Both the position numbers and the translations under genes were made by a program. 64,000 nt of DNA from Micromonospora olivasterospora (GTDB taxonomy: Bacteria > Actinomycetota > Actinomycetes > Mycobacteriales > Micromonosporaceae). Within the stretch, counting starts at the first letter, position 1; every line of letters begins with the position of its first letter. The DNA lies in the NCBI RefSeq assembly GCF_007830265.1, contig NZ_VLKE01000001.1:4030001-4094000 (forward strand). Reading direction: 5' to 3'. Below are positions 1 through 64,000 of this stretch, one piece after another. The notes beneath the pieces are model-generated. The model did no database searches. It was not told where the DNA came from and saw nothing but the letters and a program-made list of their open reading frames with translations.

Positions 1-271
1 CGAGGTCGAGGCGTCCAACCTGTCGCAGCAGCTCGCCGTGCTGCGCCGCGCCGGCATGGTCACCTCGCACCGCGACGGCCCCCTCGTGGTGTATGCGCTC
101 AGCACCCCCGACGTGGCCGACCTGCTGGCCGCCGGGCGGCGCATCCTCGGCGCCGTCCTCACCGACCGCGACGCCCTGCTCGACGAGCTGCGCGCCGGTG
201 CCGCGACCGCCCCGGCCCCCGCCCCCGCCCCCGCCGAGGGTGACCGCGACCGTGCCGGGCGGGGCAGGTGA
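1..271 (+). CDS. ArsR-family transcriptional regulator, C-terminal part (5' end outside window)
   Basis: The frame is open from base 2. It begins inside a winged-helix domain: the visible start (E-V-E-A-S-N-L-S-Q-Q-L-A-V-L) is the recognition helix typical of ArsR/SmtB repressors, followed by the wing (GMVTSHRDGPLVVYAL). After about 55 residues comes an Ala-Pro run and a basic tail. The stop overlaps the GTG of the following SulP-type gene (GTGA), so the two form one transcription unit, and the regulator probably controls the transporter. The ligand cannot be told because the N-terminal part is missing. Confidence 0.8.
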   Translation, partial: EVEASNLSQQLAVLRRAGMVTSHRDGPLVVYALSTPDVADLLAAGRRILGAVLTDRDALLDELRAGAATAPAPAPAPAEGDRDRAGRGR

Positions 272-1808
272 GCGGCGCCGCCGTCCTCCGCGACCGCGCC
301 CTGCGCCTGCTGCCCGGCCGCGCCGACTGGATTGCGGTACGCCGCTCGCCCCGCCGCGACCTGCTCGCCGGGCTCACCGTCGCCGTCGTCGCCCTGCCGC
401 TGGCCCTCGCCTTCGGCGTCACCTCGGGGCTGGGCGCCCAGGCCGGGCTGGTCACGGCCGTGGTCGCCGGCACGGTGGCGGCCGTCTTCGGCGGCTCCAA
501 CCTCCAGGTGTCCGGCCCGACCGGCGCGATGACGGTGGTGCTGGTGCCGGTGGTGCAGCAGTTCGGCCCGACCGGCGTGCTCATGGTCGGCGCGATGGCC
601 GGGCTGGTGCTGATCGCCCTGGCGCTCGCCCGCCTCGGCCGGTACGTCCGCTACCTGCCGACCCCCGTGATCGAGGGCTTCACCGCCGGCATCGCCGTGG
701 TCATCGCCCTGCAACAGGTGCCCGCCGCGCTCGGCGTGACCGACGCGCACGGCGAGCGGGTCTGGGCCGTGGCCGGCGACGCGGTCGCCCGTTTCGTCGT
801 ACACCCGCGGCCGGCGGCCCTCGCTACGGCCATCGGGGTCGCGGCGCTGATGCTGCTCGGCGCCCGCTGGTGGCCCGGTGTGCCGTTCTCCCTGCTCGGA
901 GTGGCCGCCGCGACGGTCCTGGCCGAGACCGCCCCGGTCGACCTCGTCCGCATCGGCGCCCTGCCGCAGGGACTGCCCGCGCCGTCGCTGGCGTTCCTCG
1001 ACCCCGGCGCGATCGGGGTGCTGCTGCCCTCCGCGCTTGCCGTGGCCGCTCTCGCCGCGCTGGAGAGCCTGCTGTCGGCCACCGTCGCCGACGGCATGAC
1101 CGTGGGCGAGCGGCACGACCCGACCGGGAGTTGCTCGGCCAGGGGCTGGCCAACCTCGCCGCGCCGCTGTTCGGCGGTGTCCCGGCCACCGCCGCCATCG
1201 CCCGCACCGCCCTGAACGTACGCGCCGGGGCCTCGTCGAAGTTGGCCGCGCTCACCCACGCCGTGGCGCTCGCCGGGATCGTGCTCGCCGCCGCGCCGCT
1301 GGTCGGCCGCATCCCGCTCGCCGCGCTGGCCGGGGTGCTGCTCGCCACGACGGTACGGATGGTCCTCGCCACGACGGTACGGATGGTCGAGGTGGGCTCG
1401 CTGTGGGCACTGGCCCGGGCGACCCGGGGCGACGCCCTGGTGCTCGTCCTCACGTTCGCGGTGACCGTGATCTGGGACCTGGTCACCGCCGTCGCCGTCG
1501 GCATCGCTGTCGCGGTCGTCGTCGCGCTGCGCGCGGTGGCGCGCAGCGCCAGGCTGGAGCAGGTGCCGCTCGACGCGGGCGACCACAGCGCGGAGGAGCG
1601 GGCCCTGCTCGACGAGCACATCGTCGCGTACCGGCTGGACGGGCCGCTGTTCTTCGCCGCCGCGCACAACTTCCTGCTCGAACTCACCGAGGTCGCCGAC
1701 GTGCGGGTGGTCATCCTGCGGATGTCCCGGGTGTCCACGATCGACGCCACCGGCGCGCACGTCCTCGGCGACGCCATCCGGCGGCTGCGGGGACGCGGGA
1801 TTGCGCGC
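268..1808 (+). pseudogene. SulP-family anion permease with STAS domain, frameshifted and missing its 3' end
   Basis: The GTG at 268 overlaps the regulator stop. The product begins with the SulP membrane core: DLLAGLTVAVVALPLALAFG, then VSGPTGAMTVVL (the anion-binding signature region) and many hydrophobic segments. Near 1122 the reading frame shifts: one missing G turns DPDRELLGQG into DPTGSC, and the protein continues in the +2 frame with GLANLAAPLFGGVPATAAIART. A 24-base unit encoding LATTVRMV is duplicated in tandem at about 1345-1392. The C-terminal STAS domain (FAAAHNF, MSRVSTIDATGAHVLGD) stops being recognisable after GRGI near 1805, where sequence antisense to the downstream toxin-like gene begins. 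There is no stop in frame until 2912. The frameshift may be a sequencing error. The lost 3' end looks real. Substrate (sulfate, bicarbonate) unknown. Confidence 0.8.
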
Positions 1809-1835
1809 TCCCTGGAGGGTGACTTCTGGAGGTTG

Positions 1836-2189
1836 TTAGTCGGTGGCCTTGGGGTGTCCGGTGCCGGCGTGCTTGATCCAGCAGGTGCGGGTGTCGTGGT
1901 CGACCAGGTACCAGATGCGACCGCCGGCGGTGACCTCGTACTGCCACTGCGGCAGCGTCTTTCCGTTGTGCCCCGTGGTGGCGAGGGAGCCTTTGAGGGG
2001 GTGCTGGCGGCTGGTCGGCGGGGACGGGCAGGGGTTGGCCTCGATGGCGTCGAACGCGGCGCGGGTGTTGGCCGCGGCCTGGCGGCACAGTTCCTCCCAG
2101 CCCTTGGCCGCGTCGTTCGTGGCGAACCGCAGGGTGTAGCCGCCGGGGCGTGGTGGCGGCGCCGCCCGGTCGCCTCGCTTCGCGCTCAC
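1836..2189 (-). CDS. RelE/ParE-like toxin of a putative type II toxin-antitoxin pair
   Basis: 117 residues from the GTG at 2189, which overlaps the TGA of the upstream antitoxin-like gene (GTGA), so translation is coupled. The N-terminal half is helical (NDAAKGWEELCRQAAANTRAAFD). The C-terminal half has beta-strand patterns seen in RelE/ParE toxins (QWQYEVTAGGRIWYLVDHD, then TCWIKHAGTGHPKATD). A longer upstream reading exists but only as a shadow of the antitoxin gene. The gene ends at the point where the broken SulP gene loses homology, so it sits in an insertion or rearrangement. Assignment as a toxin is by pattern and by the paired layout; I cannot name a subfamily. Confidence 0.6.
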   Translation of the reverse strand: MSAKRGDRAAPPPRPGGYTLRFATNDAAKGWEELCRQAAANTRAAFDAIEANPCPSPPTSRQHPLKGSLATTGHNGKTLPQWQYEVTAGGRIWYLVDHDTRTCWIKHAGTGHPKATD

Positions 2190-2653
2190 TCGCCGGCAGG
2201 GCGCGCCACCGGCCCGAAGTCGCCGGCGCTCGACGCGGCCAGGACCCGGTGCAGGTCGGGGTCCGCGTGGATCTCGGCGGTGTGCCGCCACTCGGTGAGG
2301 AACTGCGATACTGCTGCGGTGTTGCCCACCGCCGCGGCCGCCTCCGCCGTGTCGACGAACTCGCTGGCCATCTGCTCGAGGTCTCCGGGCGGCAGGAATC
2401 GCACCCAGGGCAGCACGGTGGGCAGCGCCTCACGCACCAGGGCCGGGTCCCGGCGCACCACGCTGGCCAGCAGCCGGGCAGTCAGGTCCACCACCTCGCC
2501 CTCGGCTTCCGCCCGGTCGGCGGACATCAGTACCAGGTCGGCGGCGTCGCGGCGGCGCAGCCGCACCGCGCGAGCGCGGGCCAGCCGCTCGGTGGTTTCC
2601 GCCGGCTGGCGCAGCAGTTCCGAGAACGGCACGGACTCCAACGGCATCGACAT
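2186..2653 (-). CDS. Phd/YefM-like antitoxin with long C-terminal region, paired with the toxin-like gene
   Basis: 155 residues from ATG 2653 (a second ATG lies two codons further). Residues 1-48 resemble the DNA-binding part of Phd/YefM antitoxins (VPFSELLRQPAETTERL, then LRRRDAADLVLMSADRAE). The rest is an Ala/Leu-rich helical region that includes FLTEWRHTAEIHADPDLH. Typical Phd proteins are 70-90 residues, so this is about twice as long. The helical part probably contacts the toxin encoded just downstream, with the stop/start overlap at 2186-2189. The pair would autoregulate if it behaves like known families. Function inferred, not proved. Confidence 0.6.
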   Translation of the reverse strand: MSMPLESVPFSELLRQPAETTERLARARAVRLRRRDAADLVLMSADRAEAEGEVVDLTARLLASVVRRDPALVREALPTVLPWVRFLPPGDLEQMASEFVDTAEAAAAVGNTAAVSQFLTEWRHTAEIHADPDLHRVLAASSAGDFGPVARPAGE

Positions 2654-2908
2654 GACATCAACACTACTTCAGAGGTGGGCGGAATTGCCAGGACATGGCG
2701 AAGGGGCCCACCCGCGGTCACCGCGTAGGCCGTCAGCATGCCGGACCCGGCCGGTTGGACTGACCGCGCAACCAGCGACACGCTCTTGCCACCGGCCCGG
2801 AGGATTCCTCGCTGTCTGCCCTCCCGTTACGGTAGGAGACCGGCATGGCGGCATGCCGGCAATCCCCGAGGAGACAGCAACAAACATGGCCGTGGACCGG
2901 TGCCCGAC
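2654..2908. other. Gap between antitoxin-like gene and hsdM fragment, with a 9-codon mini-ORF at 2886-2912
   Basis: This 255-base gap lies between divergently read genes, so it should hold both promoters. A GAGGAG (2868-2873) precedes an ATG at 2886 that opens an 8-residue ORF (MAVDRCPT). Its TGA (2910-2912) overlaps the GTG at 2909 that opens the hsdM fragment. An inverted repeat GGCATG-N4-CATGCC lies around 2842-2857. No clear -35/-10 pair was found. Confidence 0.35.
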
Positions 2909-3646
2909 GTGACCGATCGATACGCGCGGGTATCCGCGACGACGACCCATGACACACTCGCCATCCCGCTGAGCCTGTCGGAGCTGGAGCAGTATCTGGC
3001 CCGGGCCGCCGATCTGCTGCGCGGAAGCATCGACCAAGCCGACTTCAAGGCGTACATCTTCCCGCTGATGTTCTTCAAGCGGATCAGCGACGTCTACACC
3101 GAGGAGTACGAGCGGGCGCTGGCGGAGTCGGGCGACGACCACGAGTACGCGTCGTTCGCCGAGAACCACCGCTTCGGCATCCCCTCCGGCTGCCTGTGGG
3201 AGGACCTGCGCGCCCGCACCGAGAACGTCGGGCAAGCCCTGGTGACCGCCTTCCGCGCGATCGAGAAGGCCAACCCGGACGTGCTGTACGGCATCTTCGG
3301 GAGCGCTGCCTGGACGAACAAGGACAAGCTGCCGGACGCCAAGCTGCGCGATCTCATCGAGCACTTCTCCAGCAGGACGTTGAGCAACGCGGTCGTCCCA
3401 CCGGACGTGTTCGGGCAGGCGTACGAATATCTCATCAAGCGGTTCGCGGACCAGTCCAACAAGAAGGCCGGCGAGTACTACACCCCGCGCCTGGTGCAGC
3501 ACATGATCAAATCTGCGGCGCCCGGGACTGATGAACGACGTGGTCGTCTGCCCGGGGTCGGCCGGCACCGGTCGCCCGCGTCGCCGGAAGGGTGCCGGCG
3601 ACGGGGTGTTCAACAGGGGCCCCTTCCTACGCGGAAAGCGCGTTAG
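2909..3646 (+). pseudogene. Type I restriction-modification M subunit (HsdM), N-terminal fragment
   Basis: Residues 20-200 match the HsdM N-terminal helical domain and the first strand of the N6-adenine methylase: LSLSELEQYLARAADLLRGS, YIFPLMFFKRISDVY, NPDVLYGIFG, and the hallmark KKAGEYYTPRLVQHMI. After about residue 201 (base 3512) the frame continues with low-complexity Arg/Pro sequence to a TAG at 3646. The SAM-binding GxG and NPPF motifs are absent, so no methylase activity is possible. A full HsdM is about 500-650 residues; this has 245. No hsdS or hsdR follows: ilvD is next on the opposite strand. It looks like the remnant of a type I R-M locus removed by deletion. The GTG start is chosen for its overlap with a mini-ORF and is uncertain. 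Confidence 0.8.
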
Positions 3647-3656
3647 GAAGGACCCC
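3616..3656 (-). terminator. Hairpin downstream of ilvD
   Basis: Arms CCTTCCT-A-CGCG (3622-3633) and CGCG-TT-AGGAAGG (3639-3651), with loop GAAAG, one bulged T and flanking GGGG/CCCC pairs. It starts 7 bases past the ilvD stop on the minus strand and overlaps the out-of-homology end of the hsdM fragment. There is no U-run, as is common for actinobacterial terminators. Confidence 0.6.
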
Positions 3657-3662
3657 CGCCAA

Positions 3663-5510
3663 TCACTCCGGGACGCGGCGGTAGGCGCCGTCGCTGGCCG
3701 AGGTGGCCATCGAGGCGTACGCGCGCAGAGCCGCCGACACCGGCCGTTCCCTGTCCAGCGGCGTGTACGGGCGGTCGCGCTTCTCCTGCGCGACGCGCCG
3801 GGCCTCCAGCACGTCGGCGGGCACGTTCAGCTCGATCGACCGGTTCGGGATGTCGATGACGACCTCGTCGCCCTCCTCGACCAGGGCGATCAGCCCGCCG
3901 GAGGCCGCCTCGGGGGAGACGTGCCCGATCGACAGGCCGGACGTGCCGCCGGAGAACCGGCCGTCGGTGAGCAGCGCGCAGGACCGGCCCAGCCCGCGGC
4001 CCTTGAGGAACGAGGTGGGGTAGAGCATCTCCTGCATGCCGGGGCCGCCCTTCGGGCCCTCGTACCGGATGACCACCACGTCCCCGGCGACCACCGACTT
4101 GTTCAGGATGCCCTCGACGGCGGCGTCCTGGGACTCGAAGACCCGCGCCGGCCCGCGGAAGGTGAGGCACTCCTCGGGCACTCCGGCGGTCTTCACCACG
4201 CAGCCGTCCGGCGCGAGGTTGCCGTGCAGGATGGCCAGCCCGCCGTCGGCCGAGTACGCGTGCTCCCGGTCCCGCACGCAGCCGCCGGCCGCGTCCGTGT
4301 CCAGCGACGACCAGCGGTTGGTGGTGGAGAACGGCTCCGTGGTGCGCACCCCGCCCGGGGCGGCGTGGAACAGCTCGACCGCCTCCCGCGTGGCGGAGCC
4401 GCCGCGGACGTCCCAGTCGGCGAGCCAGCGCTCCAGCGTGGGGGAGTGGACGGCGTGCACGTCCCGGTTGAGCAGGCCGGCCCGGTCCAGTTCGCCGAGG
4501 ATGGCGGGGATGCCGCCGGCCCGGTGCACGTCCTCCATGTGGTACTGCGGCGAGTTCGGGGCGACCTTGGCCAGGCAGGGCACCCGGCGGGAGATCGCGT
4601 CGATGTCGGCGACGCCGAAGTCCAGCTCGGCCTCCCGGGCGGCGGCGAGCAGGTGCAGGATCGTGTTGGTCGAGCCGCCCATCGCCACGTCCAGGGCCAC
4701 CGCGTTCTCGAACGCGGCCCGGCCGGCGACCGCGCGGGGCAGCACCGAGGCGTCGTCGCCGTCGTACCAGCGCTTGGCGATCTCCACGACGGTGCGGCCG
4801 GCCTCGACGAAGAGCGACCGGCGCGCGGCGTGGGTGGCCAGCGTCGAGCCGTTGCCGGGCAGCGCCAGGCCGATCGCCTCGGTCAGGCAGTTCATCGAGT
4901 TGGCGGTGAACATGCCGGAGCAGGAGCCGCAGGTCGGGCAGGCGGAGCGCTCGATGGCGCCGAGCTGGTCGTCGGTCACCGCCTCGTTGGAGGAGGCGAT
5001 CATCGCGTCGATCAGGTCGATCTTGGAGTGCACGATCCCCTCGATCGCCACCGTCTTGCCGGCCTCCATCGGGCCGCCGGAGACGAAGACGGTGGGGATG
5101 TTGAGCCGCAGCGCGGCCATCAGCATGCCGGGGGTGATCTTGTCGCAGTTGGAGATGCAGACCAGGGCGTCCGCGCAGTGCGCGTTGACCATGTACTCAA
5201 CCGCGTCGGCGATCAGCTCGCGGCTGGGCAGCGAGTAGAGCATCCCGCCGTGGCCCATGGCGATGCCGTCGTCGACCGCGATCGTGTTGAACTCCCGGCC
5301 GACCCCGCCGGCCTCGGCCACCGCGTCGGCGACGAGGCCACCGAGGTCCTTGAGGTGTACGTGACCGGGGACGAACTGGGTGAAACTGTTGGCGATGGCG
5401 ACGATCGGCTTGCCGAAGTCGTCGTCGGTCATCCCGGTGGCCCGCCACAGGGCCCGGGCGCCGGCCATCGTCCGACCGTGCGTGGAGGTCTTCGACCGCA
5501 GCTCAGGCAT
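3663..5510 (-). CDS. ilvD: Dihydroxy-acid dehydratase
   Basis: 615 residues, matching the usual 610-620. It converts dihydroxy-isovalerate and dihydroxy-methylvalerate to the 2-keto acids, the penultimate step of valine and isoleucine synthesis, using an Fe-S cluster. Visible motifs: [12 protein letters not shown] (cluster Cys), [30 protein letters not shown], and [12 protein letters not shown] near the C-terminus. Start ATG 5510 (MPELRSKTS) fits family starts. A CAGACT hexamer ends 7 bases before the ATG, and GGAAGG also lies just before it, so the start is sound whether or not the mRNA is leaderless. It stands alone, divergent from the GGDEF-EAL gene, but close to ilvBNC with which it shares the pathway. 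Confidence 0.97.
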
Positions 5511-5620
5511 GCCTTCCAGTCTGGCACCGTCGGGCGGGCAACCCCCACCCGCGCACGCCGCGTCCCAACAGATGCACACCCGGTACCCCACGAGGGGCGC
5601 GCATCCGGCAGAGTTGAGGC

Positions 5621-8062
5621 GTGCACTTCCCCCCGGGCATGGTCGCGGTCGCGGTGCTGAGTGTGCTCGTCGCCGTCGGCGCCACCGCGCTGCTGGCCCT
5701 GGCCGTCCGGCGGCTCGGGTGGCCCTGCCGGCAGGTGGCCGCGCTGGTCGCCGCGGCGGCGGCGGTCGCGCTGGCCAGCCTGCTGGTCGGGCTCGCCGCC
5801 ACGCTGGGCGTCGGGCTCGACGCGAGCCGGCCGGGGCACCGCATCACCTGGGTGACCCTCGTCTCGGCCGGCACCGCCACGAGCGCGCTGGCGTTCGGCG
5901 CGGGGCTGCTGCGGCTGCGCGGCACCCCGAACACCTCGGCGGCCAGGGCGCGGCTGCTCCTGGACGGCCTGATCGTGGCCACCGCGCTGTGGTTCGTCGG
6001 CTGGGTGGTCCTCTCCGAGCCGACCCGGCTGCTCGGCGCCGCCACGCCGCCGGCGTGCGTGCCGACCCTGCTGGCCACCCTCGGCGCCGCGCTCACCGTC
6101 GGGCTCGCCGTGGTGGTGCTCCTGCGGGCCGTCCCGCCCCGCCGCCGGCTGGCCTGGCTCGGCGCCGGGATGGCCGCGGTGACCTGCGGCGGGCTCGGCG
6201 TCGCCGCGGGGCTCCTGCAGGCCCTGCCGGGCATGGTGCTCGCCGGCGCCGGGCTGCTCGCGGCCGGCTTGCTGGCCGCCGCCCTGGCCATGCACGGCTC
6301 CGCCCCGACCGGTGAGATCGAGGTCGACCTGATCCGCCGGGACGGCGCGTACGCCTTCGTGCCGATGCTCGCGATGGCGGCGTCGGCGATGTACCACCTG
6401 CTCGAGGGCGGCCGGTTCGACGCCCTGGGCATCGTCGCCGGCAGTGTCGAGGGCTTCGCGCTGGTGGCCCGGCAGCAACTGACCCTCAACGACGTGCGCG
6501 GGTACGCGGGCCGGCTGGCCGCGCGGGAGGCGCACTTCCGGGAGTTGGCGCACACGGACGCGCTGACCGGCCTGGCCAACCGGCGGGGTCTGCTGCGTGC
6601 CCTGCACCGGGCCGCCGCCTCGGGCGCCCCGCGCGTGCTGCTCGGCCTGGACCTGGACGGCTTCAAGAACGTCAACGACATGCGCGGGCACGACGTCGGC
6701 GACAACGTGCTGGCGGAGGTCGGCCGGCGGCTGCGCGGCAACCTGCGGCCCGGCGACCTGGCGGCCCGGCTCGGCGGGGACGAGTTCGCGGTGCTCATGC
6801 CCGGCCGGGAGGCCGACGCGGGCCGGGTCGCGCAGCGGCTGCTCGGGGTGCTCGGCCAGCCGTACGAGCAGCCGGACGGGCCGGTCTTCCTCTCGGCCAG
6901 CATCGGGGTGGCCGCCCAGTCCGACGACCCGGACGTGGAGCTGCTGCTGCGCAACGCCGACCTGGCCCTGCGCTACGCCAAGCAGCGCGGCAAGGACCGG
7001 ATCGAGCACTACGACGCCGCGTACGACCAGCGGCTGCGCCGCCGGGCGACGCTGGAGCACGAGCTGCGTGGCGCGATCGAGCGCGACGAGCTGCGGCTCG
7101 CGTTCCAGCCGGTGGCCGCGCTGCCGTCGGTGCGCCCGGTCGGGGCGGAGGCGCTGCTGCGCTGGCACCATCCGGAGCTGGGCAACGTCGGCCCGGACGA
7201 GTTCATCCCGCTCGCCGAGGAGTGCGGGATGATCTCCAAGCTCGGCGCGTGGGTGCTGCACCAGGCGTGCTGGCAGCTGTCCCGCTGGCTGGCCGACGGG
7301 CACGACGTCTGGGTCTCGGTGAACGTCTCGCCCCGCGAGCTGCACGCCCCGGAGTACGTGGTCCAGGTCGCCGACGCGCTGCGCGCCCACCACGTGCCCC
7401 CGCAGCGGCTGGTGCTGGAGGTCACCGAGCACGCCGTCGCCACCGACCTGGACGAGCTGATCCGGCGGCTGACCGCGCTGCGGCGCACCGGCGTCCGGAT
7501 CGCGCTGGACGACTTCGGGGCCGGATACTCGTCCCTGGGGCAGCTGCGCCGCCTCCCGATCGACATCCTCAAGATCGACCACAGTCTGGTCGCGGAGCAC
7601 GAGCCGGTCCGCCCGGCGGACGCCGACGGCCCGGCCTTCGCCCCGATGGTCGACATCGTGATGCGGCTCGGTCACCAGCTCGGCCTGCAGGTGATCGCCG
7701 AGGGGGTCACCACGCCGGCGGAACTGGCCGCGGTGGTCGCCGCCGGCTGCCGGTTCGGCCAGGGCGCGCTCTTCGGCTGGGGGGTGCCGGCGGAGCACCT
7801 GGAGGCGATGCTCGACGCGGCCACGTCGCCCGGCGCGCGTCCGGCCCCCGCCGTCCCGCCAGGCGCTCGTCCCGACCCGGCCGTGACCTCTGCCACGCCG
7901 CGGCCCCGGCCGGCCTCCCCAGCGCCCACGCGACGTCCCGCCGAGGGCCCGTCCGCGCAGTTCGGGGCAGGTGTCGACGGCGCGTCGCCGGGCGCCACGC
8001 CGACGTCCGTCAACCAAAATGTGGGATCAGTTGACTCATCGCGTGAGATGCGTCAGGCTTGA
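5621..8062 (+). CDS. Membrane-anchored GGDEF-EAL protein (c-di-GMP cyclase/phosphodiesterase)
   Basis: 813 residues. The N-terminal 270 residues hold about seven hydrophobic segments, a membrane sensor part. Then comes a GGDEF domain ([25 protein letters not shown] at about residue 390) with an intact inhibitory RxxD (RPGD five residues upstream). The EAL domain has AEALLRWHH, ExTE (EVTEHAV), [17 protein letters not shown] and QGALFGWG. In the AEGVE loop the last Glu is Thr (AEGVTT), otherwise the phosphodiesterase residues look intact, so both activities are possible. The C-terminal 70 residues are a Pro/Ala-rich tail. The GTG start is favoured because CAGAGT lies 6 bases before it (leaderless pattern); an ATG at 5639 is the alternative. 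The ilvB promoter lies inside its last 30 bases. Confidence 0.9.
8031..8059 (+). promoter_or_regulatory. Promoter of the ilvBNC leader
   Basis: TTGACT (8031-8036), a 17-base spacer, then CAGGCT (8054-8059). The predicted transcript starts at about 8066-8067, at the ATG of the leader peptide. It overlaps the 3' end of the GGDEF-EAL coding sequence. Confidence 0.7.
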
Positions 8063-8066
8063 CCGC

Positions 8067-8102
8067 ATGCCGTCGAACCTGTCTCCGCGAGTACTTACCT
8101 GA
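8067..8102 (+). CDS. Leader peptide of the ilvB attenuator ([11 protein letters not shown])
   Basis: Eleven codons plus TGA. The last part uses CGA-GTA-CTT (Arg-Val-Leu), three codons that are rare in this GC-rich genome, just before the stop. The stop overlaps the 5' arm of an 11-bp hairpin. The ATG is 7 bases after the CAGGCT -10 hexamer, so the mRNA probably starts at or next to the ATG. A GTG at 8043 in the same frame could give a longer peptide but lies inside the promoter. The role is inferred: stalling at Val/Leu codons when charged tRNA is scarce. Confidence 0.65.
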
Positions 8103-8162
8103 GCGCACTCTCCCCGTCGAGAGTGCGCTGGCCCCGTGCGTGAAGCACGAGGGCCGTTTTTA
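8102..8162 (+). terminator. Attenuator hairpins upstream of ilvB
   Basis: First hairpin: perfect 11-bp stem, arms 8102-8112 and 8119-8129, loop CCCGTC. Second hairpin: GGCCC-CGTGC (8130-8139), loop GTGAA, GCACG-A-GGGCC (8145-8155), followed by GTTTTTA, a classic intrinsic terminator. The two stems abut, so a ribosome stalled in the leader can change which forms. About 90 bases remain from the terminator to the ilvB ATG. Confidence 0.75.
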
Positions 8163-8251
8163 TTGCCGTCGGACCCATCGCCGACGGGCCCCGCCCGCGG
8201 CGCACCGCTCGAAGAGCCCCAGCCACTTCCAAGCCGAAGGCCTGAACCGCC

Positions 8252-10134
8252 ATGACGCGACCCACGCCAGAGACACTCGCCCACTCCGCCAGGCGGGCCC
8301 GCACCGCCGCCGAGCCGACGACCGACGCCGACCGGGCCGCGCCGGCCGCCCGCCCCGCCGCCACCGCCCCGGCGGTACGGCAGTCCGAGCCCGTCCAGGT
8401 CTCCGGGGCCGGCTCCCTCGTGCGGTCTCTCGAGGCGCTCGGCGTGGACGTCGTCTTCGGCATCCCGGGCGGGGCGATCCTCCCGGCGTACGACCCGCTC
8501 TACGACTCCACCGTCCGGCACATCCTGGTCCGGCACGAGCAGGGCGCCGGCCACGCGGCCACGGGGTACGCGCAGGCCACCGGCAAGGTCGGGGTCTGCA
8601 TGGCCACCTCCGGCCCCGGCGCGACGAACCTGGTCACCCCGATCGCCGACGCGTACATGGACTCGGTGCCGATGGTGGCGATCACCGGCCAGGTCGCCCG
8701 GCCGGCGATCGGCACGGACGCCTTCCAGGAGGCCGACATCCAGGGCATCACCCTGCCGATCACCAAGCACAACTTCCTGGTGCAGACGGCCGAGGAGATC
8801 CCGCAGGTGCTCGCCGAGGCGTTCCACCTGGCCGCCACCGGGCGCCCCGGCCGGTCCTGGTGGACATCCCGAAGGACGTCCTCCAGGCGCAGACCACGTT
8901 CACCTGGCCGCCGACGCTGGACCTGCCCGGCTACCGGCCCACCCTGCACCCGCACGGCAAGCAGATCCGGGAGGCCGCCCGGCTGATGACCTCGGCCCGC
9001 CGCCCGGTGCTCTACGTCGGTGGCGGGGTGCTCAAGGCCGGGGCCACCGAGGGGCTGCGCCGGCTGGCCGAGCTGACCGGCATTCCGGTGGTCACCACCC
9101 TGATGGCGCTCGGCGCGTTCCCCGACTCGCACCGGCAGCACCTGGGCATGCCCGGCATGCACGGCACGGTCACGGCGGTCTACGGCCTGCAGCGGGCCGA
9201 CCTGATCGTGGCGCTGGGCGCCCGGTTCGACGACCGGGTCACCGGCCGGCTGGACACCTTCGCCCCGGACGCCGCCGTCGTGCACGCCGACATCGACCCG
9301 GCCGAGATCGGCAAGAACCGGCACGCGGACGTGCCGATCGTCGGCGACGCCCGGCACGTGATCGACGAGCTGATCGCCGCGGTCACCACCGAGCGGGCCG
9401 CCCACGAGCCGGCCGACCTCGCCGACTGGTGGAACCAGCTGGACGACCTGCGCCAGCGCTACCCGCTGGGGTACGAGGAGCCGGCCGACGGCACCCTGTC
9501 CCCGCAGTACGTGATCGAGCGGCTGGGCAAGATCGCCGGGCCGGACGCGATCTACGTCGCCGGGGTCGGGCAGCACCAGATGTGGGCCTCCCAGTTCATC
9601 TCGTACGAGAAGCCGTACACCTGGCTCAACTCCGGCGGCCTCGGCACGATGGGGTACGCGGTCCCGGCCGCGATGGGCGCCAAGGTGGGCCAGCCGGACA
9701 CGGTGGTCTGGGCGGTGGACGGCGACGGCTGCTTCCAGATGACCAACCAGGAGCTGGCCACCTGCGCCCTGGAGGGCATTCCCGTCAAGATCGCCGTGAT
9801 CAACAACGGCAACCTCGGGATGGTCCGGCAGTGGCAGACGCTGTTCTACAACGAGCGGTACTCCAACACCGAGCTCGGCACCCACAAGCACCGGATCCCG
9901 GACTTCGTCAAGCTCGCCGAGGCGCTCGGCTGCGTCGGCCTGCGCTGTGAGAACGCCGCCGACGTCGACAAGACCATCGAGGCGGCCATGGCGATCAACG
10001 ACGCCCCCGTCGTGATCGACTTCGTGGTCGGCAAGGACGCGATGGTGTGGCCGATGGTGGCCGCCGGCACCAGCAACGACGAGATCATGTTCGCCCGGGG
10101 CGTCCGCCCCGCGTTCGACGAGGACGAACTCTAA
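8252..10134 (+). CDS. ilvB: Acetolactate synthase large subunit (one-base frameshift near 8851)
   Basis: The first committed step of Val/Leu/Ile synthesis: condensation of pyruvate with pyruvate or 2-ketobutyrate, using ThDP, FAD and Mg. The N-terminal frame gives [19 protein letters not shown], the catalytic Glu region ([14 protein letters not shown]) and [17 protein letters not shown]. At about 8849-8853 the frame breaks: one missing C turns [13 protein letters not shown] into [12 protein letters not shown]. The rest is intact in the next frame, including the ThDP motif DGDGCFQM and [14 protein letters not shown]. With the base restored it is 627 residues, with a 45-residue Ala/Pro-rich N-terminal extension. 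The ATG at 8252 is preceded by GAAGG. It is followed 2 bases later by ilvN. The break is probably a sequencing error, since a true lesion would cause auxotrophy unless a paralogue exists. Confidence 0.9.
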
Positions 10135-10136
10135 TT

Positions 10137-10661
10137 ATGACGATTCAGACGTTGCACACGCTGTCCGTGCTGGTGGAGAACAAGCCGGGCGTCCTGGCCC
10201 GGGTCTCCGGGCTGTTCTCCCGGCGCGGCTTCAACATCGACAGCCTCGCCGTCGGCGAGACCGAGAACCCCGACGTCTCCCGGATCACCATCGTGGTCAA
10301 CGCCGAGTCGTCCCCCCTGGAGCAGGTCACCAAGCAGCTCAACAAGCTGGTCAACGTGCTCAAGATCGTGGAGCTGGACCCGCAGGTCTCGGTGGCCCGG
10401 GAACTGCTCCTGGTGAAGGTCCGCGCCGACCGCAGCGTCCGGGGGCAGGTGCTGGAGACGGTGAACCTGTTCCGCGCCCGGGTGGTCGACGTCGCGCCGG
10501 ACACGCTGACCATCGAGGCCACCGGCACCCCCGACAAGCTGGACGCGCTGCTGCGCGACCTCGAACCGTTCGGGATCAAGGAGATGGTGCAGTCGGGCAC
10601 GGTGGCGATCGGTCGCGGCTCGCGCTCGATCACCGCCGGCCCCGCCCTGCGCGCCGCATAA
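10137..10661 (+). CDS. ilvN: Acetolactate synthase small (regulatory) subunit
   Basis: 174 residues. The N-terminal ACT domain (LSVLVENKPGVLARVSGLFSRRGFNIDSLAV) binds valine for feedback inhibition and stimulates IlvB. The second half (ELLLVKVRADRS; FGIKEMVQSGTVAIGRGSRS) matches the ALS_ss_C domain. The ATG lies 2 bases after the ilvB stop, so the two subunits are translationally coupled. Length is typical. Confidence 0.97.
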   Translation: MTIQTLHTLSVLVENKPGVLARVSGLFSRRGFNIDSLAVGETENPDVSRITIVVNAESSPLEQVTKQLNKLVNVLKIVELDPQVSVARELLLVKVRADRSVRGQVLETVNLFRARVVDVAPDTLTIEATGTPDKLDALLRDLEPFGIKEMVQSGTVAIGRGSRSITAGPALRAA

Positions 10662-10693
10662 GTTCGACCATGCCGGCGCTGCGCGCCGTCTGA

Positions 10694-11767
<1,074 letters not shown>

Positions 11768-11823
11768 CCGGCGCCGTCCGGAGACCCGGACGGCCCGAAC
11801 CGGCACCCCCCGAGGCGTGCCCC

Positions 11824-11869
11824 GCGGTGGCCAGCCCGACGCCCCTCCCGGCGTCGGGCCGGCCACCGC
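11824..11869 (+). terminator. Terminator after ilvC
   Basis: Two stacked perfect stems, GCGGTGGCC and GCCCGACGCC (11824-11843), pair with 11850-11869 across single A and C mismatches, loop CCTCCC. About 19 pairs, followed by TGTCCGCTTT. The rest of the 309-base gap (11768-12076) up to serA holds no gene or recognised riboswitch. Confidence 0.75.
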
Positions 11870-12076
11870 TGTCCGCTTTCCCGTCCGGAACCCCCGTGCA
11901 TGTCGGGTTTGTGAGGGCGCTCACCCCTAGGTCGGGGTCACGCCGGCCGGCCTGCCCCCTACGATCGGCGGTAGGTGCGTAGCGGCGCACCAGACGGCCA
12001 TAGCACGACTGAGCGCGGGGCGCAGTGCGGCGTCCCGGCACCCCGGCCGACCGCCACCCGACCTCTACGAGGACCG

Positions 12077-13675
12077 ATGACTCCTGTCGTACTGATCGCC
12101 GAAGAACTCGCCCCCGCCGCCATCGAGGTGCTCGCCCACGACTTCGACGTCCGGCACGTTGACGGCACCGACCGCCCGGCCCTGCTCTCCGCTCTCTCCG
12201 AGGCCGACGCGGTGATCGTGCGCAGCGCCACACAGATCGACGCCGAGGCGATCGCCGCCGCGCCGCGGCTGAAGGTGGTCGCCCGGGCCGGCGTGGGCCT
12301 GGACAACGTCGAGGTACCGGCCGCCACCGCCCGGGGCGTCATGGTCGTCAACGCCCCCACCTCCAACATCGTCTCCGCCGCCGAGCAGGCCGTCGCGCTG
12401 CTGCTCGCCGTGGCGCGCAACACCGCCAGCGCCAGCGCCGCCCTCAAGGCCGGCGAGTGGAAGCGGTCCAAGTACACCGGCGTCGAGGTGCAGGGCAAGA
12501 CGGTGGGCGTGGTCGGCCTCGGCCGCATCGGCGTGCTCTTCGCGCAGCGGATCGCCGCCTTCGGCACCCGGCTGATCGCGTACGACCCGTACATCCAGCC
12601 GGCCCGCGCGGCCCAGCTCGGGGTGCGTCTGGTCGGGCTGGAGGAGCTGCTGCGGGAGAGCGACTTCATCTCGATCCACCTGCCGAAGACCCCGGAGACC
12701 GTGGGCCTGATCGGCGAGAAGGAGCTGGCGATCGTCAAGCCCGGCGTGCGGATCGTCAACGCCGCCCGGGGTGGCCTGGTCGACGAGCAGGCCCTCGCGG
12801 ACGCGATCGCCGAGGGCCGGGTGGCGGGCGCCGGCGTGGACGTGTACGCCAAGGAGCCGTGCACCTCCTCGCCGCTGTTCGCCTTCGACAACGTGGTGGC
12901 GACCCCGCACCTGGGCGCCTCCACCCACGAGGCGCAGGACAAGGCCGGCCTGGCCGTGGCCAGGAGCGTGAAGCTCGCCCTGCAGGGCGAGTTCGTGCCG
13001 GACGCGGTCAACGTGCAGGCCGGCGGCGTCGTCGCCGAGGACGTCCGCCCGCTGCTGCCGCTGGCGGAGAAGCTGGGCCGGGCGTTCACCGCCGTGGCCG
13101 GCGGGGTGGCTGCCAGCGTCACCGTGGAGGTGCGCGGCGAGATCGTCAACCACGACGTCTCGGTGCTCAAGCTCGCCGCCACCAAGGGGCTGTTCAGCTC
13201 CGTGGTGGAGGAGCAGGTCACCTACGTCAACGCGCCGCACCTGGCCGCCGAGCGCGGCGTCGAGGTCACCCTGACCAGCCCGGCCGAGACGGTGGAGCAC
13301 CCGAACCTGGTGACCGTCCGCGGCGCCCTGCCGGACGGCCGCACGGTCAGCGTCTCGGGCACCGTGTCGCACGCGGGCTCGCGGGACGTCATCAAGCTGA
13401 CCGAGGTGGACGGCTTCGACGTGGAGATCGGCGCGGAGGGCATCCTGCTCTTCCTGCGCTACGTCGACCGGCCGGGCGTGGTCGGCACCGTCGGTACGCT
13501 GCTCGGCGCGGCCGGCATCAACATCGCGGCGATGCAGGTCGCCCGCCGGGAGGCCGGCGGCGAGACGCTGATGACCCTCACCGTCGACCAGGCGCTCGGC
13601 GCGGACCTGCTCACCTCGGCCGCCGACTCGATCGGCGCGGTGTCGGCCAGCGCCGCCGACCTGCGCGACGAGTAG
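12077..13675 (+). CDS. serA: D-3-phosphoglycerate dehydrogenase, long type with ACT domain
   Basis: 532 residues, the length of the actinobacterial type. It oxidises 3-phosphoglycerate to 3-phosphohydroxypyruvate, the first step of serine synthesis. Order: substrate half (VIVRSATQID), NAD-binding VGLGRIGVLFAQRIAAFG, catalytic NAARGGLVDEQAL and TPHLGASTHEAQ, an intervening allosteric domain (residues about 320-450) and a C-terminal ACT domain (LRYVDRPGVVGTVGTLLG) that senses serine. ATG 12077 has GAGGA upstream. It lies between ilvC and leuB as in mycobacteria. Confidence 0.97.
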   Translation: MTPVVLIAEELAPAAIEVLAHDFDVRHVDGTDRPALLSALSEADAVIVRSATQIDAEAIAAAPRLKVVARAGVGLDNVEVPAATARGVMVVNAPTSNIVSAAEQAVALLLAVARNTASASAALKAGEWKRSKYTGVEVQGKTVGVVGLGRIGVLFAQRIAAFGTRLIAYDPYIQPARAAQLGVRLVGLEELLRESDFISIHLPKTPETVGLIGEKELAIVKPGVRIVNAARGGLVDEQALADAIAEGRVAGAGVDVYAKEPCTSSPLFAFDNVVATPHLGASTHEAQDKAGLAVARSVKLALQGEFVPDAVNVQAGGVVAEDVRPLLPLAEKLGRAFTAVAGGVAASVTVEVRGEIVNHDVSVLKLAATKGLFSSVVEEQVTYVNAPHLAAERGVEVTLTSPAETVEHPNLVTVRGALPDGRTVSVSGTVSHAGSRDVIKLTEVDGFDVEIGAEGILLFLRYVDRPGVVGTVGTLLGAAGINIAAMQVARREAGGETLMTLTVDQALGADLLTSAADSIGAVSASAADLRDE

Positions 13676-13736
13676 GGCCGACCCGCCCGCGACGGGCGGA
13701 TTCCGGGCGGGATCGTCCCGTCCACGCACGACACCC

Positions 13737-13766
13737 GAGGGGCCCGGCCACATGGCCGGGCCCCTC
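13737..13766. terminator. Bidirectional terminator between serA and the convergent small gene
   Basis: A perfect 13-bp stem (GAGGGGCCCGGCC, 13737-13749, with 13754-13766) around ACAT. It lies between the serA stop and the end of the minus-strand gene at 13791, and serves both. Confidence 0.75.
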
Positions 13767-13790
13767 GCCGTTTCGGGGAAATGTGTCGGG

Positions 13791-14144
13791 TCAGCGCCGC
13801 GCGGGGGCGGGCGGCGGGTAGACGGAGCCGTCCTGGTAGTCGAAGAGCATCAGGTTGTGCTCTCCGGCGAGCCGCTCGATGTCGAGCAGCACCTGGTCCT
13901 CGCAGGCCGGGTTGAGGTTCATGACGATGTGGTCGGCGGTCGCGTGCAGCGGCGACACCTCCCACGGCGATCCCTCGCCCGCCCGGTCCGGATAGTTGGC
14001 CGTGATCGCCCGGTAGAAGCCGACGACCCGCGGGTCCGGGTAGCGTTCGCCGTGCTGCCCCTGTCGGCACCGTTGCACCGCTGCCCGCACGTCCGCGGGC
14101 GTGGCCCCGTCCGGGAGGGCCCACACGCTCAGATCGAAACTCAC
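13791..14144 (-). CDS. Small conserved hypothetical protein
   Basis: 117 residues from the GTG at 14144 (VSFDLSVWALPDGATPADVRAA). CACGCT ends 7 bases upstream, fitting a leaderless start; an ATG at 14180 would add 12 residues. No signal peptide or membrane segment. Contains RYPDPRVVGFYRAITANYPD, SPLHATADHIVMNLN and a Pro-rich end. I recognise the type from other actinomycetes but not a function. Single gene between two terminators. Confidence 0.65.
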   Translation of the reverse strand: MSFDLSVWALPDGATPADVRAAVQRCRQGQHGERYPDPRVVGFYRAITANYPDRAGEGSPWEVSPLHATADHIVMNLNPACEDQVLLDIERLAGEHNLMLFDYQDGSVYPPPAPARR

Positions 14145-14523
14145 GGCGGACAGCGTGCCATCTTGCGGCCGGGAAGTCATGGCGACCCCGCCGTAGGTAA
14201 GCCGGGAACGTTCCAAATCGTCCCGGCAGGACGGTCCGCTGTGGAGACTCTTGCGTCGAGTCGCGTCGATTCGATAGCGTACTCGTGCGGTCACTGGCTG
14301 AGTTCGGTCGTCGGCCCGTCTTCGGGTGGCGTGGTCAGACGCCGGGCCCGACCAGTCCGCGCCCCTCGATTGCGCGAGCCATGCGCACTCGTCGCTGACC
14401 GGCCCCCACGATCGTTGCCGCGACCGTGGGGGCCGATCGCGGGCCGCCCGCGGCCCGGGCGCGAATCCGGCCGGAGGGCCGCCCGACCCGGCCCGCGAAC
14501 GGCACGCCGGCGGGCGGCGACGG
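14145..14523 (-). terminator. Gene-free gap holding the apbE terminator (hairpin at 14401-14434)
   Basis: The hairpin GGCCCCCACG (14401-14410) with CGTGGGGGCC (14425-14434) terminates apbE. Apart from it and the start region of the minus-strand small gene, I see nothing coding. The middle contains TTCGATAGCG-like AT-richer sequence (14268-14280) but no promoter pair I would defend. Confidence 0.55.
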
Positions 14524-15395
14524 TCAGGGGCGACGGTGGGCGAACAGCGCCCGGTAGTCCGAGCCGTTGCGGAACCAGACGAGCCCCGTCGGGCCGGCGG
14601 CGTAGAGCGCGGTGGCGTACGCGTCGGCCACCGCGAGGTCCGGGCCGATCACGGTGGCGGAGACGAGTTGGTCGGCCGGCTCCCCGGTGTGCGGGTCGAC
14701 GACGTGTCCCCGCCGCCCGCTCACGCCCGAGGTGCCCACCGCGCCGGCCGTCATCTCCAGCACCAGCGGGGGCCGGCGAGCGTCGGTGGGGTGGTGCACG
14801 GCGACGCGCCACGGGCCGCCGTGCGGGGCGTGGCCGCGTACCACGAGGTCGGCCCCGTGAGCACGGCGTAGTCGTCGATGCCGGCGGCGCGCAGCCGGGC
14901 CGCGGCCCGCTCCACCGCCCAGCCGCCGAGCAGGCCACCCGGGTCGAAGCCGCCCGGCACGGCCCAGGCGTCGAACCATCCGTCGGTCGCGGCCCGCATC
15001 GCGGCGCAGCGGTCCACCAGGTCGGCCAGCGGCGGGTACGACTCGGGGCTGATCTCTCCCCGGCGCAGCCGGGACACGAGGCTGCCGGGTCGGGTCGGGC
15101 CGTACGTGAGGTCGATGGCCCGCAGCTCGCCGACGGCGTCCGCCAGCGCCTCGCCGACGCCGCGTCGGCCCTGCCGGTCCGGCGCGTTGAGCAGCAGCGT
15201 GTACTCCGCGGTGGCGGTGCGCACGGTGTGCCGCACGACGATCCGGTCGACGGGGGCGACGGAGCGGTCGAGGCGGTGGCTGCGGGCGCCGAGCCGCAGG
15301 TCGGGGCGCCGGCTGCGGAAGCCGACCTGATCCACCCAGCGCGTCCGCGGCTGCTCGTCGGTCCAGCGGGGGCGGGGCTGCTCGTCGATGCGCAT
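14524..15395 (-). CDS. ApbE-family FAD:protein FMN transferase (one-base frameshift near 14854)
   Basis: About 290 residues once one G is restored. ApbE proteins attach FMN to Thr residues of flavoproteins. Seen: [63 protein letters not shown], then after the break [48 protein letters not shown] (the Mg/FAD loop) and a C-terminal helix. The break lies in a run of four C (plus strand 14853-14856), where a fifth would restore [12 protein letters not shown] 15395 has AAGGAG 7 bases upstream. The N-terminus lacks a lipoprotein signal, so the protein is probably cytosolic. Target unknown. Confidence 0.85.
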
Positions 15396-15618
15396 GGCCT
15401 GCTCCTTCGCTGACGGCGCCGCAGCGCTGCGGTGGTGTCCGGTACGGGCGCCCGGGACGCGCTCGGCACCGACGCTAGGCTGCGAAGATAATCGCTCCAT
15501 GAGTCTGACCTGGGAACCTTCTGTGCATCCGACTTTCCCGGGATGTGGAAGAGGTGTACCGGGACGCGGGACGGAGTCGTACGGTTGCGGGGAACGCCGA
15601 GGTGAGGGAGCGCAGGAC

Positions 15619-16650
15619 GTGGCACGGATCGCGGTGGTGGCCGGGGACGGGATCGGGCCCGAGGTGGTCGCGCAGGCCCGGAAGGTCATCGACGCCGTGC
15701 TCCCCGGGGTGGAGGCCACGGAGTACGACCTCGGCGCCGCCCGGTACCACCGCACGGGCGAGGTGCTGCCCGACTCCGTCCTGGCTGAGCTCGCCGGGCA
15801 CGACGCGATCCTGCTGGGCGCGGTCGGCGACCCGAGCGTCCCGCCGGGCGTGCTGGAGCGGGGCCTGCTGCTCAAGCTCCGGTTCGCCTTCGACCAGTAC
15901 GTCAACCTGCGCCCGTCGCGGCTCTGGCCGGGCGTCTCCGGCCCGCTGGCGAGCGTGAAGCCCGGCGAGGTCGACCTGGTCGTGGTGCGGGAGGGCACCG
16001 AGGGGCTGTACACCGGCGCCGGCGGCGCGCTGCACCGGAACACCCCGGCCGAGGTCGCCACGGAGGAGAGCCTGAACACCCGGCACGGGGTGGAGCGGGT
16101 GATCCGGGACGCGTTCGCCCGCGCGGAACGCCGCGAGCGGCGCAAGGTCACCCTCGTGCACAAGACCAACGTGCTGACCCACGCCGGGTCGCTCTGGGCC
16201 CGCGCGTTCGAGGCGGTGGCCGCCGAGCACCCCGACGTCGCCACCGAGTACCAGCACGTCGACGCGGCCGCGATGTTCCTGGTCACCCAGCCCCAGCGGT
16301 ACGACGTCGTGGTCACCGACAACCTCTTCGGCGACATCCTCACCGACATCGCCGCGGCGGTGACCGGCGGCATCGGGCTGGCCGCCAGCGGCTGCATCAA
16401 CCCCGAGGGGCGCTACCCGTCGATGTTCGAGCCGGTCCACGGCTCCGCGCCGGACATCGCCGGCCAGGGCGTCGCCGACCCGGTCGCCGCGGTCCTCTCC
16501 GCCGCCCTGCTGCTCGACCAGCTCGGGCACGCCGAGGCCGCCGCGCGGGTGACCGCCGCCGTCGGCACGGAGCTGGCCAACCGGGCCCCGAACGTACCGC
16601 TGCGCACCGCCGAGGTGGGCGACCGGCTCGCCGCGTACGCGGTGGCCTGA
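15619..16650 (+). CDS. leuB: 3-isopropylmalate dehydrogenase
   Basis: 343 residues. It oxidises and decarboxylates 3-isopropylmalate to 2-ketoisocaproate in leucine synthesis. Motifs: [100 protein letters not shown] and [17 protein letters not shown] 15619 has GAGGGAG 8 bases upstream. The 223-base leader (15396-15618) contains GCTAGGCTGCGAAGATAAT, with TAGGCT a possible -10, and short ORFs I do not trust. Confidence 0.96.
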
Positions 16651-16668
16651 CGCGGGTCCCCGCACCGC

Positions 16669-16687
16669 GGACGCCCGGCAGGCGTCC
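16669..16687 (+). terminator. Small hairpin after leuB
   Basis: GGACGCC (16669-16675) and GGCGTCC (16681-16687), loop CGGCA, 18 bases after the leuB stop. Modest stem; may attenuate rather than stop transcription into ilvE. Confidence 0.45.
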
Positions 16688-16829
16688 GATCTGCCCGAAC
16701 GCGCGTGCGCAGCGCCCCGTTCGCCGGTACCGACCTACCTGCTGAACGACCGCTCGGGGTAAGTTTCTGGCAAACAGTGAAGTCGGCGTGCGGTCCCGCG
16801 CGCCGTTGTTCCGCAGGGAGGCACGCGCG

Positions 16830-17927
16830 ATGAGCGGTGGTGACAAGCTCGACTTCGAGATCCGTCCGAATCCCGCGCCGGTATCCGTCGCCGACCGGGC
16901 CGCCCTGCTCGCCAACCCGGGCTTCGGGCGGGTCTTCACCGACCACATGGTCACGATCCACTACGCCGACGGCAAGGGCTGGTACGACGCCCGGGTCGAG
17001 GCGCGCGGGCCCATCCCGCTGGACCCGGCCGCCGCCGTGCTGCACTACGCGCAGGAGATCTTCGAGGGGCTCAAGGCGTACCGGACGGCCGACGGCGGGG
17101 TGACCCTGTTCCGGCCGCAGGCCAACGCCGCCCGGTTCGCCGCCTCCGCCCGCCGGATGGCGATGCCGGAGTTGCCCCCGGAGGCGTTCGTGGAGTCGCT
17201 GCGCAGGCTTGTCGAGATCGACCGCGACTGGGTCCCGGAGAGCGACGACGGCAGCCTCTACCTGCGGCCGTTCATGTTCGCCAGCGAGGTCTTCCTCGGC
17301 GTCCGCCCGGCCAACGAATACCTCTACGTGGTCATCGCCTCGCCGGCCGGGGCGTACTTCCCCGGCGGGGTCAGGCCGGTGACGGTCTGGGTCTCGCCGG
17401 ACTACACCCGCGCGGCCCCCGGCGGCACGGGCGCGGCGAAGTGCGGTGGCAACTATGCCGCCTCGCTCGCGGCGCAGGCCGAGGCGATCGAGGCGGGCTG
17501 CGACCAGGTGGTGTTCCTGGACGCGGTGGAGCGACGCTTCGTCGACGAGCTGGGCGGGATGAACGTCTTCTTCGTCTACGACGACGACACCCTGGTCACC
17601 CCGCCGCTGACCGGCACGATACTGCCCGGCATCACCCGGGACGCCGTCCTCACGCTGGCCGCCGAGGCCGGCCTCCAGGTGCGGGAGCAGCCGGTCAGCT
17701 TCGCCGACTGGCAGGCCGACGCGGTCAGCGGCCGGCTGCGGGAGGTCTTCGCCTGCGGCACCGCGGCGGTGATCACGCCGATCGGCGGGGTCCGTTTCCC
17801 CGACGGCGAGTTCCTCGTCGGCGGCGGCGAGCCGGGCCGCGCCACCATGGCGCTGCGCCAGCAGCTGGTCGACATCCAGCGTGGCCGGGCCGCCGACCCG
17901 CACGACTGGGTCGTCCGGGTCCGCTGA
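16830..17927 (+). CDS. ilvE: Branched-chain amino acid aminotransferase
   Basis: 365 residues, class IV PLP aminotransferase of the eukaryote-like BCAT type. It catalyses the last step for Val, Leu and Ile. Motifs: [29 protein letters not shown], the PLP-binding Lys in [38 protein letters not shown] and [15 protein letters not shown] 16830 follows CAGGGAGG by 8 bases. It lies 179 bases after leuB on the same strand. Confidence 0.96.
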
Positions 17928-17935
17928 CCGCCGGC

Positions 17936-17967
17936 GCGCCCGGGGCGTCCACGTACGCCCCGGGCGC
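17936..17967. terminator. Terminator between ilvE and the convergent phosphatase gene
   Basis: A perfect 13-bp stem, arms 17936-17948 and 17955-17967 (GCGCCCGGGGCGT), loop CCACGT, between two convergent stop codons. Confidence 0.75.
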
Positions 17968-17999
17968 GATCCGGCCGGAGTCACCCTCCCGGGTGGGGC

Positions 18000-18740
18000 T
18001 CACTCCAGCAGGTGGGCGCGGAGCGCGGCGAGCTGGGCGGCGCTGACCCCGGCGTGCCGCAGGTAGCCCTCCACCGAGCCGTGCCCCTGCCGCAGCTCGG
18101 TGAGGAAGAGCGTCATCGCCTCGGCCGGCGACGCCAGGAACGGCGCCGGCAGCTCCTCGCCCTCGGGCGTCGTGGCGGCCACCCACGCGCTGAACCGCTC
18201 CGACGCCTCGGTGCTCAGCGCGTAGTCCGTGGCGATGTCGGCGTCGCTCACCCCGAGCGCCGCCAGCGTCAGCGCGCAGACGATGCCGGTGCGGTCCTTG
18301 CCGGCCACGCAGTGCACCACGACCGGTGCGTTCGCGCTGTCGGCGATCAGCCCGACCGCCTCGGCCAGCCCCGCCGCGCCGGTCCCGGCCAGGTCCGCGT
18401 ACCGGTCGGCGAGGTAGCGGGCCAGGCTCGTGTCGGGCTCGTACGGCGCCTGCGCCCAGTCGGCGTGCTCCGGGTGGATGTGCCGGTAGGCGAGCCCGTC
18501 GAGTTCCGGGACCCGGCCGTCCCGGGTCACCTCCTCGGGACGGCGCAGGTCGATGACGGTCCGGACGCCGAGGGCGACGAAGGCGTCCCGGTCCGCGCCG
18601 TCGATGCGGTGCGGGGAGTCGGAGCGGTAGAGCCGGGCCCAGCGCACGGCGCGCCCGTCGCGGGTCGGATAGCCGCCCACGTCCCGGAAGTTGAACATGG
18701 CGGAGAAGGGGATCCTGCGGTTGACCTCTGTCGCGTCCAC
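18000..18740 (-). CDS. Tyrosine-protein phosphatase (Y_phosphatase3 type)
   Basis: 246 residues. The N-terminal FNFRDVGGYPTRDGRAVRWARLYRSD is the family signature. The catalytic P-loop VVVHCVAGKDRTGIVCAL carries the CX5R motif (Cys and Arg present), and DLRRPEEV precedes it. It resembles PtpB-like dual phosphatases of actinobacteria. No signal peptide. GTG 18740 has TACCGT six bases upstream (leaderless pattern). Substrate unknown. Confidence 0.88.
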   Translation of the reverse strand: MDATEVNRRIPFSAMFNFRDVGGYPTRDGRAVRWARLYRSDSPHRIDGADRDAFVALGVRTVIDLRRPEEVTRDGRVPELDGLAYRHIHPEHADWAQAPYEPDTSLARYLADRYADLAGTGAAGLAEAVGLIADSANAPVVVHCVAGKDRTGIVCALTLAALGVSDADIATDYALSTEASERFSAWVAATTPEGEELPAPFLASPAEAMTLFLTELRQGHGSVEGYLRHAGVSAAQLAALRAHLLE

Positions 18741-18782
18741 GCCGACACGGTAACGGCCGGCGGCTCGCGGTGGCGGACCGGT

Positions 18783-19241
18783 TCAGCGCGCGGTGCCCGG
18801 GGGCAGGTCGGCGTAGCTGGCGTCGTAGTAGCCGCCGAGCCGGTCCCGGTACGCCGGGTCCCCGTGGCTGTTCCCGTCGTACTCGGGCGCGGCCCTGATC
18901 TGGTCGCGCGTCCGGTCGACGTGGACCTCGCGGGCGTCGTGGTCGACGTGGCTGACCGTGCCGGCCGGCAGCATGACCTTCCTGCCGAAGATCCACCGCC
19001 CCGTGTCGACCACCAGGTAGCTCCCGCCGACCTCGTGGCTGGCGCTGTCGATCTTCCCAATCCCGCCGTCGGTGGCCTCGACGCGGTAGCCGACGAGGTC
19101 GACGTCGGTGGCCGAGGACTGGTCGCGGTAGCTCCAGGGGTCGAAGGCGCCGGCGGGGGCGCCGCCGGCGACGGCGCCCTGGCCTCCGGCGACCAGGGGA
19201 TCGGGGCTGGCGTGCACGGCGCGCGGGTCGAGCGGGTTCAT
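18783..19241 (-). CDS. PRC-barrel domain protein
   Basis: 152 residues. After a 45-residue Ala/Gly-rich start comes a PRC-barrel-like core (DLVGYRVEATDGGIGKIDS, SYLVVDTGRWIFGRKVMLPAG, VSHVDHDAREVHVDRTRDQI), then a Tyr/Asp-rich tail. Such proteins in actinomycetes are often stress-related; the role is not known. ATG 19241 is preceded by AGGAG at 7 bases. It reads in the same direction as ahpC-ahpD but a terminator separates them. Confidence 0.75.
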   Translation of the reverse strand: MNPLDPRAVHASPDPLVAGGQGAVAGGAPAGAFDPWSYRDQSSATDVDLVGYRVEATDGGIGKIDSASHEVGGSYLVVDTGRWIFGRKVMLPAGTVSHVDHDAREVHVDRTRDQIRAAPEYDGNSHGDPAYRDRLGGYYDASYADLPPGTAR

Positions 19242-19334
19242 GGGTGACTCCTGGGTCGCCTCGGGGAGAGCGGGTGTCCGTGGAGACACGTACCCGGGTC
19301 CGTCCGCACCTACACGCCCGGCGGAGACGGCGCC

Positions 19335-19366
19335 GGGCCGGCGCCGCGTGCGTGCGGCGCCGGCCC
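19335..19366 (-). terminator. Terminator after ahpD
   Basis: A perfect 13-bp GC stem (GGGCCGGCGCCGC with its complement, arms 19335-19347 and 19354-19366), loop GTGCGT, 15 bases past the ahpD stop. Confidence 0.75.
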
Positions 19367-19380
19367 GTCGGGCGTACGGC

Positions 19381-19911
19381 TCAGGCCAGCGCGGCCTGCG
19401 CGTCGAGGGCCACCGCGGCGGCGTGTACGACGGCGGCGATGCGCAGCCCCTCGTGCACCTGCTCCCGGGTGAAGCCGGCGGCACGCAGCGTCTTCTCGTG
19501 CGACTCCAGGCAGACGCCGCAGCCGGTGATCGCCGAGACGGCGAGGCACCACAGCTCGAAGTCCGCCTTCTCCACGCCCGGCCTCGCGATGATCTGCATC
19601 CGCAGCCGGGCCGGCATCGACGCGTACTGCTCGTCGCCGATGAGGTGCTTGGCCCGGTAGTACACGTTGTTCATCGCCATGATCGTGGCGGCGCCCTTGG
19701 CGGCCTCGACCGCCTCCGGCGTCAGGTGCTCGGCCGCCTCGGCGGCGATCTCCCGCAGCACCCGCGGGTTGCGCGCCGCGACCGCGCAGGCCAGGGCGGT
19801 GCCCCAGGCCTGCTCCGGCTTCAGCGTGGAGGTGCCGACGGTGGAGCCGAGGTTGAGCTTGATGTCCTTGGCGTACTCGGGCAGGGCCGCCTTGACCGCG
19901 TCCAGACCCAT
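19381..19911 (-). CDS. ahpD: Alkyl hydroperoxide reductase AhpD (carboxymuconolactone decarboxylase fold)
   Basis: 176 residues, the typical length. It re-reduces AhpC, passing electrons from a lipoamide-type donor. The redox centre is CGVCLESH (CxxC plus His) at about residue 131, with the conserved Glu in the ITGCGVC-flanking helix. ALACAVAARNPRVL and MAMNNVYYRAKHL are family features. ATG 19911 lies 2 bases after the ahpC stop, so the pair is one operon. Confidence 0.95.
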   Translation of the reverse strand: MGLDAVKAALPEYAKDIKLNLGSTVGTSTLKPEQAWGTALACAVAARNPRVLREIAAEAAEHLTPEAVEAAKGAATIMAMNNVYYRAKHLIGDEQYASMPARLRMQIIARPGVEKADFELWCLAVSAITGCGVCLESHEKTLRAAGFTREQVHEGLRIAAVVHAAAVALDAQAALA

Positions 19912-19913
19912 CG

Positions 19914-20474
19914 TCAGGCCCCGGCGCCGGCGAGCAGCCCGGTGGCGTCCAGGGTCTCGCCGCCCTTGTTCCAGTTGCACGGGCACAGCTCGTCGGTCTG
20001 CAGGGCGTCGAGCACCCGCAGCACCTCGGAGACGTTCCGGCCGACGGAGCCGGCGGTCACCATGGCGAACTGGATCTCGTTGTTCGGGTCCACGATGAAG
20101 GTGGCGCGCTGGGCCACGCCGTCCTCGCCGAGCACGCCGCAGGCGTCGGTCAGCTCGCGCTTGATGTCGCTGAGCATCGGGAAGGGCAGTTCGCGCAGGT
20201 CCGGGTGGTCCTTGCGCCAGGCGTAGTGGACGAACTCGCTGTCCACGGACACGCCGAGCACCTGGGCGTCCCGGTCGGCGAACTCACCGTTCAGTCGGCC
20301 GAACTCGGCGATCTCGGTGGGGCAGATGAAGGTGAAGTCCTTCGGCCAGAAGAAGACCACCCGCCACTTGCCCTCGTGGGACTTGTGGTTGATCGACTCG
20401 AACGCCTTCTCGGCGTCCAGCGAGACGCAGGCGGTGAGCTCGTACTCGGGGAAGTGGTCACCGACAGTGAGCAC
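19914..20474 (-). CDS. ahpC: Alkyl hydroperoxide reductase AhpC (2-Cys peroxiredoxin)
   Basis: 186 residues. It reduces H2O2, organic peroxides and peroxynitrite. The peroxidatic Cys is in FTFICPTEIAEF and the resolving Cys pair in DELCPCNWNKGGETL. GTG 20474 (VLTVGDHFPEYEL) has a strong AAGGAG six bases upstream. Directly upstream is a near-perfect inverted repeat (20505-20527), probably for a redox regulator. oxyR, often divergent from ahpC in actinobacteria, is not adjacent here. Confidence 0.96.
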   Translation of the reverse strand: MLTVGDHFPEYELTACVSLDAEKAFESINHKSHEGKWRVVFFWPKDFTFICPTEIAEFGRLNGEFADRDAQVLGVSVDSEFVHYAWRKDHPDLRELPFPMLSDIKRELTDACGVLGEDGVAQRATFIVDPNNEIQFAMVTAGSVGRNVSEVLRVLDALQTDELCPCNWNKGGETLDATGLLAGAGA

Positions 20475-20504
20475 AGTGTCCTCCTTGACAGCGGCGCGGG
20501 GCCG

Positions 20505-20527
20505 ATAACTGGATCGGTTCCAGATAT
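20505..20527. promoter_or_regulatory. Inverted repeat upstream of ahpC, candidate OxyR/peroxide-sensor operator
   Basis: ATAACTGGA and TCCAGATAT around TCGGT: nine-base arms with a single mismatch, AT-rich at both ends like LysR-type sites. It lies 31-53 bases upstream of the ahpC GTG, where promoter elements are expected. The binding protein is inferred. Confidence 0.5.
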
Positions 20528-20699
20528 TGCCGCAGTCGTGTTTCGCCCTGGTGGCGGCCGGGTGAACTGTGAAGCTGATCACCTGCGGCGGGCTCCGCCC
20601 GGGCGCGCCGGCCTGATCGGGCGAGGCAACGCTCCGTGACCGTCCCGGCATGTGGGTTGACCCTCCCAGATCCGGGGGAGGGGTGGCACAGTAGCGAGC

Positions 20700-20732
20700 G
20701 TGACTCGCACCGTAGTCATTATCGCCAGCTAG
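20700..20732 (+). CDS. Leader peptide of the citramalate synthase attenuator (MTRTVVIIAS)
   Basis: Ten codons plus TAG: GTG ACT CGC ACC GTA GTC ATT ATC GCC AGC. The central Val-Val-Ile-Ile run uses the rare codons GTA and ATT. CACAGT (20687-20692) lies 7 bases before the GTG, so a leaderless start is likely; no good -35 is at the right distance (TTGACC at 20657 is too far). A CCCTCCC/GGGAGGG inverted repeat sits between. Role inferred from position and codon content. Confidence 0.65.
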   Translation: MTRTVVIIAS

Positions 20733-20792
20733 CGCGCCCGGCCTACCCCCGCCGAGCGCGCAGACCTCCCGCATCCGCGGGGGGTCTTTTTG
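20732..20792 (+). terminator. Attenuator hairpins upstream of the citramalate synthase gene
   Basis: First hairpin: GCGCGC (20732-20737) with GCGCGC (20756-20761), and inner GGC/GCC. Second: an 11-bp stem AGACCTCCCGC (20762-20772) with 20777-20787 (one G-T pair), loop ATCC, followed by TTTTTG. This is an intrinsic terminator 53 bases before the structural gene start. Confidence 0.75.
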
Positions 20793-20844
20793 TTGGTCCG
20801 TGTCGCCGCCGCCCACCTGCCCCACCGCGCCTGAAAGGACTCCC

Positions 20845-22428
20845 ATGACGTTCCAGGTCTACGACACGACGCTGCGCGACGGCGCCCAGCGTGAAGGGCT
20901 CACCTACTCCGTCGTCGACAAGCTGGCCGTGGCCCGGCTGCTGGACGAGTTCGGCGTCGGCTTCATCGAGGGCGGCTGGCCGGGGGCGGTGCCGAAGGAC
21001 ACCGAGTTCTTCCGGCGCGCCCGCACGGAGCTGAAGCTGAAGCACGCCGTGCTGGTCGCGTTCGGCGCCACCCGCAAGGCCGGCGTGGCGGTGGCCGAGG
21101 ACCCGCAGGTCCGCGGGCTGCTCGACGCGCAGACCCCGGCCGTCGCGCTGGTCGCCAAGGCCGACCTGCGACACGTCGAGCGGGCGCTGCGCACCACCCC
21201 CGCAGAGAACCTGGCGATGATCCGTGACACCGTGGCGCACCTGGTCGCCGAGGGCCGGCGCGTCTTCGTCGACGGGGAGCACTTCTTCGACGGCTACCGG
21301 CACGACCCGGCGTACGGGGCCGCGGTGGTGGAGACGGCGCTGGCCGCCGGCGCCGAGCGGTTCGTCCTCTGCGACACCAACGGCGGGATGCTGCCCTCCC
21401 AGGTCACCGCCGCGATCGCCGACCTGACCGCGCGCACCGGCGTGGCGCCGGAGCTGCTCGGCATCCACTGCCAGAACGACACCGCCTGCGCGGTGGCCAA
21501 CACGATCGCCGCCGTCGAGGCCGGCGTCCGCCACGCCCAGGGCACCGCCAACGGGTACGGCGAGCGCCCCGGCAACGCCGACATCTTCGCCGTCGTCGCC
21601 AACCTGCAGCTCAAGCTCGGGATGCCCGTCCTGCCCGAGGGCTGCCTGGAACAGATGGTGCGGGTCTCCCACGCCATCGCCGAGATCGCCAACATCGCCC
21701 CCGACACCCACCAGGCCTACGTCGGGGCCGCCGCCTTCGCCCACAAGGCGGGGCTGCACGCGAGCGCGATCAAGGTGGATCCGCTGCTCTACAACCACGT
21801 CGACCCGAGCGTGGTGGGCAACGACATGCGGATCCTGGTCACCGAGATGGCCGGCCGGGCCAGCGTCGAGCTGAAGAGCCGCGAGCTGGGCCTGGACCTG
21901 GCCGGCCATCCGGAGGCGTTGTCCACGGTCACCAAGCGGGTCAAGGAGATGGAGGCCGGCGGCTGGTCGTTCGAGGCGGCGGACGCCTCGTTCGAGCTGC
22001 TGGTCCGCTCCGAGCTGCCCGAGGGCGCGCCGGCCCGGCCGTTCGCGCTGGAGTCGTACCGGGTGCTGGTGGAGCACCGCGAGGACGGCGCGGTGGTCTC
22101 CGAGGCCACGGTGAAGATCCGGGTACGCGGCGAGCGGGTGATCGCCACGGCCGAGGGCAACGGCCCGGTCAACGCCCTGGACGAGGCGCTGCGGGCCGGG
22201 CTGTCCCGGCACTACCCGGAGCTGCGCGACTTCGAGTTGGCCGACTACAAGGTGCGCATCCTGGAGGGCAGCAGCGGCACCGGCGCGGTGACCCGGGTAC
22301 TGGTGGAGACCGCCGACGGCGCGGGCCGCGACTGGACGACCGTGGGGGTGCACCCCAACGTCGTCGAGGCGTCCTGGCACGCGCTGGTCGATGCCCTCAC
22401 GTACGGCCTCGACCGCACCCGGGTGTAG
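20845..22428 (+). CDS. cimA: Citramalate synthase (LeuA-related, CimA type)
   Basis: 527 residues. It condenses pyruvate and acetyl-CoA to citramalate, a threonine-independent entry to 2-ketobutyrate and isoleucine; a homocitrate/isopropylmalate role is less likely. HMGL-like domain: VYDTTLRDGAQREGLTYSV, DGEHFFDGYRHDPAY, CDTNGGMLP, GIHCQNDTACAVANTIAAVEAG, GTANGYGERPGNAD. The C-terminal LeuA dimer domain is regulatory (YRVLVEHREDGAVVSEATVKI, AEGNGPVNALDEALR), the ligand probably isoleucine. ATG 20845 follows GAAAGGA. The attenuator with Val/Ile codons supports an isoleucine pathway role. It ends 3 bases from the convergent EEP gene. Confidence 0.9.
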   Translation: MTFQVYDTTLRDGAQREGLTYSVVDKLAVARLLDEFGVGFIEGGWPGAVPKDTEFFRRARTELKLKHAVLVAFGATRKAGVAVAEDPQVRGLLDAQTPAVALVAKADLRHVERALRTTPAENLAMIRDTVAHLVAEGRRVFVDGEHFFDGYRHDPAYGAAVVETALAAGAERFVLCDTNGGMLPSQVTAAIADLTARTGVAPELLGIHCQNDTACAVANTIAAVEAGVRHAQGTANGYGERPGNADIFAVVANLQLKLGMPVLPEGCLEQMVRVSHAIAEIANIAPDTHQAYVGAAAFAHKAGLHASAIKVDPLLYNHVDPSVVGNDMRILVTEMAGRASVELKSRELGLDLAGHPEALSTVTKRVKEMEAGGWSFEAADASFELLVRSELPEGAPARPFALESYRVLVEHREDGAVVSEATVKIRVRGERVIATAEGNGPVNALDEALRAGLSRHYPELRDFELADYKVRILEGSSGTGAVTRVLVETADGAGRDWTTVGVHPNVVEASWHALVDALTYGLDRTRV

Positions 22429-22431
22429 GGC

Positions 22432-23427
22432 TCAGGCGGCGGGCAGGCGCAGCTCGGCGAACACGGCCCGGTGGTCGCTGCCCGGCAGCGGGCACACCGC
22501 CACCGTGCGGACCGCGATCCGCCGGTCCACCAGCACGTGGTCGATCGTCACGGGCGGGATGGGGTCGCCGTCGTACGGGCCCCAGGTGCCGACCAGCCCG
22601 GCGCCGACGGCGTCCGCCGCGTCGACGTACCCGGTGGCGAGCAGGGCGCGCAGCGGGGCGTGGTCGAGAGTGGCGTTGAAGTCCCCGGCGAGGACGCGCA
22701 GCCCGGCGTCCGGGGTGGCCGGCGGCTGGGCCGCCAGGTCCGTCCGCCAGGGGCCGACCTGGTCCACCGCGTACGGGGCCGCCGGGTGGGCCGACTCGAC
22801 CCGCACCGGCGGCCCGCCCGGCGGTGTCACCGTCCCGTACGTCTGGCTGAACCCCCAGCCGCCCCGGTTGAGCCGGACGCCCCCGTCGGTGAGGGGAAAC
22901 CGGGCGTACAGGCCGGAGCCGGGGGTGCCCACCTGCGGGTTGAGCTGCCGGTGGGGCAACAGCGCGGCCAGGCCGAGCTGGTCGAGTTCGGCTGCCGCGC
23001 CGGGGGTGAACTCCTGCACGGCCAGCACGTCGACCCGGCGCGCGCGGACCAGGTCGACCAGGGCGGGGGCGTCGGCGGCCCCGGCCAGCAGGTTCGCGGT
23101 CAGCAGGCGCAGCGTCGGCCCGGCCGCCGCCGGCCGCGCCGACGGCAGCGCCCGGGGCGCCACCACGCCGAGCAGCGCGGCGGCGGCCAGGGCCGCGACC
23201 GCCGCCGGCCAGCGGCGCCGCAGGGCGAGCGCCAGCAGCAGCGGGACCGGCGTCCAGGCGGCGACGTACGGCGTGAAGGCGACCGCCTGCACGAGCGGCC
23301 CCCGTTCCAGGCCCGGCAGCCGGACGGCCGCCCAGGCCAGCCCGGGCGCCACGGCGAGCCAGCAGAGCCACGCGCGGACCCGGTCACGCGGGCCGACCGA
23401 CCGCGGGGGGCGGGTGAGGGTGAGCAC
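22432..23427 (-). CDS. Membrane-anchored endonuclease/exonuclease/phosphatase-family protein
   Basis: 331 residues. Three hydrophobic N-terminal segments (about residues 16-95) are followed by an extracytoplasmic EEP domain: LRLLTANLLAGAADAP, VDVLAVQEFTPG (metal Glu), VLAGDFNATLDH (catalytic Asp and Asn), TIDHVLVDRRI and GSDHRAVFAEL (catalytic His). All key residues are present. Substrate (nucleic acid, phospholipid or inositol phosphate) unknown. GTG 23427 has TACCCT six bases upstream (leaderless pattern). Confidence 0.82.
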   Translation of the reverse strand: MLTLTRPPRSVGPRDRVRAWLCWLAVAPGLAWAAVRLPGLERGPLVQAVAFTPYVAAWTPVPLLLALALRRRWPAAVAALAAAALLGVVAPRALPSARPAAAGPTLRLLTANLLAGAADAPALVDLVRARRVDVLAVQEFTPGAAAELDQLGLAALLPHRQLNPQVGTPGSGLYARFPLTDGGVRLNRGGWGFSQTYGTVTPPGGPPVRVESAHPAAPYAVDQVGPWRTDLAAQPPATPDAGLRVLAGDFNATLDHAPLRALLATGYVDAADAVGAGLVGTWGPYDGDPIPPVTIDHVLVDRRIAVRTVAVCPLPGSDHRAVFAELRLPAA

Positions 23428-23490
23428 CGCGCCAGGGTAGTCGCGCACGGGCCCCGGTGTGGTCCGCCCGCTTTCCCGGGCGGTCTTTCG

Positions 23491-23508
23491 TGAATGGTCC
23501 ACCATTCA
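23491..23508. promoter_or_regulatory. Perfect 18-bp palindrome in the gap before the secreted protein gene
   Basis: TGAATGGT-CC-ACCATTCA, a perfect two-fold symmetric site, much more AT-rich than its surroundings. It lies 64 bases upstream of the minus-strand EEP start and 55 bases before the -35 box of the plus-strand gene. Looks like an operator for a dimeric repressor; the regulator is unknown. A GC hairpin (CCGCCCG...CGGGCGG, 23465-23483) lies beside it. Confidence 0.5.
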
Positions 23509-23562
23509 TGTCTCGCAATTATCGCGGGCGCCCGGCGAATTGCGACACGCGGCGGGCCACCA

Positions 23563-23592
23563 TTGACGGCCGGCTTTTGACGGTGCTACGTT
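23563..23592 (+). promoter_or_regulatory. Promoter of the secreted protein gene, with long AT-rich 5' UTR
   Basis: TTGACG (23563-23568), 18-base spacer, TACGTT (23587-23592). The predicted start is near 23599, leaving about 200 bases of untranslated RNA that is unusually AT-rich. It contains a hairpin GTAATTC-CAGC...GCTG-GTGT-GAATTAC (about 23624-23654) and a repeated GCAATTGT. Confidence 0.6.
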
Positions 23593-23800
23593 CCACCTGG
23601 TTCGAGGTGTCGCAACTCTCCGTAGTAATTCCAGCTAAATGCTGGTGTGAATTACTCGTTGACGGGCAATTTCCGGCGCGGTCGGCGCAATTGTTGCCGC
23701 AATTGTGCCGCGTCCTGCCCGGCCTCCGGACCACGGCATCGAGGTCGGCCCGTCCGATGCGGGTCGGCCCATCACCCCGGTCAACTGAGGGAGACCTGTC

Positions 23801-24301
23801 ATGGCCACATTCCTGGGACGCAAGGCGGCGGTCACGCTCGGCGTACTGGCACTCACCCTGGCCGGCGGTGGCATCGCGGCCGCCGCTCAGCCGTCGACGA
23901 AGTCCGCCGACCTCGCGCAGCCCGCCGCCCGCGCGGTCGACTCGCAGCCGGCGGTGAGCGAGGAGTCGGCCCGGCTGTCCCGCTCGCTGCTGAAGAAGGG
24001 CGCCACCCCGCTCGCCGGCACCGTCACCTACACGGTGGTGAACGCGAACGCGACCAAGGCCCGGGGCACGGGGGTCGTCATCAAGTACGGCGTCGGCCAG
24101 TACGAGGTCCAGTTCCCGTGGAACGTCACGGCCGGCGCCTACGTCGCCACGATCGGCCGGTCCGACAGCTGCTGCGTCCCGCCCGGGGGCGAGGTCTCGG
24201 TCGCGCCGCGGCTCGGCACCCCCAACGGCGTCTTCATCCAGATCCGCGACTACGACGGCAACCCGTCCGACCGGGGCTTCTACCTGATCGTGCACATCTG
24301 A
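23801..24301 (+). CDS. Secreted protein of unknown function
   Basis: 166 residues. A clear Sec signal peptide: basic LGRKAAV, hydrophobic TLGVLALTLAGGGIAAA, cleavage probably at AAA-AQP near residue 29. The mature part has a Ser/Ala-rich helical stretch (EESARLSRSLLKKG) and a beta-rich C-terminal domain of about 100 residues (TVTYTVVNANATKARGTG, YEVQFPWNVTAGAYVATIG, DSCCVPPGGEVSVAPR). Two adjacent Cys are present. I do not recognise the fold; it resembles small secreted beta proteins common in actinomycetes. Own promoter and terminator; the long 5' UTR suggests post-transcriptional control. Confidence 0.75.
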   Translation: MATFLGRKAAVTLGVLALTLAGGGIAAAAQPSTKSADLAQPAARAVDSQPAVSEESARLSRSLLKKGATPLAGTVTYTVVNANATKARGTGVVIKYGVGQYEVQFPWNVTAGAYVATIGRSDSCCVPPGGEVSVAPRLGTPNGVFIQIRDYDGNPSDRGFYLIVHI

Positions 24302-24337
24302 TCCGGCCCGCCGCGGCGCCCCGTCGCCGGCGGTGAC

Positions 24338-24373
24338 GACGCCGGCCCCCGACCGCCCTCGGGGGCCGGCGTC
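24338..24373 (+). terminator. Terminator after the secreted protein gene
   Basis: A perfect 15-bp stem (GACGCCGGCCCCCGA, 24338-24352, with 24359-24373), loop CCGCCC, 37 bases after the stop. Confidence 0.75.
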
Positions 24374-24400
24374 GCGCCGTTCCGGCCCGCGGCACGGATC

Positions 24401-24487
24401 GTGGCGCCTTTCGTCCGCACCGCGCCCGCGTGGCGCCTGTTGTCCGCGCCCCGCCGGCGTGCCGCCTTTCGGATCGCCCGGCAGCCG
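24401..24487 (+). repeat. Three degenerate 29-bp direct repeats upstream of moxR
   Basis: GTGGCGCCT at 24401, GTGGCGCCT at 24430 and GTGCCGCCT at 24459 recur at exactly 29-base spacing. The first two continue with TTCGTCCGC and GTTGTCCGC. A GATAAT (24555-24560) further on may be the moxR -10. The 24302-24599 gap holds no gene. Confidence 0.5.
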
Positions 24488-24599
24488 CCGCACCCCCTCG
24501 TCCCGTTCGGGGTGGAATGGGACGGCGACGCGCCCGCAGGACCGGCCAGGGGCGGATAATCCGACGTTTGCCCAGGCACCGGCACGGGAAGCAAGGACC

Positions 24600-25648
24600 G
24601 TGACGGACATCTCGGACACCCTGGCCAGCCTGCCCGGCCCGGTCGACCACGACGCGGCGGGCGCCGAGCTGGAACAGACCCTCTTCGAGGTCAAGCGCGT
24701 GATCGTCGGGCAGGACCGGCTCGTCGACCGCCTGCTCACCGCGCTGCTCGCCGACGGCCACTGCCTGCTGGAGGGCGTACCCGGCGTGGCCAAGACGCTG
24801 GCCGCGCAGACCCTCGCCACCGTGGTCGGCGGCGCCTTCTCCCGGATCCAGTTCACCCCGGACCTGGTGCCCTCCGACATCGTCGGCACCCGCATCTACC
24901 GGGCGACCAAGGAGAGCTTCGACGTCGAGCTCGGACCGATCATGGCCAACCTGGTGCTCGCCGACGAGATCAACCGGGCCCCGGCCAAGGTGCAGTCGGC
25001 TCTGCTGGAGGCGATGGCCGAGCGCCAGGTCTCGATCGGCGGCCGCAGCTGGCCCGTCCCCGAGCCGTTCCTGGTGCTCGCCACGCAGAACCCGATCGAG
25101 TCCGAGGGGGTCTACCAGCTTCCCGAGGCCCAGCGGGACCGGTTCCTCATGAAGATCGTCGTGGACTACCCGGGGGAGGACGAGGAACTGGCGATCCTCT
25201 ACCGGATGAGCGCCGACCGGCCCGTCCCGCACCGGATCCTCGATCCCGTACGGCTGCGCGAGCTGCAGCGGCGCGCCGGCCACGTCTTCGTGCACCACGC
25301 CATCGCCGAGTACGTCGTCCGGCTGATCCTGGCCACCCGCGACCCGGGCCGGTTCGGGCTGCCCGAGGTCGCCCCGCTGCTGGCGTACGGGGCGAGCCCC
25401 CGCGCCACGCTCGGCCTGGTCGCCGCCGCCCGGGCCCAGGCGCTGCTGCGCGGCCGGGAGTACGTGGTGCCGGAGGACGTACGGGAGCTGGCCGTGGACG
25501 TCCTCGCCCACCGGCTGGTGCTCTCCTTCGACGCCGTCGCCGACGGGGTGCCGGCCGACGCGGTGGTCCGCCGGCTCGTCGACGCGGTGCCGCCGCCCCG
25601 GGTCGCCCCCGGCCGGCCGGAACACGCCCCGACCTGGCCGCCGCGTGA
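24600..25648 (+). CDS. MoxR-family AAA+ ATPase (probable one-base frameshift near 25630)
   Basis: About 349 residues if one C is restored. MoxR ATPases act as chaperones for maturation of von Willebrand-type proteins. Walker A is GVPGVAKTLAAQ (A for the usual T/G position), Walker B LVLADEINRAPAKVQSALLEAM, sensor 1 LATQNPIESEGVYQLPEAQ, arginine finger in DRF. GTG 24600 is chosen for TDISDTLASLPGPV. As sequenced, the frame has no stop and runs through the next gene to 27722. Adding one C to the CCCC run at 25627-25630 gives HAPDLAAA and a TGA at 25646 that overlaps the next GTG, the same GTGA coupling seen at the next junction. I therefore read it as a sequence error. Confidence 0.88.
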
Positions 25649-26766
25649 GGCGCGCGGCCGTGAGAAGGGGACCCCGCGCTACCGGAGGCGTGCACAAGCG
25701 GCCCATCCTCACCCAGCCGGCGGCGGTGCCCGGCGATCCGACCCTGGCCGACCTCGCGCCCGACCAGCGGCTCCGCCGGCTGGAGCTGACCGTGACCCGC
25801 CGCCTGGACGGCCTCCTGCACGGCCAGCACCGGGGACTGCTGCCCGGCGCGGGCAGCGAGATCGCCGGCAGCCGCGAGTACCGGCCGGGCGAGGACGAGG
25901 TACGCCGGATGGACTGGGCCGTGACCGCCCGCACCACCGTCCCGCACGTCCTCGAGGTGGACGCCGACCGGGAGCTGACCACCTGGCTGCTGGTGGACGC
26001 CAGCCCGAGCATGGAGTTCGGCACCGCCGAGCTGGACAAGCGCGAACTCGCGGTGGCCGCGGTCGCGGCGGTGGGCTTCCTCACCGCCGGCGCCGGCAAC
26101 CGGCTCGGCGCGCTGCTGCACGGCCCCGCCGGGCTGCGTCGGTTCCCGCCCCGCAGCGGCCGGACCCACCTGCTGGGGCTGCTCCGCGCGCTGCTGGCCG
26201 CGCCGCGCGTCGGAGAGGCCGACCCGGCGGACGTTCCGCCCGGCGCCCCGCTGGCCGACGGGCTGGCCGCCGTCGGGCGGGTCGCCACCCGGCGGGGCCT
26301 GATCGTGGTGGTCTCCGACTTCCTCGACGCGCTGCCGGACGACCCGGCGGAGCCGCCGCCGTGGGAGGCGGCGCTGCGCCGGCTGGCCGTCCGGCACCAG
26401 GTGCTCGCCGTGGAGGTGACCGATCCGCGCGAGCTGGAGCTGCCGGACGTCGGCCTGATCACCCTGGTCGACCCCGAGTCCGGCCGGCGGCGGGAGGTCT
26501 GGACGGGCGACCCCCGGCTGCGCGAGCGGTACGCGGCGGCCGCCGTCGCCCAGCGCGAGCAGGTCCGGCAGGTGCTGCGCCGGTGCGGGGCGACCCACCT
26601 GCCGCTGCGCACCGACCGGGACTGGTGCGCCGACGTGGTGCGGCACGTGCACGCCCAGCGCCGGCTGACCCTGGCCCCGGCCAGAGGGGCGGGCGCGACG
26701 CCGCGCGCCGCCGGCGGGACGGGCCCCGGACCGCGCGCCGAGGCGCGCTCGGGAGGTGCCGCGTGA
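25645..26766 (+). CDS. DUF58-family protein of the MoxR operon
   Basis: 373 residues. The DUF58 core has GSEIAGSREYRPGEDEVRRMDWAVTART (REYxPGDxxRxIxW signature), then a VWA-like fold with DASPSMEFGTAE, LIVVVSDFLD and a C-terminal RDWCADVVRHVHAQRR. It partners with MoxR in cell-surface or protein-complex maturation. The GTG at 25645 overlaps the corrected moxR stop. A GTG at 25690 (VHKRPILTQPA) is an alternative but its GGAGG is too close. The stop overlaps the next GTG (26763). Confidence 0.88.
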   Translation: MRRAAVRRGPRATGGVHKRPILTQPAAVPGDPTLADLAPDQRLRRLELTVTRRLDGLLHGQHRGLLPGAGSEIAGSREYRPGEDEVRRMDWAVTARTTVPHVLEVDADRELTTWLLVDASPSMEFGTAELDKRELAVAAVAAVGFLTAGAGNRLGALLHGPAGLRRFPPRSGRTHLLGLLRALLAAPRVGEADPADVPPGAPLADGLAAVGRVATRRGLIVVVSDFLDALPDDPAEPPPWEAALRRLAVRHQVLAVEVTDPRELELPDVGLITLVDPESGRRREVWTGDPRLRERYAAAAVAQREQVRQVLRRCGATHLPLRTDRDWCADVVRHVHAQRRLTLAPARGAGATPRAAGGTGPGPRAEARSGGAA

Positions 26767-27722
26767 CCTGGCAGTCACCCGCCCGGCTCTGGCTGCTGCT
26801 CGGCGTCCTCGCCGTCGCCGCCGGCTACCTGCTGGCGCAGCGCCGCCGCAGCCGGTACGCCGTCCGCTTCACCAACCTGCGGCTGCTCGACCGGGTCGCC
26901 CCGGACCGTCCCGCCTGGCGGCGGCACGTACCGGCGGGTCTCTTCCTGGCCATGCTGGCGCTGCTGGTGGTGGGCTTCGCCCGGCCCAGCGCCGAGGTGC
27001 GGGTGCCCCGGGAGCGGGCCACGGTGATGGTGGCCGTGGACGTGTCCACCTCGATGCTCGCCACCGATGTGGGGCCGGACCGGCTCAGCGCGGCCAAGGC
27101 GGCCGCCCGGCGGTTCGTCGACGGCCTGCCCGACGAGTTCAACGTGGGGCTGGTCGCGTTCGCCGGCAGCGCCGCGGTGGTGGTGCCGCCGGGCACCGAC
27201 CGGGAGTCGCTGCACGAGGGGATCGAGCGTCTGGCGGAGGGCAGCACCGGCGTGCAGGGCACGGCGATCGGCGAGGCGATCAACACGTCGCTCGGCGCGG
27301 TGAAGGGGCTGGACAGCGAGGCGGCGACGGAGCCACCGCCGGCCCGGATCATCCTGCTCTCCGACGGCGCCAACACCTCCGGCATGGATCCGATGGAGGC
27401 CGCCGCCGAGGCGGTCGCCGCGAAGGTGCCCGTACACACGATCTCCTTCGGCACCCCGTCCGGGTTCGTGGACCGGGGCGGTCGCCCCATCCAGGTGCCG
27501 GTGGACGGGCAGACGCTCAGGGCCGTCGCCGAGGAGACCGGGGGCGGCTTCCACGAGGCGTCCAGCAGCGAGGAGCTGCGCGCCGTATACGACGACATCG
27601 GCACGTCGGTGGGCTACCGCAAGGAACGGCAGGACATCTCCGCCCGGTTCATCGGCCTCGGGCTGGTCCTGGCCATGGGTGCCGCGGCGGGGTCGATGCG
27701 CTGGTTCTCCCGGCTGCCCTGA
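26763..27722 (+). CDS. VWA-domain membrane protein (BatA-like)
   Basis: 319 residues. N-terminal membrane segment (LWLLLGVLAVAAGYLLAQ), a second near residue 60 (AGLFLAMLALLVVGF), then a VWA domain with intact MIDAS DVSTSM, LVAFAGSAAVVVPPGTD, IILLSDGANTSG, and a final membrane segment (FIGLGLVLAMGAAAG). Same frame as moxR but a separate gene. Completes a moxR-DUF58-VWA operon; likely a metal-binding scaffold at the membrane. GC-rich hairpins follow at about 27724-27770. Confidence 0.9.
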   Translation: MTWQSPARLWLLLGVLAVAAGYLLAQRRRSRYAVRFTNLRLLDRVAPDRPAWRRHVPAGLFLAMLALLVVGFARPSAEVRVPRERATVMVAVDVSTSMLATDVGPDRLSAAKAAARRFVDGLPDEFNVGLVAFAGSAAVVVPPGTDRESLHEGIERLAEGSTGVQGTAIGEAINTSLGAVKGLDSEAATEPPPARIILLSDGANTSGMDPMEAAAEAVAAKVPVHTISFGTPSGFVDRGGRPIQVPVDGQTLRAVAEETGGGFHEASSSEELRAVYDDIGTSVGYRKERQDISARFIGLGLVLAMGAAAGSMRWFSRLP

Positions 27723-27819
27723 GCGGCCGGGGAGGCGGGGCGCCCCGGCCGGCGGGCCGCCGGCCCCGAACCGGGACGAGGCGGACATCCGGCGGTGACG
27801 AGGACGTGAGGAGCGACGG

Positions 27820-28683
27820 ATGGCAGTGCAGACCGGACTGGGCGAGCCGCGCGGGCCGTGGTTCGTCTCACCCGAGCTGGACCCGGACGGGCGGGCGCGG
27901 TGGGACGTACCCGACGGGGGTGGTGGCGGCCACCGGCGGGGCTGGCGGGGACGGTTGCTGGCCGCGGCCGGCGTGGTCGCCCTCTCGACCCTCTCCGGCG
28001 CGGCGGCCGGCGCCTGGGTCGCCGACCAGACCGGTACGCCGGGGCCGACGGCGGCGTCCGCGGCCCCGGTGCCCGCGGAGCTGGTGACCGCCGCCGAGCG
28101 GACCGTGCCCGGCGTCGTGTCGGTCATGGTCGGGGGCGGCTCCGGCGCGTCGGCGACCGGTTCCGGATTCGCGATCGACGACCAGCAGCACCTGATCACC
28201 AACGACCACATCCTGGCCAAGGGCGGCGGGGGTGGGGTGACGGTGGAACTGCCGGACGGCCGGCGGTTCCCGGCCGAGGTGGTCGGCCGGGAACCGGACA
28301 GCGACCTGGCCGTGCTCAAGGTGCCCCCGGCGGCCCGGCTGTCCCCGTTGCCGCTGGCCAAGCCCGGCTCGACCCGGGTCGGCGAGCCGGTGCTCGCGGT
28401 CGGTTCCCCGCTCGGGCTGGCCGGCACGGTCACCGCGGGTATCGTGAGCGCGCTCGACCGGCAGGTGCGGCTGGGCACGAGCCGGCACCGCGCCGTGCAG
28501 ACCGACGCCTCGATCAACCCGGGCAACTCCGGCGGCCCGCTGGTCAACGCCCGGGGCGAGGTGGTCGGGGTGAACACGGCCATCGCCACGATCGACAGCA
28601 GCGGCTCGATCGGCATCGGCTTCGCCATCCCGATCGACCAGGTGCAGCAGACCGCCGACACCATCATCGGAAAGGGCGGCTGA
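27820..28683 (+). CDS. HtrA/DegP-like trypsin-type serine protease without PDZ domain
   Basis: 287 residues. A 40-residue cytosolic start, one membrane anchor (residues about 46-66), then a trypsin-like domain outside the membrane. Catalytic triad: His130 (LITNDHIL), Asp162 (DSDLAVLKV) and Ser237 (NPGNSGGPLVN). VLAVGSPLGLAGTVTAGIVSA is the family oxyanion region. It ends right after the protease domain, so the usual PDZ is absent. ATG 27820 has GAGGAG 7 bases upstream. It lies 97 bases after the VWA gene and may share its transcript. Role probably in envelope protein quality control. Confidence 0.9.
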   Translation: MAVQTGLGEPRGPWFVSPELDPDGRARWDVPDGGGGGHRRGWRGRLLAAAGVVALSTLSGAAAGAWVADQTGTPGPTAASAAPVPAELVTAAERTVPGVVSVMVGGGSGASATGSGFAIDDQQHLITNDHILAKGGGGGVTVELPDGRRFPAEVVGREPDSDLAVLKVPPAARLSPLPLAKPGSTRVGEPVLAVGSPLGLAGTVTAGIVSALDRQVRLGTSRHRAVQTDASINPGNSGGPLVNARGEVVGVNTAIATIDSSGSIGIGFAIPIDQVQQTADTIIGKGG

Positions 28684-28790
28684 CCTGCGGATCGGGCCAG
28701 CCGTGTGGGCGAAATAGGAAAATTGTCAGCGCGGCGGCGCGGCGCAGAGCCGTCATGGAAATACCACTCTCGGTATGCATACTGACGAGG

Positions 28791-29099
28791 ATGGAGCGAC
28801 CGGTCATTGCGGCCCTGCTGCTGGTGGGCCTGTTCGTCGGATGCGGAGTGGGCGCGGCGTACGCACGGGCGCGGCGCGGATGGAAGGACTACCAGACCGC
28901 GCGGAAGACGGTGCCGACCACGCGGCGCGTGGCCTGGGGACTGATCCGAGCGGTCACCACGAAGATCGGGGTGGTGGCGCTGCTGCTGGTCGGTGCGGTC
29001 GCGTACGCCGCCACCGCCCCCGACGACGACCGCGCCCGGCCGACGCCCGGGCCGTCGGCCACCCCGAGCGCCAGCCAGGAGGCCCGGGTCGGGCGATAG
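28791..29099 (+). CDS. Small membrane protein
   Basis: 102 residues. Two hydrophobic helices (PVIAALLLVGLFVGCGVGAAY and IGVVALLLVGAVAYAA) flank a basic loop (ARARRGWKDYQTARKTV), with a Pro/Thr/Ser tail. Unknown function. ATG 28791 is preferred because CATACT ends 7 bases upstream; an in-frame ATG at 28755 adds 12 residues. The TAG stop is part of the -10 hexamer of arfB. Confidence 0.7.
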   Translation: MERPVIAALLLVGLFVGCGVGAAYARARRGWKDYQTARKTVPTTRRVAWGLIRAVTTKIGVVALLLVGAVAYAATAPDDDRARPTPGPSATPSASQEARVGR

Positions 29100-29108
29100 C
29101 CTCGGGGC

Positions 29109-29531
29109 GTGGACGGACTGCGGGTGACCGACCGGCTGGTCGTGCCGGGCATCGAGCTGCGGGAGCGGTTCTCCCGCTCGTCGGGCCCCGGTGGGCAGGG
29201 TGTCAACACCGCCGACTCCCGGGTGGAGCTGAGCTTCGACGTGGCCGGGTCGCCGAGCCTGCCGGAGCCGCTGCGGGCCCGCGCGTTGGACCGCCTGGCC
29301 AACCGGCTGGTCGACGGGGTGCTCACGATCGCCGCGAGCGAGCACCGGGCCCAGCTCGCCAACCGCGAGGCGGCCCGCGAGCGGATGGCGGCGCTGCTGC
29401 GCGAGGCCGTCGCCCCGCTGCCCCCGCCGCGCCGCCCCACCCGCCCCTCGAAGGGCGCGAAGGAACGCCGCCTCGCCGACAAGAAGCGCCAGGCCCAGCG
29501 CAAGCGCGACCGCCGCGTCGACGGCGACTGA
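29109..29531 (+). CDS. arfB: Alternative ribosome-rescue peptidyl-tRNA hydrolase ArfB (YaeJ)
   Basis: 140 residues. Carries the release-factor GGQ motif in RSSGPGGQGVNTADSRVEL and a basic C-terminal tail (KGAKERRLADKKRQAQRKRDRR) that would enter the empty mRNA channel of stalled ribosomes. It hydrolyses peptidyl-tRNA when no stop codon is present. GTG 29109 lies six bases after TAGCCT (29097-29102), fitting a leaderless mRNA. Confidence 0.95.
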   Translation: MDGLRVTDRLVVPGIELRERFSRSSGPGGQGVNTADSRVELSFDVAGSPSLPEPLRARALDRLANRLVDGVLTIAASEHRAQLANREAARERMAALLREAVAPLPPPRRPTRPSKGAKERRLADKKRQAQRKRDRRVDGD

Positions 29532-29580
29532 CGACCCGGCGCCGCGCCGCCGGTCCGGGCGGCCGTCCCCGCGAATTCCG

Positions 29581-29609
29581 TTGAGCCGGGCACCCGCGCC
29601 GCGCAGAAT
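29581..29609 (+). promoter_or_regulatory. Promoter of the acetyltransferase gene
   Basis: TTGAGC (29581-29586), 17-base spacer, CAGAAT (29604-29609), six bases before the GTG at 29616. A leaderless transcript is predicted. Confidence 0.6.
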
Positions 29610-29615
29610 CGCCCG

Positions 29616-30197
29616 GTGCCTGACGAGCGGATCGCCCCCGACCTCGCGACCAAGCCCACGCTCGTCGGGGAGCGGGTGGCCCTGCGCCCGTTCACCGACG
29701 ACGACCTGGCCGGCCTGTTCGCCGCCCTGGCCGACCCGGAGGTGTGCCGGCTGACCGGCAGCCCGCCGGAGCCGTTCGACGAGGCGCGGCTGCGCGACTG
29801 GTACGGCAGCCGCAACACGCAGGCCGACCGGCTCGACCTGGCCGTGGTCGACCGGGCCCGCGGCGGCTGCGTCGGCGAGGTGGTCCTCAACGAGTGGGAC
29901 GCGCCCAACCGCAGCTGCAACGTCCGCACCCTGATCGGGCCCGCCGGTCGCGACCGGGGCCTGGGCACCGAGGCGGTCCGGCTGGTCGTCGGGTACGGCT
30001 TCGAGCGGCTCGGCCTGCACCGGATCTCGCTGGAGGTGTTCGCCATCAACCCCCGGGCCCGTCGGGTCTACGAGAAGGTCGGCTTCGTCGCGGAGGGGGT
30101 GCTGCGCCAGGTGCTGCGCGACGGCGACGACTGGGTGGACGCCACCGTGATGTCGATCCTGGCCCACGAGTGGGTGGCGCACCGGGGCCGCCCCTGA
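29616..30197 (+). CDS. GNAT acetyltransferase, RimJ/RimL type
   Basis: 193 residues. Contains ERVALRPFTDDDLAGLFAALADPEV, GCVGEVVLNEWDAPNRSCNV, the acetyl-CoA loop RDRGLGTEAVRLVVGYGFERLGLHRISLEVFAINPRARRVYEKVGF. Similar to enzymes that acetylate N-termini of ribosomal proteins or small amines. Substrate unknown. GTG start supported by a well-placed promoter. Confidence 0.88.
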   Translation: MPDERIAPDLATKPTLVGERVALRPFTDDDLAGLFAALADPEVCRLTGSPPEPFDEARLRDWYGSRNTQADRLDLAVVDRARGGCVGEVVLNEWDAPNRSCNVRTLIGPAGRDRGLGTEAVRLVVGYGFERLGLHRISLEVFAINPRARRVYEKVGFVAEGVLRQVLRDGDDWVDATVMSILAHEWVAHRGRP

Positions 30198-30220
30198 GCG
30201 CGGGCGCCCTGGCGGCGCGC

Positions 30221-30342
30221 GGCCAGCCTGGTCAGTCGTCGCCGAGCGCGGCCAGTCTGCTCAGCGGTCGCCGAGCGCGGCCAGTCTGCTCAGTCGTCGC
30301 CGAGCGCGGCCAGTCTGCTCAGTCGTCGCCGAGCGCGGCCAG
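30221..30342. repeat. Four 29-bp tandem copies of the 3' end of the adjacent gene
   Basis: Units at 30232-30260, 30261-30289, 30290-30318 and 30319-30342 (partial, real gene end). Each copy holds the last codons LAALGD-D and its TGA on the minus strand, so three spare stop-bearing copies lie beyond the stop. Unit 2 has two changes (AGCGGTC for AGTCGTC). A partial fifth copy (GGCCAGCCTGG) precedes. Strand slippage or error-prone repair is a likely origin. Confidence 0.85.
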
Positions 30343-31191
30343 CAGGCGGGCCCGGAGCGTCCCGGCCCGCTCGGCGAAGCCGCGCTGGGCGGCGGCGTAC
30401 TCCGCGCGTCCCTCCGGCGTCTCCACCCGCACCGGCGGGTACCCGAGGGCCGCCAGGTCGTACGGGCTGGCCCGCATGTCCAGCGTGCGGATCTCCCGGG
30501 CCAACGCGAACGCGTCCGCGACGAGCTCGCTCGGCACCAGCGGGGACAGCTTGTACGCCCACCTGTACAGGTCCATGTTGGCGTGTAGACAGCCCGGCTG
30601 CTCCAGCTCGTGCTGGCGCTCCCGGGTCGGGGTGAGCTGGTTCAACGGCCGGGCCGGCGCGGTGAAGAAGCGGTACGCGTCGAAGTGGCTGCACCGCACG
30701 CCCCGCTCCTCGACCACGGCCGCCGTCCCGGCGGGGCTCAGCCGCAGCGGCCACGCGTTGTGGCGTACCTCCTCCTGGGTCTGCCGGTAGACCATCGCCC
30801 ACTCGTGCATCCCGAAGCAGCCCAGGTGCGCCGGCCGGCCGGCGGTGGCCGCCAGCAGCGTCCGGATCCAGCCGACCGACTCGGCCCGCCGGGCGCGTAC
30901 CGCGGCGGTGTCGAGCGTGAGCCCGGCGGCGGTGGCGCGGTAGTCCCGGCCGAACTCGGCGGGATCCGCGCCGCGCAGCACCACCCCCGCGCCCGGGTGC
31001 CAGCGGCGCAACTGGGCGGGGCGGTGCGAGTAGTAGGTGAAGAGGAAGTCCTCCACGGGGTGCTTCGCGCCGGCCCGCCGACGGGCCAGGTGCGGCGCCA
31101 GCCAGGCGTCGACCCGCTCCTCGTGGGCCCGCCGCCGGGCCCGCCAGTCGGCCACGTCGAGCGGCGCGGCGGGGGCGAGAGCGGCGGTCAC
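30319..31191 (-). CDS. Conserved protein annotated elsewhere as 3-methyladenine DNA glycosylase
   Basis: 290 residues from GTG 31191, with TACGCT six bases upstream. Family features: HEERVDAWLAPHLARRRAGAKHPVEDFLFTYYSHRP, HLGCFGMHEWAMVYR, NAWPLRLS, HFDAYRFFT, REQHELEQPGCLHANMDLYRWAYKL-type block (here RERQHELEQPGCLHAN). I recall homologues in Streptomyces carrying the glycosylase name, but I see no helix-hairpin-helix motif that proves it. Conserved His, Tyr and Cys suggest an enzyme. A longer upstream frame is a shadow of the next gene. Confidence 0.65.
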   Translation of the reverse strand: MTAALAPAAPLDVADWRARRRAHEERVDAWLAPHLARRRAGAKHPVEDFLFTYYSHRPAQLRRWHPGAGVVLRGADPAEFGRDYRATAAGLTLDTAAVRARRAESVGWIRTLLAATAGRPAHLGCFGMHEWAMVYRQTQEEVRHNAWPLRLSPAGTAAVVEERGVRCSHFDAYRFFTAPARPLNQLTPTRERQHELEQPGCLHANMDLYRWAYKLSPLVPSELVADAFALAREIRTLDMRASPYDLAALGYPPVRVETPEGRAEYAAAQRGFAERAGTLRARLLAALGDD

Positions 31192-31239
31192 CGACCCAGC
31201 GTACGACCGCCGCCCGCCCGCCCCGTGTCGTGCCGGCCC

Positions 31240-31279
31240 GCGGCCCGCCTCGTGCGGCCCGCCTCGTGCGGCCCGCCTC
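31240..31279. repeat. 14-bp tandem repeat at the end of the membrane protein gene
   Basis: Unit GCCTCGTGCGGCCC at 31247-31260 and 31261-31274, with partial copies on both sides. The last partial copy enters the stop codon region of the minus-strand gene ending at 31278. Confidence 0.8.
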
Positions 31280-32747
31280 AGGGCACGTCCACCCGCACGC
31301 CGGCCGAGAACACCCCGCTGCGCAGCTCCAACTGCTCGGGCTGGGCCGTCCCGCCGACCGTGAACACCAGCGGCAGCACCATCCGGGTGCCGGCCGCGAG
31401 CGGCTGGGCGAAGACGTCCCGCCCCTGGTTGGCGAGCCGGGTGGCCGCCTCGTCGGTGCTCACCCAGGTGCCCCCCGGCAGGTACGCCCGCTGCATCTGG
31501 CCGTGCCAGGTCTGCTGCTGCGGCGTGACGTTGCGCACCCCGATCGTGGCCTGGCACTGCCGGCCGCCGCCTGCCGGCGGGCAGGTCACCCGGTAGACGG
31601 TGAACTCGAAGGCGGACTCGCGCAGCGGCACACCGATCACCCCGGTGGCGCTCTGGCCCAGCCAGGCGCCGCTGGTCGGCTGCTTGTTCGTGTCGATCGC
31701 GGCGACCCGCTGGGTCGCGGTCACCGCCGCCGCGAACACCACCCCGGCGAGAAGCGTCGCAGCCCCCGCCACCACCAGCCACACCGGCGGCCTGCGGCGG
31801 CGGGTCACGGCCGTCGCGGTCGCCGGGCGGGGGTCGTAGAGGGTGCCCCGGCCGGTCGTCCGGGGGTCTTCGGTCCTCGCCGCGGCCCCGGCCGTCGCGG
31901 CGGAGAGGATCTCGGCCCGCCGGCGCCGGCGGCGCTGCCACCACCAGAGCCCGCCCACGGTGAGCAGCAGCACGAGGGCCAGCGCGCCGAGCAGCACCGG
32001 GGGTCGCCGCCACACGGCCGCCCCGGTCACCTTGGCAGCCGGCACGGTCGGGCGGCTCCAGGTCGCGGTCGCGCAGTCGTACGCCCGACTGCCGTCGTTG
32101 CTGAAGGCGCAGGCCGGCGCGCTCAGCGCCCGGCCGGGCGCGGCGGTGGCGAGCGCGGTGTGCAGCGTGGTGCTGCCCCCGGCGGGCAGCTTGAGCTGCC
32201 AGGTGATCTCCGTGGTGGCGGACTGCCCGGCCGTGCGGCCGGCCCGGCCCCCGGGCGTGATCCAGGTCGCTCGCGTTTCGGCCGGCAGTTCCTGGCGCAC
32301 CGTGGTGTCCACCGGCAGCCTGCCCTGGTTGCGGACCTGGATCCGGTACCCCGGCGCCGGGGTGCTGGCGGGCGTCACCGCCACGGTCACGGTCGGCGGC
32401 GCGCCCTGGGTGGGCACCACCACCGACGGGGAGACCAGCGGTGGCGGCGCGGCGGGCGTCGGCACGGCCGAGCCCGAGGGTGACGGCTCCTCCGTCGGCT
32501 CCTCGGTGGCCGCCGCCGGGCGGGGGGACACGGTCGCCGTCGGCGGGGCCGGTGCGGGTACCGCCGTCCCCGGCCCGGCCGCCGGTGTCGTCGCGGCTGC
32601 CGGTGCCGGCGTGGCCGCCGCTGTCTGGGCGGGCCGCCTGGCCGCCGCCTCCGGGGCCGCCGCCGGCAGCGCCGGCAGGGCGGCGAGGACGCCGAGGCAG
32701 TGTACGAACACCGCGAGGGCCCTGTGGTGTCGTGTCGATGCAGGCAT
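31278..32747 (-). CDS. Large membrane protein of unknown function
   Basis: 489 residues. An N-terminal signal or anchor (VFVHCLGVLAALPALPAAA), a 90-residue Pro/Ala/Thr linker, a beta-rich domain (VTVAVTPASTPAPGYRIQV, LPVDTTVRQELPAETRATW) resembling a DUF11/adhesion-like fold with CAFSNDGSRAYDCATATW, a membrane helix (PPVLLGALALVLLLTVGGLWWW), a cytosolic basic loop, a third helix (VWLVVAGAATLLAGVVFAAAV) and a C-terminal extracytoplasmic domain like DUF4352 (FEFTVYRVTCPPAGG, CQATIGVRNVTPQQQTW). I do not recognise the whole. It may be a cell-surface assembly protein. Divergent from the FAH gene across a microsatellite. Confidence 0.7.
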   Translation of the reverse strand: MPASTRHHRALAVFVHCLGVLAALPALPAAAPEAAARRPAQTAAATPAPAAATTPAAGPGTAVPAPAPPTATVSPRPAAATEEPTEEPSPSGSAVPTPAAPPPLVSPSVVVPTQGAPPTVTVAVTPASTPAPGYRIQVRNQGRLPVDTTVRQELPAETRATWITPGGRAGRTAGQSATTEITWQLKLPAGGSTTLHTALATAAPGRALSAPACAFSNDGSRAYDCATATWSRPTVPAAKVTGAAVWRRPPVLLGALALVLLLTVGGLWWWQRRRRRRAEILSAATAGAAARTEDPRTTGRGTLYDPRPATATAVTRRRRPPVWLVVAGAATLLAGVVFAAAVTATQRVAAIDTNKQPTSGAWLGQSATGVIGVPLRESAFEFTVYRVTCPPAGGGRQCQATIGVRNVTPQQQTWHGQMQRAYLPGGTWVSTDEAATRLANQGRDVFAQPLAAGTRMVLPLVFTVGGTAQPEQLELRSGVFSAGVRVDVP

Positions 32748-32888
32748 ACGAACGCACCTCCGGAGCCCGACGCTAGGTGCGCCGACACGTCGTGCGGGTA
32801 CGAAGTCGGGAAGTCGGCCCCCGACGCCGCCCGTCGGCGTAGGGTGGCCCGCTCCCCGTCGTGCCCTTCAGCGTTCCCGTTCCTGTCC

Positions 32889-33019
32889 GTGTCCCCGTCT
32901 CCGTCTCCGTCTCCGGTCCCCGTCTCCGTTTCCGGTCTCCGTCTCTGTCTCTGTCTCCGTCTCTGTCTCCGTCTCTGTCTCCGTCTCTGTCTCCGTCTCT
33001 GTCTCTGTCTCCGTCTCCG
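32889..33019. repeat. GTCTCC/GTCTCT hexanucleotide microsatellite
   Basis: About 130 bases of pyrimidine-rich hexamers. From 32941 to 33018 there are 13 uninterrupted units of GTCTCT or GTCTCC, often alternating to give a 12-base period. It fills the 432-base gap between divergent genes (32748-33179), with no coding signal. The purine strand is a long GA-rich run that could form triplex DNA. Confidence 0.9.
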
Positions 33020-33179
33020 GTTCCGGGCGGTGCCCTGCCTTGGTCGTAACGGACCGTGACGCGTCCGGCGTGCCACGCGGTCGGGCGCGCCGCGCGGTCG
33101 GGCGTGCCGATCGGCGGTCCTGCGGGACGCCGTCGCCACCGGCGCGGCCCCGGGACCCCGCGGGGCTTAGATTGACCTG

Positions 33180-33983
33180 GTGCGTATCGCTCGTTTCGCT
33201 CATGCCAAGGGAATGTCGTTCGGGGTCGTCGAGGGGGAGCCGGAGGCGGGCCCGCAGGGCCTGACCATCGCGGAGATCGAGGGCCACCCGTTCGGGCAGA
33301 TCAAGTTCACCGGCGGCCGGTGGGCGCTGTCGGACGTCCGGCTGCTCTCCCCGATCCTGCCCAGCAAGGTCGTCTGCGTCGGCCGCAACTACGCCGAGCA
33401 CGCCGCCGAGCACGGCAGCGAGGTGCCCAAGGAGCCCCTGCTCTTCCTCAAGCCGTCCACCTCGGTCATCGGGCCACGGGACGCCATCCGGCTGCCGATC
33501 TTCTCGAAGCGCGTCGAGCACGAGGCGGAGTTGGCGGTGGTGATCGGGGCGCCGGGGGCGCGCCGGGCCGACCGGGCCGCCGCCGAGCGGGCGATCTTCG
33601 GCTACACCTGCGCCAACGACGTCACCGCCCGGGACCTCCAGCGGTCCGACGGCCAGTGGACGCGGGCCAAGGGATTCGACTCGTTCTGCCCCATCGGCCC
33701 CTGGATCACCACCGGACTCGACGTCACCGACCTGGAGATCCGGTGTGAGGTGGGTCGCAACCCGGAGGAGATGGAGGTCCGGCAGTTGGGCCGTACGCGG
33801 GACATGGTCTTCGACGTCCCGGCCCTGGTGTCGTACGTGTCGCACGTGATGACGCTGCTCCCCGGCGATGTCGTGCTCACCGGCACCCCGGCGGGGGTTA
33901 GCCCGCTCGTGGAGGGGGATACGGTCACCGTGAGTATCGAGGGAATCGGGGAGTTGACCAACCCGGTCGTGCCGGTCAGCTGA
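33180..33983 (+). CDS. Fumarylacetoacetate hydrolase-family protein
   Basis: 267 residues. FAH fold: VVCVGRNYAEHAAEHGSEVP, EPLLFLKPSTSVIGP, metal-binding Glu in VEHEAELAVVIG, GYTCANDVTARDLQ, DSFCPIGPWITT, DMVFDVPALVSYVS and LLPGDVVLTGTPAGVSPL. Homologues hydrolyse or decarboxylate acylpyruvates/oxaloacetate. A TAGATT (33168-33173) lies six bases before the GTG (leaderless). In related genomes gltX follows; here the tRNA genes follow directly. Confidence 0.88.
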   Translation: MRIARFAHAKGMSFGVVEGEPEAGPQGLTIAEIEGHPFGQIKFTGGRWALSDVRLLSPILPSKVVCVGRNYAEHAAEHGSEVPKEPLLFLKPSTSVIGPRDAIRLPIFSKRVEHEAELAVVIGAPGARRADRAAAERAIFGYTCANDVTARDLQRSDGQWTRAKGFDSFCPIGPWITTGLDVTDLEIRCEVGRNPEEMEVRQLGRTRDMVFDVPALVSYVSHVMTLLPGDVVLTGTPAGVSPLVEGDTVTVSIEGIGELTNPVVPVS

Positions 33984-34108
33984 CCCGTCAGAGCGGCGAG
34001 TTCGCAGGCAGAGGGCGGTTTCGGTAACCCGATTTGGCCTGCCGGCACGGGGAGGGTAAAGTTTCCCTCCGGTGCCGCAAGGCGCCGAACGGCACCGCAA
34101 GGTGCCGA

Positions 34109-34180
34109 TGGGGTATGGGGTAATTGGCAGCCCGACTGATTCTGGTTCAGTTAGTCTAGGTTCGAGTCCTGGTACCCCAG
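34109..34180 (+). tRNA. tRNA-Gln (anticodon CTG)
   Basis: Acceptor TGGGGTA (34109-34115) pairs with TACCCCA (34173-34179), discriminator G. Anticodon stem ACTGA/TCAGT around loop TTCTGGT gives CTG. T arm CTAGG-TTCGAGT-CCTGG. CCA is not fully encoded. Before it, 34040-34075 holds a GGAGGG/CCCTCC hairpin, probably the FAH terminator. Confidence 0.93.
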
Positions 34181-34314
34181 CAACCGATGTTCGCGAGAGC
34201 GTCGGTCGCTGGATTCACCGAAGAGCACTCCAGTCGGCCCGGAAGGGTCGATGGGGGGTTCTGGTAGGGTTCAGCGGCGCCGCCCGGTGGGGCGGCCAAG
34301 CAGGGAAAGGTTCT

Positions 34315-34387
34315 GGCCCCGTCGTCTAGCGGCCCAGGACGCCGCCCTCTCAAGGCGGTAGCGCCGGTTCGAATCCGGTCGGGGCTA
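34315..34387 (+). tRNA. tRNA-Glu (anticodon CTC), copy 1
   Basis: Acceptor GGCCCCG with CGGGGCT (first pair G-U), anticodon stem CCGCC/GGCGG around CTCTCAA gives CTC; T arm GCCGG-TTCGAAT-CCGGT. 73 bases. Confidence 0.93.
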
Positions 34388-34396
34388 CAGGCTCTC

Positions 34397-34427
34397 CGGC
34401 CCGTCTCATCCTCGATGAGGCGGGCCG
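34397..34427 (+). terminator. Terminator after tRNA-Glu copy 1
   Basis: A 14-pair stem: CGGCCCGTCTCATC (34397-34410) with GATGAGGCGGGCCG (34414-34427), one G-T pair, loop CTC. The 34428-34640 spacer contains a copy of the 5' flank of the first tRNA-Glu and nothing else recognisable. Confidence 0.75.
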
Positions 34428-34640
34428 TTCGCGTGTCCCGGCCTGCCGGCCTGGCCGCTGAGCCGGTGCGCGGCCTGCCCGCTTCCGTCGGATGGCGCAC
34501 TTCCGGCTGGGCGGCGTACTTCCGCTGGACGGCTCATTTCGTTGGGGCGGCTTGCCTGACCCCCGGCGGGAGCGCCCGGGGGCACGCCGCTAGACTACAG
34601 CGGCGCCGCCCGGTGGGGCGGCCAAGCAGGGAAAAGTTCT

Positions 34641-34713
34641 GGCCCCGTCGTCTAGCGGCCCAGGACGCCGCCCTCTCAAGGCGGTAGCGCCGGTTCGAAT
34701 CCGGTCGGGGCTA
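34641..34713 (+). tRNA. tRNA-Glu (anticodon CTC), copy 2
   Basis: Identical to copy 1 over all 73 bases. The 40-50 bases upstream (AGCGGCGCCGCCCGGTGGGG and the CAAGCAGGGAAA stretch) are also duplicated with one change, so the duplication includes the promoter-proximal flank. Confidence 0.93.
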
Positions 34714-34722
34714 CAACACGTA

Positions 34723-34752
34723 CGGCCCGTCTCGCTCGCGCGAGGCGGGCCG
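34723..34752 (+). terminator. Terminator after tRNA-Glu copy 2
   Basis: A perfect 12-bp stem CGGCCCGTCTCG (34723-34734) with 34741-34752, loop CTCGCG, then TTTCTC. Confidence 0.8.
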
Positions 34753-34864
34753 TTTCTCATGCCCCACCGTGCTTTCCCCACCCCACCCCACCCCCACCCC
34801 ACCCGCCGCCCGCCGCCCGCCGCCCGCCCCGCCCTCCCGCCGCCCGCCCTCCGCCCGGTTTCCG

Positions 34865-34927
34865 CGGTGATCAAGAGATTTGCGTCAGCCGGAAGGCCGA
34901 ATCCCGACGCAAATCTCTTGATCACCG
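34865..34927. repeat. 22-bp inverted repeat between a C-rich and a G-rich tract
   Basis: GGTGATCAAGAGATTTGCGT-C (34866-34886) is perfectly inverted at 34906-34926, with a 19-base spacer. It is flanked by CCCCACCCC/GCCCGCC runs (34778-34860) and by GGGGCGGGG/GGGTGGGTGGG runs (34927-35050). The 337-base gap 34714-35050 holds only this and the tRNA terminator. The form resembles a dispersed palindromic element. Confidence 0.85.
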
Positions 34928-35050
34928 GGGCGAGGGGGCGGGGGCGGGGGCGGGGGAGAGGGGGCGGGGAGGCGGTGGCGGGAGGCGGGGCAGGGGCAGG
35001 GTGGGGTGGGTGGGTGGGTGGGTGGGGCGGGGTGGGGTGGGTGGGGGTTG

Positions 35051-35737
35051 TCAGAGGCCGGAGAGGCGTTGGCCGGCGCGGACGACCGCCATGGCGTGGC
35101 GTTCGCCGGGGCGGCGGCCGAGGCGCTCGATCGGCCCGGAGATGCTGATGGCGGCGATCACCCGGCCCGTGCGGTCGCGGATCGGGGCGGAGACGCTCGC
35201 CACACCCGCCTCGCGTTCGGCGACGCTCTGGGCCCAGCCGCGGCGGCGTACCTCGGCCAGGGTGCGGCCGGTGAACTTCGACCGGGGCAGCAGCGGCATC
35301 ACCGCCTCCGGCGGCTCCCAGGCGAGCAGGATCTGCGCCCCCGAGCCGGCGGTCATCGGCAGCACCGAGCCGACCGGCACGGTGTCCCGCAGGCCGCTGG
35401 CGCGCTCGGCGGCGGCCACGCAGATCCGCTCGTCCGCTCGGCGCAGGTAGAGTTGCGCGCTCTCCCCGGTGGCGTCGCGCAGCGCCGACAGCAGCGGTTC
35501 CGCCGCGGTCAGCAGCACGTCCGGCGCGGCGTTGGCCAGCTCGCCGAGCCGGGGGCCCGGGCGCCAGCGGCCCTGGGTGTCCCGGACCAGCATCCGGTGG
35601 ATCTCAAGGGCCTGCGCCAGCCGGTGCGCGGTGGCCCGGGGCAGCTTGGTGCGTTCAACGAGTTCGGCCAGGCTGGCGCCGTCGACGCAGGCGGCCAGGA
35701 TGACCACCGCCTTGTCGAGAACGCCGACACCGCTCAT
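35051..35737 (-). CDS. ndgR: IclR-family regulator, NdgR/AreB type
   Basis: 228 residues. N-terminal winged helix (GVGVLDKAVVILAACVDGASLAELVERTKLPRATAHRLAQAL, recognition helix PRATAHRL), then an IclR effector domain (ESAQLYLRRADERICVAAAERASGL, GSGAQILLAWEPPE, VASVSAPIRDRTGRVIAAISISGP). NdgR of Streptomyces controls leuCD and other amino-acid genes; the divergent position next to leuC matches. ATG 35737; the 49-base shared gap contains the likely operator. Confidence 0.92.
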   Translation of the reverse strand: MSGVGVLDKAVVILAACVDGASLAELVERTKLPRATAHRLAQALEIHRMLVRDTQGRWRPGPRLGELANAAPDVLLTAAEPLLSALRDATGESAQLYLRRADERICVAAAERASGLRDTVPVGSVLPMTAGSGAQILLAWEPPEAVMPLLPRSKFTGRTLAEVRRRGWAQSVAEREAGVASVSAPIRDRTGRVIAAISISGPIERLGRRPGERHAMAVVRAGQRLSGL

Positions 35738-35786
35738 ACTGTGTCCCACAAGCCGAAATTTACCTCCCAGAATTTAGGATGTCCAG
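35738..35786. promoter_or_regulatory. Shared ndgR/leuC control region
   Basis: Only 49 bases separate the two starts. TGTG-TCC-CACA (35740-35750) is an inverted repeat beside the ndgR start. TAGGAT (35775-35780) lies six bases before the leuC ATG and is its probable -10, giving a leaderless leuC mRNA. The A/T-rich GAAATTTACCTCCCAGAATTT between them is a candidate NdgR site. Confidence 0.55.
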
Positions 35787-37232
35787 ATGGTGGGAGTCAC
35801 TCCTGAGCTGAGGACCCTGGCCGAGAAGGTTTGGGACGCGCACGTCGTCCGGTCCGCCGAGGGTGAGCCGGACCTGCTCTACATCGACCTGCACCTGCTG
35901 CACGAGGTGACCAGCCCGCAGGCGTTCGACGGGCTGCGGCTCGCCGGCCGCCGGGTGCGGCGCACCGACCTCACGCTCGCGACCGAGGACCACAACACCC
36001 CGACCGGGTACGCGGACCCGTCGTTCCAGCAGCGGCGCGGCGACCTGCTGACGATCGCCGACCCCACGTCGCGTACGCAGATCGAGACGCTGCGCCGCAA
36101 CTGTGCCGAGTTCGGCGTCCGGCTGCACCCCCTCGGCGACGAGAACCAGGGGATCGTGCACGTCATCGGCCCGCAGTTGGGCGTCACCCAGCCCGGCATG
36201 ACCATCGTCTGTGGCGATTCGCACACCGCCACCCACGGGGCGTTCGGCGCCCTGGCCTTCGGCATCGGCACGAGTGAGGTCGAACACGTCCTGGCCACCC
36301 AGACGCTGCCGCAGAGCCGCCCGAAGACGATGGCGGTGAACGTCACCGGGCAGCTCCGTCCCGGCGTGACCGCCAAGGACCTGGTGCTCGCCCTGATCGC
36401 CCAGGTGGGCACCGGCGGCGGGCGCGGCCACATCGTGGAGTACCGCGGCGAGGCGATCCGGTCGCTGTCCATGGAGGGGCGGATGACCGTCGCCAACATG
36501 TCCATCGAGTGGGGCGCCAAGGCCGGGATGATCGCGCCGGACGAGACCACCTTCGCGTACCTCAAGGGGCGGCCGAACGCCCCGCGCGGCGCCGAATGGG
36601 ACGCCGCCGTGGCGTACTGGCGGACCCTCGCGACCGACGAGGGGGCGACCTTCGACGCCGAGGTGACCCTGGACGCGAGCGCCGTCACCCCGTTCGTCAC
36701 GTGGGGCACGAACCCCGGGCAGGGCGCGCCGTTGGGCTCGGTCGTGCCGGACCCGGAGGAGTTCGACACCGACGCCGAGCGGGTCGCCGCGCGCCGGGCG
36801 CTGGAGTACATGGACCTGACCGCCGGTACCCCGCTGCGGGACCTGGCCGTCGACGTGGTCTTCGTCGGCTCCTGCACCAACGGCCGGCTGGAGGACCTGC
36901 GCGCCGCCGCCGACGTGCTGCGCGGGCACAAGGTCGCCGACGGCGTACGGATGCTCGTGGTGCCCGGCTCCGCCGCCGTCCGGGAGGCCGCCGAGGCCGA
37001 GGGGCTGGACAAGGTCTTCACCGACGCCGGTGCCGAGTGGCGCTTCGCTGGCTGCTCCATGTGCCTGGGCATGAACCCGGACACGCTCGCCCCCGGCGAG
37101 CGCTCCGCCTCGACCTCCAACCGCAACTTCGAGGGCCGCCAGGGCCGGGGCGGACGCACCCACCTGGTCTCACCGCCGGTCGCCGCCGCCACCGCCGTGG
37201 TCGGCCGGCTGGCCGCCCCCGCCGACCTGTAG
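35787..37232 (+). CDS. leuC: 3-isopropylmalate dehydratase large subunit
   Basis: 481 residues, typical. With LeuD it isomerises 2- to 3-isopropylmalate via a 4Fe-4S cluster. Cluster Cys: [14 protein letters not shown] and [10 protein letters not shown]. Other motifs: [81 protein letters not shown] 35787 fits family starts. Confidence 0.97.
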
Positions 37233-37249
37233 AAGGGCAGCCGCGACAG

Positions 37250-37837
37250 ATGGACAAGTTCACCGTGCACACCGGCACCGCCGTGCCGCTGCGTCGTTCC
37301 AACGTGGACACCGATCAGATCATCCCCGCCGTGTACCTCAAGCGGGTGACCCGGACCGGGTTCGCCGACGGGCTCTTCAGCGCCTGGCGGGAAGATCCGG
37401 AGTTTCTGTTGAACGATCCCGGGTTCTCGGGTGCGTCGATTCTTGTGGCCGGCCCGGAGTTCGGCACCGGGTCCTCCCGGGAGCACGCCGTGTGGGCCCT
37501 TCGGGACTGGGGCTTCCGGGCCGTGGTCTCGCCCCGTTTCGGCGACATCTTCCGGGGCAACGCGCTCAAGGAGGGCCTCCTGCCGGTCGAGTTGGAATTG
37601 AAAGCCGTCGAGGAACTGTGGAACCTCGTCGAGTCCGACCCGGCCACCCCGGTCACCGTCGACCTCACCTCCCGGCAGGTCCGGGCCGGGGACGCCAGCT
37701 GGTCGTTCCCGCTGGACGACTTCAGCCGTTGGCGGCTGATGGAGGGCTTGGACGACATTGGACTCACCCTTCGACACGAGGCCGAGATCAGCGTGTACGA
37801 GCGCACCCGGTCGCCGTTCCTGCCCTCCGTGGCATAG
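37250..37837 (+). CDS. leuD: 3-isopropylmalate dehydratase small subunit
   Basis: 195 residues. Swivel domain with [63 protein letters not shown]. 17 bases after leuC, with GAAGGG near the leuC stop as RBS; clearly an operon with leuC. Confidence 0.97.
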
Positions 37838-37864
37838 CCGGACGCGCGATCCGGCATCGGTTTA

Positions 37865-37893
37865 CGCCCCCACCGGCCCGGCCGGTGGGGGCG
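37865..37893 (+). terminator. Terminator after leuD
   Basis: A perfect 13-bp stem (CGCCCCCACCGGC with its complement; 37865-37877/37881-37893), loop CCG. Downstream, GACACAA (37904-37910) and TTGTGTC (37932-37938) form a separate inverted repeat, possibly a regulatory site of the HU gene. Confidence 0.75.
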
Positions 37894-38009
37894 AATCCGT
37901 TGCGACACAAGGCCTTTTTTCCACCGAATGTTTGTGTCCAGGCAGCACAGGGCATACCGTGCGCGCAGAATGGCTCGCGTCGAGTCAGTTGCACAATCGG
38001 GAGGAAGTC

Positions 38010-38648
38010 GTGAACAAGGCCGAGCTCATCGAGGCGCTCGCCGTTCGCCTGGGGGACCGGAAGACGGCGACGGCCGCGCTCGACGCGGTCCTCGCTGAGG
38101 TCCAGGCGGCGGTTACCAAGGGCGAGAAGGTGGCGATCACCGGATTCGGAGCGTTCGAGAAGCGCGTGCGGGGCGCCCGAACAGCGCGCAACCCGCGGAC
38201 AGGCGAGGCGGTGAAGGTCAAGAAGACATCCGTCCCGACCTTCCGGCCGGGTGCCGGTTTCAAGGAGATGGTGGCCAGCGGCAAGGTGCCGAAGAACACG
38301 GTGGCGGCGAAGAAGACCGCCGCCACGGCCGCGAAGACCACGGCCGCGAAGACCACCGGCGCCAAGGCCACCGGCGCCAAGGCCACGGGTGCGAAGGCGG
38401 CCGGAGCGGCGAAGAAGACGACCGCGGCGAAGACCACCGCGGCCAAGAAGACCACCGCGGCGAAGGCGACCAAGACCGCCGCCGCCAAGAAGACCACCGC
38501 GAAGAAGACCACGGCGGTCACCAAGAAGGCCGCCCCGGCGAAGAAGACCACCGCCAAGGCGACCAGGAGCGCGGCGACCAAGAGCGCGGCGGCCAAGAAG
38601 GCGCCGGCGAAGAAGACCCCGGCCAAGAAGGCGGCCACCCGGCGCTGA
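38010..38648 (+). CDS. hupB: HU-family nucleoid protein with lysine/alanine-rich tail (HupB/HupS type)
   Basis: 212 residues. Residues 1-95 are an HU domain ([53 protein letters not shown], with the DNA-intercalating NPRTG loop). The remaining 115 residues are histone H1-like repeats of KKTTA, KTTAAK and AKATG, as in mycobacterial HupB and Streptomyces HupS. It compacts DNA and may be modified on Lys. GTG 38010 follows GGGAGGA. Position after leuD is conserved. Confidence 0.95.
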
Positions 38649-38668
38649 CGGGCGGCGACGCGCAGAGC

Positions 38669-38705
38669 GAGAAGAGCGGCCACCCGCGCGGTGGCCGCTC
38701 TTCTC
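38669..38705 (+). terminator. Terminator after hupB
   Basis: A perfect 16-bp stem (GAGAAGAGCGGCCACC, 38669-38684, with 38690-38705), loop CGCGC. Confidence 0.85.
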
Positions 38706-38744
38706 GTATACGAGGTGCGGGCATCCGTGGCTCTCGGCGGCCCG

Positions 38745-38774
38745 TTGACCGCAACCGCCCCGCGCACGCAGAAT
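38745..38774 (+). promoter_or_regulatory. Promoter of the EEP membrane protein gene
   Basis: TTGACC (38745-38750), 18-base spacer, CAGAAT (38769-38774). Predicted start about 38781, giving a 28-base leader to the GTG at 38809. Confidence 0.6.
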
Positions 38775-38808
38775 CGCCGGACCACCACCGGTCGGCGAAA
38801 GGCATCCC

Positions 38809-40758
38809 GTGCGCCACCGCCACCTGGAAACCGCCACGCTCGCCGTGGGCGTCGTCGTCCTGGCCGACGTGCTGCGCGTCTTCCTCCCGTCCGTCATCAC
38901 CGTCTTCGGGCAGGCCGCCGCCACCCCCGCCCCGCTGCTGGGCGCGTTCGCGCTCGGCTGGTTCGTGCTCGCCCTGTTCGCCCCGGCCCTCGTCCGCCGG
39001 CTCGGGGCCCGCCCGGTCGCGACCGTCGCCGCCGTGGCCCTGGCCGCCGCCCGGCTCGCGCTGACCGCCGCGCCGGGCGGGCGTACGCAGCTCTGGCTGG
39101 CCACCGTGGGCCTCCTCGCCGGGCTGGTCTGGCTCGCCGGCACCGCCGCGCGGACGGACCGGCCGCTGCCCGGGCTGGCGCTGGGACTGGCCCTCGGCGC
39201 GGTCACCCACGCGGCGGTCGACACGTACGACCTGGTGTGGCGCTCGGGTTGGGCCGGCTGGGCCGGCAGCGGGGCCCTCGTGGCGCTCTTCCTGGCCGGG
39301 ACGGCGCGGCTGGCGTCCACGCCGGCCGCGAGCGCGTCACCGGCGCGCCCGGGCGGCGCCCGGGTGTGGCTGCTCGCCGGCCCGGCGCTGCTGCTCACCG
39401 GCATGGTGGCGCTGTCCCCGGCGGTGGCGGGGACCGCCTCGTCGTACCGGCGCGGCCCGGCCGCCGGCCTCGCCGGTCCGCCGGTCGCCGGTGACCTGCC
39501 GATCCTGCTGGCCTCGGCCGTCGCCCTGTTCCTGCTCGCGGCGCTGGCCCGGCCGCCCCGGGGCCCCGCGCGGCTGTGCGGGCCGGTCGCGGCGCTCGCC
39601 GGAGCGGCCCTGTTCGCCGCCGACCGCCCCGGCTGGCTGGCGCCGGCGATCCTGCTGACCGCCGCCGGCACCGGGGGCTGCCTGAGCCTCGCCGGGACCG
39701 CCCCGCCGCCGTCGGTGCCGCCCGCCGGCCCGGGTCAGGCGGACGGGCGCCCGACCCGGCCCGCCCTGGCGGCGGTGCTCGGCATGCTGGTCTTCGCCGT
39801 GGCCGTCTTCGCCTACCACGCCGCCTACGACCTGGGCTACCCCAACGGGTCCGTGCCGGTGGCCGTGGCCGGCTTCGTCGCCGTCGTGGCCCTCGCCCCC
39901 GGCCGCGTCCGGGCCTCCGCCGCCGGAGCCCACCCGCGGGTGCCGCCGCGGCTCCGATCAGCCCGGATCGCCGCCGGCGCGTTCCTGTGTGCCTTCGTCG
40001 CGGCCGGCCTGTCCCAGCCCGCCCCGGCCACGTCCCGCCACCAGGAGCCCCCGACGGCGGTTCGGGTGGTGGCGTACAACGTCCGGATGGGGTACGGCCT
40101 GGACGGGCGGCTCGACCCGGACGGGCTGGCCACCGTCGTGGCGGGACAGCAGCCCGACGTGGTGGTGCTCAGCGAGGTGGACCGGGGCTGGCTGCTCAAC
40201 GGCGGCCACGACGTCCTCACGCTGCTGGCGAGGCGGCTCGGCATGACGTACGTCTTCGCGCCCGCCGCCGACCCGCTCTGGGGCGACGCGGTGCTCAGTG
40301 GCCTCCCGCTGGCGTCGGCCCGGACCCGGAAGCTGGCGGCGGCCGGCGCGCCCACCGGGGCGCAGGCGCTCGGCGTCACCGTCGACATCGGCGGTGGCGC
40401 GGGCCTGGCGGTGGTCGCCACCCACCTGCAACCGCCGCCCGGGCGCGAGCCGGTGGCGCAGGCCCGCGCGGTGGCCGACTTCGCCCTCGGGTACGCGGCC
40501 GGCCGGCCGCTGGTGGTGGCCGGAAACCTGAACACCGAGCCGGGGGCACCCGCGTACGCCGAGCTCACCCGGGCCGGGCTCGTCGACGCGCTGGCCGCGG
40601 CCCGCCCGCAGCCCACCAGCCCGGCCGGCGACCCGCGCACGGAGATCGACCACGTCCTGGTGCGGCCGGGGACGGCCGTCAGCCACCCGGCGGCGCCACG
40701 CAGCACCGCCAGCGACCACCTGCCCGTCGCGGTGACCGTCCACCTGCCGCCACCCTGA
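38809..40758 (+). CDS. Polytopic membrane protein with C-terminal EEP domain
   Basis: 649 residues. About ten hydrophobic helices (residues 10-400) precede an EEP hydrolase-like domain (VRVVAYNVRMGYGLDGR, PDVVVLSEVDRGW with the metal Glu, VVATHLQPPPG, TEIDHVLVRPG, ASDHLPVAVTVHL with the final His). The usual catalytic GDFN is GNLN here (VVAGNLNTEPG), so the conserved Asp is replaced by Asn. The membrane part recalls Cwh43-like proteins. Could be an inactive or altered hydrolase acting on lipids. GTG start with its own promoter. Confidence 0.82.
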   Translation: MRHRHLETATLAVGVVVLADVLRVFLPSVITVFGQAAATPAPLLGAFALGWFVLALFAPALVRRLGARPVATVAAVALAAARLALTAAPGGRTQLWLATVGLLAGLVWLAGTAARTDRPLPGLALGLALGAVTHAAVDTYDLVWRSGWAGWAGSGALVALFLAGTARLASTPAASASPARPGGARVWLLAGPALLLTGMVALSPAVAGTASSYRRGPAAGLAGPPVAGDLPILLASAVALFLLAALARPPRGPARLCGPVAALAGAALFAADRPGWLAPAILLTAAGTGGCLSLAGTAPPPSVPPAGPGQADGRPTRPALAAVLGMLVFAVAVFAYHAAYDLGYPNGSVPVAVAGFVAVVALAPGRVRASAAGAHPRVPPRLRSARIAAGAFLCAFVAAGLSQPAPATSRHQEPPTAVRVVAYNVRMGYGLDGRLDPDGLATVVAGQQPDVVVLSEVDRGWLLNGGHDVLTLLARRLGMTYVFAPAADPLWGDAVLSGLPLASARTRKLAAAGAPTGAQALGVTVDIGGGAGLAVVATHLQPPPGREPVAQARAVADFALGYAAGRPLVVAGNLNTEPGAPAYAELTRAGLVDALAAARPQPTSPAGDPRTEIDHVLVRPGTAVSHPAAPRSTASDHLPVAVTVHLPPP

Positions 40759-40822
40759 ACCGGCGCGGCGTTGGCGTGGCAGGGAAACCCCTCCCGACCG
40801 CAGGCGTCAGGAGGGGCCCTCC

Positions 40823-41698
40823 TCACAGGCGGTCGGCGGCCAGGAGGCCGTCCGCGGCGAACGCGAGCAGCCAGCCGCCGCCCTTCGGCGTGACGTAGTC
40901 GCCGGGGCGGCCGGCCAGGCGTTCCAGCGCGCCGGGAACGACCTTGCCCTGGCTGCACGCCGCGACCGGTTCTCCGGCGGCGGCCAACTCGGCGAGGCAC
41001 CCCGCGGCCGCCAGGGCCCGCTCGTCCGGGTCCTGACCGCCCACCGGCTCGTCGAGGTCGCCCGTCACCTCGATGGGCAGGTCGAGCAGGGCGGCGGCCG
41101 GGTCGAGGGTCTGCACGCACCGCCGGGCGGACGCCGAGATCAGCCGGGCCGGCCCGAGCAGGGCGATCAGGGGCGCCAGCCGGTGCGCCTGGGCCCAGCC
41201 GGTCGCGTCGAGCGGGCGGCCGGCGTCCGGGCCGCTCCAGGTGCCGCGCGCGCCGGCGTGGGCGTGCCGGACCAGCGCCATCGTCCCGGTCACCGGGGGC
41301 AGGGCGGCGAACGCGGCCAGCACCTCGCCGTCGTGCGGGTAGCTGACCAGGCGTACGGCGTCGGCGGCGGGCAGCCAGCGCACCTCGTCGACCTCCGTGT
41401 CGGGCTGGAACCCGCCCTCGCCGACCACCCGCATCGACCAGTAGTCGACCACCTTGGGCCGGCCCTCGCTGCGGTACCGCGCGCGGGGCAGCCGCACCTG
41501 CGGGACCACCCGCACGTCGGCCTCCTCGGCCAGCTCCCGGACGGCCGCCGTCAGCGGGTGCTCGCCCGGGTCCAGCTTCCCCTTCGGCAGCGACCAGTCG
41601 CCGTACCGGGGGCGGTGCACCAGGCAGACCCGTACGCCGTCGCCGTCGGCGCGCCAGGCCACCCCGCCCGCCGCCCGGATCGCATCCTGCTCCGCCAT
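40823..41698 (-). CDS. mutT1: NUDIX hydrolase fused to histidine phosphatase (MutT1 type)
   Basis: 291 residues. N-terminal NUDIX domain: GKLDPGEHPLTAAVRELAEEA (G-x5-E-x7-RE-x2-EE intact). C-terminal histidine phosphatase: ALVRHAHAG (RHG-like, with the catalytic His), SARRCVQTLDP. Mycobacterial MutT1 of this layout cleans 8-oxo-dGTP and diadenosine polyphosphates. ATG 41698 is six bases after TAGGCT, which lies at the end of ppk, so it has a promoter of its own inside or beyond the ppk end. Confidence 0.9.
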   Translation of the reverse strand: MAEQDAIRAAGGVAWRADGDGVRVCLVHRPRYGDWSLPKGKLDPGEHPLTAAVRELAEEADVRVVPQVRLPRARYRSEGRPKVVDYWSMRVVGEGGFQPDTEVDEVRWLPAADAVRLVSYPHDGEVLAAFAALPPVTGTMALVRHAHAGARGTWSGPDAGRPLDATGWAQAHRLAPLIALLGPARLISASARRCVQTLDPAAALLDLPIEVTGDLDEPVGGQDPDERALAAAGCLAELAAAGEPVAACSQGKVVPGALERLAGRPGDYVTPKGGGWLLAFAADGLLAADRL

Positions 41699-41713
41699 CC
41701 GCTCAGCCTAGGG

Positions 41714-44077
41714 TCAACCGGCCGTGCCGCCGACGCGGCGCAGCAGCAGGTCCTGCAGATGGGTCAGCGGCGCCTCCGGCGTCCCGGCCCGCCGCGTCCA
41801 GGTGCCGTCCCCGGCCAGCTCGAACGCCTCCACGTCCGGGCTGAACGCGGCGGTGAGCACGTGGTCCAGCTCGGCCCGCGCCACCGGGTCGCTCACCTGC
41901 ACCAGCGCCTCCACCCGCCGGTCCAGGTTGCGGTGCATCAGGTCCGCCGAGCCCATCCAGAACTCCGCCTGCCCGTCGTTGCCGAACCGGAAGATCCGCG
42001 AGTGCTCCAGGAACCGGCCGAGGATCGAGCGGACGCGGATGTTGTCCGAGAGCCCCGGAACCCCGGGCCGCAGCGTGCACATGCCCCGGATCAGCAGGTC
42101 GACGTGCACCCCGGCCCGGGAGGCGCGGTAGAGCGCGTCGACGACCTCCTCGTCGACCAGCGAGTTCACCTTGATCTGCACCAGCCCCGGCACGCCGAGC
42201 CGGACGTGGGTGATCTCCCGCTCGATCCGCTCGACCAGTCCCCGGCGGATGCCCTGCGGGGCCACCAGCAGCCGCCGGTACGCGGTCTGCCGGCTGTAGC
42301 CGGTGAGCACGTTGAACAGGTCGGTCAGGTCGGCGCCGATCTCCGGGTCGGCGGTGAGCATGCCGAAGTCCTCGTACAGCCGGGCGGTCTTCGGGTGGTA
42401 GTTGCCGGTGCCGATGTGGCAGTAGCGCCGGATCTGGTTGCCCTCCTGGCGTACCACCAGGGCCGTCTTGCAGTGCGTCTTCAGCCCCACCAGGCCGTAC
42501 ACCACGTGGCAGCCGGCCCGCTCCAGCGTGCGCGCCCAGCCGATGTTCGCCACCTCGTCGAAGCGGGCCTTCAGCTCGACGAGCACCACCACCTGCTTGC
42601 CGGCGGCGGCGGCGTCGACCAGCGCGTCGACGATCGGGGAGTCGCCGCTGGTGCGGTAGAGGGTCTGTTTGATGGCCAGCACGTCGGGATCGGCGGCGGC
42701 CTGCTCGACGAACCGCTGCACGCTCGTCGCGAACGAGTGGTACGGGTGGTGCACCAGCACGTCACCGTCCCGGAGGGTGGCGAAGACGCTGCGCGGCACC
42801 TCGCCCTCGGTGAGCCGGGGGTGGGTGGCCGGCACGAACGGCGGGTCCTTCAGGTCGGGGCGGTCGGCCTCGCCGTAGAGCTGCCACAGGGCGGACAGGT
42901 CGAGCAGGCCGCGCACCCGCAGCACGTCCTGGGCGTCCATGTCCAGCTCGCGGACCAGCAGCTCCAGCATGTGGTCGGAGATGGAGGCGGCGACCTCCAG
43001 GCGTACCGGGGGACCGAACGGGCGGCGGGCCAGCTCCCGTTCCAGGGCCTGGAGCAGGTCCTCGTCGCGGTCCTCGTCGACCTCGACCTCGGCGTTGCGG
43101 GTCACCCGGAACAGGTGGCACTCGACCACCTGCATCCCGGAGAAGAGCTGCCCCAGGTGCACCGAGATCAGCTCCTCCACCGGCAGCACCCGCACACCGG
43201 GGGCCTCCCGGTCGACCCGGACGAAGCGCGGCACGTTGTTCGGCACCTTGACCCGGGCGAACAACTCCGATCCGCCGTCCGGGTCGCGGACCGTGACGGC
43301 CAGGTTCAGCGACCGGCCGGAGATGTACGGGAACGGGTGCGCCGGATCCACGGCGAGCGGGGTGAGCACCGGGAAGACGTGCTCGCGGAAGTAGGTGCGC
43401 AGCCGTTCCCGCTCGGGGGCGTCCAGGTCGGTCCAGCGCAGGATGCGGATGTCCTCGGCGGCGAGCTTCGGCAGCACGTCGTCCACGAAGCAGGCGGCGT
43501 GCCGGGCGACCAGCGTGGCGGTCTTCTCGGCGATCAGCTCCAGCTGGGCACGCAGCGGCAGCCGGTCACCGCCGCGCACCGGCAGGCCGGCCGACAGGCG
43601 GCGCTTCAGGCCGGCCACCCGCACCATGTAGAACTCGTCGAGGTTGCTGGCGAAGATGGCCAGGAACTTCGCCCGCTCCAGCAGCGGGGTGCGCGGCTCC
43701 TCGGCCAGGGCGAGAACGCGGGCGTTGAAGTCGAGCCAGGACAGCTCCCGGTTGAGGAAGCGGTCGTCGGGCAGCGGCTCGGGCGGCGGTGGCTCGTCGT
43801 CGGGGCCGGGCGCCGCCGGTGGTTCGAGCACCTCGCCGGCGCCGGACGGCGCCGCCGGGGCGGCCTCGGACACCGGGTCGAGCACCTCCTCCAGGCCGGC
43901 GGAGGCGACCGCGGCGGCGGGACCGGCGGTCACGGGGTCGTCCTCGCCGACCTCGCGGGCGCGGTACCGCCCGTCCGGCCCGCGCGGCCGGGCCCCGTTG
44001 CGGGCGAACGCGGGCGCGCCGGAGGAGTCCCGGCTGTCGTCGGGCCGGCCGGTGTGGGGCTCGCGAGGGGTGCTCAC
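41714..44077 (-). CDS. ppk: Polyphosphate kinase 1
   Basis: 787 residues, including an acidic/Pro-rich N-terminal extension of about 100. It reversibly polymerises ATP gamma-phosphate. Motifs: [38 protein letters not shown], the autophosphorylated His in [20 protein letters not shown], the second His in [12 protein letters not shown], and [18 protein letters not shown] 44077. A PhoP-type box and GATTAT -10 lie just upstream. Confidence 0.97.
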
Positions 44078-44083
44078 CCGCCC

Positions 44084-44117
44084 ATAATCACCCGAAGCCG
44101 GTTAACGCAAAATGAAC
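44084..44117 (-). promoter_or_regulatory. PHO box and -10 of ppk
   Basis: On the minus strand two adjacent 11-base units, GTTCATTTTGC (44117-44107) and GTTAACCGGCT (44106-44096), match the actinobacterial PhoP direct repeat (GTTCAYYYRGG-like). GATTAT (44089-44084) is then six bases before the GTG, so ppk mRNA should be leaderless and phosphate-controlled. Confidence 0.65.
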
Positions 44118-44130
44118 TCGCTCCGGTAGC

Positions 44131-44328
44131 TCAGGGCATCGTCGGCAACGTCACCCGGACGATCTCCCCGGCGGCGTCGGTCTCGACCCGGACCCGCTGG
44201 CCGAGTCGCAGCAGCCGCAGCCCGGAGGCGTCGAAGGCGCGGGCCGGGAAGGCCAGCTCGGTGCCGTCGTCCAGAAGCAGCACGCCGCTGCGCGTCGCCG
44301 CGTCGTAGGTGGCCACCGTGCCCTGCAT
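44131..44328 (-). CDS. Small cold-shock-like OB-fold protein
   Basis: 65 residues. MQGTVATYDAATRSGVLLLDDGTELAF and GLRLLRLGQRVRVETDAAGEI have the layout of a cold-shock domain, but the RNP1/RNP2 aromatic residues (KGFGFI, VFVH) are absent. ATG 44328 lies six bases after TACGGT. Likely a nucleic-acid or ligand-binding small protein; not a typical CspA. Confidence 0.65.
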   Translation of the reverse strand: MQGTVATYDAATRSGVLLLDDGTELAFPARAFDASGLRLLRLGQRVRVETDAAGEIVRVTLPTMP

Positions 44329-44350
44329 GCCAGCACCGTACACCGGGCGG

Positions 44351-45016
44351 TCAGGCCGGGCGGGCCGCCAGCCGGCCGGCGGCGGCGACGGCGACGGCGG
44401 CGGCGGTGCGCGGCCCGAGCCCGAGCCGGGCGGCCGCCGCCAGGTCGGCCGCGGTGTCCACGTCCCGACGCAGGGTGGGCAGCTCGCCGGCCAGCGGCAG
44501 CGCGCCGCTGGCCAGGTGCGCCGCCGCCGAGCCCACGCCGAACCGGGGGTCCAGCGGCACGCCGGGCGGCGCGGCGAGCAGCACCGTGCCGCTGCCCGGG
44601 GCGTCGGCCACGAACCGGCGTACCCCCGGCGGGCCGGCGGCGACCGCGCACAGCGCCGCGGCCAGCTCGTCCGGGCGCAGCGCAGGCAGGTCGGCGGTGA
44701 GCCCGGCCAGCCAGGCGCCGCCGTTCGCGGCCGCGACCTGCGCGCCGTGCCGGAAGGCCGCGTTCAGGCCGGCGCCCGGGGCGTCCGGCACCGCCCGGGC
44801 GCCCGCCCCGCCGGCCGCCGCCGCCACCCGCGGATCGTCGGTGACCACCACCACATCGGCCACCGCCGGGCACGCGAGCGCCGCGGCGACCGTGTCGGCC
44901 GCCAGGGCCAGCGCCAGCTCCTCGTGCGGTACGCCCGGCAGCGCCCCGCGCAGGCGGCTCTTCGCCACGCCGAGACGCTTCACCGGCACCACCACAGTCC
45001 AGGCTCGCTGCCGCAC
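44351..45016 (-). CDS. cofC: 2-phospho-L-lactate (or phosphoenolpyruvate) guanylyltransferase
   Basis: 221 residues. Makes the GTP-activated intermediate in coenzyme F420 synthesis (FbiD in actinobacteria uses phosphoenolpyruvate). WTVVVPVKRLGVAKSRL is the nucleotide-binding start, DVVVVTDDPRV, GLNAAFRHGA, LTADLPALRPDEL and FGVGSAAAHLASG follow. GTG 45016, six bases after CAGGAT. Divergent from plsC. Confidence 0.88.
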   Translation of the reverse strand: MRQRAWTVVVPVKRLGVAKSRLRGALPGVPHEELALALAADTVAAALACPAVADVVVVTDDPRVAAAAGGAGARAVPDAPGAGLNAAFRHGAQVAAANGGAWLAGLTADLPALRPDELAAALCAVAAGPPGVRRFVADAPGSGTVLLAAPPGVPLDPRFGVGSAAAHLASGALPLAGELPTLRRDVDTAADLAAAARLGLGPRTAAAVAVAAAGRLAARPA

Positions 45017-45137
45017 GGCACAATCCTGCCAGCCGGGTGGCGGTACCCTCACTGGCCGTACCCCGGGCGAGCAGGCATGATTTCGCTGCGGGCGGCGCGG
45101 GCGGGTGCGGCCGCGGGTCGGGCTACGAGGAGGCAGG

Positions 45138-45878
45138 GTGACACGGCGCAGGCTGGGATTCTGGCAACGGTTCGCCGTGGTGGTGGTCAAGCCCGTGATG
45201 ACGGTCTGGACGCGGCGTACCTGGCGTGGCATGGAGCACCTGCGCCACGACGGCGGCGTCATCATCGTGCCGAACCACCTCTCGCACGCAGACCCGCTGG
45301 TCTCCGCGCACTTCGTCTACGACGCCGGGCGCTGGCCGCGGTTCCTCGCCAAGGCCAGCCTCTTCCGGCTGCCGCTGGTGGGCGGGATCCTGCACCGGTG
45401 CCGGCAGATCCCGGTGGAGCGCGGCTCCGTCGACGCGGCGAGGTCGCTGGACGCCCTGGTCGCCGCCGTGCGGGAGGGCGGCGCCGTGGTGATCTACCCG
45501 GAGGGCACCACCACCCGCGAGCCGGAGCTGTGGCCGATGAAGGGCAAGACCGGGGCGGCCCGGCTGGCACTGGCCACCGGGGCCCCGGTGATCCCGGTCG
45601 CCATGTGGGGCCCGGAGCGCATCTTCGACCCGCGCACCAAGCGGCTCAGCCTGCGACCCCGCATCCCGGTGACGGTGGTCGCCGGGCCGCCGGTGGACCT
45701 GAGCCGGTGGGCCGGGGCCGCGCCCACCAGGGCCACCCTCGAGGAGATGACGGACGCCATCATGCTGCGCCTGCGTGACCTGCTCGCCGAGATCCGCGGC
45801 GGCACCCCGCCGCCGCTCTGGGCGCGCCCGTCCCGCTCCGCCGCCCGCCCGCAGCAGGAGCGGGGAGGCGCCGCGTGA
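45138..45878 (+). CDS. plsC: 1-acylglycerol-3-phosphate acyltransferase (PlsC family)
   Basis: 246 residues. Acylates lysophosphatidate to phosphatidate, or similar, at the membrane. Catalytic PNHLSHADP (HxxxxD) and acceptor site [26 protein letters not shown]. The C-terminal 40 residues are Pro/Arg-rich. GTG 45138 follows GAGGAGG. Its stop overlaps the gpsA GTG, matching a glycerol-3-phosphate/phospholipid operon. Confidence 0.92.
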
Positions 45879-46882
45879 GCGGGCACGTGGCCGTCCTGGG
45901 CGCCGGATCCTGGGGCACGGCGTTCGCCAAGATCCTCGCCGACGCCGGCCGGGACGTGACGGTCTGGGCCCGCCGGGAGCCGGTGGCCGAGGCGATCCGG
46001 CTGCGTCGGCACAACCCGGACTACCTGCCGGACCTGCGGCTGCCAGAGCGGGTCACGGCGACCGGGGACGCCACCGAGGCGATCACCGGCGCCGAGCTGG
46101 TGGTGCTGGCCGTGCCGTCGCAGACGCTGCGCGCGAACCTCGCCGAGTGGGCCGGTCACCTGCACCCGGACGCGACGCTGGTCTCCCTGATGAAGGGCAT
46201 CGAGCTGGGCACCACCAAGCGGATGAGCGAGGTGATCGTGGAGACCGCCGGCGTCACGCCGAGCCGGGTGGTGGTGGTCTCCGGCCCCAACCTCGCTCCC
46301 GAGATCGCCGCCGAGCAGCCCGCCGCGACCGTGGTGGCCGGCACGGACGACCGCCGGACCCAGCTCGTCCAGGCGTCGATCCGCACGCCGTACTTCCGGC
46401 CGTACACCAACGACGACGTGATCGGCTGCGAGCTGGGCGGGGCGGTCAAGAACGTGATCGCCCTGGCGTACGGGATCGCGACCGCGATGGGCTTCGGCGA
46501 CAACACCCGGGCCATGCTGATGACCCGGGGGCTGGCCGAGACCGCCCGCCTCGGGGTGGCGCTCGGCGCCGACCCGATCACGTTCGCCGGCCTGGCCGGG
46601 ATGGGCGACCTCGTGGCGTCCTGCTCGTCGCCGCTGGCCCGCAACCGGACGTTCGGCGAGCACCTGGGCCGGGGGGAGACCCTGGAGCAGGCGCAGGCGG
46701 CCACCCGGCAGACCGCCGAGGGCGTGAAGAGTTGCCTGGCGATCCGCGACCTGGCCCGGGCGCACGGGGTGGAGATGCCGATCACCGAGCAGATCGAGCG
46801 GATCTGCCACGAGGGCATGGACCCGCGGCTCGCCGTCGACGCGCTGATGAGCCGCACCGCGAAGCCCGAGTCGTACGAGTGA
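45875..46882 (+). CDS. gpsA: Glycerol-3-phosphate dehydrogenase (NAD(P)+)
   Basis: 335 residues. [21 protein letters not shown] binds NAD(P); [19 protein letters not shown], the catalytic Lys in [36 protein letters not shown], and [14 protein letters not shown]. It supplies glycerol-3-phosphate to PlsC/PlsX-type acylation. Overlaps plsC by GTGA. Confidence 0.96.
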
Positions 46883-46892
46883 GGGGGGCGGC

Positions 46893-48005
46893 GTGACCGA
46901 CGGGACCCGGGACGGCGACGGCACCCGGTGCGTACGGGCCGGGCTGCCGGAGCCCGTGCCGGGCCAGCCGTTCCTGCCCGGGCCGGTCCTCGCCGCGCCG
47001 TACCACCTCGACCCGTGGCGGGGGCCGGCCGCCGCCGCGGACGGGTACGGCCGGCCCGACAACCCGACCCGGCGGCTGCTGGAGGCGGCGATCGGGGAAC
47101 TGGAGGGCGGCGACTGCCGCGTCTTCGCCAGCGGGCAGGCCGCGATCACCGGCCTGCTGCTGGCGCTGCTGCGCCCCGGGGACGCGGTGGTACTGCCCGC
47201 CGACGGGTACTTCCCGGTGCGCGCGTTCGCCGCCGACACCCTCGCCCGGATCGGGGTGCGGGTGCACCTCGCGCCGACCGTCGGGCCGTACCCGTCGTTC
47301 GAGGGGGTGCGGCTGGTGCTGGTGGAGACCCCGGCGAACCCGGGCCTGGACGTCGTCGACGTCGCCGCGCTGGCCCGGGACGCGCACGCAGCCGGCGCTC
47401 TCGTCGCGGTGGACAACACCACCGCCACCCCGCTCGGCCAGCGCCCACTCGATCTCGGCGCGGACCTGGTGGTGGCCTCCGGCACCAAGGCCCTGACCGG
47501 CCATTCCGACCTGCTGCTCGGCTACGTCGCGAGTCGTACGCCCGATCTACTCGACCCGGTCACCGCCTGGCGGACGGTCACCGGTGCGGTGCCCGGGGCC
47601 TTCGACGCGTGGCTGGCGCACCGCTCGCTGGCCACCCTGGACCTGCGGCTGGCCCGGCAGTCGGCCAACGCCGAGGCGCTCGCCCGACTGCTCGCCGACC
47701 GGTCCGACGTCGCGGGGCTGCGCTGGCCGGGACTGCCCGGCGATCCCGCGTACGCGGTGGCGGCGGCGCAGATGCGGCGGCTGCCCGGGGTGCTCTCGTT
47801 CGACCTGGGCGGCGCCGAGCGGGTGGCCCGGTTCCTCGACGCGTCCCGGCTGGTGGGCGCGGCGACCTCGTTCGGTGGCCTGCACACCACCGCCGACCGC
47901 CGGGCCCAGTGGGGCGACGACACCGCCCCGGGCTTCGTCCGGCTCTCCTGCGGGGTGGAGGACACGGCGGACCTGCTCGCCGACGTCACGGCCGCCCTCG
48001 GGTAG
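46893..48005 (+). CDS. Cys/Met metabolism PLP-dependent enzyme (cystathionine gamma-lyase/synthase type)
   Basis: 370 residues. PLP Lys in VVASGTKALTGHSDLLLGY, phosphate contacts FASGQAAITGLLLALLRPGD, and VETPANPGLDVVD, plus VDNTTATPLGQRPLDLGAD. The substrate residues that would tell lyase from synthase are not clear, and the start DNPTRRLLEAAIGELEGG is standard. GTG 46893, 10 bases after gpsA, so probably co-transcribed although functionally unrelated. Confidence 0.9.
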   Translation: MTDGTRDGDGTRCVRAGLPEPVPGQPFLPGPVLAAPYHLDPWRGPAAAADGYGRPDNPTRRLLEAAIGELEGGDCRVFASGQAAITGLLLALLRPGDAVVLPADGYFPVRAFAADTLARIGVRVHLAPTVGPYPSFEGVRLVLVETPANPGLDVVDVAALARDAHAAGALVAVDNTTATPLGQRPLDLGADLVVASGTKALTGHSDLLLGYVASRTPDLLDPVTAWRTVTGAVPGAFDAWLAHRSLATLDLRLARQSANAEALARLLADRSDVAGLRWPGLPGDPAYAVAAAQMRRLPGVLSFDLGGAERVARFLDASRLVGAATSFGGLHTTADRRAQWGDDTAPGFVRLSCGVEDTADLLADVTAALG

Positions 48006-48235
48006 GGAAGGGCCCCTCTCAACGCCCGCCGGTATGGCGGGGTTCCCCGCTCACCCCCGGCCTCCGGCGGCGGGTTCGACGGGTATCGTGAGCGGGCACG
48101 CCCGCACCGGGCCCGACCGGAGGAGGTGAGACCGATCCACCAGCAACCAGGACCGGCGCTCCGCCCCGGGCCCGTGCCGCCCGCCGGGTAGGCCGCCCAC
48201 GGGAGCGCCGAAGAGCGACCCCCGAGAGGCTTCCC

Positions 48236-49027
48236 GTGACATCCGCGCACCGCCAGTTCGACCGTTCCGCCGTCGTCACCCGCCTGCGCGCCGCCGGCTG
48301 CGTCTTCGCCGAGGACGAGGCCGACCTGCTCATCGACGCAGCCGACTCACCCGGGCGGCTCGCCGACCTCGTCGACCGCCGCGCCGCCGGGCTGCCGCTG
48401 GAGCACCTGCTCGGCTGGGCCGAGTTCTGCGGCCTGCGGGTCGGCGTCGATCCCGGCGTGTTCGTCCCCCGGGCCCGTACCGCCCTGCTCGTCTCCGCCG
48501 CCGCGGCGACCACCCGCCCCGGCGGCGCGGTGCTCGACCTCTGCTGCGGGTCGGGCGCCGCCGCGCTGGTGCTCGCCGGGCGGCTCGCCCCCCGCTGGCT
48601 GGCCGCCGCCGACGTCGACCCGGCCGCCGTCGCCTGCGCCCGGCGCAACCTCGCCCACCTCGGCGTGCCGGTCTACCAGGGCGACCTGTTCGACGCCGTG
48701 CCGCCCGCGTGGCGGGGCCGGCTCGATCTGGTGGTCGCCAACGCCCCGTACGTGCCGACGGAGGCGGTGCCGCTGCTGCCGCCCGAGGCGCGGCTGCACG
48801 AGGCACCGGTCGCCCTGGACGGCGGGCGGGACGGGCTGGCCGTGCTGTGCCGGGTGGCGCGGGGCGCGGTCGAGTGGCTCGCGCCGGGCGGGCACCTGGC
48901 GGTCGAGGTCAGCCGCCGCCAGGTCGACGCGTACCGGTCGGTGCTGACCGGCCTGGGGCTGGTGCCGTCCGTGGTCCACGACGAGGACCTGGACGCCACG
49001 GCGGTGCTCGCCCGCCGCCCGGGCTGA
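48236..49027 (+). CDS. PrmC-related N5-glutamine methyltransferase-like protein
   Basis: 263 residues. GVDPGVFVPRARTALLVSAA and LDLCCGSGAAALVLAGR bind SAM; the catalytic motif is NAPY (VVANAPYVPTEAV) rather than the NPPY of HemK/PrmC. ALDGGRDGLAVLCRVARG and GHLAVEVSRRQVDAY are as in PrmC. I recall a named PrmC-related subfamily with this change. Target not known. GTG 48236 follows GAGAGG. The 48006-48235 gap before it has no supported gene. Confidence 0.82.
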   Translation: MTSAHRQFDRSAVVTRLRAAGCVFAEDEADLLIDAADSPGRLADLVDRRAAGLPLEHLLGWAEFCGLRVGVDPGVFVPRARTALLVSAAAATTRPGGAVLDLCCGSGAAALVLAGRLAPRWLAAADVDPAAVACARRNLAHLGVPVYQGDLFDAVPPAWRGRLDLVVANAPYVPTEAVPLLPPEARLHEAPVALDGGRDGLAVLCRVARGAVEWLAPGGHLAVEVSRRQVDAYRSVLTGLGLVPSVVHDEDLDATAVLARRPG

Positions 49028-49302
49028 CGGCGGGGTGCCGCGCTGGCGCGCGGCGGTCAGCGGCGGGGCAGCGCAGGAGTCGCAGGAGTTGGTCCCGGCT
49101 GGCCGCGGGGCTGAGCGCGACCGTTCGCAGGTGCTCCATGATCTTGGTGCAGGTACGCAGGGCCCGTGCGCGTTAGGGCTCCGGGTGGGGCCCTGCCCCG
49201 CGCGTTACGTAACGTATATGCGCGGTTGACCGGTTGCGGTGTGCTGCCGCTTCTCCCCGGGTATGGCATCGGCCTCCGGCCACGCACAGTAGGGTCAACC
49301 GG

Positions 49303-49356
49303 GTGAGCGCCACCGGCGAGCACCACGAGCCCGTGCAGTCGCGAACGAAAGGGTGA
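49303..49356 (+). CDS. Putative 17-residue leader ORF upstream of ddl
   Basis: GTG at 49303 to TGA at 49354-49356, ending 4 bases before the ddl start; TAGGGT (49290-49295) lies 7 bases upstream, so a leaderless transcript could begin at this GTG. Encodes MSATGEHHEPVQSRTKG, no meaningful codon bias. May serve only to couple translation. The rest of the 49028-49302 gap has a palindrome GTTACGTAAC (49204-49213) and TTGACC (49226-49231), no further gene I trust. Confidence 0.4.
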   Translation: MSATGEHHEPVQSRTKG

Positions 49357-49360
49357 CCGA

Positions 49361-50458
49361 GTGACCACCCCAGGCAAGACCCGTGTGGCCCTCGTCTTCG
49401 GCGGCCGCAGTCCCGAGCACGGCATCTCGTGCGTCAGCGCCGGCAGCGTCCTCGGCGCGCTCGACCCGGACGAGTTCGAGGTGGTCCCCGTGGGCATCAC
49501 CCGGGCCGGCAAGTGGGTGCTGACCAGCGGCGACCCAGGCGAGCTGGCGATCACCGCGGGGCGGGTGCCGGAGATCACCGCCGAGGCGGGCAGCGACATC
49601 GTGCTGCGCGCCGACCCGACCGGCAACGGGCTGCTGGTACTCGACCCGGCCGAGGGCCCCCGGGCGCTCGCCGACGTCGACGTGGTCTTCCCCGTGCTGC
49701 ACGGCGCGTACGGCGAGGACGGCACCATCCAGGGCATGCTGGAAATGGCCGGCATCCCGTACGTCGGGGCGAACGTCTTCGCCTCCGCCGCCGCCATGGA
49801 CAAGGAGTTCACCAAGAAGCTCTGCGCCGCCGAGGGCATCCCCGTCGGCCCGTACGCGGTGCTGCGCAACGGGATGACCCTGGCGGAGGAGGACAAGCAG
49901 CGCCTCGGCCTGCCGGTCTTCGTCAAGCCGTCCCGGGCTGGCTCGTCGTTCGGCATCACCAAGGTCACCGACTGGGCGAGCCTGGACGCCGCGGTCGCCG
50001 TGGCGCGGGAAATCGACCCGAAGGTGCTGGTCGAGGGCGCGATCGTCGGGCGCGAGGTCGAGTGTGGCGTGCTGGAGGGCGAGGCCGGGGGCGGAGCCGA
50101 GGCGTCGGTGCTGGCCGAGGTGCGCGCCGGCGGCGACCACGACTGGTACGACTTCGAGGCGAAGTACCTTTCCGAGCCCGAGTACGACCTCCCGGCCGAC
50201 CTGCCCGAGCACGTCGCCCGGCAGATCCAGGAGTACGCCGTCCGGGCGTTCGCCGCGCTGGACTGCGCCGGGCTCGCCCGGGTCGACTTCTTCGTCACCC
50301 CGGAACTGGACGTCTACCTCAACGAGATCAACACGATGCCCGGGTTCACCCCGACATCGATGTTCCCGCTGATGTGGGCCGCCTCGGGCCTGGAGTATCC
50401 GAAGCTGGTCAACCGTCTGATCCGCACCGCGCAGTGGCGCGGCGTCGGCCTGCACTGA
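49361..50458 (+). CDS. ddl: D-alanine--D-alanine ligase
   Basis: 365 residues. Joins two D-Ala for peptidoglycan. Motifs: VALVFGGRSPEHGISCVSAGSVL, VVFPVLHGAYGEDGTIQGMLEMAGIPYVG, MDKEFTKKLCAAEGIPV, PVFVKPSRAGSSFGITKV, AGLARVDFFVTPELDVYLNEINTMPGFTPTSMFP. GTG 49361 has GAAAGGG 10-16 bases upstream. The Tyr in YDFEAKYL is the D-Ala type; EINTMPGFTPTSM is standard. Confidence 0.96.
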   Translation: MTTPGKTRVALVFGGRSPEHGISCVSAGSVLGALDPDEFEVVPVGITRAGKWVLTSGDPGELAITAGRVPEITAEAGSDIVLRADPTGNGLLVLDPAEGPRALADVDVVFPVLHGAYGEDGTIQGMLEMAGIPYVGANVFASAAAMDKEFTKKLCAAEGIPVGPYAVLRNGMTLAEEDKQRLGLPVFVKPSRAGSSFGITKVTDWASLDAAVAVAREIDPKVLVEGAIVGREVECGVLEGEAGGGAEASVLAEVRAGGDHDWYDFEAKYLSEPEYDLPADLPEHVARQIQEYAVRAFAALDCAGLARVDFFVTPELDVYLNEINTMPGFTPTSMFPLMWAASGLEYPKLVNRLIRTAQWRGVGLH

Positions 50459-50478
50459 GGCGTCGCTGCGCGCCTCGC

Positions 50479-50510
50479 GAGCCGGGCGGGCCCGCCGGCC
50501 CGCCCGGCTC
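50479..50510 (+). terminator. Terminator after ddl
   Basis: A perfect 13-bp stem GAGCCGGGCGGGC (50479-50491) with 50498-50510, loop CCGCCG. Then 50511-50631 holds short GGATCAG/CCGGGCAGGCCG repeats downstream of the minus-strand gene. Confidence 0.75.
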
Positions 50511-50631
50511 CCGGATCAGCCGGAGCGGACCACCGAGAACCCGCAGCGGCCCGGCAGCCGCCGGGAACGGCGCCGGATCAGGCCGGGCAGGCCGCCGGAT
50601 GCGCGCCGGGCAGGCCGGAGGGGGAGCCGGA

Positions 50632-51240
50632 TCAGCCCGCGCAGCTGGCCGGGGTGGGGCCGCCGGAGGGCACGGTGGCGATTACCGTGTCGGAGATCGG
50701 GCTCACCCACTGCAGCGCCGCCCCGTACGTGCGGGGCACGGTGACCTGTACCGCGGTCTCCCGGTCGAGGGTGGTGAGCACGGTGGCGTCCGGCCCCTCG
50801 GCCGCGTACCAGCAGACCTTGTTGACGACCCAGACGTCGTCGGTCTGGGCGGGGGCGGGCTCGGTGCCGCCGCAGGCGACGGTGAGGGCGGGATCGCCGT
50901 ACGCGGCGTTCTGCTCCGGGCCGGCGGTGACCGACCGCTGTTTCAGGTCCCGGACCGTGTCGGGCAGCTGGGACATCAGGGCGCGGCAGACGGTCGCCGG
51001 CCGCTCGGCGAGCGCCGGCGCGGCCATCTCGACCGGCGCGGTGGACTGCGGCCGGGCGGTGGTCGCCGACGGGCTGGGCTCGGGCGCCGGGGCGTCCGGG
51101 GCGAGCTTCGCGAAGGTGAACCCGGCCACGGCCACCGTGATCGGTACCGCGACCAGCGTGGCCAGCAGCGCGGCACGGCGGTTCGTGACGTCCCGCCGCG
51201 GCGGGGCCTTCTCGTCGGGGGAGGAAGTGATCTCGTCCAC
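50632..51240 (-). CDS. DUF3515-family membrane protein
   Basis: 202 residues. One membrane segment (residues 24-46, LLATLVAVPITVAVAGFTF), a Pro/Ala linker, then an external domain with four Cys (ATVCRALMSQLPDTV, ALTVACGG, VVNKVCWYAAEG, TPASCAG) and VTVPRTYGAALQWVSPISD. Conserved next to ddl and thiL in actinobacteria; function unknown. The GTG abuts the upstream RAM-domain stop (TAA-GTG). Confidence 0.85.
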   Translation of the reverse strand: MDEITSSPDEKAPPRRDVTNRRAALLATLVAVPITVAVAGFTFAKLAPDAPAPEPSPSATTARPQSTAPVEMAAPALAERPATVCRALMSQLPDTVRDLKQRSVTAGPEQNAAYGDPALTVACGGTEPAPAQTDDVWVVNKVCWYAAEGPDATVLTTLDRETAVQVTVPRTYGAALQWVSPISDTVIATVPSGGPTPASCAG

Positions 51241-51474
51241 TTACAGGCGCACCACCGAACACGTGAGGGTGCGGGTGATGCCGGGCACCATCTGCACCTT
51301 GCTGACGATGAGTTTGCCGAGCTCGTCGACGGTGTTCGCCTCGGTGAGCACGACCACGTCGTACGGCCCGGTGACGGCGTCGACCCGTACCACGCCGGCA
51401 AGGTCCCCGATCAGCCCGGCCACGTCACGCGCCCGGCCGACCTCCGTCTGGATGAGGATGTACGCCTGTACCAC
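51241..51474 (-). CDS. Stand-alone Lrp/AsnC ligand-binding (RAM) domain protein
   Basis: 77 residues, one alpha-beta RAM fold (VQAYILIQTEVGRARDVAGL, VVRVDAVTGPYDVVVLTEA, ELGKLIVSKVQMVPGITRTLTC). No DNA-binding domain. Such proteins form oligomers that bind amino acids and may act with Lrp-type partners. GTG 51474 follows GGAGG. Immediately upstream of the DUF3515 gene in one operon. Confidence 0.88.
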   Translation of the reverse strand: MVQAYILIQTEVGRARDVAGLIGDLAGVVRVDAVTGPYDVVVLTEANTVDELGKLIVSKVQMVPGITRTLTCSVVRL

Positions 51475-51644
51475 GACTCGACCTCCGTCCGTCGCCGCCC
51501 GGAGGCGGCCCGAAGGGTGAAACTACCTTACGGAGCAGGTCCGATCCCTATCGGTGGTCGAGGAGAAGCGGTGAGCGAGCGCGGCGGGTGGGGTGCCACA
51601 CGGCGGGCACGAGGGGTAGCGGGCAGGAGAGGCGGAGTGCGGGC

Positions 51645-52583
51645 ATGAGCGTGGCCGGGATCGGCGAGTTCGGACTGATCGACCGGGTGACCGCCCGGCT
51701 GACCCACGGCGCGGCCGTCCTGCTGGGGCCGGGGGACGACGCCGCCGTGCTGGCCGCGCCGGACGCCCGGGTCGCCGCGTCGACCGACGTGCTGGTGGAG
51801 GGGCGGCACTTCCGGCGGGACTGGTCGAGCGCCCGTGACGTGGGGCACCGGGCGGCCGCGGCCAACCTGGCCGACATCGCGGCCATGGGGGCGACCCCGA
51901 CCGCTCTGCTGGTGGCGCTGTGCATGCCGGCCGACCTGGACCCGGCGTGGGCCGAGGAGTTGGCCGACGGGCTCGCCGCCGAGGCGGGCACGGTGGGGGC
52001 GAGCGTCGCCGGCGGGGACATGTCGGCCAGCCCGACGCTGACCATCGCGGTCACCGCCCTCGGGGACCTGGGCGGCCTGGCCCCGGTGCTGCGCTCGGGC
52101 GCCCGCCCGGGGGACGTGGTCGCCGTCGCCGGCCGCAGCGGGTACGCCGCCGCCGGCTACACCGTGCTCTCCCGGGGCTTCCGTACGCCCAAGCTGCTCG
52201 TCGAGGCGTACCGCCGGCCCGAGGTGCCGTACGCGGCCGGGCCGCACGCCGCCCGGCTCGGCGCCACCGCCATGATCGACGTCTCGGACGGGCTGCTGGC
52301 CGATCTGGGGCACGTCGCCCGGGCCAGCGGCGTGGGCATCGACGTGCGGCGCGACGCCTTCGAGGTGCCCCGGCAGATGCGTGACGCCGCCCAGGCGCTC
52401 GGGGTCGACCCGTACGCCTGGATCCTCGGCGGCGGCGACGACCACGCGTTGGCGGCCACCTTCCCGCCGGCGGTCGCGCTGCCGGCGCCGTGGCGGGAGG
52501 TCGGCCGGGTGGCCGACGGCGCGGGCGTCACGGTCGACGGCGAGCCGTACGCCGGCCCGGCCGGCTGGGACCATTTCCGGTAA
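51645..52583 (+). CDS. thiL: Thiamine-monophosphate kinase
   Basis: 312 residues. Phosphorylates TMP to thiamine diphosphate, the cofactor IlvB needs. GEFGLIDRVTARL, LLGPGDDAAVL, STDVLVEGRHFRRDW, ANLADIAAMGATPTALLVAL, VAGGDMSASPTLTIAVTALG, DVSDGLLADLGHVA, ILGGGDDHALAATF. ATG 51645 follows GGCGGAG. No TPP riboswitch seen upstream. Confidence 0.95.
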   Translation: MSVAGIGEFGLIDRVTARLTHGAAVLLGPGDDAAVLAAPDARVAASTDVLVEGRHFRRDWSSARDVGHRAAAANLADIAAMGATPTALLVALCMPADLDPAWAEELADGLAAEAGTVGASVAGGDMSASPTLTIAVTALGDLGGLAPVLRSGARPGDVVAVAGRSGYAAAGYTVLSRGFRTPKLLVEAYRRPEVPYAAGPHAARLGATAMIDVSDGLLADLGHVARASGVGIDVRRDAFEVPRQMRDAAQALGVDPYAWILGGGDDHALAATFPPAVALPAPWREVGRVADGAGVTVDGEPYAGPAGWDHFR

Positions 52584-52628
52584 GGACCGCCTCCGGTCCG
52601 CGCAGGTCAGGGCCGTATCCTTCACCCT

Positions 52629-53096
52629 GTGAGTGAGATCGAGATTCGCGCGGCCCGCTTCGATTCGCCGGAGGCACAGCGGTTGATCCGGGCCGCGTTG
52701 GTGGACCTGGGCGAGCGCTACGGCGGCAGCGGCGACGAGACACCCGTCGACGCCACCGAGTTCGAGCCGCCGCACGGGGCGTTCCTGATCGCTCACGTCG
52801 ACGGCGAGCCGGTCGGCTGCGGCGGCTGGCGCAGCCACGGTGACGACGGGGACACCGCCGAGGTGAAGCGGATGTACACGACCCCGGCGGCCCGGGGCCG
52901 GGGCGTCGCCCGGGCCGTGCTCGCCGCCGTCGAGCGGTCGGCGCGGGAGCAGGGGCGCAAGCGGATCGTCCTGGAGTGCGGCGACAGGCAGCCGGAGGCG
53001 ATCGCCATGTACGCCGCGGCCGGCTACGAGCGCATCCCCAACTTTGGCTTCTACCAGGACGCCCCGGGCTGCATCTCCTTCGGCCGTACCCTCTGA
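52629..53096 (+). CDS. GNAT acetyltransferase
   Basis: 155 residues. Acetyl-CoA loop TPAARGRGVARAVLAAVERSAREQG, then RIVLECGDRQPEAIAMYAAAGYERIPNFGFY. Similar to small-molecule or amino-acid acetyltransferases; substrate unknown. TATCCT ends 7 bases before the GTG (leaderless pattern). Confidence 0.85.
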   Translation: MSEIEIRAARFDSPEAQRLIRAALVDLGERYGGSGDETPVDATEFEPPHGAFLIAHVDGEPVGCGGWRSHGDDGDTAEVKRMYTTPAARGRGVARAVLAAVERSAREQGRKRIVLECGDRQPEAIAMYAAAGYERIPNFGFYQDAPGCISFGRTL

Positions 53097-53257
53097 CCGG
53101 GCGTTGCCGACGGCCCGGCGGCCGGGCCGGCAGGGTGGGACGCCGTACGGCGCCTGTGGAGCTGCCCCGTCCACGCTACCGCGCCGCCCGCCCGCCTACG
53201 CCGCCCGGCCACCCGCGCCGCCCGCCTACGCCGCCCGCCCGCCCGCGCCGCCCCGAT

Positions 53258-53312
53258 GATCATGGGGTTGGCGGTGGTATCTGGCCCGGTGGACGCCGCT
53301 AACCTCATGATC
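53258..53312. repeat. 17-bp imperfect inverted repeat (GATCATGGGGTTGGCGG)
   Basis: Left arm 53258-53274, right arm 53296-53312 with two transitions, both pairing as G-T in RNA, and a 21-base spacer. Upstream, 53165-53255 holds CCGCCCGCCTACG repeats. The whole gap 53097-53518 has no supported gene. Confidence 0.75.
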
Positions 53313-53314
53313 GC

Positions 53315-53349
53315 GTGAGACGGTGCGGGGCGAAGTGAGACGGTGCGGG
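53315..53349 (+). repeat. Direct 15-bp duplication
   Basis: GTGAGACGGTGCGGG at 53315-53329 and 53335-53349, 20-base spacing, immediately beside the inverted repeat. Confidence 0.8.
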
Positions 53350-53456
53350 CGGGCGCATGGGCGGGGCAGCTCCACAGGCAGCGGACCGACATGCCCGAGC
53401 CGCAGCCCGCCGTGCCCGCACGCCGAAGGCCGGGCACCCGGCGATGGGGAACACGA

Positions 53457-53488
53457 CAAGCCGGCGGGCCCGGAGGCCCGCCGGCTTG
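53457..53488 (-). terminator. Terminator after rpmB
   Basis: A perfect 13-bp stem CAAGCCGGCGGGC (53457-53469) with 53476-53488, loop CCGGAG, 30 bases past the rpmB stop. Confidence 0.8.
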
Positions 53489-53518
53489 GACGAGGTTACG
53501 AGGTCGGCGTTACCCGCG

Positions 53519-53710
53519 TCAGGCGCGGGTGACCTTACCGGCCTTGATGCAGGAGGTGCAGACCTGCACCTTCCGGGTGGTGCCGCCACCGGCCGGGGTA
53601 CGCACCGACTGGATGTTCGGGTTCCAGCGGCGGTTGGTCCGCCGGTGCGAGTGGGACACGTTGTGGCCGAAGCCCGGTCCCTTGCCACAGACGTCGCACA
53701 CGCTAGCCAC
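53519..53710 (-). CDS. rpmB: 50S ribosomal protein L28, zinc-binding form
   Basis: 63 residues. [31 protein letters not shown] with C-x2-C, and [13 protein letters not shown] with the second C-x2-C, a zinc ribbon. GTG 53710 follows AGGAG at 7 bases. In actinobacteria Cys-containing and Cys-free L28 paralogues are often switched by Zur; no Zur box was identified here. Confidence 0.95.
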
Positions 53711-53911
53711 GGGATACTCCTGGGTTTGAAACGTTCATGAGGTCGCCGCCAGGCGCTGCCCGGGCAACCTGGCCAGGTTACCCGACGACCACCGCGCCTG
53801 ACCAACCGGCCCCGGCAGGGCACTCGCGCCGCCGCCGACGGCCGGCGGGGACACGCCGGGGCGGGCCGGTCGGCCCCGGCGCGTGTCGGTGTGCGCCAGT
53901 AGGCTTCTGGC

Positions 53912-55528
53912 GTGCTGGACACGCTGGACGCCGCCGCGGTGCGCCGCTGGTGCGCGGGCGGGCTGGCCGCGCTGCGCGACCACCAGGGCGAGATCGACGA
54001 CCTCAACGTCTACCCGGTCCCCGACGGCGACACCGGCACCAACCTGGTGCTCACCCTCACCTCGGCCCAGCAGGCCCTGACGATGGACCGGGACACCCTT
54101 CCCGAGGGCGGGCCCACCCCGCACGGGCACGCGCTGCGGCTCATGGCGCGCGGGGCGCTGCTCGGCGCCCGGGGCAACTCGGGCGTGATCCTGTCGCAGA
54201 TCCTGCGCGGCCTCGCCGACGCCCTGGCCGCCGCGCCGGAGGTGCGGGGCCGGCAGCTCGCCGCCGCGCTGCGCGACGCGGCCACCGCCGCGTACGCCGC
54301 CGTCGCCCGGCCGGTGGAGGGCACCCTGCTCAGCGTGGTCGCCGCAGCGGCCCGCGCGGCCGAGGCCGCGGACACCGACGACCTGCGCGCGGTGGTCCGG
54401 GCGGCGGCCGAGGAGGCCGCCCGCGCCCTGGCCCGCACCCCCGAGCAGCTTCCGGCGCTGGCCCGCGCCGGGGTGGTCGACGCCGGCGGGCGGGGGCTGT
54501 GCCTGCTGCTCGACGCGCTGGTCGAGGTGGTCACCGGGGAGAGCCCCCAGCGGCCGGCGCCCGCACGCCGCCCGGTCCGCCCGCCCGCCGTGGCCGTGCG
54601 GGAGACCGGCTCCGACGAGTACGCCTACGAGGTGCAGTTTCTGCTCGACGCCGAGCGGGATGCGGTCGAGCGGATGCGGCAGACCCTCGCCGGGCTGGGC
54701 GACTCGCTGGTCGTGGTCGGCGACGGGGCCGACGGGCCGCGCACCTGGAACGTGCACGTGCACGTCAACGACGTGGGCGCGGCGGTCGAGGCGGGGGTGG
54801 TGGCCGGCCGGCCGTACCAGATCTCGGTGACCCGCTTCGCCGACCGGGCCGCGGCGGTCCCGCCGGCCCCGCCCGGCGACGGCCGCGCGGCGGTCGTGGT
54901 CGCCACCGGCGCGGGCATCGCCCAGCTGTTCGCTCGGGAGGGGGCGACGGTGGTGCCGGGCAACCCGTCCACCGGCGAGCTGCTCGACGCGATCCGGGCC
55001 ACCACGGCGGCCCGGGTGGTGGTGCTGCCCAACGACCCGAACACCCAGGCCGTGGCGAGCGCCGCCGCCCGGGAGGCGCACGCGCTGGGGGTGAAGGTCA
55101 GCGTCGTGCCGACCCGCTCGCCGGTGCAGGCGCTGGCCGCGCTCGCCGTGCGCGACCCGAAGCGGCGCTTCGAGGACGACGTGATCGCGATGGCCGAGGC
55201 CGCCGGGGCCTGCCGGTACGCCGAGGTCTGCTGGGCCGGCCGGGAGGCCCTGACGGTAGCCGGCCCGTGCCGGCAGGGCGATGTGCTCGCCCTCGTCGAG
55301 GGGGAGGTGCACCTGATCGGCGCCGACCTCGCCGACACCTGCGTCGCCGTGGTCGACCGGATGCTCGGCGGCGGCGGCGAGCTGGTCACGCTGCTCTCCG
55401 GCGCCGACGCCCCGGACGGCCTGGCCGACGCCGTCCGCGAGCACGTCGCCCGGCGCTGGCCGTTCGTGGAGGTCCACGCGTATCCGGGTGACCAGCCGCA
55501 CTATCCGCTCCTGGTGGGGGTCGAATGA
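53912..55528 (+). CDS. DAK2/DegV-like kinase (FakA-type)
   Basis: 538 residues. N-terminal DhaL/DAK2 domain: DDLNVYPVPDGDTGTNLVLTL (Mg-ATP Asp cluster), GARGNSGVILSQIL, DAGGRGLCLLLDAL. Middle domain with YEVQFLLDA, DSLVVVGDG, NVHVHVND, and C-terminal FakA-like part (VVLPNDPNTQAVASAAA). FakA phosphorylates fatty acids bound to FakB; a similar lipid role is plausible. GTG 53912, six bases after TAGGCT (leaderless). Stop overlaps recG ATG. Confidence 0.88.
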   Translation: MLDTLDAAAVRRWCAGGLAALRDHQGEIDDLNVYPVPDGDTGTNLVLTLTSAQQALTMDRDTLPEGGPTPHGHALRLMARGALLGARGNSGVILSQILRGLADALAAAPEVRGRQLAAALRDAATAAYAAVARPVEGTLLSVVAAAARAAEAADTDDLRAVVRAAAEEAARALARTPEQLPALARAGVVDAGGRGLCLLLDALVEVVTGESPQRPAPARRPVRPPAVAVRETGSDEYAYEVQFLLDAERDAVERMRQTLAGLGDSLVVVGDGADGPRTWNVHVHVNDVGAAVEAGVVAGRPYQISVTRFADRAAAVPPAPPGDGRAAVVVATGAGIAQLFAREGATVVPGNPSTGELLDAIRATTAARVVVLPNDPNTQAVASAAAREAHALGVKVSVVPTRSPVQALAALAVRDPKRRFEDDVIAMAEAAGACRYAEVCWAGREALTVAGPCRQGDVLALVEGEVHLIGADLADTCVAVVDRMLGGGGELVTLLSGADAPDGLADAVREHVARRWPFVEVHAYPGDQPHYPLLVGVE

Positions 55529-57726
55529 CGTCCGAGCCGTCGACGGTCGACACGCCGCTGAAGAAGCTGGTCGGGGAGAAGACGGCCAAGGCCCTGGCCG
55601 CCCACCTCGACCTGCACACCGCCGGCGACCTGATCTACCACTTCCCCCGCCGGTACGACGAGCGCGGCGAGCACACCGACATCCGCTCGCTCGACGTCGG
55701 CGAGCAGGTCACGGTCCTGGCCCAGGTGCAGCGCACCGCCGTACGGCCGATGCGCCAGCGCCGGGGCAACCTGCTGGAGGTGACGGTCGGGGACGGCTCC
55801 GGCGGGGTGCTCACCCTGACCTTCTTCGGCAACCAGGCGTGGCGGGAGCGGGAGCTGCGCCCCGGCCGGTGGGGGCTGTTCGCCGGCAAGGTCACCGAGT
55901 TCCGCGGCAAACGCCAGCTCAACGGCCCGGAGTACGTGCTGCTCGGCGAGGGCGGCGACGGCGAGACGGCGGCCAACGAGGAGGTCGAGGAGTTCGCCGG
56001 GGCGTTGATTCCGGTGTACCCGGCCGCGGCGGCAGTGCCGACCTGGGTGATCGCCCGCTGCGTCCGGGTGGTGCTGGACACGTTCACCCCGCCGGACGAC
56101 CCGCTGCCGGCCACCGTCCGGGCCACCCGCAACCTGGTCGGCATCGGCCCGGCGCTGCGGGAGATCCACCGGCCGTCCAGCAAGGAGGGCCTGTACCGGG
56201 CCCGCCGCCGGCTCAAGTGGGACGAGGCGTTCGCCGTGCAGCTCACCCTCGTGCAGCGCAAGCACCGGGCCGCCGCCTGGCCGGCGCGGGCCCGCCCCGC
56301 GAAGCCGGGCGGCCTGCTCGACGCGTTCGACGCGCGGCTGCCGTACGAGCTGACCCCCGGCCAGCGGGCGGTCGGCGCGGAGATCGCCGCCGACCTGGCC
56401 ACCGCCCACCCGATGCACCGGCTGCTGCAGGGCGAGGTCGGCTCCGGAAAGACCGTGGTGGCCCTGCGGGCCATGCTCCAGGTGGTCGACGCCGGCGGGC
56501 AGGCCGCGCTGCTCGCCCCGACCGAGGTGCTCGCCGCCCAGCACCACCGCGGCATGCTCGACCTGCTCGGCCCGCTCGCCCGCGCCGGCGAGCTGGGCGC
56601 CGCCGACGGCGCCACCCGCGTCGAGCTGGTCACCGGCTCGCTCGGCGCGGCGGCCCGTCGCCGGGCGCTCGCCGAGGTGGCCGAGGGTCGGGCCGGGATC
56701 GTGCTCGGCACCCACGCCCTGCTGTACGAGGGCGTCGACTTCCACGACCTGGGCCTCGTCGTGGTCGACGAGCAGCACCGGTTCGGCGTCGAGCAGCGCG
56801 ACGCGCTGCGCGCGAAGGCCGAACAGCCGCCGCACGTGCTGGTGATGACGGCCACCCCGATCCCGCGCACGGTGGCGATGACCGTCTACGGCGACCTGGA
56901 GGTCTCCTCGCTCACCCAGCTCCCGCAGGGGCGCTCGCCGATCGCGTCGCACGTGGTGCCGGCCGCCGAGAAGCCGGCGTTCCTCGACCGGGCCTGGCGC
57001 CGGCTGCGCGAGGAGGTCGCCGCGGGCCACCAGGCGTACGTCGTGTGCCCCCGGATCGGTGACGGCCCCGCGTCGGAGGAGGAGACCCCGCGCGAGGACG
57101 ACAACGGCCGGCGGCCCCCGCTCGCCGTGACCGAGGTCGCCCCGCTGCTCGCCGAGGGCCCGCTGCACGGGCTGCGGATCGGCGTGCTGCACGGCCGGCT
57201 GCCCGCCGACGAGAAGGACGCGGTGATGCGCTCCTTCGCCGCCGGCGACCTGGACGTGCTGGTCGCCACCACGGTCGTCGAGGTCGGCGTCAACGTGCCC
57301 AACGCCACCGTGATGATCGTGCTCGACGCCGACCGGTTCGGCGTCTCCCAGTTGCACCAGCTGCGCGGCCGGGTGGGCCGGGGCTCCGCGCCGGGGCTGT
57401 GCCTGCTGGTCTCCGAGGCCGTCGAGGGCTCCCCGGCCCGGGAACGCCTCGACGCCGTGGCGTCCACCACGGACGGCTTCAAGCTGGCCGAGCTCGACCT
57501 GGAGCAGCGCCGCGAGGGCGACGTGCTGGGCGCCACCCAGTCCGGCCGCCGCTCGCACCTGCGGCTGCTGTCGCTGCTGCGCGACTCCGACCTGATCCGG
57601 GACGCCCGCGCCGAGGCGATCGCCCTGGTCGAGGAGGACCGGGAGCTGGAGCGGCACCCGGCGCTGGCCGCCTCGGTGGCCGCCCTGGTCGACGAGGAAC
57701 GCGCGGAGTACCTGGAGAAGGGCTGA
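55525..57726 (+). CDS. recG: ATP-dependent DNA helicase RecG
   Basis: 733 residues. N-terminal wedge OB domain (DVGEQVTVLAQVQRTAVRPM, LTFFGNQAW), helicase motifs: Walker A LLQGEVGSGKTVVALRAML, motif Ia LLAPTEVLAAQH, DEQH box VVVDEQHRFGV, motif III MTATPIPRTVAMT, VATTVVEVGVNVPNATVMI, and QLRGRVGRG. It remodels stalled forks and Holliday junctions. ATG overlaps the DAK gene stop (ATGA). Confidence 0.97.
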   Translation: MTSEPSTVDTPLKKLVGEKTAKALAAHLDLHTAGDLIYHFPRRYDERGEHTDIRSLDVGEQVTVLAQVQRTAVRPMRQRRGNLLEVTVGDGSGGVLTLTFFGNQAWRERELRPGRWGLFAGKVTEFRGKRQLNGPEYVLLGEGGDGETAANEEVEEFAGALIPVYPAAAAVPTWVIARCVRVVLDTFTPPDDPLPATVRATRNLVGIGPALREIHRPSSKEGLYRARRRLKWDEAFAVQLTLVQRKHRAAAWPARARPAKPGGLLDAFDARLPYELTPGQRAVGAEIAADLATAHPMHRLLQGEVGSGKTVVALRAMLQVVDAGGQAALLAPTEVLAAQHHRGMLDLLGPLARAGELGAADGATRVELVTGSLGAAARRRALAEVAEGRAGIVLGTHALLYEGVDFHDLGLVVVDEQHRFGVEQRDALRAKAEQPPHVLVMTATPIPRTVAMTVYGDLEVSSLTQLPQGRSPIASHVVPAAEKPAFLDRAWRRLREEVAAGHQAYVVCPRIGDGPASEEETPREDDNGRRPPLAVTEVAPLLAEGPLHGLRIGVLHGRLPADEKDAVMRSFAAGDLDVLVATTVVEVGVNVPNATVMIVLDADRFGVSQLHQLRGRVGRGSAPGLCLLVSEAVEGSPARERLDAVASTTDGFKLAELDLEQRREGDVLGATQSGRRSHLRLLSLLRDSDLIRDARAEAIALVEEDRELERHPALAASVAALVDEERAEYLEKG

Positions 57727-57771
57727 TCCGTCCGATCGGCGCCCGCCTCGCGCGAGGTCGCGCAGGAACGT

Positions 57772-57812
57772 GGATGTAGTGGCCTCGCGCCGACCGGGAG
57801 GCCACTACATCC
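57772..57812. repeat. 15-bp perfect inverted repeat downstream of recG
   Basis: GGATGTAGTGGCCTC (57772-57786) inverted at 57798-57812, spacer GCGCCGACCGG. Could act as recG terminator. GTGATCATGG follows at 57823, echoing the element at 53258. Confidence 0.8.
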
Positions 57813-57881
57813 GTGTGCGAGCGTGATCATGGCGGCCCGGGGTGTCCGTCGGGCGGCCGGGCGTCGCGTAGCGTCAGGGGC

Positions 57882-57902
57882 ATGAGCGGGAGCACACGGT
57901 GA
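57882..57902 (+). CDS. Six-residue leader ORF (MSGSTR) coupled to rsmD
   Basis: TAGCGT (57869-57874) lies 7 bases before the ATG at 57882. The ORF's TGA (57900-57902) overlaps the rsmD GTG at 57899. A leaderless transcript would start at this ATG, so the ribosome would reach rsmD by termination-reinitiation. Inference from layout. Confidence 0.45.
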   Translation: MSGSTR

Positions 57903-58462
57903 CCCGGATCGTGGCCGGGACGCTGGGCGGGCGGCGGATCGCCGCGCCCCCCGGCGCCGGCACCCGACCCACCTCCGACCGGGTCCGGGAGGCGCTGTTC
58001 AGCGCGGTGCAGGCCGACCTGGACCTGGCGGGGGCGCGCTTCGCCGATTTGTACGCGGGCTCGGGGGCCGTCGGGCTGGAGGCCCTGTCCCGGGGCGCGG
58101 CGCACGTGTTGCTGGTCGAGTCCGACGCCCGGGCGGCCCGGGTGATCCGGGAGAACATCGCCGCGCTGCGGGCCGCCCCGGCCGCCCGGCTGGTGACCGG
58201 GCGGGTGTCCACGGTGCTGGCGGGCGGGCCGGACGGCGGGCCGTACGACGTGGTCTTCGCCGACCCTCCGTACGCCGTGTCCGACGCCGACGTCACCGCG
58301 ATGCTGGCCGCGCTGGCCGGCAACGGCTGGCTGGCGCCGGACGCCCTCCTGGTGGTGGAGCGGTCGAGCCGGAGCGGGCCGGTCGCCTGGGTGCCTGGCA
58401 TCACCGGGGAGCGCGGCCGCCGGTACGGCGAGACCACCCTTTGGTACGGTCGCCGATCATGA
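57899..58462 (+). CDS. rsmD: 16S rRNA (guanine966-N2)-methyltransferase
   Basis: 187 residues. Starts with RIVAGTLGGRRIAAPPGAGTRPTSDRVREALFSAV, SAM motif FADLYAGSGAVGLEALSRGA, catalytic DPPY (VVFADPPYAVS). Overlaps coaD by ATGA. No internal RBS at the GTG. Confidence 0.95.
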   Translation: MTRIVAGTLGGRRIAAPPGAGTRPTSDRVREALFSAVQADLDLAGARFADLYAGSGAVGLEALSRGAAHVLLVESDARAARVIRENIAALRAAPAARLVTGRVSTVLAGGPDGGPYDVVFADPPYAVSDADVTAMLAALAGNGWLAPDALLVVERSSRSGPVAWVPGITGERGRRYGETTLWYGRRS

Positions 58463-58947
58463 GACGTGCGGTGTGTCCCGGCTCCTTCGACCCGGTGACC
58501 AATGGACACCTCGACATCATCGGGCGGGCCGCCCGACTCTTCGACGAGGTGATCGTCGGCGTGCTGGTGAACCAGTCGAAGAGCGGCCTGTTCACCGTCG
58601 CGGAGCGGATCGACATGCTCCGCGAGGTGACCGCCTCGTACGACAACGTCCGGGTCGAGTCCTTCCAGGGGCTGCTGGTCGACTTCTGCCGCGCCCAGCA
58701 GGCCAGCGTGCTGGTCAAGGGCCTGCGGGCGGTCAGCGACTTCGACTACGAGCTCCAGATGGCCCAGATGAACATCGGGCTGGCCGGCGTCGAGACGCTC
58801 TTCATGCCGACCAACCCGCTCTACTCGTTCCTCTCCTCCAGCCTGGTCAAGGACGTGGCCAAGTGGGGCGGCGACGTCTCCGCCCACGTTCCCGACCGGG
58901 TCCGCGAGGAGCTGACGGCCCGGCTGGCCCCCGGCGCCCGCTCCTGA
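58459..58947 (+). CDS. coaD: Phosphopantetheine adenylyltransferase
   Basis: 162 residues. Penultimate step of CoA synthesis. CPGSFDPVTNGHLDIIGRAARLF, VLVKGLRAVSDFDYELQMAQMN, NPLYSFLSSSLVKDVAKWGGDVS. All family motifs are intact. Confidence 0.97.
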   Translation: MRRAVCPGSFDPVTNGHLDIIGRAARLFDEVIVGVLVNQSKSGLFTVAERIDMLREVTASYDNVRVESFQGLLVDFCRAQQASVLVKGLRAVSDFDYELQMAQMNIGLAGVETLFMPTNPLYSFLSSSLVKDVAKWGGDVSAHVPDRVREELTARLAPGARS

Positions 58948-58955
58948 CGCCGGAT

Positions 58956-59020
58956 CGACCCGCCGGCCGTTCCGGGCGACCCGCCCGACCCGCCGGCCGT
59001 TCGGGGCGACTCGCCCGACG
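58956..59020 (+). repeat. 30-bp tandem repeat just after coaD
   Basis: Unit starting CGACCCGCCGGCCGTTC at 58956-58985 and 58986-59015 (two changes), with a partial third copy. It begins 8 bases past the coaD stop. Confidence 0.8.
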
Positions 59021-59138
59021 CGCCGGGTGGGGTGCGCCGCCGGCCTGTCGCCCGGGCACGACATGATGGGTGGAGCGGGAACCGGGCCCCAACCCGCATC
59101 ATGTAGGTCGGTTGACGAACGACAGGAGTGAGGTACCG

Positions 59139-59636
59139 GTGGACCCGCTCGACCGCATCGACGAACTGATCGCCATGGTGGAGACGGCCCGCTCCGTCCC
59201 GATGTCCCGGAACAACTGCATGCTCGACCGGGGAGAGGTCATCGCCGCCCTCGACGAACTGCGCGCCGAGCTGCCGGTCGAGCTGCGCCGGGCCGCCGCC
59301 CTGCTGGAGGAGCGGGACAAGATCATGGAGGCCGGTAAGCGTGAGGCCGATCGGATCATCAGCGAGGGTGAGGCGGAACACGCCCGGCTGGTGTCGGTGA
59401 ACGAGATCACGGTCTCCGCCGAGCACGAGGGCGCCCGGATCATCGCCGAGGCCCGGGCCGAGGCACAGCGGCTGCGCGAGGAGGTCGACGACTACGTCGA
59501 CACCGCTTTGGCCAACTTCGAGCAGTTCCTCACCCGGGCCCTCGCGTCGATCGAGCGCGGCCGGGACAAGATGCACGCGCTGCGTGAGATCGGCACCTTC
59601 GCGGGCGACGAGGCGGAGCGCCCGCTACCCTTCTGA
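59139..59636 (+). CDS. SepIVA/DivIVA-like coiled-coil protein
   Basis: 165 residues, mostly long helices with heptad-like pattern: DPLDRIDELIAMVETARSVPMSRNNCMLDRGEVIAALDEL, AAALLEERDKIMEAGKREADRII, AEHEGARIIAEARAEAQRLREEVDDYVDTALANFEQFLTRALASIERG. Matches the mycobacterial septum protein SepIVA, which lies next to yceD, rnc and mutM in M. tuberculosis as I recall. GTG 59139 follows a GAGGT. Likely a role in polar growth or division. Confidence 0.8.
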   Translation: MDPLDRIDELIAMVETARSVPMSRNNCMLDRGEVIAALDELRAELPVELRRAAALLEERDKIMEAGKREADRIISEGEAEHARLVSVNEITVSAEHEGARIIAEARAEAQRLREEVDDYVDTALANFEQFLTRALASIERGRDKMHALREIGTFAGDEAERPLPF

Positions 59637-59747
59637 CCGGCACCTCAGCGACCGACAGGCGGGGGCGGGCGTCGGCCCCCGGTTCGACGGTCCGGCGGTC
59701 GCCCAGGTAACCTCTTTTGTCGGCCCCTCACCGGCCGGAGTCTAACT

Positions 59748-60311
59748 ATGCCCAAACACTCGCCAAGCACACTCGACCCCAGGTCGCCGCTGGTCCTCGA
59801 CACGAGGGACCTGCCGCGTCGGCCTGGCGCCTTGCGTACGGTCAAGCGGGTCGTGCCGGCACCGGCGGACCTCGGCGTGGAGTTGATCGGCGTGCCGGAG
59901 GGCGCTGACCTCGACCTCGACCTGAGGCTGGAGTCGGTGTCCGAGGGGGTGCTCGTCTCCGGGACCGTCAGCGGTCCCGTCAAGGGCGAGTGCAGCCGCT
60001 GCCTGCGCGAGATCGACGACTCGGTGGTCGTAAGGATCCAGGAGCTGTACGCGTACGAGAACAGCACCACGGACACCACGACCGACGAGGACGAGGTGGG
60101 CCGGATGCAGGGCGATCTGATCGACCTGGAGCCGGTGCTGCGGGACGCGGTGGTGCTGACGCTGCCGACCAACCCGCTCTGCCGGGAGGACTGCCCAGGC
60201 TTGTGCCCCGACTGTGGGGTGCACTGGGATGATCTGCCGGCCGACCACAGTCACCAGCAGATCGACCCGCGTTGGGCGGGCCTGTCGCAACTGACCCGTA
60301 AAGAGGAGTAA
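59748..60311 (+). CDS. YceD/DUF177-family protein
   Basis: 187 residues. LVLDTRDLPRRPGALRTVKR start, GTVSGPVKGECSRCLREIDDSV and CREDCPGLCPDCGVHWDD supply two Cys pairs that could bind zinc. Co-occurs with rpmF and is linked to 23S rRNA/50S assembly and fatty acid genes. ATG 59748 has GGAG 8 bases upstream. Confidence 0.9.
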   Translation: MPKHSPSTLDPRSPLVLDTRDLPRRPGALRTVKRVVPAPADLGVELIGVPEGADLDLDLRLESVSEGVLVSGTVSGPVKGECSRCLREIDDSVVVRIQELYAYENSTTDTTTDEDEVGRMQGDLIDLEPVLRDAVVLTLPTNPLCREDCPGLCPDCGVHWDDLPADHSHQQIDPRWAGLSQLTRKEE

Positions 60312-60316
60312 GAACC

Positions 60317-60490
60317 GTGGCCGTCCCCAAGCGCAAGATGTCGCGCAGCAACACCCGGTCCCGCCGGGCGCAGTGGAAGGCCGCGGCGGTCGCGACCGTG
60401 GCCTGCCCGCAGTGCAAGTCGGCGAAGCTGCCGCACGCCGCCTGCTCCGTCTGCGGCACCTACAACGGCCGCCAGGTCCTCGAGGTCTGA
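60317..60490 (+). CDS. rpmF: 50S ribosomal protein L32
   Basis: 57 residues. VPKRKMSRSNTRSRRAQWKA and the zinc-binding pair CPQC/CSVC (VACPQCKSAKLPHAACSVCGTY). GTG 60317, 5 bases after yceD, classic yceD-rpmF operon. Confidence 0.97.
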   Translation: MAVPKRKMSRSNTRSRRAQWKAAAVATVACPQCKSAKLPHAACSVCGTYNGRQVLEV

Positions 60491-60502
60491 CCTGGACGCC
60501 GA

Positions 60503-61603
60503 GTGACGTCCCCGACCCCTGGTCGGGTGACGCGCGCATCCTGGCGATCGCCCGGTGTCCCGGCTCCGGCCGCCGCCGGCCGGCCAGTTCCGGCCGGCGT
60601 CCCGGTGGAGCCGGGCACCGCGCGGATCGCCGTTGACCTCCTCGGCGGGGACGACGCTCCCGCCGTCGTGGTTGACGGCGCTCTGCGGGCCATGCGCGCC
60701 GACCCGGACCTGCATCTGCTGCTCGTCGGCCCGGCCGAGGCCGCCGACGAGGTGATCGGTGCCCTCGACCCGGCGCAGCGCGCCCGGGTCACGGTCCGGC
60801 CGGTGCGCTCCGCCGTCGGCATGGCCGACCATCCTGTCGCCGCCCGTGCCGACAGCACCGTCCGGTCGGCGGTCACCGCCGTCCGTGACGGCATCGCCGA
60901 CGCGGCGGTCTCCGCCGGCGCCACCGGTGCCACCGTGACCGCCGCGGCCCTCGCCCTCGGCCGGTGGCCGCACGTGCGGCGGCCGGCCCTGGTCGCCACC
61001 CTGCCGGCGCTCGCCGGTCCGGTGGTCCTGCTCGACGTCGGCGGCTCCCTGGAGCCCGGTCCGGCCACTCTGGCCCGGCACGCCCTGCTCGGCGCGGCCT
61101 ACGCGGCCGTCGCGCACGCCGTCGCCGAGCCGCGGGTGGGGCTGCTGTCGGTGGGCACGGAGGCCGGGAAGGGCGACCGGCTGCGTCGAGCCGCCGACCA
61201 CGCCCTCGCCGCCGTCCCCCTACCCTGCGGGGCGCGCTACGTCGGCTTCGTCGAGGGGTACGACCTGGCCTCCGGCACCCGCGCCGACGTGGTGGTGACC
61301 GACGGCTTCACCGGCAACGTGCTGCTCAAGGCGATCGAGGGCGCGTACGCGATGGCCGGCGGCCCGCCGGCCAGCGGTGGCGCCCCCCGGGCCGCCGCCC
61401 TGCTCGGCGTCGCCGGCACGGTGGTGGTGTGCCACGGCGCCGCGCGCGGCGAGGACGTCGCCTCCGGCATCGCCCTCGCCGCCCACCTCTGGCGCCGCGG
61501 CGCCACCGACACCGTCGCCGCGCTGTTGGGCGGCGCCCCCGAGGCCGGGCTGTCCTCCGGCGACCACGCCGAACGCACCACCGACACCGGGGTGAGCCTG
61601 TGA
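60503..61603 (+). CDS. plsX: Phosphate acyltransferase PlsX
   Basis: 366 residues from GTG 60503; homologues begin near [13 protein letters not shown], so the first 40 residues may be untranslated and a GTG about 100 bases later is an alternative. It converts acyl-ACP to acyl-phosphate. [91 protein letters not shown]. Acts with plsC and gpsA at 45 kb. No acpP follows. Confidence 0.88.
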
Positions 61604-61709
61604 CCGCCCGACCCGTCCAGTCCCGGCCCGGCGGGGCGCGTCCCCCCGTGGCCGGTCGGCGGGTGTGCCCAGCGGGCCGCCCAGCCGCGAACGAGAAGGT
61701 AACCGCACC

Positions 61710-62515
61710 ATGACCAACGACAAGCGGCGGCGCGCACCCGTCGGCCACCTCGAAGCGGCGTTCGGCGTCTCGATCGAGCCGGACCTGCTGGAGCGGGCGC
61801 TGACCCACCGCTCGTACGCGTACGAGAACGGCGGCCTGCCCACCAACGAGCGGCTGGAGTTCCTCGGCGACTCGGTGCTCGGCGTGGTGATCACCACCGC
61901 GCTCTTCCACAATCACCCCGACCTGCCCGAGGGGCAGCTCGCGAAGCTGCGGGCCAGCGTGGTCAACATGCGGGCGCTGGCCGACGTGGCGCGGGCCTCG
62001 GCCCCGCCGGCCTCGGCGCGTACCTGCTGCTCGGCAAGGGGGAGGAGAGCACCGGCGGGCGGGACAAGGCGAGCATCCTCGCCGACACCCTGGAGGCCCT
62101 GCTGGGCGCGATCTACCTCCAGTACGGGCTGGACACCACCGCCATCGTGATCCACCGGCTGTTCGACCCGCTGATGGCCGAGTCGGCCCGGCGGGGCGCG
62201 GCGCTGGACTGGAAGACCAGCCTCCAGGAACTCACCGCCGCCCTCGGGTTGGGCGTTCCCGAGTACCGCATCGAGGGCACGGGGCCGGACCACCTCAAGA
62301 CGTTCACCGCCTGGGTGGTGGTCGCGGGCAACCGCTACGGCGGGGCCGAGGGCCGCAGCAAGAAGGAGGCAGAGCAGCGGGCCGCCGAGTCCGCGTGGCG
62401 GGAGCTCACGGCGCAGGCCGAGCGGGAGCAGGCCGGGCGGGACGCCGCCGAGGCGGCCGGCGCGGCCTGGGACGGCGCCGGCAACCCGGTGGACGCCGAG
62501 GCCGGCCGTGCCTGA
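61710..62515 (+). CDS. rnc: Ribonuclease III (one-base frameshift near 61994)
   Basis: 268 residues after restoring one G. Cuts double-stranded RNA, including rRNA precursors. First part: [13 protein letters not shown], signature [20 protein letters not shown]. At 61993-61995, cgg-gcc should be cgg-ggc; then [34 protein letters not shown] continues, followed by the dsRNA-binding domain ([42 protein letters not shown]). ATG 61710 with GAGAAGG upstream. Stop overlaps mutM GTG. The frameshift is probably a sequence error. Confidence 0.9.
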
Positions 62516-63365
62516 GCTGCCCGAGGTCGAGACCGTCCGGCAGGGCCTGGCCCGGTGGGTCCCCGGGCGGCGGATCGCCGCCGTGGAGGTCCGCCACCCC
62601 CGGGCGGTCCGGCGGCACCTGCCCGGGCCGGCGCACTTCGTCGACGTGCTGGCCGGGCGGACGGTGCGCGAGGTACGCCGCCGCGGCAAGTACCTGTGGC
62701 TGCCGCTGGACAGCGGCGACGCGATCGTCGGGCACCTCGGCATGTCCGGCCAGCTCCTGCTCCAGCCGCCCGCCGCCGCCGACGAGCTGCACCTGCGGGT
62801 GCGGTTCCGGTTCGGCGACGACGGCCCGGAGCTGCGCTTCGTCGACCAGCGCACGTTCGGCGGGCTGGCGGTGTCCGTCGGCGGGGCCGAGCTGCCCGCC
62901 GAGATCGCGCACATCGCCCGGGACCCGATGGACCCGGAGTTCTCCGACGCCGCCTTCGTCGCCGCCCTGCGCCGGCGGCGTACGGAGATCAAGCGGGCGC
63001 TGCTCGACCAGACCCTGATCTCCGGGGTGGGCAACATCTACGCCGACGAGGCGCTGTGGCGGGCGCGGCTGCACGGCGCCCGGCCGACCGACGCGCTGAC
63101 CCGGCCGGCCGCGCTGCGGCTGCTCGGCCACGTCCGGGACGTGCTCGGCGAGGCGATCACCCAGGGCGGCACCAGCTTCGACGCGCTCTACGTCAACGTC
63201 AACGGCGAGAGCGGCTACTTCGACCGTTCCCTGAACGCGTACGGGCGGGAGGGCGAGCCGTGCCGACGGTGCGGGGCGCCGATGCGCCGGGAGGCGTTCA
63301 TGAACCGCTCCTCGTACAGTTGCCCGCGCTGCCAGCCCCGGCCCCGAGGGGCGCTCCGGGGCTGA
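62508..63365 (+). CDS. mutM: Formamidopyrimidine-DNA glycosylase (Fpg/MutM)
   Basis: 285 residues. Excises 8-oxoguanine. N-terminal catalytic [13 protein letters not shown] (Pro2, Glu3), [22 protein letters not shown], helix-two-turn-helix [23 protein letters not shown], and zinc finger [24 protein letters not shown]. Overlaps rnc by 8 bases; the rnc-mutM pair is conserved. Confidence 0.97.
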
Positions 63366-63578
63366 CCCGGGGAAGTTCCGGGACGGGGCCGGCGTGCCGC
63401 GCCCGACCCGGTCCGTTCAGGCGTATTCCATCCCTTTGGTGCGGATCGGTGGGCCGAGCGGCCGCCTCCCCACGACCTCCGGGACGAGCCGGGGCCGGAC
63501 CCGGATGTCCCCGCGCCGCCCGCTGCCTAACGTCGGCACCGACCGGCCAGACGGGTCGGCGAGGAGGGGGATCCGGGT

Positions 63579-64000
63579 ATGGGCAGGCGGCCGGTGACCG
63601 TGCGGCTGGCACGGTGGAGCGCGGAGCATCCGTGGCGGGCGATCGCCCTGTGGGCGGTGTTCGTGGCGGTGTGCTTCGTCGGGGGGAACGCCGCCGGGCT
63701 GAACGAGGCCAGCAAGCCCGACCAGGCGGTCGGGGAGGCGGGGCGGGCCGGGCTGATCGTCGCCGACGGCGACTTCCACGACCCGGCGCTGGAGAACGTG
63801 CTCATCACGCCGCGCACCGGAAAGCTGGACCCGGCCGCGGCCAAGACCGCCGCGGACGACGCCACGGCCCGGCTGCGGCTGGTCGAGGGGGTGGCCGGGG
63901 TGGGGGCCCCGGTGCCCTCGCGCGACGGGGACGCGCTGCTGCTGCCGGTCACCATGTCCGGCGACCCGGAGACCGCCTCGGATCGGGTGCAGCCGCTGCG
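63579..64000 (+). CDS. MMPL-family (RND-type) transporter, N-terminal part
   Basis: 141 residues before the window ends. GRRPVTVRLARWSAEHPWRAIALWAVFVAVCFVGGNAAGLNEAS gives the first membrane helix, and the start of an external porter domain follows (ENVLITPRTGKLD, AKTAADDATARLRLVEGVAGV). ATG 63579 follows GAGGAGGGGG at 8 bases. Substrate unknown; such proteins export lipids or small molecules. Confidence 0.82.
   Translation, partial: MGRRPVTVRLARWSAEHPWRAIALWAVFVAVCFVGGNAAGLNEASKPDQAVGEAGRAGLIVADGDFHDPALENVLITPRTGKLDPAAAKTAADDATARLRLVEGVAGVGAPVPSRDGDALLLPVTMSGDPETASDRVQPL

Follow-up and report, generated by a model that had tools for sequence, protein, structure and literature searches.

Transcription of cimA, the citramalate synthase gene of Micromonospora olivasterospora, is probably controlled by an isoleucyl-tRNA-sensing, translation-coupled attenuator, as judged from the 64-kb stretch of DNA analyzed here (the window) and from the corresponding regions of relatives. 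That an isoleucine-sensing attenuator of some kind lies upstream of the gene is, on the same grounds, very likely. Comparison among relatives establishes, at the level of sequence, the components of this unit: a leader open reading frame (ORF), a tandem Ile-Ile sensor, a hairpin at the end of the ORF (hairpin A), an intrinsic terminator, and two narrow ranges of distance among these parts.

Leader unit upstream of cimA

An AhpC/TSA-type gene lies divergently, just upstream of the cimA leader. The components of the leader unit and the gene that it is predicted to regulate are as follows:

20650..20668, + strand: conserved upstream element ATGTGGGTTGACCCTCCCA, at a constant distance to the leader GTG in cimA orthologs
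20687..20692, + strand: -10-like box CACAGT, 7 nt before the GTG (in relatives, often CAGAGT or CAAAGT)
20700..20732, + strand: leader peptide ORF MTRTVVIIAS*, recognized from the sequence, with conserved start, frame, Ile-Ile, and stop
20732..20761, + strand: hairpin A (proposed antiterminator), predicted by RNAfold, its first paired base being the third base of the TAG
20762..20791, + strand: intrinsic terminator with an 11-bp stem, following hairpin A without a spacer; T-run at 20787-20791 (TTTTT)
20845..22428, + strand: cimA, citramalate synthase (the putatively regulated gene), NCBIfam TIGR00977 at 598.5 bits (cut-off, 450)

The leader codons read GTG ACT CGC ACC GTA GTC ATT ATC GCC AGC and are followed by the stop codon TAG at 20730-20732, with the tandem Ile codons ATT ATC at 20718-20723. 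The arms of the terminator stem, AGACCTCCCGC and GCGGGGGGTCT, occupy 20762-20772 and 20777-20787, and an interval of 53 bases (20792-20844) separates the terminator from the ATG of cimA at 20845. RNAfold predicts both hairpin A and the terminator in the cimA leader, and a criteria-based scan detects three terminator-like sites in the 64-kb window, two of which are those of the cimA and ilvB leaders. The preliminary description of this locus, made from the letters alone, is borne out in these respects: its GTG-initiated, 10-codon ORF with GTA-GTC-ATT-ATC before cimA matches the sequence base for base, CACAGT is present 7 bases upstream of the GTG (20687-20692), the first hairpin begins at the stop codon (more precisely, at its last base, 20732), and an 11-bp terminator with a T-run ends 53 bases before the structural gene. 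Its assignment of that gene to citramalate synthase also stands, the TIGR00977 score of 598.5 bits exceeding the cut-off of 450. Searches of the whole window with Rfam 15 at gathering scores return three tRNAs only, with no family on the leader, and at a relaxed threshold the best match in the leader region reaches 19.6 bits against a gathering score of 58.8.

The most plausible reading of CACAGT is a -10 box, in which case the transcript would start at or next to the GTG and the leader ORF would be leaderless; we infer this from the spacing and conservation of the box, together with the leaderless leader ORFs (IlvL) of Streptomyces lividans as described in PMC8079986. By eye, no canonical -35 element is seen upstream of the cimA leader. 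The hexamer TTGACC at 20657 was considered for this role and rejected: it lies 24 nt from CACAGT and is absent from those relatives whose upstream sequences were inspected for it. The upstream element at 20650..20668, which is less well kept beyond the genus Micromonospora, is a possible operator or part of a promoter. Its ATGTGGGAT recurs 5′ of the ilvB leader (8019-8027), and ATGTGGG(A/T)T precedes both the cimA and the ilvB leaders (20650-20668 and 8019-8059), where it looks like the putative site of a common regulator, perhaps one of the IclR type. The region upstream of ilvB also contains TTGACT, 17 nt from CAGGCT.

The CimA protein is 94% identical to that of M. thermarum, and the gene occurs in all 101 of the 101 genus genomes and in 197 of the 200 family genomes searched. 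Both leuB (~15.6-16.6 kb) and ilvE (~16.8-17.9 kb) lie upstream of cimA in the window. A threonine dehydratase is also encoded in the genome, and cimA, therefore, need not be the sole route to isoleucine.

Conservation within the Micromonosporaceae

The cimA intergenic regions of the Micromonosporaceae, whose comparison had been put forward as a check on the leader, show strong conservation of the whole unit across 88 loci. These were drawn from 92 loci compared, with one or a few per listed genus, and represent Micromonospora and 25 other genera. Left out were L031 and L076, whose CimA start motif was unmatched by the search pattern, and L064 and L067, whose leaders run beyond the usual stop (MTFLVLIITSERAGRS and MIHLVLIIRSERAGIA, respectively) and both contain Ile-Ile. 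Since the 88 leaders were chosen with terminator, stop, and start patterns, the presence of the parts is partly a matter of selection; these parts occur at each of the 90 loci that have a CimA start, apart from the odd stops in L064 and L067.

Tandem Ile-Ile is present in 83/88 family leaders and a single Ile in the other five (5/88), and in 77 leaders the sole Ile residues are the two that precede the final two codons and the stop. The leader is 10 codons long in 76/88 cases and 8, 9, 11, or 12 codons long in the other 12, such that length varies in whole codons and the frame is kept. In the 76 leaders of ten codons, Val or Ala predominates at position 5 and Leu at position 6, making the Val-Val of the window a local variant. 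The preliminary prediction that cimA is tuned to both isoleucine and valine charge, thus, stands only for isoleucine: Ile-Ile is kept (83/88), and a role for Val in the sensor is rejected, as the Val codons are unconserved in family leaders, so that the charge sensed would be that of isoleucine and not of isoleucine/valine.

The rarity that had been ascribed to ATT and GTA is confirmed in a sample of 85 long open frames (selected for their GC pattern within 400 kb of this genome), where ATT accounts for 38/1491 Ile codons and GTA for 108/4207 Val codons. ATT makes up 0/43 Ile codons in four window reading frames and 160/174 of the leader Ile codons in the 88 family leaders.

The geometry of the unit is likewise conserved. 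A hexamer of the form nAnnnT lies exactly 7 nt 5′ of the leader start in 83/88 family cimA leaders, whose start codons were picked partly with a -10-like box in mind. In 86/88 leaders, hairpin A starts from the last base of the stop codon, and in L074 and L086 it starts from the first; the terminator then follows hairpin A directly in 80/88 and after 1 nt in 8/88. The loop of hairpin A varies from 3 to 12 nt, and the terminator lies 30-119 nt from the (V/I)-(Y/F)-D motif near the CimA start. In an alignment of 49 leaders, two-sided changes occur in 6/15 consensus pairs (2/5 in hairpin A and 4/10 in the terminator), as read from alignment columns, which are preferred here to pair counts along each predicted stem because changes at inner positions in the latter may be register shifts; the terminator stem and its T-run are both conserved in the alignment. 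Covariation support for hairpin A is thin because its five consensus pairs are otherwise nearly invariant. One leader, L055, ends in TGA and has a U at the base of hairpin A, where leaders elsewhere have TAG and a C: a compensating C-to-U change.

Sister leaders of ilvB and leuA

The ilvB gene of the window is preceded by a leader built on the same plan as that of cimA:

8067..8161, + strand: ilvB sister leader unit, with the leader ORF at 8067-8102
8102-8129, + strand: hairpin A of the ilvB leader, starting from the last base of the TGA
8130-8155, + strand: terminator of the ilvB leader, directly after hairpin A; T-run at 8157-8161

The resemblance between the cimA and ilvB layouts, already pointed out in the preliminary description, extends through the family: all 21 ilvB regions (the window's own plus 20 others) have a leader, a hairpin at the stop codon, and an abutting terminator. 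The encoded peptides end in Val-Leu plus one or two residues in 21/21 cases. Hairpin A begins at the third stop base in 15/21 and within 3 nt of it in the rest, and its distance to the terminator is 0 nt in 11/21 and 1 nt in 10/21 (from a survey of gaps of 0-3 nt and of stable-hairpin pairs only). The consensus of 20 ilvB leaders also displays a -10 box ~7 nt before the leader start. At one locus, from another class, the same two hairpins form part of a leuA leader, whose peptide is MSQNLLLT (Leu-Leu-Leu). Across these leaders, the sensor codons track the product, being Ile-Ile in the cimA leaders, Val-Leu in those of ilvB (21/21), and Leu-Leu-Leu in the one leuA leader.

The window's ilvB itself is split between two reading frames at 8845-8851 (TIGR00118, in two overlapping pieces), reflecting either a sequence error or a real frameshift. 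TIGR00118 scores above the cut-off in 58/61 family genomes, the genome of the window not being among them.

Distribution beyond the family

A covariance model built from 49 family leaders (R1) finds, in the window's own genome, the cimA leader only (E 2e-24; the next matches have E values of 3 and 9), and the ilvB leader of that genome is therefore missed by R1. In 296 genomes sampled from the class, R1 has matches in 180 and CimA (TIGR00977) is encoded in 236. An R1 match occurs anywhere in the genome in 175/236 genomes with cimA versus 5/60 without (Fisher p 2e-21, in a test that treats genomes as unrelated), and 61/236 of the class genomes with cimA have no R1 match. Each of the 29 best-match loci examined outside the window's genome (L102-L130) adjoins a cimA ortholog. 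Second R1 matches in some genomes, as well as the match in genome G286, precede ilvB (L131, L132, L139, L140, and L144, where ilvB was assigned by eye from a shared N-terminal sequence).

The abutting arrangement also recurs in the class: where both hairpins can be assigned, the gap is 0 nt in 25/30 cimA leaders and 1-3 nt in 5/30 (L108, L137, L141, L146, and L148), in a survey limited to gaps of 0-6 nt and whose 31 rows represent 30 distinct leaders (L115 being the same as L143). Misassigned cimA rows were excluded from this survey, namely, L112, L116, L117, L121, L130, and L142, which are of a Streptomyces type with a long insert in hairpin A, and also L104 and L105. Leaders of the Streptomyces type (L142, L112, and L116) have ~40 extra bases in hairpin A and R1 matches of ~135-147 nt, and their peptides end in IIGSRRAGPQ or similar.

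Among named relatives, R1 matches upstream in 60/80 cimA loci and in none of the other 20 (L240 is without upstream sequence). An ORF with Ile-Ile is present in 57 of those 60 matched loci, as found by an ORF picker that favored II frames, and the bearers include Amycolatopsis, Kutzneria, Pseudonocardia, Streptomyces, Nonomuraea, Actinomadura, Cellulosimicrobium, Kribbella, and Demequina. A distance of 4-8 nt separates the last Ile codon from hairpin A in 56/57 loci measured (searched up to 14 nt), with stop codon positions between -2 and +23 nt relative to the beginning of hairpin A. Given this narrow range despite a moving stop codon, it seems that the two spacings, Ile codon-hairpin A and hairpin A-terminator, are conserved more than the position of the stop.

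In a sample of the phylum, R1 matches 38/198 genomes in all, 28 of them outside the class and mostly weak. For 12 phylum loci, the downstream gene is ilvB in eight, leuA in one (by NCBIfam), and isocitrate lyase in one. In four of the phylum loci (L288, L291, L292, and L293), other sequence lies between the R1 match and ilvB, and at L290 and L298 ilvB was assigned by eye, outside the domain scan. The match before the isocitrate lyase gene (L294; E 2e-5) includes a leader-like frame that ends in FVAIA and may represent either a chance match or a new target.

The survey also turned up several departures from the cimA arrangement. At L135 and L138, both from one genus, further leaders (MFALVIIM and MFTPRIII) precede a short ORF that, by eye, resembles an ACT-type regulatory domain; a Pfam search with the 44-residue start of the L135 ORF gave no match. 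One family with genomes of 1.2-2.2 Mb (f27) keeps cimA and has an R1 match in 2/27 cimA genomes, and both cimA and R1 matches are lacking from the 20 listed genomes of another family (f2), which belongs to the order of the window.

Folding predictions and proposed mechanism

The 88 family leaders were folded under constraints representing three states: no ribosome, a stalled ribosome, and a ribosome on the stop codon. The formation of hairpin A amounts to 0.99, 1.0, and 0 in these states, respectively, and the mean probability of the terminator is 0.998, 0.9998, and 0.97; in the last of these states, the terminator falls below 0.9 in 5/88 leaders, including L080 at 0.01. Hairpin A and the terminator fold together, share no bases, and are 0-1 nt apart. 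In the stalled state, constrained folding of the 88 leaders reveals no base-pairing antiterminator that is exclusive with the terminator: the 5′ terminator arm has no partner above 0.02, and, when this arm is blocked, the 3′ arm pairs mainly with its own loop (0.29). The textbook antiterminator that the earlier label of "attenuator" had implied is, thus, not visible, as the two hairpins abut without having a base in common. With no ribosome, the ORF is a partial partner (0.27) of the 5′ terminator arm as long as the 3′ arm has yet to be transcribed, and it pairs with the 3′ arm (0.64) when the 5′ arm is blocked; both pairings require the ORF to be untranslated. Antitermination by hairpin A is not predicted by folding in these leaders, and the few exceptions occur in the wrong state for the model proposed here. 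As these folds show no antiterminator with shared bases, we regard the cimA leader as a variant of the ribosome-mediated attenuator.

An abutting hairpin by itself is weak evidence in one genome. A 400-kb control region elsewhere in the genome contains 17 terminator-like sites, three of which have a strong abutting hairpin; such hairpins arise by chance (3/17), and the argument therefore rests on conservation.

From the conserved parts, we infer a start site, a ribosome stall, a sign of the effect, and a steric step, which would combine as follows. (i) Transcription would start at or next to the GTG, and the leader ORF would be translated from a leaderless RNA. (ii) When tRNA-Ile is charged, the ribosome would clear both Ile codons and rest on the stop codon, masking the 5′ arm of hairpin A; with this arm masked, the terminator would form, and transcription would stop ~53 nt before cimA. 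(iii) When tRNA-Ile is uncharged, a stall at the Ile codons would halt the ribosome roughly half a footprint upstream of hairpin A, which would then be free to fold. (iv) Once folded, hairpin A would hinder the lowest pairs of the terminator from closing within the exit channel of RNA polymerase, and the polymerase would enter cimA. With the ribosome occlusion of 26 nt that is used for the Mycobacterium tuberculosis model (PMC13236596), a ribosome at the Ile codons would free all or most of hairpin A, and one at the stop codon would cover its 5′ arm. Hairpin A should oppose the terminator, since ribosome position would control hairpin A and derepression upon starvation is the only sensible sign. 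Given that the two hairpins share no bases, the abutting position is the handle that remains for hairpin A, and steric hindrance is proposed because no spacer separates it from the terminator. We advance this last step, steric antitermination by the abutting hairpin A, tentatively.

Alternative explanations

The main alternative to the steric step is that hairpin A serves as a pause hairpin, holding RNA polymerase so that the ribosome can catch up, with antitermination achieved by other means. The 5′ terminator arm extends 11 nt beyond the end of hairpin A, a spacing close to that of hairpin-stabilized pauses, but this role would leave read-through caused by a stalled ribosome unexplained, and we consider it unlikely. 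We also doubt that the leader contains a base-pairing antiterminator of the Corynebacterium ilvB-II type, in which the C-rich loop of hairpin A would pair with the 3′ shoulder of the terminator. By eye, ACCCCCGC of the window (loop and 3′ arm of hairpin A) can pair with GCGGGGGGU of the terminator, and, when the 5′ terminator arm is blocked and a ribosome occupies the stop codon, the 3′ arm does pair with the loop and 3′ arm of hairpin A (0.48 and 0.24 of its bases); loop-shoulder pairing is also how ilvB-II of Corynebacterium is modeled in PMC10272879. In the full RNA, however, the partner of the 3′ arm is the 5′ terminator arm (0.94 when the ribosome occupies the stop codon and 0.98 when it is stalled), and the loop-shoulder pairing barely beats that of shuffled loops (mean z of -0.4 in 56 leaders of the genus and -0.5 in 32 others). 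Moreover, it is a ribosome at the stop codon that would free this pairing, which is the wrong sign for isoleucine starvation.

Hairpin A and the terminator could also form, together, a strong early terminator, with the ORF as a by-product and little regulation by tRNA-Ile. Both hairpins are indeed predicted together unless a ribosome covers hairpin A, and double-adjacent hairpins also mark intrinsic termination sites (PMC8355165). We nevertheless find this quite improbable: it leaves unexplained Ile-Ile, the near-exclusive use of ATT, the frame-preserving lengths, and the narrow distance between the Ile codons and the hairpin, and it does not account for sensor codons that track the downstream gene. 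Finally, the presence of the divergent AhpC/TSA gene upstream might suggest that the region merely insulates this gene from cimA, or else encodes a small RNA or a peptide with another role, but the leader accompanies cimA in many families, and ilvB and one leuA have leaders of the same layout, making this explanation very improbable.

Relation to known leaders and implications

The enterobacterial trp, his, and ilv attenuators combine tandem codons for the product amino acid with an intrinsic terminator and use the position of the ribosome as the signal. The cimA leader shares these features with the classical systems and differs from them in that hairpin A does no more than adjoin the terminator, with no visible segment common to an antiterminator and the terminator, and in that the ORF is apparently leaderless. 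A hairpin upstream of a terminator was reportedly described in the S10 leader of E. coli by Zengel and Lindahl in 1996, and a study of S. clavuligerus is said to have found 150 premature transcripts. The tandem end-product codons and the terminator between ORF and gene are as expected of a ribosome-mediated attenuator; for the cimA leader, the -10 box ~7 nt upstream, together with hairpin A at the stop codon and its abutting terminator, places it among leaders of the ilvB type.

Leaders before actinobacterial ilvB were predicted in 2005 (Seliverstov et al., PMC1262725). They, too, have a short ORF with branched-chain codons (leaderless in S. lividans) and a terminator before the structural gene, and the 21 Micromonosporaceae ilvB leaders examined here contain the same abutting hairpin A as the cimA leaders. 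The cimA leader is set apart by its sensor, Ile-Ile, and by the gene that it would regulate. Codon changes in the S. coelicolor ilvB leader are without effect on regulation, as reported in PMC1262725; replacement of the LVVI codons of the M. tuberculosis ilvB1 leader abolished induction (PMC13236596). The models published for M. tuberculosis and Corynebacterium involve mutually exclusive structures, unlike the predicted folds of the cimA leader. Corynebacterium ilvB-II (PMC10272879) resembles the cimA leader in having a uORF, a P1 hairpin followed by a P2 terminator, and branched-chain codons. In ilvB-II, most of P1 lies within the uORF, and the P1 loop forms the antiterminator with the right shoulder of P2, whereas the cimA ORF of the family ends at the base of hairpin A, and the loop pairing of this hairpin is not clearly above that of shuffled loops. 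The LEU element before actinobacterial leuA also amounts to a leader peptide before an isopropylmalate-synthase-type gene, and its description in PMC1262725, as a pseudoknot whose base stem pairs Leu codons with a Shine-Dalgarno box, distinguishes it from the cimA leader, which has an intrinsic terminator. In the literature searched, we found no description of a cimA leader, although Lopatovskaya et al. (2010) might list one.

It is conceivable, if rather doubtful, that the cimA, ilvB, and leuA leaders represent a common actinobacterial attenuator chassis, in which steric antitermination would operate without competing base pairs and the exchange of codons (Ile-Ile, Val-Leu, or Leu-Leu-Leu) would retarget the amino acid sensed. 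The branched-chain leaders of actinobacteria have long been noted as a puzzle, being attenuator-like in appearance and nonclassical in behavior, and the arrangement described here turns this puzzle into a testable geometric hypothesis; if true, a steric chassis would help to explain why actinobacterial ilvB leaders misfit the classical scheme. For cimA, the conserved leader and terminator agree with the isoleucine role that the preliminary description had proposed for the gene. Citramalate synthase would gain a dedicated isoleucine-responsive switch in a large actinobacterial group, and such a switch supports CimA as an isoleucine enzyme in those actinobacteria.
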